Made by a program: the position numbers and the translations under genes. A DNA stretch of 33,354 nucleotides from Leptolyngbyaceae cyanobacterium CRU_2_3 (lineage in GTDB: Bacteria; Cyanobacteriota; Cyanobacteriia; Elainellales; Elainellaceae), in contig JAAUOQ010000003.1 in assembly GCA_012034795.1 (NCBI GenBank), forward strand, positions 1-33,354, in the 5' to 3' direction. The notes below the pieces were generated by a model. The model saw only the letters and a list, made by a program, of their open reading frames with translations, ran no database searches and had not been told where the DNA came from. Of this stretch, positions 1 to 33,354 are shown one piece after another (within the stretch, counting starts at the first letter, position 1; every line of letters starts with the position of its first letter).

Positions 1-598
1 GATGATACCCGTGCTGAACTGAAGCAACTCCATCAACGGTTAGGCATTACCACCATCCTATGTGACTCACGATCAGGTAGAAGCAATGACGCTGGCCGAG
101 CAAATTGTGGTGCTCGACCGAGGCAAAATTCAGCAGATTGGCGATCCACAAACTATCTATGCCCAACCTGCCAATCAGATGGTGGCCACGTTCTTGGGCA
201 ATCCGCCGATGAACATTCTGCACACAACCTACGATGGCGCAGTTTTCCAGATCGAAGGACAGGCGTTTTCTTGTCCAGCCTTGCAATCTCTGCTGCCTCT
301 CACTCCAGGACAACGCCTCAACCTGGGTATTCGACCAGAGCATATGCAGATGGCTAGGCACGACCAACCCATCCATTTGACAGTAGAAATCACACTTGTA
401 GAACCTTTGGGACGAGAAATCCTCCTCCGAACTGCTTTGCCTGTAGAGCACGGAGCTACCGCACCCACAATTAATGTGCAAATTCCACCTGGAACCCATG
501 TGAAAGTAGGCGATCGCCTGCCCCTACACTTTGATCTCGATCAAGTAGTAGCGTTTGATCCAGCATCCGGACACAACCTGTTAGCCGGATTAGGCTAA
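1..598 (+). CDS. Sugar-type (CUT1, MalK/UgpC-like) ABC transporter ATPase, 3' part, with frameshift
   Basis: This is the C-terminal part of an ABC ATPase whose start lies left of the window. The first codons read LKQLHQRLGITTI in frame 1. The frame then jumps by one base at a CC pair (57-58) into VTHDQVEAMTLAEQIVVLDRG, which holds the switch-loop His of the nucleotide-binding domain. Removing one C joins the two frames exactly as in the family. After FLGNPPMNIL comes a TOBE/OB domain (LNLGIRPEHMQM). This layout is typical of the ATPases of carbohydrate and glycerol-3-phosphate importers, which energise uptake at the inner face of the plasma membrane. The substrate cannot be told because the permease and binding-protein genes are outside the window. 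The indel is either a sequencing error or a real inactivation. Confidence 0.85.
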
Positions 599-603
599 CT
601 TCA

Positions 604-636
604 GCCCTTGAAAAGCCCCTGAAAAGCCCCTGAAAA
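604..636. repeat. Short tandem repeat between convergent genes
   Basis: An 11-bp unit, TGAAAAGCCCC, is repeated twice and followed by a partial third copy just after the stop of the transporter ATPase. It lies between two convergent genes. No clear terminator hairpin forms from it. Confidence 0.6.
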
Positions 637-651
637 ATAATTTATTCCAGC

Positions 652-1425
652 CTAGCTTTCTGCTACTTTGGAGAGCGATCGCAGCGGTGGCTTACGGGGA
701 TTGGCTTTGGAGTTAGAGTAATCCGGTAGATTGGGTTTGGCGTTGACTAGTTCTACATTAAAGCGATAGCCGACATTGCGAACCGTCTGAATCAAGCTAG
801 GCTGACGGGGATCAATTTCGATTTTTTGCGTAACGATAAAACATGAGTGTCTACCGTGCGGTGATTATCGATGGCATCGGGCCATGCTTTACGCAAAAGA
901 TCAGTGCGGCTGAGGGGCGTTCCGCCAGCCTGGGCCAACACATAGAGCAAACTAAACTCTTGAGGAGTTAGATCGATATAGACAGTTTTAAGCCGAACTC
1001 GTCGCTGAACCAGATCAATCTTGAGATCCCCATAGTCTAAAGAGGCGGGGGCAGCAACGGCGCGATTACGGCGGTTTAAAGCCTCCACTCTGGCCAAAAA
1101 CTCTTGCATCCCAAACGGCTTCGTCAGATAGTCATCTGCACCGGCTCGCAAGCCTGCTACAATGTCTGACTCGGTACTGCGGGCTGACAGCATCAAAATC
1201 ATAGACTGTCGCTGCTGCTGAAGCCAACGACAGAAATCTAGCCCATGCCCATCTGCTAGCTCAGAGTCAAGAATGACCAGATTAGGCTGGCGGTCTAAAA
1301 ACGTATCCCGTGCCTGCTGAAGATCAGCCGACTGATGAACCCAATAGCCCACTTGCTGCAAGTGACCAACCAAGCAGCGATCGCAAATGGGGGTTTCCCT
1401 CAACAATCTGGATGCAAACGCTCAC
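652..1425 (-). CDS. OmpR/PhoB-family response regulator with atypical receiver (two frameshifts)
   Basis: After repair this is a 257-residue two-component regulator: a receiver domain (about 1-120) and a winged-helix DNA-binding domain (PQEFSLLYVLAQAG, HRTVDTHVLSLRKK, GYRFNVE). The phospho-acceptor Asp (about D53, LVILDSELADG), the conserved Ser (about 80) and Lys (about 102, DYLTKPF) are present. The N-terminal acidic pair normally seen as E-D reads E-G-N (IVEGNP). Two indels break the gene. An apparent extra A near 1365 splits LRSLLGW from HLQQVGYW. A T-run at 822-827 is one base short, which cuts off the last 45 or so residues (IEIDPRQPSLIQTVRNVGYR onward). The GTG start at 1425 is the best in-frame choice, though a further indel upstream is possible. 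No kinase gene is adjacent, so the signal is unknown. Confidence 0.8.
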
Positions 1426-1799
1426 AGCATCATACTTTGTTCATTCTGTAATACGACTAACCCTAACAGAGCATTTGTCAGGCTTTTGTAACTTCTGTTA
1501 CGTGGCCCTACTCTTGTGCATTTACAGTTATGCGGTAGCAATCTGGCACAAGTGCCGTAGTCAGTAACCTGCTTTTCGGGAATGTAGTACGGACATGCTT
1601 CTGAAAGAGAGTTAGATTAGCTCATGTTCAGGGTTTACGCGGTTCTAGACTAACGAACTGGTATCAGAATGATCCTTCAGGATGAGGAAAACCTCTAATA
1701 ATTCGCCGTTATAATAGAGCATAGAGCAGTTCATTTCCCCTAAGCCTTGGCAATGGGGATGCTATGGTTACAAATAACTGATTTTTTAGGACATCCTCT
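1426..1799. promoter_or_regulatory. Intergenic region with a candidate -10 box for the 1800 gene
   Basis: This 374-bp gap separates two divergent genes and must hold both promoters. A perfect TATAAT lies at 1710-1715, about 85 bp before the ATG at 1800. No good -35 box stands 17 bp upstream. A small hairpin sequence, GAGGAAAACCTC, lies at 1684-1695. I see no other gene here. Confidence 0.35.
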
Positions 1800-2042
1800 A
1801 TGCTTCAAGATGCCCAATCTGTCCGTTACTACCAAAGGGTTACGGACGCTCTGGTAGAGCAGTGGAGCCGCGGATATCGTTTTGATGAACTCCGGCACTA
1901 CATCGATGGCTACCTAGCAGCGTTGCGCCATACAAATGCGATCGAACCCTTTTTAATTCACCGCTTGGAAGAAGAAGTCACCCGCTATCTTTACGACACA
2001 TCTAACTTTGAACTTCCTCAGCCAGAGCCAGATTATCGTTAA
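1800..2042 (+). CDS. Small conserved cyanobacterial protein (DUF6761-like)
   Basis: This 80-residue soluble protein begins MLQDAQSVRYYQRVTDAL and ends ELPQPEPDYR. It is predicted to be mostly helical, with charged segments (RFDELRHYIDGYL, LIHRLEEEVTRYLYD), no signal peptide and no cysteine. From memory it matches a family found only in cyanobacteria, of unknown function, annotated as DUF6761. The family name is from recall and was not checked. It is a single-gene unit: its upstream neighbour is divergent, and a strong terminator hairpin follows 13 bp after the stop. Confidence 0.8.
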   Translation: MLQDAQSVRYYQRVTDALVEQWSRGYRFDELRHYIDGYLAALRHTNAIEPFLIHRLEEEVTRYLYDTSNFELPQPEPDYR

Positions 2043-2054
2043 CAATCCGTTAGA

Positions 2055-2096
2055 GTTCCCCTTAAGGTTTTAAATTACCAAAACTTTAAGGGGAAC
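2055..2096 (+). terminator. Hairpin terminator after the small conserved protein
   Basis: Arms at 2055-2071 and 2080-2096 pair over 17 bp with one G-U-type mismatch around an 8-base loop. The inner flank is A/T-rich and the outer strand ends in TTCTTG. It sits directly after the stop at 2042. Confidence 0.75.
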
Positions 2097-2159
2097 TTCT
2101 TGAGGAACCACCCGGTTAAAAGTTCAATAATATAGCGCTTCGCGCTTGGATAAAACTAA

Positions 2160-2252
2160 GATATTTTTGAAAACCTCGCTCCGCGAAGCTTTCAAAAATA
2201 TCCTGCACTCCATTCAATTGAAAATTGCTATAGGGTGGACTCTTGCCCACCC
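2160..2252. repeat. Cluster of hairpin-forming intergenic repeats
   Basis: A perfect 13-bp inverted repeat (2160-2172 with 2190-2202) encloses a small inner stem (GCTCCGCGAAGC). Further right, GGGTGG and CCACCC form a second short hairpin (about 2230-2252). These look like the dispersed hairpin repeats common in filamentous cyanobacteria. They lie between the convergent genes at 1800 and 2309 and may also act as terminators. Confidence 0.55.
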
Positions 2253-2308
2253 CACAATAGAGTCACAGATTTTCATTCTGCTATTTAGGCGCCAATTGGC
2301 TGATCCCC

Positions 2309-2632
2309 TTATAGAGCTAAGGCAACTTCCACCATTTGTTGAAGCTCGCCCTTTTGATATAGTTCAATCAGAATATCAGAGCCACCCAGAAATTCACCGT
2401 TGACATATACCTGTGGAATAGTCGGCCAATTCGAGTATTCTTTGATACCTTGGCGGATTTCTGGATCCGACAAGACATCACAAGTTTCGTAGGGAACGCC
2501 AAGTACGTTCAGAATTTGCACTACATTATTTGAGAAACCACACTGGGGCATTAGCTTGTTGCCCTTCATGAAAACCATAATCTTGTTGCTTTGGACGAGA
2601 TTTTCGATCCGCTGTTGAGCGTCTGGAGTCAT
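2309..2632 (-). CDS. grxD: Monothiol glutaredoxin, Grx4/GrxD type (CGFS)
   Basis: This is a 107-residue glutaredoxin with the monothiol CGFS active site (Cys31 from the ATG at 2632). It has the glutathione-binding TIPQVYVNGEFLGG segment and the K-G motif MVFMKGNKLMPQCGFS. CGFS glutaredoxins are cytosolic. They bind a [2Fe-2S] cluster with glutathione and pass it on or sense iron, often as heterodimers with BolA. An upstream TTG at 2647 is in frame, but the ATG at 2632 (MTPDAQQRIE) matches the family start. The bolA-like gene lies just upstream on the same strand, which supports an iron-sulfur trafficking unit. Confidence 0.95.
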   Translation of the reverse strand: MTPDAQQRIENLVQSNKIMVFMKGNKLMPQCGFSNNVVQILNVLGVPYETCDVLSDPEIRQGIKEYSNWPTIPQVYVNGEFLGGSDILIELYQKGELQQMVEVALAL

Positions 2633-2772
2633 ATTAAGGTACCGCAATGGCTATCTAGGTCTATCTTGATTGTAGATCGTTAACTTGGTGCACCTAAAAT
2701 TGTAGCTTCGGTGAATCTCAACCGCTTACGACAATAGGTTGCTCAACACCTAAGCTCCAAAACCTGAGCGGG

Positions 2773-3033
2773 TCATGCTGTCCGACCCAAAGCAGCCCAG
2801 TCTCCTGGTGTATAGGTTTCCATTGTTAAGGCATGAATGGCTTCTGAAGACATTGCCTGTTGCAGCGCACTGTAAACCAATTGATGACGTTGTACCAGTC
2901 GTTTACCCTCAAACTGAGCGGACACAACAACGATCTTGTAATGATCCATTCCTCCGGTTAAATCTTGAACTTGAACTTGGGCGTCCGGCATTCCAGCCTT
3001 GAGCATGGTCTCTACTTGATCTGGTCTAACCAT
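2773..3033 (-). CDS. bolA: BolA family protein
   Basis: This 86-residue protein begins MVRPDQVETMLKAGMPDAQV and has the BolA core: VVVSAQFEGKRLVQRHQLVYSAL with the conserved RH-Q-VY stretch. The start is set at 3033 because AGGAGAG stands 4-10 bases before this ATG; the longer frame opening at 3066 would include that ribosome site. BolA proteins pair with CGFS glutaredoxins, coordinating a bridging [2Fe-2S] cluster through a His. The grxD gene follows 140 bp downstream, so the two known partners are adjacent here. It may be co-transcribed with grxD, although the gap could hold a promoter. Confidence 0.93.
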   Translation of the reverse strand: MVRPDQVETMLKAGMPDAQVQVQDLTGGMDHYKIVVVSAQFEGKRLVQRHQLVYSALQQAMSSEAIHALTMETYTPGDWAALGRTA

Positions 3034-3164
3034 TGACTCTCCTTCATGCAGATGGGCTGCACTCAATAAAACTGCACTTAATTAAAACCTAAGTTCTAAT
3101 TTAGCAGTTGTAAATCCTTGCCTTAGCGATCCTATCTGCTGATTTCTTGACTTAAACCTCTGCC

Positions 3165-3761
3165 TTAACGCGGTGTCGAAGAGTTTTCATTCCGGGGGTA
3201 GGGAGAATCTACAAACCCTAACTCATAAAGCTGTTGATACGCTTTTTGTCCTAACTCACGAGTAGGGTTTTGACTCCGGATAATTTGAACCAATAGCGGT
3301 ACTGACAGCTCAGGCTTATTTTCTGCCCGATGCACAAGAGCAAGCTGATAAGTGGCTTCATCCCGCATTTGCGCCGTGGCGATCGCCTGTCGGCGTTGAC
3401 CGTCGGCAATGCGAGTATCAATACCAGAGAAACTGGAGGCTAGCTCTTGATAAAAATTGGAAAGTTGATTGAAGACCTGACGGGCTTCTTGCAGCTTCTG
3501 TATTGCTAAGGCATAGTTTTGAGCCGAAACAGCCGTACCTGCATCCTGCATCAAGCGTTGCCCACCCTGGACACTGAGGATGCTGCCATCTTGAGACAGA
3601 GGACGCAAATCGTCATTGTTAGCGCCAGGAGCTTGCTCAGCGGGAGCGGCTGGCGTTTGGGCTTGGGCAAAGGATGGACGAAGCAAGATTAGGGCTGTCG
3701 CTGTCGAGAGAGACAGCAAACAAGCTAGAGACAGAGAACGTTTAATGCTGAGCAATACCAT
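3165..3761 (-). CDS. Exported protein with TPR-like helical repeats, cyanobacterial hypothetical
   Basis: I chose the ATG at 3761 because it gives a clean signal peptide (basic start, then SLACLLSLSTATALILLRP, cleaved near SFAQAQ). The longer frame to 3833 would bury it. The roughly 198-residue product has a low-complexity Pro/Ala stretch after cleavage. It continues with helical segments (AQNYALAIQKLQEARQVFNQ, and DEATYQLALVHRAENKPELS) spaced like tetratricopeptide repeats. The function is unknown. It is probably periplasmic or lumenal. Nothing in the neighbourhood assigns a partner. Confidence 0.75.
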   Translation of the reverse strand: MVLLSIKRSLSLACLLSLSTATALILLRPSFAQAQTPAAPAEQAPGANNDDLRPLSQDGSILSVQGGQRLMQDAGTAVSAQNYALAIQKLQEARQVFNQLSNFYQELASSFSGIDTRIADGQRRQAIATAQMRDEATYQLALVHRAENKPELSVPLLVQIIRSQNPTRELGQKAYQQLYELGFVDSPYPRNENSSTPR

Positions 3762-3927
3762 GAAAGACTTCTGCAACGTTGTGTGACAGCAAACGATTTT
3801 GACCTTGGGGTATATTACCATTGCACTCTTCATTAAAGTTAAATCTTTGTGAAAATGGGTACAGCGGCGGGACGCGAGATGACGGAATACCCAGACTAGT
3901 ACAACAAGACTAAAGTTTGGCTACGTA

Positions 3928-3948
3928 GTGCGGGCAAGATGCCCGCAC
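3928..3948. repeat. Perfect 9-bp inverted repeat (GC-rich hairpin)
   Basis: GTGCGGGCA and TGCCCGCAC pair around a 3-base loop. It lies between the divergent genes starting at 3761 and 4042. This GCGGGCAAGATGCCCGC-type hairpin resembles a dispersed cyanobacterial intergenic repeat. Confidence 0.6.
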
Positions 3949-4041
3949 CAAAACGCAAGGGTGTCCATTACGCCATAGGCTACTAGGACATGTCAAGACT
4001 ACGGAATACAAGGTACAGGATGAAAGTCCTTTAAGACTGAA

Positions 4042-6150
4042 ATGGAGAATTACAGGTTCCCAGGAATTGAAGCGTCCGGTGAGAAGATCCAGGCTACTGT
4101 CCAGAAAAACATGCTGCTGCGAGGTGGTGAGGCATTAGAACTCCAGAAAATAGACAATCGCTTCACGGTTCGGCTAGTTAACGCTACTGCCGATTGTTCC
4201 CAACTGTTTCAGCCTATGCATGTGCAGGCTTGTCGGTTGCTGCCTTCCCTACAGTTAACAGAACTACAGGTTGAGCCAGAGCACCTAGAGCCAGCCATGC
4301 GAATCGCTAGAACTAGTCAGGCGATCGCCTTCGCTAGTCATGTCTACCAATGGCAGAACAGCCCGGGTGCTCTACTATATTTGACCGATCAGATCACCAT
4401 TCAATTTGCCCACCCCTCTACGCACCCATTTGCTAACCGATTTGCCAACACAGTAGGCCCGGAGCAGATACGGTCGATCGCAGCTTCAGCCGGACTACAA
4501 ATCATCAAACTGGTGCCTGGTGTTGCTAAATGCTTTGTGTTTCGCGTCATGCCCCAGGCAACTGCCAATCCCCTCAAAATTGCACAGCGGCTGATTACCC
4601 ATCCAGCAGTGCTGTTGGCGGAGCCAAATGTTGCCGTCTCGATCCAGATGTCCCGTGATCTAGGTCAGCCAGATTGCCCAGATCCAGATTGCCCAGATCC
4701 AGATTGTCCAGATCCAGATTGTCCAGATCCAGCCATTCGTCAGCCACGGCATTTGGATACTGCCCTTGCGAATCTAACCACCGATTTATATAGGGCAACA
4801 GCCGCAGCTTGGGAAACTACTCAGGGCGATCGCTCAACCGTTGTTGCCGTTATGGATGAACCGATTGACTGTAATCACCCAAACTTGACAAGTATCGGTA
4901 AGATCGTTGCTCCCTGGGGACAGAACCATCAGACTTCTCAACAGACCCACGGGACACTCTACGCTTGTATTGCGGTTGCTGAAAAGAAGGGGACTACTCC
5001 TAGGGGGATTGCGCCAGGTTGCGCCCTCATGCCCATTGCCATAGGCAATTTCTTGGATGATCAGTCTATTGAAACTCTGTTTGAATGGGCATGTCAACAA
5101 GGAGCAGCCGTAATCTGCTGTGGCTGGACAGCAAAACCAGCCTACTATCCATTGTCCTTAAGGCAGCGGATGGCGATCGCTAGAGCCGCTACACAAGGTA
5201 GAGGCGGCAAAGGCTGTGTCATTGTTTTTGCAGCAGGAAGCAATTCTACGGTAGAAGAGGCGCAACCCGAACAAAAGGCACAATCAGAAAGCCGGTGGCT
5301 CAATGGCTTTGCCTTGCATCCCGATGTAATTACTGTTGCAACAACTCATTGCCTGGATCTCAAGGGCACCTCTGGCAACAGGGAACCTGGCGACTGCAAA
5401 TCAGGTTACTGGCACAACGTGACGATTGCTTCTCCTAGCAGCAATCACCCTGAAGCTCTTGCAAGAGGTATGTCAGGAGCCGAGGCGATCGTCGCGGGGG
5501 TAGTAGCTCTCGTGTTATCGGTTAATCCCAATTTGACCGCTACCGCTGTCAAGCAAATTCTGCAAGAAACAGCAGACAAGGGTGTGGAAGAGGGTGTGGA
5601 TATCCTGGCGTCTGCTCAGCCTCATCTGTGTTCCGTTCCAACAATCTCTGCTCAAGCAATCTACGATGCCGCAGGACATTCCCAGAGATTGGGTTATGGA
5701 CAAGTTAATGTCCTCAAAGCGGTACAAGCTGCCCAACAAACCCAATCGCGATCGCTGGTGGCTCAATGGCTTCAGTTTCACAATCGAGAAGCGATCGCCA
5801 TTCCCGACGCTGATCGGCAAGGGGTGATCAGTGTGATTGTCGTAGAGGACGATCGCCAAGTTTTAGAAATTGAAATAACTGTTCACTTTATGCACCCATT
5901 TGCCAGCGATCTAGCGCTTTACCTGCTGGCACCCAACGGTGCAACCGTTTTGCTGCAAAGCCGCAGCCTGGGGAAAATCGGCAATACTAGCAAAACCAGT
6001 ATCAGTAAAATCTATACTTTTGAGACAACCCCTCTGCTGAGACGGCTGTCTTGCCAGCCTGCCAGAGGGCAGTGGGAACTGAAACTGATAGACGGGGCGA
6101 TTTCAGATATAGGACGTTTAGAAAGCTGGATGTTGAGTCTAGGAGTATGA
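4042..6150 (+). CDS. S8 (subtilisin-family) protease with C-terminal P domain, PrcA-like
   Basis: This 702-residue protein has three parts. Residues 1-205 are an N-terminal prodomain-like region. Residues 210-232 are a tandem DCPDP repeat linker. A peptidase S8 domain (about 255-565) is followed by a proprotein-convertase P domain (about 570-702, IPDADRQGV ... GQWELKLIDGAISDIGRLESWMLSL). Catalytic residues are in place: Asp272 (VVAVMDEP), His303 (THGT), oxyanion Asn401 (FAAGSN) and Ser478 (RGMSGAEA). Their surroundings differ from the norm: Asp-Thr-Gly is Asp-Glu-Pro, and GTSxAxP is GMSGAEA. The P-domain architecture recalls the calcium-dependent protease PrcA of Anabaena. No signal peptide is visible. 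Activity is likely but not certain. The gene stands alone, between divergent and convergent neighbours. Confidence 0.88.
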   Translation: MENYRFPGIEASGEKIQATVQKNMLLRGGEALELQKIDNRFTVRLVNATADCSQLFQPMHVQACRLLPSLQLTELQVEPEHLEPAMRIARTSQAIAFASHVYQWQNSPGALLYLTDQITIQFAHPSTHPFANRFANTVGPEQIRSIAASAGLQIIKLVPGVAKCFVFRVMPQATANPLKIAQRLITHPAVLLAEPNVAVSIQMSRDLGQPDCPDPDCPDPDCPDPDCPDPAIRQPRHLDTALANLTTDLYRATAAAWETTQGDRSTVVAVMDEPIDCNHPNLTSIGKIVAPWGQNHQTSQQTHGTLYACIAVAEKKGTTPRGIAPGCALMPIAIGNFLDDQSIETLFEWACQQGAAVICCGWTAKPAYYPLSLRQRMAIARAATQGRGGKGCVIVFAAGSNSTVEEAQPEQKAQSESRWLNGFALHPDVITVATTHCLDLKGTSGNREPGDCKSGYWHNVTIASPSSNHPEALARGMSGAEAIVAGVVALVLSVNPNLTATAVKQILQETADKGVEEGVDILASAQPHLCSVPTISAQAIYDAAGHSQRLGYGQVNVLKAVQAAQQTQSRSLVAQWLQFHNREAIAIPDADRQGVISVIVVEDDRQVLEIEITVHFMHPFASDLALYLLAPNGATVLLQSRSLGKIGNTSKTSISKIYTFETTPLLRRLSCQPARGQWELKLIDGAISDIGRLESWMLSLGV
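4672..4731 (+). repeat. Four tandem 15-bp repeats coding for DCPDP units
   Basis: The unit GATTGCCCAGATCCA occurs four times in a row, with C-to-T changes in the last two copies (GATTGTCCAGATCCA). It stays in frame and encodes repeated Asp-Cys-Pro-Asp-Pro. It separates the prodomain-like region from the S8 domain of the protease. Confidence 0.95.
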
Positions 6151-6189
6151 CCTGAGTTAATTTTCAAGGTCAATTTTGAGCCAACAATT

Positions 6190-6819
6190 TTAGGACAGAG
6201 TGCGACCTTCCTGACCATAAGCTTGCCAGGCTAACTCAATTAGCCCATTGACGATCGCTGCTGCAACAACTGCACTGCCTTTACGGCCTTCAATCCGGAT
6301 ATGGGGGATAAGAGAATCCTTAAGCCGATCAACCGCCACATCTACGCCAATGAAACCAGCCGGTGTACCGATCACCAACGCTGGCTTGATTTCTTCAGCT
6401 TCAATCAGTTCAACCAAAGCAGTCAGCGCCGTTTGAGCTTGACCTACCACAAAAATGCCTTCTGGATAACGCCGAGCCAGTGTTTCCATTCCCCAGGAAA
6501 CACGGGCTTTATTCCGTTGCGGACGAGTTAGGGCCTCCATGCTGCAATAGACCGGATTGGCAAATGTGGTCTGGATTGTGGGTACAATCCCGACTTGTAC
6601 CATTGGCACATCAACAACGATGGTACTGCGGGCAGCCAGCGCTGCTGCCCCTGCTTGTAAGGCTTGATCTGAAAAACGAATTAGCGATTTGTACTCGAAA
6701 TCTGCGGTCGCATAGATCACCCGGCGCACAATCTCATATTCTGAGGGTGAGAAAGCGTGCTCGCCAATTTCGCTATCAATAATACTTAGACTTTGTGCGT
6801 CGGTTATATGCCACTCCAT
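6190..6819 (-). CDS. cobH: Precorrin-8X methylmutase (cobalamin synthesis)
   Basis: This enzyme of about 209 residues (CobH/CbiC family) moves a methyl group from C-11 to C-12 to give hydrogenobyrinate or cobyrinate-type products in corrin synthesis. The family hallmarks are present: the start MEWHITDAQSLSIID, the central VVDVPMVQVGI, and the loop ALVIGTPAGFIGV. The ATG at 6819 is preferred over an in-frame TTG at 6843 because it matches the conserved N-terminus. The gene is not beside other cob genes here, which is common in cyanobacteria. Its stop lies 39 bp from the stop of the convergent S8 protease gene. Confidence 0.93.
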   Translation of the reverse strand: MEWHITDAQSLSIIDSEIGEHAFSPSEYEIVRRVIYATADFEYKSLIRFSDQALQAGAAALAARSTIVVDVPMVQVGIVPTIQTTFANPVYCSMEALTRPQRNKARVSWGMETLARRYPEGIFVVGQAQTALTALVELIEAEEIKPALVIGTPAGFIGVDVAVDRLKDSLIPHIRIEGRKGSAVVAAAIVNGLIELAWQAYGQEGRTLS

Positions 6820-6875
6820 GACCACCCCAAATGATCCACCCAAACCTGTTTGCAGATATCCAACTCCCTATACCC

Positions 6876-6896
6876 TTCACACCATTAAGGTGTGAA
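6876..6896. promoter_or_regulatory. Perfect 8-bp inverted repeat upstream of cobH
   Basis: TTCACACC and GGTGTGAA flank ATTAA, centred about 65 bp upstream of the cobH start. It has the size and symmetry of a dimeric regulator site. No regulator is known from this sequence alone. Confidence 0.35.
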
Positions 6897-7003
6897 CTGA
6901 ATACTTGAGTGTTACTGGACATCATAGCTTCCTGAGAGACATCTGCCTTAAGACGCTGACATCATCATGACGACGTCATCATCACCATGAGAGCATTGAA
7001 CCC

Positions 7004-7803
7004 CTAAGTTTCAGAGGTTGAAGAAGAATTGAGCATAGGCGATAGATAGGCTACCAGCGCACCCAGGGCAAACCCAGCAAAGTTTCGCACCAAAGGTAAC
7101 CACTCTGCTGTGCGAGTTACAACAGGTCCAATCCCAAAGGCGATGAATAAAATCCCCCATAGTGGCGAGAAAATGAGTGCCCATTGCCAAGAAAATCCTG
7201 TGCCTTGACGTGGCTGTGCCGCAAAGCCGAACACTAGCCCCCCAATCGTGGAAGTAATCAGGGTAAGAATCCACTGCTCTCTAGGTAACCCAGGCACAAC
7301 CTGACATCCTCCCTGGCGCAAACAAAGCTTCAGAGAATCTAGAGCATCAATAATCGAAGCATCCTCGCCGTTCTCGCGTACGTAAAACTGGTTGCCGTAG
7401 CGAGTTTGTAGTTCAATCCAGAATGTGCGAGGTAGCAAATCGTAGAGGGCATCACCCACACTAAAGCCTAGCAGATTGCCGCCTCTGGGGTCGGCAACGA
7501 GTAAGACACTGCGATCGTCCAAGTTCCAAAAATCTTTGACTGCTCGACCTGGAGTCCGGTCGAACTGAGTCAATACTCTCAGCTTCCAGCCTGTTTCTGC
7601 TTCAAATTGATCGAGATCTTTATCCAACTTTTCTTGTTGGAGGGTGGCTAAAGAGTCGGCTAAATCAATGATGTTAGTGCGAATGTTGGGTAATAAATCA
7701 GGGTTGTCATAGGCTTGGGCAGCAGGCGCAATTGCCCAGGTTAGAAGCGTTAGTGAAAGGACGGCAAAGAAGCTAAATAGTTTTTTAGATGAGCTTGCGA
7801 CAT
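7004..7803 (-). CDS. TPM-domain thylakoid protein, Psb32/TLP18.3-like (one frameshift)
   Basis: After repair this is a 266-residue protein. It has a signal peptide (LFSFFAVLSLTLLTWAIAPAAQA), then AYDNPDLLP, then a TPM domain (TGWKLRVLTQFDRTPGRAVK, DDRSVLLVADPRGGN, PRTFWIELQTRYG). Two or three membrane segments follow near the C-terminus (WILTLITSTIGGLVFGF, ALIFSPLWGILFIAFGIG, FAGFALGALVAYL). Cyanobacterial and plastid members (Psb32, TLP18.3) help in photosystem II repair. A T-run at 7781-7786 is one base short: adding one joins the ATG at 7803 (MSQAHLK) to the signal peptide frame. Without repair the frame has no good start. The link to photosystem II is by family only. Confidence 0.8.
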
Positions 7804-7955
7804 TTGCAGTTTTGAAGTGGCACGAGAGAACAAGATGAGTGAATGACTAAAAAAGTTAATAATTGTTACGTTTATTAACTTTAATCTAATATTAACACCC
7901 CTGAAGCGATCGCTCCAGTCACCTGTGCCTCATTTCACCTGACATCTGGGTTGTC

Positions 7956-8546
7956 CTACCGAGGCTGACTACGTTCTAGGTCAGACGGAGCATTTGCTTC
8001 AGATCGACTCAAGGCACTCTCATCAAGCAGAACATCATCTTCATCAAACCGATCTTCCTGACCAACTTCCAGATCAATGCCAAGTCTATTGTCAGCATCT
8101 AAGCGATTGGCAGGTTTTCCAGGTAGCATCGAACGGAAGTCTGAGGCAGAAGATAAGCGACGGGAAGAGGTTTCAGTTCGATAGGTAGTCCGATGGAATG
8201 ACTTCCAAGCAGCCCTGACACCCACAAAGAGACTGCGTGTTGTGTGTTGCGCCTGCTGAGCTTGCTTTTTAACACCGCCGATACTTTGATCAACTTGCTG
8301 CACAACTCGACCGACGCTTTGTACTCCTTCACTGACATCTTCTTTAAGATCTGTAATTTCCATCCCTGTGAGCCGAATCGCTTCCAAGGTAGGCGGTAGT
8401 TCTCGACTCAATGTATCAAAAAGCTTTTCAGCGCTGCGGGCCGCTCTAGCTAACTCTCTAAAGGCAGGCACTGCTGCCATCAGCACAGCAGTGAGGCTGA
8501 CGGCAACTAATAAGATTGATAGCCCTAACCAAAATAGAGGATCCAC
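7956..8546 (-). CDS. DUF948-type membrane-anchored protein
   Basis: This 196-residue protein starts with GTG (VDPLFWLG). One N-terminal membrane segment (LGLSILLVAVSLTAVLMAAVPAF) is followed by an amphipathic, coiled-coil-like stretch (ARSAEKLFDTLSRELPPTLE ... LKEDVSEGVQSVGRVVQQVD) and an acidic, disordered tail. This is the pattern of DUF948 proteins, which are common in cyanobacteria and Firmicutes and of unclear role. It begins 12 bp after the stop of the YtxH-like gene on the same strand, so the two are almost certainly co-transcribed. Confidence 0.8.
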   Translation of the reverse strand: MDPLFWLGLSILLVAVSLTAVLMAAVPAFRELARAARSAEKLFDTLSRELPPTLEAIRLTGMEITDLKEDVSEGVQSVGRVVQQVDQSIGGVKKQAQQAQHTTRSLFVGVRAAWKSFHRTTYRTETSSRRLSSASDFRSMLPGKPANRLDADNRLGIDLEVGQEDRFDEDDVLLDESALSRSEANAPSDLERSQPR

Positions 8547-8558
8547 GACAAATACTAC

Positions 8559-8925
8559 CTACAGAATGCCAGAATCTTGAATTTGAGGACGAGCCTCAGC
8601 CACGGGGCGAGCTTCAACTTGCTCGATCGCCTGTCGCTCTTGTTGACTGGCTTCAATCCCTGCGGCGATCGCCTCTCTGAGTCTCCCTAATGTTCCCTCC
8701 CAATTGCGTAGGGCAGTCTCGGACAGGCGATCCGCTTGGAGTTGCACACTGGTCGAAAGATCCTCTGCTAGCTCAGGCAGGGCATCGGCAGATTTTTTAA
8801 GCAACTGCCGGGTTTCTCGACCTGACTTAGGCGCTAATAAAAGCCCTGTGATGGCACCAATGGCGGTTCCCCAGCAACACACCTCCTACAAATAACCCGG
8901 ATGACCCAGAACGGTTTTCTGACAT
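8559..8925 (-). CDS. YtxH-like membrane protein (one frameshift)
   Basis: After repair this is a 121-residue protein. The ATG at 8925 reads MSENRSGSSGLFVGGVLLG and runs into TAIGAITGLLLAPKSGRETR, the glycine-rich membrane segment plus the LLAPKSGRETR motif of the YtxH family. The rest is helical and charged. An extra base at the TT pair 8867-8868 breaks the frame between the two halves; removing it restores the family sequence. YtxH proteins are small stress-associated or envelope-associated proteins without a known reaction. It is the first gene of a pair with the DUF948-like gene. Confidence 0.8.
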
Positions 8926-9170
8926 GCTTTCAGTCTCTACTTCAGCGCGGATTGACAATAAAATATTTATACCTATTGAATTTATTGAAGGTATTTTCAA
9001 GCCTAGATTGTACTCTATCCGCTTTTAGAGTAAGCGAAGGTATATCTTATACAGCGGCTACGGCGGCTTAAGGGCACCTTTGATAGGTAGACTGTTAAGC
9101 TCATGTCCGCGACCTTGATTGATGTAGGGGCGATCGCTGAGTTATGGAAGGTTGACTTATGGGGGCTGAT

Positions 9171-9497
9171 CTAAAAATGCTGTATGTGTTGTGCTCCTTT
9201 GCGGCGAGCATACCACTGCCAGACAAGCTGGCTGAGTCCAGTTAAGGCTAGAACTTCTTGAGCTTTTTGAAGCTGCAATTCTAGCTGGCGGTATCGTTGT
9301 CTTAACTGACTGGTTCCTCCTTGGGTACGGGTGATAGCTCTGGGAGCACTCGATAAAACTGCATAAGTTCTCCGCTCAGCCAAGGTTAGGGCATCTGCTA
9401 CTTTAGATAGCTTTCTGCCTATCCGCCAGACTTTGCGTGCTACATAGAGGCAAAGCAGGGAAATCAGCAAATTGATTAGAACTACGACTGTCACCAT
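9171..9497 (-). CDS. Small single-pass membrane protein, cyanobacterial hypothetical
   Basis: This protein of about 108 residues starts MVTVVVLINLLISLLCLYVA, a clear N-terminal membrane segment. A basic stretch (RKVWRIGRKLSK) and a long helical region with coiled-coil character (QLRQRYRQLELQLQKAQEV) follow. The frame continues upstream to 9527, but the ATG at 9497 puts the hydrophobic segment at the N-terminus. I do not recognise a named family. It lies upstream of the YtxH/DUF948-like pair on the same strand and may belong to the same envelope-related group. Confidence 0.65.
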   Translation of the reverse strand: MVTVVVLINLLISLLCLYVARKVWRIGRKLSKVADALTLAERRTYAVLSSAPRAITRTQGGTSQLRQRYRQLELQLQKAQEVLALTGLSQLVWQWYARRKGAQHIQHF

Positions 9498-9578
9498 ATC
9501 CCTGTCACCTTGCACCCTACTTATCAAAAACTTGATCGGTTAACACCCTGTCAAGCATCCAGTTATTTCACATTACGG

Positions 9579-12500
9579 TTATCCGACATTATAGATAGCG
9601 GATAAGATTCCCGACTCTGTCTGATTGCCAATCGTTATCGATCGCAACAGTTCAAACTGCCACTGATGGAGAAACGGATCAGCCTGTGTACAGAGTGCGT
9701 GCAATTGTCCAATCTGACAAATTGCCGAGGCTGCTTTTTGCGGATGAGCTTGAAACCACTGGGCTAGAGGATGCTGCCAGTGTTGTAAGAACTCTTGGAT
9801 AATTTGCCGATCGCGCAGGCTAACTGGACCAGCCATAACGGTGTAATAGCGATCGCCATCGGGTACAAGATTACTGCTGCTCAAGGTTTCTGCTAAGAGA
9901 GCCTGCCACTCCACAGTTAGTAGGGGTGGTAGCATCGCCAATGTGTATTTTTTTCTGGCTTTGAGGGCGATGCCACCAACGACAGTTTCGCCACTTGCCT
10001 GTAAAAATAAATAGATCTGCTTGAAAAAAGGCTGGACGATTTCTCGCTCGATCGCCAATCCCAGCTTTAATCCCGCTTCGGAATAATCCACGACTGAAGC
10101 GGTGAAGGCTTCAGACTGGATAGTATTTAGGCTTTTGTAAGCAGCAGTCAAATCGCGCTGGCTAGAAGGCGTTAGATGAGTCCAAACGGCTTCGCCTAAT
10201 TGAGCTTTCAAGTAACGTTTAATTTCTTCTGGTTTGGTAGGAGTAGTGGGCGATCGCAGAGCAGCAATTTCGGTTTCATGAGTGGCGATCGTGGCTTCCT
10301 GCTCTAGTAGCTGAATTTGCAAAGTCTGCAATGCTTTGGGCGGAGCAAAAGCAGGCTGGTTGGGCTGCTGATGCTGGCTGGACTGCTGGTTCAGCAGATC
10401 CAATTGTTGGTGCAGCATAGCGATTTGCCGATCTTTTTCAACTAATAGCTGCTCTTGGATTTGCAAAAGCTGCCTTTTTTCAGCCAGATCTAAGGCAGAG
10501 AGAGCCATCCGAATTAAGTTGAAATAGTGAGACTGTGAGACATCAATTGCCTTAGCATCTACTCGGCGCTTTCCCAACCAGCCCTGCCGTTGCTGAGGCT
10601 GAACTACCAGCACCTGACCCTCTGAATTGCGGATTCTTAACTCTTTGGATGGGGCGATTGAGTGAATGCTGGCAATATACTGGCGCTTGTTGTAGTAGAA
10701 CTCGACTCTGTCAGCAGGGCTGGCGTTTGGCTCGATAACATCTAGGCTAAAGCAGGACAAGTCGGCAGGCAATGCTAAATCACCACGCAACGCTAAATCA
10801 CTACGCGACGCTATATCAGCCTTCTTTTCAAGCGACAGACTCGTTTGCCGTTTTGGGGAACGGGCTGACGAATTGACTAACTTTTCTTCTAAAGTAACAA
10901 AGCTAGAGCGGTTCTCTTGAGCGATAAAATTTTGGGCTACAAAATTGGGATTAGCGCGCTCCCCGTTTTGCGACGGAGATCTTGGAGGGATCTCAGCCGT
11001 CTCCTTAGCAATGGGTTGGATAAACTGAGCCGATCGCATGCCCACAATTTCCAGCTCAACAGATTTAACCCCATTCCATTCATTCAAACGAAGACGATAA
11101 GCAATGTCTACTAACTGAGGCAGGGGATAATACTCACCCCAACGCCAAACGATCGCCTTAATAGAGATAGGCGGTGAGAATGCAGAGTTTTGAGCATTGA
11201 CGTTTACAGCTTCCGAACCCGCAGTTTGCGCTTGGGTGACGCTCAGCTTCAGGTGGGCCCGATTTTTGCCCATTGTCTGCTGTTCCACAATTCGGACATT
11301 GGGCGTCCAGAACACCGGGTCAGAGTTTTCAATGCCGCAGGGATGGAGGCGATCGATCTGCTCAAACAGTTCTAGGGTTAGTTCGGCTAAATTAGCCTGG
11401 GCATCAATGGTGACTAGCGGCTTTAAGCAGTCGGGTTGAAGGGTTTGATGGGCAAATTCATGCAGGCGCGATCGCACTGCCTCCAAATTCTCTGCCTTGA
11501 ACGTAAAGCCACCTGCTGCTCGGTGTCCGCCAAATCGCTCCAGCAGATCGCTGCAATAATTCAACCCATCAAAGACATTAAATTCTGGAATGCCTCGTGC
11601 TGAGCCGCGAATCATCACAGGTGGGCTGACGGGCGAACTTGCGGCTATATCCAGTGTAGGACTCCCACCCTCTGCTGTTGCCGCTTCTCCTTCATAGGTG
11701 CCTATGAATACCGGAACACCATACCGCTCGACTAGGCGAGAGGCAACAATGCCAATCACACCGTGGTGCCATTCTGGTTGAACAATCACCAGAACTCTTT
11801 CGTGTTGTCCGTTGAACTGAGTGTGTTCGCACCAGGCGATTGCTTCTTGCTCAATCAATTCACACAGGCGTTGCCGATATTGGTTGACCTGTTCACACTT
11901 CATGGCTAGCTCTAGCGCCTGCCCATTGTCATTAGTGGTCAATAGCTCAATCACAATTTGTGGATCGGCAAGGCGACCGATCGCATTAATCCGGGGGCCC
12001 AACCGAAACCCGATCGCCTCTGGCTTCAGGGCTTGCTCATGGCTCAGCCCTGCCACTTGAATTAACGCCTGGATGCCTGCAATCCGAGATTTGGGCAACA
12101 GCTTTAGCCCTCGCTTCACCCAACGCCGGTTGACTCCCGTGAGGGGAGCCAGGTCGGCAATCGTTCCCAATGTAAATAGTTCAATCAGCGGCGTTGTTAA
12201 ATCTTGAGTTTTGCTAAGGCATTGGGCCAGGCAGACTGCCAGGATGTAGGCAACTCCCACCCCGGCTACACCACGATAGGGCGAATCTTCGCGAATCAGT
12301 TTGGGATTGAGAATGGCATTAGCGAGCGGCAACACGGCTGGGATGTCGTGGTGATCGGTGACAATCACCATTAGCCCCAGTTCTCTGGCTCTGGCAATTG
12401 GCTCAACAGCAGCAATGCCGTTATCCACTGTGAGAATTAGCTGCACGCCTTCTTCATAAAACTCTTCAACAATTCGCCGATTGATGCCATAACCTTCTTG

Positions 12501-12877
12501 CATTCGACTGGGAATCGCATAATCGACGATCGCTCCCAAAACCGCAAAGCCCGCAACAACAGAGCGGTGCTAGTCATCCCATCTGCGTCATAGTCACCAC
12601 AAATAGCGATCGGCTGACGATTGGCGATCGCATTCAGCATGATCTCTAGAGCCACTGGCAGATCAGGAAACTCTTCCAGTGGCGAGGGCAAAATCTGCGT
12701 TTCTGGCTTCAGAAACGTTTGGGCAGTCTCAAAACTACCCATGCCGCGATTAATTAACACCTGTGCTAGCAAAGGTGGCAACTGCATCGTTTGCGCTAGC
12801 TGAGCAGCATGGTCAGGGTTGGCTGGCGCAATTCGCCAACGCTGTTGAGGAAAACGAGAAGAAGGAGAAGAAGACAC
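9579..12877 (-). CDS. recJ: Single-stranded-DNA exonuclease RecJ with long C-terminal extension (one frameshift)
   Basis: After repair this is a protein of about 1099 residues. The RecJ core has motif I (CGDYDADGMTSTALLL), the DHH motif (VTDHHDIPAVLP), DHHA1 features (FGGHRAAGGF) and an OB-type segment. RecJ degrades single-stranded DNA 5' to 3' in recombination and repair. A T/A run (12538-12541) is one base short: ALRF should continue LGAIVDYAIPSRM, so the gene appears as two overlapping frames. The core ends near residue 620. About 470 more residues follow: a linker, a coiled coil (about 793-859, Gln-rich) and a helical domain (AQLGEAVWTHLTPSSQRDLT ... LKLGLAIEREIVQPFF). This extension is absent from E. 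coli RecJ. The start is GTG at 12877. Confidence 0.93.
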
Positions 12878-12940
12878 AGCTAAGAACCGGATGAGGGTAG
12901 AACGGGCGGGTAAAGAGGGAGATGAGGCGTAACTCTTACG

Positions 12941-12970
12941 CTCAATATGGCTGGACTCAATATGGCTGGA
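12941..12970. repeat. Direct repeat upstream of recJ
   Basis: The 15-bp unit CTCAATATGGCTGGA occurs twice in direct tandem in the gap between divergent recJ and the DUF4168-type gene. It sits 64-93 bp upstream of the recJ GTG. A promoter or operator role is possible but not shown. Confidence 0.7.
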
Positions 12971-13158
12971 CTCAGCCTTCAGGTCAGAACTAGTTTTCTC
13001 ACGATTCTACTTGCGATCGTAGCTTTTGCTGCATCTTTATGCGTACTAATGTTCTGCTCCAAGCCTTTTTATCTCGACTGGGATATGATGAAAGCCACTG
13101 GAGCCGATCGCTCTGCTGAATGCCAGTAGAGTTTGTAGTAACCCCGGAGATCTCCACC

Positions 13159-13707
13159 ATGCTTATAAAAATTCTGACAGGCAGCCTTGTGTGTGCCGCT
13201 CTTGCGATCGCTAGTTTTCCTACTCAAGCACAGTCTCAAGCACAGTCTCAAGCTCCTGCCTCGCCAGCCCCTGTTGCTCCGCCTACCGGGCAAGCCAGTG
13301 AGGTCAGTTCCCAGGAAGTCCAACAATTTGCTGATGCGCTCAAGCAGATACGTTCAATTCATGATGAAGCGCAAACTCAAGCTGGGCAAGCCATTCAGGC
13401 TCAGGGACTAACCGTTCAACGATTCAACGAGATTCTCCAAATTCAAAAATCTGCCCAACCTCAGCCTGGTGGAGAAGCCCAACCCAGTACCCCTGCTCAA
13501 CCCAGTACCCCTGTTACTCCCGAAGAACAACAGAAGTTTGATCAAGCGCTGACCCAAATTACTCAGCTTCAGCAAACGATTGAGCAACAGATGCAGCAAG
13601 CTATCCAAACTACAGGACTCGATCTGCAACGGTTCAACCAAATCTTCTCGATCGCTCGACAAGATCAAGGGCTAAAGCAACGCATTGAACAAGTTCTGCA
13701 AAACTAA
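13159..13707 (+). CDS. Exported DUF4168-type protein with duplicated helical unit
   Basis: This 182-residue protein begins at an ATG 8 bases after GGAGA. A signal peptide (ILTGSLVCAALAIASFPTQA) precedes a QSQAQSQAP linker. Two copies of a helical unit follow: SSQEVQQFADALKQIRSI ... LTVQRFNEIL and TPEEQQKFDQALTQITQL ... LDLQRFNQIF. They are separated by a Pro-rich spacer with a duplicated QPSTPAQPSTP. DUF4168 proteins are exported and of unknown function. Here the unit is clearly doubled. A rho-independent terminator follows 43 bp after the stop. Confidence 0.8.
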   Translation: MLIKILTGSLVCAALAIASFPTQAQSQAQSQAPASPAPVAPPTGQASEVSSQEVQQFADALKQIRSIHDEAQTQAGQAIQAQGLTVQRFNEILQIQKSAQPQPGGEAQPSTPAQPSTPVTPEEQQKFDQALTQITQLQQTIEQQMQQAIQTTGLDLQRFNQIFSIARQDQGLKQRIEQVLQN

Positions 13708-13750
13708 AAGCTAAATGGTTGCAAAAGATCGTAGCTTTGGCTCTTGAGCG

Positions 13751-13785
13751 TATCAAAAAGCCCGCGAAAGTGGGCTTTTTTGATA
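13751..13785 (+). terminator. Rho-independent terminator after the DUF4168-type gene
   Basis: TATCAAAAAGCCC (13751-13763) pairs with GGGCTTTTTTGATA (13772-13785) around GCGAAAGT. The A-rich left arm and T-rich right arm make it work in both directions, so it may also end the convergent GT4 gene. Confidence 0.85.
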
Positions 13786-13828
13786 AGAAGTTTGCTTTGT
13801 AGGACAATCCTCTTTCCAAGGGTTAGGG

Positions 13829-15007
13829 CTAGGGTGCAAGCCTCAGTAAAGACTGTAACTGCTGCGTAAAGGCGGCTTTCCCAAACAAACTAATTGCCTT
13901 TTCCCGCAACCACGCTGCCTCAACCCGACGATCGCCCCGCTGCTTTGCAGTTAGCATTTCTACACAGGCTGTTGCCACCGCTTGCGGATCTCGATGTGGC
14001 ACGCGCCAGCCCAACTGCCCATCTTGAAGCGGGTCAGCCGAACCATCGGCATCGCCTGATAGCACAGGAATTCCACAAGCCATCGCTTCTAGATAAACGA
14101 TGCCAAATCCTTCCTGGGATGGCATCACATAAGCGTCGGCTAAGCGATAATGCTCAGTTAAATCGGCAGTGGGGACAAATCCAGCAAAGACGACGCGATC
14201 GCTCACGCCTAAGTCTGCTGCCAACTTTGCCAGTCGTGGTTGATCGTCTCCCCGGCCAATCACCAGATACTTAATCGCCGGTAAAGTTTTGGCGATCGTA
14301 GGCAATGCCCGAATCGTCACATCTACACCCTTGTAGATATCGCCAGACCAAAGTCGGGCTACAGTGATGATGACACTGGCATCAGCCAAGCCATATTTTT
14401 GGAGCAGGGCTGGAGGTTTTGGCCCTGGTGTAAACCGATCGCCATCAATTGGGCAAGGCAAAAGCTGAATTTTTGTCAAATCAAGCTGATTGGCAGCAGC
14501 AGATCGATCGCGGCTATAGCGGCTGACTGTCCAAATTTGATCAGCTTGCTGCAAAGCCATGCGGGACAACTTAGGCAACGGCTCCCACACTTCTTTACCG
14601 TGAGTCATTACCGTGTAAGGAATCCCTAGAGGCTTACAGGCTAACCCAACCAGTGGTGCCAGGTTAACATGACCGCAGAATACTCGTTGAGGACGATCGC
14701 TGAGGAGAGCTTGATAGAGAGCGATCGCGAGTTTCACCCGACTCAACCCAGAAAATTTTGTTTTGAAGTAGCGAAAATGAAGGTGCTCTGATTGCAAGCC
14801 GTTCGATTGAAAGCCCTTAGTGCAGGTAGGTTGATCGCGAAGCAGGAAAATATTGGCTTGAGGGCGATCGGGCAATGCTAGGTAGCTACGTAGAAGTTCC
14901 TGAACATAGGATTGAATTCCGCCCTCTCGCTCAAAAATTTCTAAAAACAGAAATAACTCTGATGGAGAAATCATAACCTGACCATCTGGAACTGCGAGAT
15001 TCTCCAC
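13829..15007 (-). CDS. Glycosyltransferase family 4 (GT-B fold)
   Basis: This 392-residue enzyme is of the WbaZ/PimB-type GT4 class. It transfers a sugar from a nucleotide donor to a cell-surface acceptor, with retention of configuration. The N-terminal half has the REGGIQSYVQELL acceptor-site motif and HGKEVWEPLP. The C-terminal half has VARLWSGDIYKGVDVTIRAL, YLVIGRGDDQPRL and the donor-binding EGFGIVYLEAMACGIPVL (E-x7-E). The frame opens at a GTG at 15007, but the ATG at 14974 (MISPSELFLF) is equally possible. It follows petD by 140 bp on the same strand; this is probably chance, not a functional link. Donor and acceptor are unknown. Confidence 0.88.
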   Translation of the reverse strand: MENLAVPDGQVMISPSELFLFLEIFEREGGIQSYVQELLRSYLALPDRPQANIFLLRDQPTCTKGFQSNGLQSEHLHFRYFKTKFSGLSRVKLAIALYQALLSDRPQRVFCGHVNLAPLVGLACKPLGIPYTVMTHGKEVWEPLPKLSRMALQQADQIWTVSRYSRDRSAAANQLDLTKIQLLPCPIDGDRFTPGPKPPALLQKYGLADASVIITVARLWSGDIYKGVDVTIRALPTIAKTLPAIKYLVIGRGDDQPRLAKLAADLGVSDRVVFAGFVPTADLTEHYRLADAYVMPSQEGFGIVYLEAMACGIPVLSGDADGSADPLQDGQLGWRVPHRDPQAVATACVEMLTAKQRGDRRVEAAWLREKAISLFGKAAFTQQLQSLLRLAP

Positions 15008-15147
15008 TCAGTATGGGTAAAACTCCAGAAAAACGCTCAGCCTAAAGCTAACACCTGCCTCTTCTCCCCGAAGATGACAGAACATCCCCAGAAAGCTAAG
15101 ACAGGTGCTAAATTCTGATTGAACCTTGAGACTTAAAACTTTAAGAC

Positions 15148-15630
15148 TTAGAACAAGCCCAGCGTCAACGCTTTGTCGATTGGCATTGCAGCGCCAATCC
15201 CTAACCACAAGGTAACGACCGTTCCAAACAGAAAAACGGCTGTAGCCACAGGGCGGCGGAAAGGATTTTGGAACTTATTAACGTTCTCAATGAAGGGAAC
15301 CAGGATCAGCCCCAAAGGAACTGCACCCATGCAAGCCACACCCAGCAGTTTGTTGGGCAGGACACGTAAGATATTGAACACAGGATACAGATACCACTCA
15401 GGAAGAATTTCTAGAGGAGTCGCAAAGGGATTGGCAGGTTCGCCAATCATTGCTGGATCAAGAACTGCCAAAGCGACGCAGCAAGCGATCGTACCAAAAA
15501 TTACAACTGGGAAGATATAGAGAAGGTCATTAGGCCAGGCAGGTTCACCGTAGTAATTGTGTCCCATGCCCTGCTTGAGCTTCTCGCGTAAAACTGGATC
15601 GGCGAGATCCGGCTTTTTAATGGTTGCCAT
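15148..15630 (-). CDS. petD: Cytochrome b6f complex subunit IV
   Basis: Full length at 160 residues. The sequence is near the cyanobacterial consensus: [40 protein letters not shown], the [18 protein letters not shown] quinol-site loop (PEWY) and three membrane helices. Subunit IV, with cytochrome b6, forms the quinol-oxidising core of the thylakoid b6f complex linking photosystem II to photosystem I. It follows petB by 43 bp on the same strand, the classical petBD operon. Confidence 0.99.
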
Positions 15631-15673
15631 GAGTCAGTGCTCTCCTTATAGGATTTTTAAAGAGATAGATAAT

Positions 15674-16342
15674 TTACAACGGACCAGAGATCCCTTGCTT
15701 ACGGATCATCAGGAAGTGCAACAGCATGAACACTGCAATGAGCCAGGGCAGAACAAAGGTGTGAGCACTGTAGTAGCGTGTCAAAGTGGCTTGACCCACA
15801 CTAGAACCGCCGCGCAGCATGTCAGAGATCAAAACGCCCACGACAGGGATAGCTTCGGGCACACCCGACACAATTTTCACCGCCCAATATCCCACTTGAT
15901 CCCAAGGCAAAGAGTATCCGGTCACACCAAAAGACACTGTGATCACGGCCAGGATGACTCCCGTTACCCAGGTCAACTCGCGAGGTTTCTTAAAGCCACC
16001 TGTCAGGTAAACCCGGAAGACGTGCAGAATCATCATCAACACCATCATGCTGGCAGACCAGCGATGAATGGAACGAATCAGCCAGCCAAAACTGACATCG
16101 TTCATCAGGTACTGCACGGAGGAGAAAGCTTCAGCTACCGTGGGCTTGTAATAAAAAGTCATGGCAAACCCAGTAGCAAACTGGATTAGAAAACAGACAA
16201 GGGTGACGCCGCCCAGACAATAGAAGATGTTGACATGGGGAGGAACATACTTGCTGCTGATGTCGTCAGCAAGCGCCTGAATTTCCAGACGCTCATCAAA
16301 CCACTTGAAGGGTTTTGAGTCGGTAACCTGTTTAGTAAACAT
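15674..16342 (-). CDS. petB: Cytochrome b6
   Basis: Full length at 222 residues with four membrane helices. It shows [10 protein letters not shown], where Cys42 is the covalent c-type heme ligand (Cys35 in plastid numbering). The heme-ligand segments ([20 protein letters not shown] and [19 protein letters not shown]) and the quinol-site [13 protein letters not shown] stretch are intact. It starts at ATG 16342 and is the first gene of the petBD operon. The segment [17 protein letters not shown], an E-F loop part, differs somewhat from common cyanobacterial versions, but no key residue is lost. Confidence 0.99.
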
Positions 16343-16552
16343 GAAACAAGAGTTCCAGGGGTATTATTACTGTCAATAAATGTAACATAGCACTCAGGTA
16401 GATTGCACTGCACAAAGCTTTACAGAATCTAGCTCTGAGAGAGTTTGGTTGCAAAACGTTTTGCTTAGATTAAGCTTACGAGAGATTAAGCTGCTTTTTT
16501 TTCTGCATTCACCCTATAGCCAGGAATCAATACTCACTCTAAAATCGGTATC
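16343..16552. promoter_or_regulatory. Divergent promoter region petB / ctpA
   Basis: This 210-bp gap lies between divergent petB and ctpA. Read toward petB, a TTGACA at about 16371-16376 stands some 30 bp before the petB ATG, but I see no well-placed -10 box. The ctpA side has an A/T-rich stretch close to the ATG. I cannot place the actual promoters with confidence. Confidence 0.3.
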
Positions 16553-17794
16553 ATGAGGAACCGGATTTTTAGGTCTGCACTGCTGCTTGTCTTGTCTGTT
16601 AGTTTGGCGCTAGGCTGTCTCAGCTCTCCGGCGCTAGCCTTATCGGAAGACCAGCGGCTTTTAAGCGAAGTTTGGCGCATTGTCGATCGCGCCTATGTAG
16701 ATGACACGTTTAATCATCAGAACTGGTGGCTAGTCAGGCAAAAAGCCTTGCAACAGCCCATTAACAATCGCGAGCAAGCCTATGCAGCCATTCAAAAAAT
16801 GCTGATGAGCTTGGACGACCCCTTTACTCGCCTACTGAAGCCCGATCAATACCGTAGTCTGCAAACCAATACCTCTGGTGAACTGACAGGGGTAGGGTTA
16901 CAAATTACCCAGGACAATCCCAATACAGAACTGCGAGTCATTGCTCCAATCGAAGGATCTCCGGCTGAGAAAGCAGGCATTAAGCCCCGCGATCGCATTC
17001 TCAAAATTAACGGTTATCCCACCCCCAAGCTAACTCTTGACGAAGCTGCTGAGCGGATGCGAGGGCCTAGCGGCAGCAAAGTGACCCTGACGATTGCTCC
17101 TGAAACCGATGCGGACAAAGCCCAAGATATTTTGTTAGTGCGCGATCGCATTAGTCTCAATCCCGTCTATGCTGACCTGCGAGTTGAGGATAATCAGCAA
17201 AAAATTGGTTATATCCGCCTCAGTCAGTTCAATGCCAATGCTAGTGCTGAAGTATCCAGTGCAATTAAACGGCTAGAGTCTCAGGGAGCAGATGCCTATG
17301 TTTTAGATCTGCGAAGTAACCCAGGTGGGCTACTCCAATCTGGCATTGAAATTGCGCGGCTCTGGTTGGCAGAGGGTACAGTCGTCTACACCGTTAACCG
17401 TAATGGCATTCAAGATAGCTTTACCGCAGAGGGGCAATCCCTTACCACCGATCCGCTGGTCGTTCTCGTCAATCAAGGAACAGCCAGCGCCAGCGAGATC
17501 TTGGCAGGTGCGCTCCAGGATAACGGCCGGGCGCAACTGATTGGCGAACGGACTTTCGGCAAAGGTTTGATTCAATCGCTGTTTAATTTGTCGGATGGTT
17601 CTGGGTTAGCTGTGACGATCGCCAAATATGAAACCCCCAACCATCATGACATCAACCGACAAGGCATTGTCCCTGATGTTATCGTGCCCCTGGAAGTCAT
17701 CACGCGCGATGAAATTGCCACAGTTGCCGATCGCCAATACCAAGCCGCAGTAGAAGTGCTGACCCACAAAGCAGTGGTAGCAGGTGCAGCCTAG
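16553..17794 (+). CDS. ctpA: Carboxyl-terminal processing protease CtpA (D1 processing)
   Basis: This 413-residue S41A peptidase removes the C-terminal tail of the photosystem II D1 precursor in the lumen, which permits assembly of the Mn cluster. A signal peptide (SALLLVLSVSLALGCLSSPALA) leads to a helical region. A PDZ domain (about 100-185, GLQITQDNPNTELRVIAP) and the catalytic domain follow. The Ser/Lys dyad is Ser312 (NQGTASASE) and Lys337 (GERTFGKG), 25 residues apart as in D1 protease. The petBD genes are divergent from it, an arrangement seen in other cyanobacteria. It overlaps the next gene by 11 bp. Confidence 0.97.
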   Translation: MRNRIFRSALLLVLSVSLALGCLSSPALALSEDQRLLSEVWRIVDRAYVDDTFNHQNWWLVRQKALQQPINNREQAYAAIQKMLMSLDDPFTRLLKPDQYRSLQTNTSGELTGVGLQITQDNPNTELRVIAPIEGSPAEKAGIKPRDRILKINGYPTPKLTLDEAAERMRGPSGSKVTLTIAPETDADKAQDILLVRDRISLNPVYADLRVEDNQQKIGYIRLSQFNANASAEVSSAIKRLESQGADAYVLDLRSNPGGLLQSGIEIARLWLAEGTVVYTVNRNGIQDSFTAEGQSLTTDPLVVLVNQGTASASEILAGALQDNGRAQLIGERTFGKGLIQSLFNLSDGSGLAVTIAKYETPNHHDINRQGIVPDVIVPLEVITRDEIATVADRQYQAAVEVLTHKAVVAGAA

Positions 17795-19048
17795 TACCGG
17801 ACGAACCTATCAAGATCCCTTACATGGGGCGATCACCCTCGATCGCAGTGATCCTACCGAAGCCTTACTCATCCAACTGATTGATACGCCTGTGTTCCAG
17901 CGGTTGCGGCGAATTCGCCAGCTTGGCCCTGCTAGTCTGACGTTTCATGGGGCAGAGTCTTCGCGATTCACTCATTCGCTAGGGGTTCTGGCGATCGCTC
18001 GGCGGGCTTTTGATCGGATTGCCGAAAGATACCTAGAACTGCGATATTTCCGTCCGGTAGTTCTCTGTGCAGCATTGTTGCATGATTTGGGGCACGGCCC
18101 GTTTAGCCACACCTGTGAGGAGGTGTTTGACAGCCACCATGAGCACTGGACAGAGCGGATTTTGCTGGAATTTGCTCCAGTACGAAATTTGCTGGATCAG
18201 TTTAGTCCCGATTTGCTGAATCAAGTCCAACAGGTCTATCACAAGCGTCATCCGATTCCCTTTGTGTGGCAACTTGTCAGCAGCCAGCTAGACTGCGATC
18301 GGCTCGACTACTTGATGCGCGACAGCTATTTTACAGGGGCATCCTACGGCAAATTGGATCTCGATCGTATCCTGATGGCTATGGACTACGATCCCCTAAC
18401 GCAACAATTAGTCGTTGCTAAAAAAGGGATGGCGGCGATTGAGCATTACCTGATCGTCCGCTATTTTATGTATGCCCAGGTCTATAACCACCCCAAAAAT
18501 TTAACGGCATCCTGGATCTTAGAAAAAGCCTTTTCGCCGAGCCAAAGCGCTGATCCCCGCAGGGCAATTGCCCGCTGATGACACCGTTACGGCTTGGCTC
18601 CAGCAAGACTGTAATCAATTGCCGCTACAGCAGTATCTAGAAGCAGATGATGGCGTGTTTGTGTACCATTACAACGCTGGCGTCACCATGCCGATCCACT
18701 GTTGGCTGATCTCTGTCGTCGATTTCTCGATCGCGACTTGCTAAAAGCCTTCGATGTGACAGAGCTTGTGCTAATCGGCAACAGCGACTATTACAAGCCA
18801 CTTACCAGAAACTCGCACAATTTGGGTTTCTGCCGGAATATTATGCAGGACTCAGAACCACCTGGAGCAAGGGCTACACGCTCTACCAGCGTGGCATTAA
18901 GCTGCAAGATGAATCTGGTTTACGAGAAATTAGCGACATTTCGCCTTTAGTCAAAACGCTCACCCAGCCCTGGCAGCGAAGTTGGTTACTTCATCCCAGA
19001 GAAGTGAACCCCGCCGAGTGGGTCGAACTGGTTGGCGAAGGTCATTAG
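17784..19048 (+). CDS. HD-domain phosphohydrolase (dNTPase-like), three frameshifts
   Basis: After repair this is a protein of about 421 residues. HD-superfamily metal ligands are visible: QLGPASLTFHGAESSRFTHS (His), LLHDLGHGPFSHTCE (His-Asp) and SSQLDCDRLDYLMRDS (distal Asp). This pattern fits the SAMHD1/dGTPase-like group that splits triphosphates from nucleotides. The substrate is untested. Three indels break the second half. There is an extra T in 18531-18534 (KAF | RRAKALIPAGQLPAD). One base is missing near 18672-18674 (VYHY | RWRHHADPLLADLCR) and one near 18779-18784 (LVLIGN | RLLQATYQKLAQ). The repaired tail ends EWVELVGEGH. The GTG start overlaps ctpA by 11 bp, so translation may be coupled. 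Confidence 0.85.
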
Positions 19049-19052
19049 GCGA

Positions 19053-19073
19053 GCGATGGGCTTAGCCCATCGC
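19053..19073. terminator. Hairpin between convergent HD gene and lectin-like gene
   Basis: GCGATGGGC and GCCCATCGC pair perfectly (9 bp) around TTA, 4 bp after the HD gene stop. A short T-containing tail (CTTTGTCC) follows. It probably serves as a terminator for one or both convergent genes. Confidence 0.7.
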
Positions 19074-19085
19074 CTTTGTCCTCAC

Positions 19086-20344
19086 TTAAGCAAAGTAATC
19101 TCCAGATGACAAACGCCCCTTTTTTGGGATCTCCTGACTTGTATTGCATACCTGTCACATCCGCCACTAAGTCAAGCTTGGGGGAAAAGGCAGATTTGTT
19201 GTCGTTGACTGACACGTAAGTCCGGCTGCCCAACCGAAAGAAAACAGCTTCGTTTGCCTTGAGTGCTTGAGCGTTTCGCTTTTTCTGATCTTTGTCGGCA
19301 TAGGCAAGTTTAGTCGCTTCTGTCAGGTTGCGAGCCTTGAGCTTGCCTGCATTAAACACACCCTTGGGCAATTGGATAGTGCTGAGATTGTTGTCAAAGT
19401 CGAGTTGGAAGCGATCGCCTTCCCCATAATTGAAATCAGTCACTTTAGAGAGCTTTTTAACTGTCGAGGATTTGAGAGCCGCAGCTTGAGAAGTACCAGC
19501 AAATACGAAGCGATCGCTCCTTTGCCACCGGTTACAGATCCACCGGGCGCGCCCACAATCACATCATTGGTTGCGGTTCCTGTTGTAGGTGCTCCAGTGC
19601 CATTGCCAATTATGAGAGCACCATCAAACTACCGACTACTGGCGTGCCGTCACTCGTGGTGATCTTGAAGCTACTAATCTCGTGAATGTTATTGAATAGA
19701 CCTGTAGAACCGGCAAAACCAAACTTCAGTGTGCTGGGTAAAGCTAGCTTGCCATCCTTATCGAGATTTCCAGCACCGATGACGTTGAGCGCAATTAGCT
19801 TTTCTCCAGTCTCAAAAATATTATTGTTGTTTAAGTCAACTTGAACACTCAGATCACCAGTTGGCGTTAGGTCAACTTGTGCACGACGCTTAGAGTTGGC
19901 AGCAGTTGCTTGTGATCCGGGATTGTCTAGGCTGACGGGCAGTGTCCCAGTACCAGCCAAGAAATTGTAACCATTGGTCTGACTCCCTCTCACGGCGATG
20001 GCATCTGGTGCAAAGCCGCTACCGCCTACACGTCCTTCTATAGCAGTAGAAAAGTTACCAAATTCATCAAATCCGACACCCAGATAACCTCCTGCAATAC
20101 CAGGTGTATTTTTATCAGTTCTGGGAGCGTACCCCAAAGAACCGCCAAAACCACCCGCTTGCGAGGGAGACTGGGAACCGTCAATAAACAGTAATCCAAA
20201 CCCATCGCCACCCGTGCCGCCGTAGGAGGAGAAGTCAAAACTAATCGATACCCCTTTACTGACATCAATGGATGTACTGAAGAGTTTGAGCAGACTTTGC
20301 TCGTTGACAGCATCGGTTAGTCTCAAAATGTCAGAACTTGCCAT
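19086..20344 (-). CDS. Lectin-like secreted surface protein with cyanobacterial C-terminal domain (three frameshifts)
   Basis: After repair this is a protein of about 419 residues. The N-terminal 240 or so (SISFDFSSYGGTGGDGFGLL, GFGGSLGYAP, GGYLGVGFDEFGNFS) look like an L-type lectin/concanavalin beta-sandwich. A short Gly-rich spacer (GAPGGSVTGGKG) follows. The last 120 residues or so (DRFVFAGTSQAAALKSSTVK, VTDFNYGEGDRFQLDFDNNL, NEAVFFRLGSRTYVSVND, LVADVTG, SGDYFA end) match a C-terminal domain I recall as 'bluetail', seen on cyanobacterial surface proteins. Break points are 19626-19628 (one base short), 19515-19522 (one base short) and the C4T6 run 19116-19125 (one base long). There is no classical signal peptide, so export may be type I. 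Confidence 0.78.
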
Positions 20345-20896
20345 GGTTGATACTCGTAGAATTCAAAGTGGAAGGTTAACCAGAAAAAGAAAGATTATTG
20401 AGAAAAATGACTTCTAAATCATTGAATCCTTGTTTAGATTGGGTTAGCGATAGCTACTAGGAATGAAGTAGAAGAATTTTCTCAATTGGAAACATAGCGA
20501 ATTGGATAAACCATTCGCAGTCAAAATCTGAACCAATGAAGAAGCTTTTTGGGAAGGCAGATCTGACGTTTTACAACGTATGCTATTTAGCAATTAACAG
20601 TCTTTAACTGCTGAATAGGTTGCCCATTAGTTAATTTTCAGAAAAGCACAATCCAGATATCAAGGTTTTGCAAATCGTCGGGTTTCGAGTCACGTTAAAG
20701 CGTGATGAGTGACTCGTTAATAACAATGGATGAGAGAGCAATATTTCAGCTTTAACCAAAGATTATTCAGGCGATGGAAACTGATTTAGCAATCAATGCT
20801 TAGCTCGATATTTAAACCTTCATATATTGTCAAAACTTCACAAATGATCCTCCTTTATCCTCTGATAATCCTATCCTGCTGTTCTTGTAGAACCAT

Positions 20897-20920
20897 TGCG
20901 ATTGGCGATCGCCAATCGCA
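20897..20920. repeat. Perfect 24-bp palindrome centred on HIP1 octamer core
   Basis: The whole 24-bp stretch equals its own reverse complement, with GGCGATCGCC at its centre and ATTGG/CCAAT arms. HIP1 is normally 8-10 bp, so the symmetry here extends well beyond it. Confidence 0.9.
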
Positions 20921-21198
20921 TACCGCCAATTACATATAGACGTTCTGTCTCCAACTAAACTCAGCAGAGTTGCAGCCAAATCTCGTAGCTCTCAGTGTCA
21001 TTACGTACAGTTTGGAACAGATCTCAAAAGGTTTTAAAAAAAAATCAGTAGACTCATCGAAGATTAATCAGAAGAAGTAGCTGAATAAAATCGAGGTAAA
21101 GTTTCCCGATCAGATTCAAAGGTCAAATAATTAGAACCTTAACTGTTAGACGATCAACTAGATAGTCAACAGCTAGAGCAACTGTAGAAGATTGACAA

Positions 21199-21215
21199 AT
21201 AATACCAATTTGAAT
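21199..21215. repeat. 17-bp repeat, copy 1
   Basis: ATAATACCAATTTGAAT occurs here and again at 28653-28669 on the same strand. Both copies are intergenic, about 7.4 kb apart. Confidence 0.9.
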
Positions 21216-21304
21216 TAGCACCGCAAATAATTTGCGATTGCTATATCTACTAGACTTTTCTGCAACGCAAAGCCAGTCATAGATGAGGCACAACGCCGGG
21301 CGAC

Positions 21305-23037
21305 TTACCGCAATTTATTCTGCTCAATAAAATCCATCAGTGCATCATATTTGGGTGAGCCTGCCTGATCGACATATTCTAAAGCCCCCCAACTTCCCCA
21401 TTTACTCGGTTCGGCAATATCCGAAAAATGCATTAACAAAGTTCCGCCCGCTTGCTTCCAGCTATTCAGCAAATTCATATAGTGGGTATGCATTTCTGGA
21501 CGGCGATTTAGCTCAACAAAGAAGCGGGTGAGCTTATCATTACCTTGATTGCCCACAATATGTTGACCCGCTTCGTAGGAAACTAGCCTTAGCCCTTTTT
21601 CCTGAGCCACTTTCGCGTGATACAAAAAGCCCCCATAAATGTCCTGAACATTGCCGCCGAACTGACTTTTATCCCCCAGTTGTTCCAGAGCTTTAGTAAA
21701 GCCGCCATCGGTGCTTTGGAGCCAGGACTCTACCACCTTCTCATTTTCCGGTGCTCCTAGCTGGCCGCTAATATATCCAGTCACGGCATAGGCATCCCCA
21801 TGTTGATAGCAAGGGGTATTTCCTTCAGCCACCCAATACGAGCAATCTAAGATTCCTCCTTCTAAGCCTTCCCAAGCGGTTTGGGTGGCCAAAACTGCGA
21901 CTACACGACTTTTTTCTGCTCCAAACTCCGCTTTCCAAATATCTGCCATTTGAGCCGATCGCATCCCATACCACTGGACAAAAGCATCGCCTTTATCGCC
22001 CCATCGGGCTTTTCCTTGCTCTAAGGCATAGTGCGACTGCGGAAATGACCAATTCCAGACTTCGTTGGAAAGCTCAACGTAGGCTTTTAGATGAGGCTCA
22101 AGCCGCTGCTTGACTAAACGGGCAAAATTACGGATGTAATCATCGGTTGCCTTATGGGACAGATTGAACCAGGGATCGGCACCGAGCCGATTGGCCAACT
22201 CAATCATGATTTCCAGAGGGACACCCTTGCCGATCGCGTAGGAGTAATCTTCGACTTTGGGGCGATCACTCCACTCGCTTTGCTCTGTGGCATTGGTGTT
22301 CATCCAATCCATGAACCGCAGCGCACTGAATTTTTGAGTTTTTTGAATAAAGGCTGGATTAAAAATTTCAGTTTGATAGGTTTGTTCATGGGCGATCGGC
22401 ACCACTCGAATATTGCGGATGTAGTTACCCGTTTTTTGCGGATCGGTGGCAGTAATAATCAATGGATACCTTCACCATCATTGGCAAAGTGAGTATCAAT
22501 CACGTCTCTGCCAGGTTTAGAAGCCGCTTCGTCTTTAGTGGCATCATAGACATATTCGATCGTGCCTTCGCCGTCATACAGCACGACATATCTGCCTTCG
22601 GGAAATTTGCCGCTACCGCCAAACAGGATAGTCCGGACGCGCGTATACTCTGGCGCATCGGCGGGTGCAGGTAAAGATTTTACCCAGCCCTGTTCGTCTA
22701 AATCGAGTTTGTCAACTTCTCCGGTGTCCCACTCCCCTCGGCATCCAGTTTCACCATTGACGCATTGCGGAATCCAAACGCGGGCACTCTTAAAGGCATC
22801 TAAAAATGGCACTTCTGTGGACCAATCGTTCACGCTGTTGAGATTGGTGCCGATCGCCAGTTTACCTCCAGACCTATCTAATCCGCCTGCCCCACTGTCC
22901 TGGATTGGCGCAGGCGGTAGTACAGCCAGCCGAGAACAAGCCAAACTCAAGGCCAACGTCAGGCAGAATAGACTGAACCAGGCGATCGCCTTGAGCATCA
23001 TTCCTTGCCGTCCTGAGAGTCCAAAAAATTGCAACAT
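21305..23037 (-). CDS. Lipoprotein resembling clan GH-A glycosidases (one frameshift)
   Basis: After repair this is a protein of about 577 residues. A lipobox-like signal (FCLTLALSLAC) suggests a membrane lipoprotein. The N-terminal part (GTNLNSVNDWSTEVPFLDAF) and the linker GRYVVLYDGEGTIEYVYDA precede a barrel-like region. Two Glu residues fit the clan GH-A pattern: about Glu326 in YVELSNEVWNW (Asn-Glu acid/base) and about Glu489 in RLVSYEAGQH (nucleophile). The two halves meet at 22459-22462, where an AA pair is one base short (GEGIH | LIITATDPQKTGNYIRNI). No exact GH family can be assigned. It lies 122 bp downstream of rfbB on the same strand. A role in cutting or remodelling a surface polysaccharide is inference. 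Confidence 0.75.
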
Positions 23038-23124
23038 CCTAGATTACCGCCTGCTAGCAAACTTTCTCACTCTCTCAGGTAGAGATCGGGGCTTATGCCT
23101 AAAGTTTAGCTCTAGACTTGAAGC

Positions 23125-23167
23125 ACAAGCTTTAGGTACAAGCTTTAGGCATACAAGCTTTAGGCAT
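23125..23167. repeat. Three tandem copies of ACAAGCTTTAGGCAT across the rfbB stop
   Basis: Units lie at 23125-23137 (shorter, ending GGT), 23138-23152 and 23153-23167. The last unit supplies the final codons and stop of rfbB (KVYA-stop), so the repeat array grew from or into the gene end. Confidence 0.9.
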
Positions 23168-24242
23168 ACACTTTGCGGTAGTACTCTTGATATTCTTGAG
23201 AGAGTAAGGGCTGCCACCAATCTTGATGAGTTAAATACCATTGGACGGTACGGCGCAACCCTTCTTCGACGGTTACGGCTGGAGTCCAACCCAACTCAGT
23301 TTTGATCTTGGTTGCATCGATCGCATAGCGGCGATCGTGTCCTGGGCGATCTTTGACAAAGGTGATCAGATCACGAGACGGGCGCACAGGCAAAGCTGGC
23401 GCGAGTTCGTCCATTAGGTCACAAAGCAAATGAACCAGGTCAATGTTTTTGACTTCGTTATTGCCACCAATATTGTAGGTTTCGCCGACTGTACCTCGGT
23501 GGATGACCGCATCAATCGCGCTGCAATGATCTCCCACATACAGCCAATCCCGGACATTTTGCCCATCGCCATACACGGGCAGTGGCTTGCCCATGAGAAT
23601 ATTGATCCCCATGAGTGGGATCAGCTTTTCGGGGAAGTGATAAGGCCCATAATTATTCGAGCAATTGGTCATCAGCGTCGGTAACCCATAGGTGTGGTAG
23701 TAGGCACGCACGAGATGGTCGCTGCCTGCCTTGGACGCCGAATAAGGGCTGTTGGGCGCATAGGGCGTGGTTTCGCTAAACGCAGGATCATCGGGGCCAA
23801 GGCTGCCATACACCTCATCGGTGGAGACATGATGAAACCGATAGTTGGTGGGCTGCCCTGCCTGATTCCAGTGCTGTCGGAAGGCTTCTAGCAGCGTAAA
23901 GGTGCCAACAACGTTGGTTTGGACAAACGCCCCTGGGCCTAAAATGGAGCGATCGACATGGGATTCTGCGGCAAAGTGAACCACCATATCGATCGCTTCT
24001 TCTTGAAGCAGCGCGTCGATCAATAGGCGATCGCAAATATCTCCCTGGACAAACCGTAGATTGGTATGTCCGTCTAGGCTGGACAAGTTATGGCGATTGC
24101 CCGCATAGGTGAGGGCATCTAAAACAATGAGGCGATCGCCAGGGTACTGATTACACCAGTGATGTACAAAATTGGAGCCGATGAACCCTGCCCCGCCTGT
24201 GACAATAATCCGTCGTGGTTCTCTTAATTCACTCTGTTGCAT
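23160..24242 (-). CDS. rfbB: dTDP-glucose 4,6-dehydratase
   Basis: This 360-residue short-chain dehydratase (RmlB) converts dTDP-glucose to dTDP-4-keto-6-deoxyglucose, the second step of dTDP-L-rhamnose synthesis. The NAD-binding [18 protein letters not shown], catalytic STDEVYG (Thr-Asp-Glu) and [10 protein letters not shown] (Tyr-x3-Lys) are all intact. [18 protein letters not shown] and DHCSAIDAV are typical. The start is ATG at 24242. It follows rfbA by 59 bp on the same strand and is the last rhamnose gene of the operon. This gene has no frameshift. Confidence 0.98.
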
Positions 24243-24301
24243 ATCAATTAGGGTTCTAGCTCACTTCAGAAAATTCAATGATTCATCCGGTCTGAGCTGC
24301 C

Positions 24302-25374
24302 TTAAGATAGCTCAATCTTGCAATCGTCTCCAATCATGAATCGGAGGGCTTTAGGGCGTCTAGAAGCTGCCTCTAAATGCGCTCTTTGCCCAATGACACT
24401 GTCTACAATGCGTTGATGAATTCCTTCAACCTTTGCGCCTTCCAAAATTACGCTATGTTCCAAGTCAGCTTCGATCAGCGTCACCCGATCTGCCACACTG
24501 CTGTAAGGCCCAATAAAGCAATTTTCTAGATGGCAGTTCTTGCCAATGGTGACGGGACCGCGAATCGTGCAGTTTACGACTTTGGAGCCTTCCCCAATTT
24601 GCACCCTGCCAATAATTTGGCTCTGCTCATCGATCTCGCCTTCCACATTCGATTCTAGGCAGGTGTCTAGAATCACCCGGTTTGCTTCCAGCAGATCGTC
24701 TTTTTTACCCGTGTCTAGCCACCAGCCTCGAATTTGACGAGCTTCTACGGGTTTTGCCAGTTAATCAGCGCTTGGATGGCATCGGTAATTTCCAGTTCAC
24801 CTCTGGGGGAGGGTTGGATAGAAGCGATCGCATCGTGAATCACCGGAGAGAAAATATAAATCCCGACTAGCGCCAAGTTAGAAGGCGGCACCTTGGGCTT
24901 CTCGACCAGTCTGAGCAATTTACCCGCTCCGTCCACTTCAGCCACCCCAAACGAACTGGGGTTAGGAACTGGGCAGAGCAGCGTCAAAGCATCCAGGCTA
25001 TGGATGGCAAATTGTTCTAAAAACAGGGTTAGTTCGCTCTGGACTAAGTTGTCGCCTAAGTACATGACAAAGGGCGCATCTCCCAAGAAGGGTTGGGCGA
25101 TCTTAACAGCATGGGCCAGACCAGCAGGTTGATCTTGCAAGATGTAGGTGATCTTTGCCCCGAAGAGGCTGCCATCCCCCGTTTTAGCTTTGACCTCTTC
25201 CCCCGTTTCAGGGCTAATAATAATACCGATCTCCGTAATGCCAGCTTCACAGATCGATTCAATGCCGTACCAAAGGATAGGTTTGTTAGCGACTGGCACC
25301 AACTGTTTGGCACCGGTATAAGTCAGTGGGCGTAGACGGGTGCCTCGACCGCCTGAGAGAATGATTGCTTTCAT
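24302..25374 (-). CDS. rfbA: Glucose-1-phosphate thymidylyltransferase, long form (one frameshift)
   Basis: After repair this is 357 residues, the length of the long RmlA form with a C-terminal left-handed beta-helix. The catalytic part has [27 protein letters not shown] and [19 protein letters not shown]. The C-terminal part has hexapeptide-like turns ([30 protein letters not shown]). It makes dTDP-glucose from glucose-1-phosphate and dTTP, the first step of dTDP-rhamnose synthesis. A base is missing at about 24747-24751: LINWQNP should run into [20 protein letters not shown]. The start ATG overlaps the rfbD stop by 4 bp (ATGA), indicating coupled translation. Confidence 0.95.
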
Positions 25375-26306
25375 GAGTGGGTCAATGAATAAAGTTCAGA
25401 GAGCATTGGACGGAGGCTCTGCCGCCAATGGCGCGGCGGAGCTTGCAAGACAGCCGATATCTTTTGACAGGCGAGCGCCGAATAGGCAGGACGCTGAGTG
25501 GGGGTAGGATACTCAGCCGTTGTAATAGGAATAACTTGCTTGAGCTTGAGCGGAAATCCTAGGGCTTCAGCTTCTTCAAAGATGGCAACTGCGAAGTCGT
25601 ACCAACTGGTGATACCGCTATTGGTAAAGTGATAGATCCCATTGGGGGCGATCGCATCAGGTGCTGCCGCATTTGGGGCCGCCTCTAGAAAATGAGGAGA
25701 CAGGGTGGCGATCGCCTCAGCAATATCGGTAGTCCAAGTTGGCGTTCCGACCTGATCTGCTACGACTCGGACTGAGTCGCGATCGGCTCCTAGCCGCAAC
25801 ATAGTTTTAACGAAATTACCTTTACCCCGTGAGCCATATACCCAAGCTGTTCTGAGAATGGCATAGCGAAACTGTGGGGAGCGATCGGCTACTCGTTGAA
25901 TCCCTTCTTCACCGATCAGCTTGGACTGTCCATAGATACTGATTGGGTTGGGGCGATCTAGTTCGGTATAGGGCGTATTTTTGCAGCCATCGAAGACATA
26001 ATCTGTCGAAATATGGATGAGGTTAGCCCCAATTTGTTGGGCGGTTTCTGCCATGACTGTTGGGGCTTCAGCATTGATGGCTTTAGCCAAATCGATTTCA
26101 GTTTCGGCTTTATCTACTGCCGTGTAGGCTGCTGCATTGACAATTAGACTAGGCTGAGTTGTTTGGATCAGTTGACGAATGCGATCGGGTTCAGTCAAGT
26201 CCAACTCTTCTCTGGAGACACTCGTGACTTGAGCGACGGAGGCAAGTGTTTGTTGCAATTCCTGCCCGACTTGTCCGGCTCCACCTATCAGCAAGATATG
26301 CTTCAT
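25371..26306 (-). CDS. rfbD: dTDP-4-dehydrorhamnose reductase
   Basis: This 311-residue NAD(P)H-dependent reductase (RmlD) makes the last step to dTDP-L-rhamnose. It has the nucleotide-binding [13 protein letters not shown], the [12 protein letters not shown] segment, [10 protein letters not shown], and the catalytic YGQSKLIGE (Tyr-x3-Lys). The C-terminal [17 protein letters not shown] is typical of RmlD. An extra Ala/Pro-rich patch ([16 protein letters not shown]) is inserted before it. It overlaps rfbA by 4 bp and follows rfbC by 131 bp. This gene is intact. Confidence 0.97.
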
Positions 26307-26437
26307 TTCGATTCCCTTAGCAGTTTAAATCACCTAATCTGGAGGATTTGATCTACAAGAATGACGGGCATTATGGGGTGCAATTGAGCCTTTAAAGTTT
26401 GAGACTAACCGAGGGGGATAGGGTTAGCGGTTGCTGC

Positions 26438-26997
26438 TCAGGCGAATACCTCTGCCGTTTGCAAAGGAAGACCTGCCAGATCTTTAGCAGTCAGAATCGG
26501 CTCTTCAGTGAATGGCCAGGCGATCGCCAAATCTGGATCATTCCAAAGCAGACAGCGCTCATGCATCGGAGCATAATAATCCGTAGTTTTGTATAAGACT
26601 TCTGCACCATCCGAGAGTGATAGAAATCCGTGGGCAAACCCTGCTGGGATCCAGAGTTGGCGCTTGTTCTCGGCACTGAGTTCGCAACTGACCCACTGCC
26701 CAAAGGTTGGAGAACTCTTTCGCAAATCTACTGCCACATCCCAAACAGATCCCGCAACCACACGAACTAGCTTGCCTTGTGCCTGCTGAATCTGATAATG
26801 CAAGCCTCTTAAAACATGGCGAGCCGAGCAGGACTGGTTATCTTGAACAAAGCGAACCCCTTCACCCGTTTTGTCCATACCCGTTTTTCTATAAAAGCTT
26901 TCTCATTAAAACTTTCGTAGAAAAAGCCTCGATGATCTGAAAAGACGCGAGGCTCAATAATTAGAACTTCAGGAATTTCAGTTGGGAGAATATTCAT
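26438..26997 (-). CDS. rfbC: dTDP-4-dehydrorhamnose 3,5-epimerase (one frameshift)
   Basis: After repair this is 186 residues, the usual RmlC length. The start MNILPTEIPEVLIIEPRVFS at ATG 26997 follows a GAGAGG ribosome site. The cupin core has the active-site His in VLRGLHYQIQ, and later GKLVRVVAGSVWDVAVDLR and WIPAGFAHGFLSL. The run at 26884-26888 is one base short: EKAFIEK should continue TGMDKTGEGVRFVQDNQ. RmlC inverts C3 and C5 of the 4-keto sugar, the third step to dTDP-rhamnose. It is the first gene of rfbC-D-A-B. Confidence 0.95.
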
Positions 26998-27274
26998 AGC
27001 AACCTCTCACTCTCAATTGACGTTCAATAAATTCATACTCTCTACATCCCTGCTGGCAATAATTCCTTTGATTAGAACGGTTTGAGTTCTTGATGGAGCC
27101 GAAAAAGCCTCAATTCATAGAAACCAGGATTAATTTACGTAGATACTCGGAAATTTGAGCGTAGCCCCGCATATCCTAGCCAATCTCTAGCAGACATCAC
27201 AGGGGACACCCCCAAGCATTTATTCAGTCTTTACAATCGTTTCTATTTGTTGTAAAGGCGATAAACTCTGGTAA
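26998..27274. promoter_or_regulatory. Upstream region of the rhamnose operon
   Basis: This 277-bp gap separates the GT2 gene (upstream, same strand) from rfbC. It should hold the rfb operon promoter and the end of the GT2 transcript. I see no convincing -35/-10 pair or terminator hairpin. Confidence 0.3.
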
Positions 27275-28492
27275 TTAGGGTTTAGGGACATTCACAGGAT
27301 CGCGATCGGTTCGTACCCATTTCGTCTGAGGGCGAACCCAGAATGCGAAGTAGAGGGGAATTTTCCACAGCACATAGAAAGGAATGGACAGCAGTGTCTG
27401 AACGGGTAAGTCGGTGCGACCAAATTTTGCCCAAGCTGCCAAAATTGCTGCTAACAGCAATCCACCTTCGATCGCCAATATTTGCATAGGCAGCCAAGCT
27501 ATTCCTAACATACCCCCTAGCAAAGCTGCACTGAATACAGCTAGCCACAGCATGACCAAAAGAGAGAGCGGCGGAACAGCCAAATCCAGGGCGATCGCCA
27601 ATAAATCTAGTCTTTGCTGCTGGGTGGCTTGTTTCAGTAAGCGAGGAACTTGAGTTCTGAGTGTTTGCAAATGCCCATGTTCCCAGCGAGTTCGCTGGCT
27701 CTTAGCTGCTTTGTCTTGCTGAGGTAGCAGCCCTGTAACTCTAGCATCCCCACAAAACAGGGGCGGCTGTCCAGCGATCGCTAAATCCAGCCCAAGCTGC
27801 ATATCTTCGACAATATTGCCGCTGGCCAGCTTCATATCTCGCAGAACATGCCAGGGAAATGCCATGCCTGTTCCCGTCAGCAAACAGGGGAAACCCAAAC
27901 GAGCCAGTCCACTAGGGCGTACCCAATTCTTGACTAGGAAGGCCAGGGCTGAAACGGCATCTTTGGGTTGTGGCTGGGCTGGGCGCTCCATTAAATAAAG
28001 GGCTTGGACAGGACGGTGAGTGGCGATCGCCTGCTCGGCAATCTTAGCCAGGCTACCGGGCTGCACGACGCAATCGGCGTCTACGATGATGACGATCTCC
28101 GGTGGATCAGTGGACAAATAAGTCATGCCGTAGTCGAGAGCATAGCCTTTGCCTCGATGGTGGGCATCTTGTCGTTCAATTACGGTGGCTCCAGCCAAGC
28201 GGGCGATCTCTGCGGTTTCATCGGTACAGTTGTCCGCAATCACCACAAGGCGATCGCCCTCGGTTAACTGCGCCATTAGCCCTTCTAAAATCGGTCGAAT
28301 GCTGATGGCTTCGTTGTGAGCCGGAACCAAAATCGCAGTTTTGGGACGCAAAAGACTGCCCTTGGCGAGCGGACGACTGGGTAACAGGGCAGTCATGCAC
28401 TCGATAAATAGCACAGCGATCGGTATCAGCAAGAGTAAGGCGATCGCGCTCATGACAATATTGATCAAGAAGATCCCCAGATTGGCTGGCAA
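27275..28492 (-). CDS. Membrane glycosyltransferase family 2
   Basis: This 405-residue processive-type GT2 protein has an N-terminal membrane helix (LGIFLINIVMSAIALLLLIP). The GT-A domain shows KTAILVPAHNEAISIRPILE, the Asp pair region IVIIVDADCVVQPGSL, NIVEDMQLGLDLA (a G-ED type motif) and QRTRWEHG (Q-x-x-R-W). Two or more C-terminal membrane segments follow (LSLLVMLWLAVFSAALLGGM, LPMQILAIEGGLLLAAILAA). Such enzymes join sugars at the plasma membrane in polysaccharide synthesis. It is upstream of rfbCDAB on the same strand, suggesting it belongs to the surface-glycan locus. Its donor and acceptor are unknown. Confidence 0.9.
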   Translation of the reverse strand: MPANLGIFLINIVMSAIALLLLIPIAVLFIECMTALLPSRPLAKGSLLRPKTAILVPAHNEAISIRPILEGLMAQLTEGDRLVVIADNCTDETAEIARLAGATVIERQDAHHRGKGYALDYGMTYLSTDPPEIVIIVDADCVVQPGSLAKIAEQAIATHRPVQALYLMERPAQPQPKDAVSALAFLVKNWVRPSGLARLGFPCLLTGTGMAFPWHVLRDMKLASGNIVEDMQLGLDLAIAGQPPLFCGDARVTGLLPQQDKAAKSQRTRWEHGHLQTLRTQVPRLLKQATQQQRLDLLAIALDLAVPPLSLLVMLWLAVFSAALLGGMLGIAWLPMQILAIEGGLLLAAILAAWAKFGRTDLPVQTLLSIPFYVLWKIPLYFAFWVRPQTKWVRTDRDPVNVPKP

Positions 28493-28652
28493 AATCTAGC
28501 TCCTCATGCAATGGGGGCAACGATATGGGCAATGGGTAGAACCTCTGAGGGAGAGTTGCCTCCTAAGAGATGTAACTTGATTGTCCTGTCAGATCTTTAG
28601 AATCGGCTAGACGGGTAATAGCGGATCTAATGAATCTTCATAAAAAAACTTT

Positions 28653-28669
28653 ATAATACCAATTTGAAT
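28653..28669. repeat. 17-bp repeat, copy 2
   Basis: Identical to the copy at 21199-21215. It lies 5 bp before the 26-bp inverted repeat. Confidence 0.9.
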
Positions 28670-28674
28670 CGGCT

Positions 28675-28735
28675 ATCGGGCAGATACTTTTTGAGAGTTG
28701 ATCTCCGGGCAACTCTCAAAAAGTATCTGCCCGAT
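28675..28735. repeat. Perfect 26-bp inverted repeat with 9-base loop
   Basis: Arms 28675-28700 and 28710-28735 are exact reverse complements. The loop is ATCTCCGGG. The arms start ATCGGGCAGATAC and end AGAGTTG. There is no coding frame and no obvious target duplication. It would form a very stable hairpin in RNA or DNA. Confidence 0.95.
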
Positions 28736-28807
28736 TTGGGTTTTAAATCTATGAAAATAGGACGGATACATTACAAATTCACAGAAGAGTAAATTTTAAA
28801 AATAAAA

Positions 28808-28831
28808 GACCCGGCAGCCCCCTGCCAGGTC
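28808..28831 (-). terminator. Hairpin, candidate chlH terminator
   Basis: GACCCGGCAG and CTGCCAGGTC pair with one mismatch around four C bases. Read on the minus strand it is followed by CTTTTATTTTT, a U-rich tract as in intrinsic terminators. It lies about 175 bp after the chlH stop. Confidence 0.7.
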
Positions 28832-29006
28832 GAATCAATGAACGTCACTTATCTTCTAATAATGTACGTTGAATTCGCCTCTATGGACTTCACCTTTTAG
28901 AATTACCCTGATCGGGTGATAGAGCAAAAGAGGATTAAATAAGTCTGTAACCATCTCACAGAGAGACTTACAGCATTTTCACAGTCTTTTCACGATTTTT
29001 CAAAAA

Positions 29007-32000
29007 CTATTCAACTCCCTCAATCCGATCTTCCACTTCCTGATACAGTTCGCGCAGTAGATCTAAATTTTCTTCGCTGGTTTCCCAGTAACCCCGACCG
29101 TTCACCTCCAAAAGGGTGCTCACCACCTTGCGGAAAGAGTGGGGGTTGAGGTTCATCAGGCGATCGCGCATGGCTTTGTCCTGAATAAACGTTGTATTGG
29201 CATCTTCATAGATCCAGTTATCCACGGCTCCAGCGGTTGCTGACCAGCCCATCGTATTCACCAACCGCTTCGAGAGTTCCCGCACGCCTTCATAGCCGTG
29301 AGACAGCATCCCTTCATACCATTGGGATTGAGTAGCTTGGTGCGAGCATCCAGACGCACTGTTTCTGAGAGCGATCGCACCTGAGCGTTGGCAGTGGTTG
29401 TGTCAGCGATGAAAGAGGTGGGCGTGGTGCCGTCATCTCGTAGCTTAGACACCACTTTGGTGGGGTCAGAGTCAAAGTAGTGCGACACATCAGTGAGGGA
29501 AATCTCAGCCGAGTCCAGATTTTGGAAAGTCACATCCACTGTCTTCAACGCCGACTCAAAGATCTGACGCGACTGATCCATCATGCCAGGATTGTCAGCG
29601 TTAAAAGCAAAGGACTTCCGCGCCAGATACATGTCCTGAAGCTCTGCCTCTGTCTCCCAGGTGCTGTTTTCAACGGCCAGGTTAACATTGGCTGCATAGG
29701 AACCTGATGCATTGGAGAAGACACGGGTCGCTGCCTGTCGCAAATTAATGCCCATGTCTGCGGCTTGCTTGATCGCATGTTTGCGGACAAAGTTCATCTC
29801 AATTGGCTCATCCGACTCGGCTGCCATTTTGATGGCGCGATCGAGCAAATTCATTTGGTTGATGAACAAATCACGGAAGACTCCTGAACAGTTCACCACC
29901 ACATCAATACGGGGACGCCCCAACTCTTCGAGAGAGATGAGTTCTAGCTTGTTGACCCGACCCAGCGCATCGGGGACGGGGCGCACACCTACTAATAGCA
30001 TGACTTGCGCCAGCGATTCTCCGTAGGTCTTGATGTTATCCGTTCCCCACAGCACAAAGGCAACCGTCTCAGGATAGTGTCCACCATTTTCTTGGCGCTG
30101 ACGAGCCAGCAGGCGATCGACCACAATCTGAGCCGCTTGAACTGCGGCCGTGGTGGGGATCGACTGTGGATCAAGGGCGTGAATATTTTTACCCGTAGGC
30201 AGCACATCGGGATTACGAATTGGGTCGCCGCCAGGGCCGGGCAGGACATATTCACCCTCTAGTGCCTTGATCATTGCGCCTAGCTCGTTATCTGCGGTAA
30301 TTTGCTTGAGGCAGAATTCTAGATATTCAAACAACGGCTTAATGGCTTCCGCATCCACCTTGGGATAGCCTGCCTGATGCAGGGCCTCTAGCCAGGGTGC
30401 CTTTTTGCCCAGATTGAAGAAATTGAGTTTGGTGACTTTGGAGACTCGTCCATCCGCGTCAATTTGCTCCTGTACCATTGCTGTGATAGCTGTTCTCACC
30501 GCCTGGTTAATCTCAAACAAGAGTTGTACATCTTCGAGCACACCGCGATCGCTCGTTTTGTAGAGCTGATCAATATCTCGCCCCAAGCTGTTGGCAATAA
30601 TCCGCAGCAGGCTGAAGATGCCTTCTTCGGGGCGATCGAGGCTAGCGATATTCACCAGAGTGGCGATCGCCTCTTCTGCCGTAGGAGCTTTGCCAATTAC
30701 ATGCAAGCCACAGGGCAACAACCGCGATTCAATTTCCATTAGCTTGATGTAGACTTTGCCTACCAGTGCATCGCGCTCCTCTGAGGTCAGGGTTGCCCCT
30801 GCTTCTGGCAGGTCAATATCCTTGTCCAAGTTGACCAGACGGCATTTATCGGCAATGGCATTGATGATAGGCGTAGCCCGGCCAGACTCTTTCAGGGTTT
30901 GGTAGGAGGCAATTAGTTCACTCAGTTCCTTTAAGCCCTTATACAGTCCGGCGTTCTCAGCAGGGGGTGTGAGGTAGCTAATGGTTGAAGCATAGCTGCG
31001 GCGTTTGGCGATCGTCGCTTCAGATGGATTATTGGCTGCATAGTAGTAAAGGTTGGGAATCATCCCAATCAGGCTATCGGGATAGCACTCATTGGACATG
31101 CCCATTTGTTTACCTGGCATAAACTCCAGAGACCCGTGAGTGCCGAAGTGCAGGACAGCATCGGCTTGCCAAACATGCTCTAGGTAGGTGTAATAAGCTG
31201 CAAACCCGTGGTGTGGACTGGCAGAGCGAGAGAACAACAAGCGCATGGGGTCGCCTTCATAGCCAAAGGTCGGCTGAATGCCGATAAACACATTGCCAAA
31301 ATGCTTACCAAACACCAGCAAATTTTGTCCATCTGTGTTGAGATGTCCGGGAGCCTCGCCCCAAGATTCTTCCAACCGCTTGTAGTAAGGCGTCAGACGC
31401 TCATATTCTGGCACCGACATCCGGTAGGCAACGTTCAATTCGGGGCTGTTGTACTGAGCCTGAATATCGTGAATCACTTCCTGCATCAGGGCTTCCGCAG
31501 AATCTGGTACGCCCTGCACATCGTAGCCATTGTTTTTGAGAGCGTGTAGCAGTTCGTACATGGAACCAAACACATCTAAATAGGCAGCAGTGCCAACATT
31601 GCCTTTATCGGGCGGAAAGCTAAAGACCGTGATCGCCACTTTCTTGTGGATTTTAGGCTTGCGGCGCAGGTTGGCCCATTTCAGGGAACGCTGAGCGATC
31701 GCTTCAATGCGGTCTTGTAGGGCGATCGCTTTTCCCGTTGCACCATCCCGGCCGGATAGAATAATTGGCTCAATTGCCCCATCCAGTTCTGGAATGGCAA
31801 TTTGTAGGGCCACCTGGATCGGGTGCAAACCAAGATCGCTGTCTTGCCATTCTTCAGTGGTTTGGAATACCAAGGGCAACGCCACCATATAGGGGCGATT
31901 CAGCCGTTTCAAGGCATCAATAGCTTTGGGATGGTCTTGTCGGGCTGGCCCTCCCACAAGGGCAAATCCTGTAAGCGAGACAACCACATCCACGATCGTC

Positions 32001-32994
32001 TGGTCTTTATGGATTGGGTCATGGAAAAATGCTTCCACAGGTTTGGCAAAATCTAGACCCCCTGCAAACACCGGAATCACTCGTGCGCCCATGCATTCCA
32101 ACTCTTGCACCATCGCCACATAGTGAGCGTCATCCCCCGTCACGAGATGGGTACGTTGCAACACCAGACCTACTGTCGGAGCCAGCGGATCTTTCAAATC
32201 TGAGGAAATGTCTTGACGAGAAGTGTGCCAGTTGAAGTACTCTTTCAAATCCTCAAACATCTGCGGTGCTAACGGATGCCAAATCCCCATATCGGGATAA
32301 GTCACCGGATCTTGATACTTGAGGGGCGAGGTACTATCTGAGTTACCAGCTTTAATACCGACATATTTATCAGCCAGCATCAGCAAAAAGTTTTCCAGAT
32401 TCTCGGAGGACCCACCGAGCCAATATTGGAAACTCAACATAAAGTTGCGGGCATCCTGCGCCTTATCCAACGGTAGATATTTCAATACCTTGGGCAAAGT
32501 TTGTAGCAGTTTCAGCATGCCATCTTGGAAGCCCGAACCCGATTTTTCTTTTCGCTTCCGCATGAATTGGGCGATCGCACTTTTAGACTGTCCTAATTGC
32601 GCCATCGAGAAGCTGCCCATTTTATTGAGGCGCATCACCTGGGGCATTGAGGGAAAGACAACAGCGACATCCAGACGATCGCGATGCGGCTCTACCGCAG
32701 CTACAACTTTATCTGCCAGTTCTTCAATAAAAATGAGAGAGGCAATGAAATATTGGCTTCTGCTACATCTCGTTGCAGGGCTTCATAGTTTTCAGAGCTA
32801 CGCAGTTCCTCTAACAAATAACCGCTGATTTCAATGGCAAGGTTAGGACTATTGTCGTTGATTGAACGAACTGCCGCTGACAGAGCGCTTTGGTATTGCG
32901 GCTCTAACACGACATAGACCACCTTAATCAGCGATCGCCCCTGGAGGTTGTCGGGTGCAATGTGTCTGACCGTGGGCTTGACGTGAGTGAACAT
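29007..32994 (-). CDS. chlH: Magnesium chelatase subunit H (two frameshifts)
   Basis: After repair this is 1329 residues, the usual ChlH length. ChlH binds protoporphyrin IX and, with the ChlI-ChlD ATPase, inserts Mg2+ in the first committed step of chlorophyll synthesis. It has [58 protein letters not shown] and [17 protein letters not shown], all typical of the CobN/ChlH family. One base is missing at 32748-32750 (DVAEANI | [20 protein letters not shown]) and one at 29322-29323 (TKLLNP | [16 protein letters not shown]). Each repair gives the consensus. In the raw sequence the gene falls into three frames. A real break would stop chlorophyll synthesis unless a second copy exists. Confidence 0.97.
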
Positions 32995-33354
32995 GCAGTA
33001 TGGCTCCTTATGGTTAAGGCGTTGAGCAATGGACTAAATAGATGTCAGAAAATCGTTACGAAAATCCGTCGGCAAGCTGCGTCGCAGAGGTTGACAAAGC
33101 TGACCAAGTTGTAATCAAAAAAACGATTTCCAACAGATCTAGTAAGGGTCTTACATGAGTGGTTGTACCAGAAAACCCTTAACAGATGGGCAGTTGAGCA
33201 GATAACTGACACAATTTGATAAAATAAAGAGATATTTATTTACATTTTTGATAAAAAACTGAGTGTCCACTCAATTTCTTTAGAAAATTAGTTTACAAAA
33301 ATCTTAAAAAATAGCCCAAAGTTTGAGACTTTAGGCTGAGATTTTTCTAATTTT
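32995..33354. promoter_or_regulatory. Upstream region of chlH and right window edge
   Basis: The 360-bp A/T-rich stretch holds no supported gene. The chlH promoter should be here; I cannot place it. TGAGTG/CACTCA (33260-33273) forms a short hairpin. Confidence 0.4.
33313..33337 (-). terminator. Candidate terminator at the right edge
   Basis: AGCCCAAAGT (33313-33322) pairs with ACTTTAGGCT (33328-33337) with one mismatch around TTGAG. Read on the minus strand, a U-run (TATTTTTTAAG) follows at once, so it may end a gene lying to the right of the window. Confidence 0.6.

Follow-up and report, generated by a model that had tools for sequence, protein, structure and literature searches.

What is the long segment that follows the OB domain of RecJ in Leptolyngbyaceae cyanobacterium CRU_2_3, and what might it do for the exonuclease? 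The window, i.e., the whole 33,354-nucleotide stretch of DNA that was analysed, carries the main recJ ORF of 986 aa on the minus strand at positions 9579–12539, its TTG start being the ORF tool's mechanical choice. In Pfam, RecJ_OB ends at residue 498 of this ORF, and the remainder matches no Pfam family at E up to 1, so that about 488 residues lie beyond OB. A preliminary description had put the extension at roughly 470 residues, close to this figure, and had held that standard RecJ proteins end earlier. The accessible text of PMC4663267 bears this out for E. coli-type RecJ, which ends after OB; the scans reported here cover cyanobacteria. NCBIfam gave a single meaningless match to the tail, on the coil (E 0.51), and PDB sequence searches gave nothing significant, the best hit being a transposase (E 0.11). 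A known defence or phage gene was rejected as an identity for the tail, as the padloc and phrogs matches are weak and mostly on the coil.

Four parts make up the tail, all on the minus strand: a variable linker, a domain that we call A, a coiled coil and, at the end, a domain of about 215 residues (the last domain). The linker (10710..11045) shows identity of 0.25–0.33 and is weakly constrained. Domain A (10545..10709) is followed by the coil, formed by Q-rich helices (10257..10532; helices 82–134 and 146–173 of the model). The last domain (9582..10232) is, by alignment and models, a HEPN-like helical domain whose catalytic motif is lost. The linker, Gln-rich coil and helical region with conserved motifs of the preliminary description are thus all present, and both of its motifs fall within conserved helices of the last domain. 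That outline stands; the HEPN likeness, the frequency of domain A, a frame break in recJ and the A9 runs of relatives, described below, were not part of it.

A disordered tail is excluded by the models and by conservation. In the AlphaFold model, which covers 398 aa of the window tail (mean pLDDT 84.8), 28 of these residues fall below pLDDT 50, mainly residues 1–18 and 137–145; most of the linker lies outside the modelled part. Nor is this an ordinary RecJ tail, as the HEPN part occurs in 109 of 388 genomes and domain A on many but not all cyanobacterial RecJ proteins.

Domain A is predicted to be a small beta domain of six strands, polo-box-like in the model, and it is the terminal domain of many cyanobacterial RecJs. 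Its polo-box likeness reaches Z 6–7.5 (VIA-align, window model). As an observation on its surroundings, domain A precedes a coiled coil as XRCC4-type heads do, and XRCC4/XLF likeness also appears among the candidates. The polo-box or XRCC4/XLF likeness is a lead and could be a chance resemblance of small beta domains. A match of domain A to phrog_15896 (Mu Gam-like; E 0.019) is likewise taken as a lead.

The core and tail share the 986-aa ORF, but the N-terminus does not belong to it. The RecJ core, with DHH, DHHA1 and OB (Pfam), spans 11046..12539, whereas the N-terminal part with the first DHH motif is read in another frame (12540..12877, within the ORF at 12437–12877; both minus strand). 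The NCBIfam recJ model covers its positions 2–79 in one frame and resumes at 82 in the next. RecJ membership by DHH, DHHA1 and OB is therefore found with both Pfam and NCBIfam but is divided between two frames, and the main frame alone scores 378 bits against the equivalog cut-off of 397. The break point is a T run at 12538..12541 (minus strand) that is one base short compared with relatives; none of the relatives displayed in the comparison lacks this T, and in the relatives fetched recJ is mostly one open frame at this place. A separate break nearby in the recJ of another genome (G042, locus L064) is an additional G within a G run. A programmed frameshift at the window break was rejected because the window and G042 share no signal. 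The window assembly is 69% complete in 533 contigs, so that both assembly error and genuine mutation are possible; in the latter case the frame-broken recJ may be a pseudogene.

Some further observations concern recJ in this class of bacteria. Two RecJs, RecJec and RecJcy, are described for many cyanobacteria in the available text of PMC5101192. The window's own genome has a second RecJ paralogue of 32% identity (G000 contig C241, 537–1814), which has counterparts in other genomes searched. One member of the class (G036; 1.7 Mb, stated to be 100% complete) gave no match to the RecJ core.

How widespread is the tail? The tail query matched in 47 of 60 genomes searched, own genome included. A profile of the last domain, A1, built on 28 rows, found it in 109 of the 388 genomes sampled from the class. 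Within the window's family it was present in 27 of 36; the search of the window's order returned the identical 36 genomes. Named carriers, taken from 21 loci, include Phormidium tenue FACHB-886, Drouetiella hepatica, Elainella saxicola and Oscillatoriales USR001. In many cyanobacteria RecJ ends in domain A alone, with ORFs of about 670–830 aa; where RecJ, A and the last domain are joined, complete ORFs run to about 930–1230 aa. Several RecJs of the class have different tails or none. Among the latter arrangements, RecJ of G055 stops right after OB (595 aa), with an A+HEPN gene about 21 kb distant. In G274, RecJ ends in A (667 aa) and A+HEPN is additionally present as a gene of its own (L210 281–1654 and L247). 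By sequence comparison, the HEPN module is attached behind domain A in several families. It also occurs as a separate protein, as the preliminary description had suggested looking for: 21 stand-alone A+HEPN copies were found in other cyanobacteria.

The genomes of family f24 that were examined carry a RecJ tail of another type, about 170–193 aa and without domain A. Several of them (G058, G136, G167, G191, G202) have recJ split near core residue 256 by about 1.6–2.2 kb; in G058 the insert (L243 2290–6345) contains a Uma2-type ORF and a DUF4145 domain reading in frame into DHHA1-OB. Other members of the genus of these genomes have recJ as a single open frame of 817–860 aa.

The assignment of the last domain to HEPN begins with two predicted models, made from window and related-locus sequences only: the window tail and the USR001 protein (308 aa, mean pLDDT 84.4). 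Ten-residue blocks of the last domain with pLDDT of at least 90 number 14 of 23 in the USR001 model and 18 of 22 in the window model. Foldseek alone found no significant match for either model (best E 0.54 for USR001 and 0.23 for the window). When the Foldseek candidates were realigned with VIA-align, RnlA came top for both. For the window model, rows 1–4 are RnlA (Z 9.5–9.7, 137–154 residues, model about 171–397), and the rows beyond the fourth concern domain A and the coil. For the USR001 model, rows 1–7 are RnlA or LsoA (Z 9.5–10.0, 138–147 residues), all reaching model residue 308, from 81–82 in six and from 3 in one. The lower USR001 rows are mostly coil, and several extend into the last domain by its first helices (up to about residue 142); two APP E2 rows (3umk, 4yn0) reach 308 at rmsd 10.6–11.0. 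The fold call thus comes from predicted models, in which RnlA is top twice at Z 9.5–10.0, and helical folds score easily; by the tool's own warning, helical bundles may reach Z near 10 through shared arrangement. The RnlA match therefore needs sequence evidence.

Such evidence is found in the motif. HEPN domains carry R-x4-6-H with a polar residue after R (PMC3710099, part of the text). R-N-x3-H stands at one aligned place in 6 of the 28 A1 rows, which is consistent with that motif. Pfam was also scanned with 20 of the 42 members with an intact motif, picked for spread. The most-matched families were HEPN_Swt1 (4 of 20, best E 0.029), HEPN_RiboL-PSP (3 of 20, 0.046) and Abi_2 (2 of 20, 0.0032). 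All HEPN-family matches are below cut-off; ten further families matched one intact member each (E from 0.011), and unrelated ones score equally well. With the 28 A1 rows, Pfam gave Abi_2 in two and twelve single matches. An HHalign comparison with cyanobacterial Swt1-HEPN gave weak matches (probability 1.1 and 2.6); when the six intact rows were used, it was the RN..AH motif that aligned. No sequence-profile match to HEPN rises above cut-off; those seen are sub-threshold and come from relatives. To summarize, the structure prediction gives a folded tail, the last domain of which appears nearest to the RnlA HEPN.

The state of the motif was scored in 107 sequences, i.e., those of the last-domain genomes plus USR001, minus G066, G075 and G300, whose matches are split or short. 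R-x4-H is intact in 42 of 107; the residue after R is N in 41 and D in one. An Asp six residues ahead of R is kept in 42 of 42 intact rows versus 22 of 65 others. The intact motif is unevenly spread: all 21 stand-alone A+HEPN copies have it, as do 3 of the 5 copies in which the HEPN ORF is apart from A (G296, among these three, being a stand-alone gene with a stop inside), 1 of 5 copies cut by contig ends, and 17 of 76 RecJ-fused copies. The other 59 fused copies, the window included, are without the full motif. In the window the degenerate stretch lies at 9684..9719 (minus strand), where alignments place C, H and Q against D, R and H of intact relatives; the HEPN signature is thus absent, H...Q being found instead, and the window's close relatives G002, G003 and G020 have likewise lost it. 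On a tree computed without the motif columns, the motif state changes 11 times (bootstrap 10–12), at least 9 of these forced by supported branches. For the fused versus free state the count is 3 changes. All stand-alone copies cluster together with USR001 and G296 (23 rows, SH-aLRT 97, quick tree); being a single clade, they do not make 21 independent cases.

The domain itself is nonetheless conserved. At least 90% of the 28 rows, the window among them, share W12, S19, Q20, L23, L52, R58, E59 and F65. Between the window and Drouetiella, codon positions 1/2/3 differ by 0.28/0.22/0.55 in the HEPN domain and by 0.62/0.47/0.76 in the linker. The window HEPN domain is constrained and, on this comparison of sequences, kept under selection despite its lost active site. 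HEPN families without the motif are still classed as HEPN in the portion of PMC3710099 at hand.

We propose that the tail combines domain A and a coiled coil with a member of the HEPN superfamily, whose fold is that of metal-independent RNases like RnlA, and we consider this account the probable one. In the window lineage the active site would have decayed and the domain been retained under selection. Coiled coils and HEPN domains often form dimers. Since the window copy has both and the RNase motif is lost (H...Q) while the domain is conserved, the copy may be read as a pseudo-RNase serving dimerisation or docking of RecJ. Most likely it brings RecJ molecules together in pairs by way of the coiled coil and the HEPN bundle; alternatively, it might tie RecJ to an RNA or protein partner. 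The preliminary description had offered dimerisation or a partner at the replication fork. Dimerisation or partner binding agrees with our best reading, whereas nothing points to the replication fork. In lineages with intact R-x4-H, the module is probably a real endoribonuclease, either free or tethered to RecJ.

Could the last domain instead be a helical bundle unrelated to HEPN, or a functionless filler in decay? That the Foldseek search alone was insignificant, that the HEPN family matches fall below cut-off and that the motif residues were lost many times would fit such an origin. The constrained codon positions, the residues invariant across divergent genomes, R-N-x3-H with its co-kept Asp and the first place of RnlA from two models argue against it, and we regard it as improbable. 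A more serious contender keeps the HEPN assignment and makes the module a regulated effector. Here RecJ would hold a HEPN RNase that is freed or activated on damaged or foreign DNA, as in RloC, a repair-like protein that bears a HEPN tRNase, and the motif-less fused copies would be retired effectors. The motif counts are in keeping with this (21 of 21 stand-alone, 17 of 76 fused), but in 59 of the 76 fused copies, among them that of the window, the full motif is missing. The literature lends it some plausibility: RNases that act in defence and conflict are numerous among HEPN domains (PMC3710099, in part), RecJ deletion in Synechocystis raises gene transfer by transformation (accessible text of PMC10667661), and the paralogue RecJcy restricts RSF1010 plasmids in S. 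elongatus (accessible text of PMC10653904). The gene neighbourhoods are mixed. Among 8 neighbouring proteins from 4 genomes there is no clear repair or defence operon; however, the gene immediately upstream of G058's stand-alone copy is of Uma2 type, a putative restriction endonuclease. The remaining neighbours look like housekeeping: an AMP-binding enzyme, YlqD and a B12/radical SAM protein in G144, a TPR protein in G085, and MarC, YflT and ABC proteins in G055. A tblastn search of plasmids with two homologues gave no matches, and the PADLOC matches lie mainly on the coil. Taken together, we think the effector account rather unlikely, and a dimerising or docking tail in the window preferable.

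A further proposal concerns relatives rather than the window and is compatible with the other readings. It is that slippage at a run of nine A by RNA polymerase (or the ribosome) yields both RecJ-A and RecJ-A-coil-HEPN from one gene. Within 270 nt spanning the end of domain A in 121 A-bearing ORFs, A9 is present in 8, A7 in 7, and no run of at least seven in 106. The A9 begins 7–30 nt past domain A. In four genes (USR001, G015, G006, G024) the parts are out of frame: the RecJ-A and HEPN ORFs overlap and meet at A9 then G, the HEPN frame is recognisable as coil starting at KKK, and all four need a −1 shift or one added A for continuation. In the other four (G011, G012, G014, G018) the A9 lies at nearly the same place but in frame, and adding or removing one A leads to a stop after 2–16 codons. 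The runs occupy three slightly different codons and so probably have more than one origin.

Such runs are rare. Across 120 loci (714,525 nt), A/T runs of nine number 7, with no longer run; these loci contain 7 of the 8 junction runs, which thus account for every run of nine there. Counting both strands, exact A9 occurs 9 times in the genome of G006, 4 in G011, 8 in G012, 8 in G014, 6 in G015, 13 in G018 and 11 in G024, i.e., 4–13 in seven of the eight, and 38 times in USR001. From these counts, the chance of A9 in a given 40-nt sense stretch is near 1.5e-5 to 4e-5 (1.3e-4 in USR001), related genomes not being independent trials.

Several points weigh on the other side. The run is absent from 113 of 121 ORFs and from the window, where the matching site (10475..10480, minus strand) is only A6. 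The window does have an A9 elsewhere, on the plus strand at 21036, between listed ORFs. Homopolymer assembly errors are possible, and start codons precede HEPN in all four out-of-frame genes: in three the first start codon of the HEPN frame is codon 44, 59 or 60 (33–40 codons past the run), and in the fourth (L046) it is beside the run. Separate initiation is therefore possible, which weakens the two-isoform and recoding readings alike. RNA folding after the run gave z −0.42 to −1.84 in four stretches; with no clear stimulator, a structured −1 ribosomal frameshift was rejected, and we favour, as a proposal, slippage during transcription. On balance, the production of two isoforms from the A9 genes has, in our judgement, close to an even chance. 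The broader idea is that cyanobacterial recJ is a recoding gene like dnaX, in which a selected A9 would give RecJ without and with a HEPN ribonuclease arm at a set ratio. Lineages would then fix the arm, as in the window, free it as an RNase gene of its own, or keep the switch. We put this forward tentatively, as possible but somewhat doubtful. Among the open-access papers listed in literature searches, judged by titles and the starts of abstracts, there was no report of RecJ slippage or of a RecJ-HEPN fusion; the word RecJ is absent from the main text of the GeneTack survey (PMC3711429) and from the accessible part of PMC5009743.

If these readings are correct, the core 5′–3′ ssDNA exonuclease is linked to an RNase fold whose known examples come mostly from phage defence and RNA processing. 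The intact, dead, fused and free copies would then be a natural series for the study of the HEPN arm, and the junction run would offer a candidate site for recoding within a bacterial repair gene.

Several known systems resemble parts of this arrangement. The nearest solved fold to the last domain is the HEPN domain of RnlA and LsoA (RNase LS), and R-x4-H is present in intact relatives; identity, however, is 8–13%, and the domain is here fused to RecJ or domain A. The RnlA alignments start at chain residue about 189–203, except for one row (7aex) starting at 94; in place of the N-terminal domains of RnlA, it is the coiled coil, domain A and RecJ that precede HEPN here. The Swt1-like, RiboL-PSP and Abi2 HEPN families are reached from intact members through weak Pfam matches below cut-off. 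Fusion of HEPN to nucleic-acid enzymes is common: Table 1 of PMC3710099 includes many, among them a cyanobacterial RNase III, while RecJ does not appear in that table as seen in the available text, and RloC is described there as a HEPN RNase.

For the junction run, the models are cases of transcriptional slippage; A9 slips efficiently in bacteria (PMC1088944 and PMC5009743, both in part). Thermus dnaX has an in-frame A9 with stops near in both other frames, giving a short and a long product (gamma and tau), and in Shigella mxiE slippage joins out-of-frame ORFs (same sources). By comparison, the gene here is recJ and the predicted switch, which belongs to relatives and not to the window, is a HEPN tail. 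As for tails on RecJ itself, Deinococcus-Thermus RecJ has an extra C-terminal domain IV after OB, required in vivo and interacting with HerA; the accessible text of PMC4663267 gives it no defined homologue. Finally, the RecJ3/4-aRNase J complex of Haloferax (PMC10470531, in part) consists of separate proteins, with archaeal RecJ and an RNase J rather than a HEPN protein, but it is a case in which RecJ-type proteins are physically joined with an RNase.
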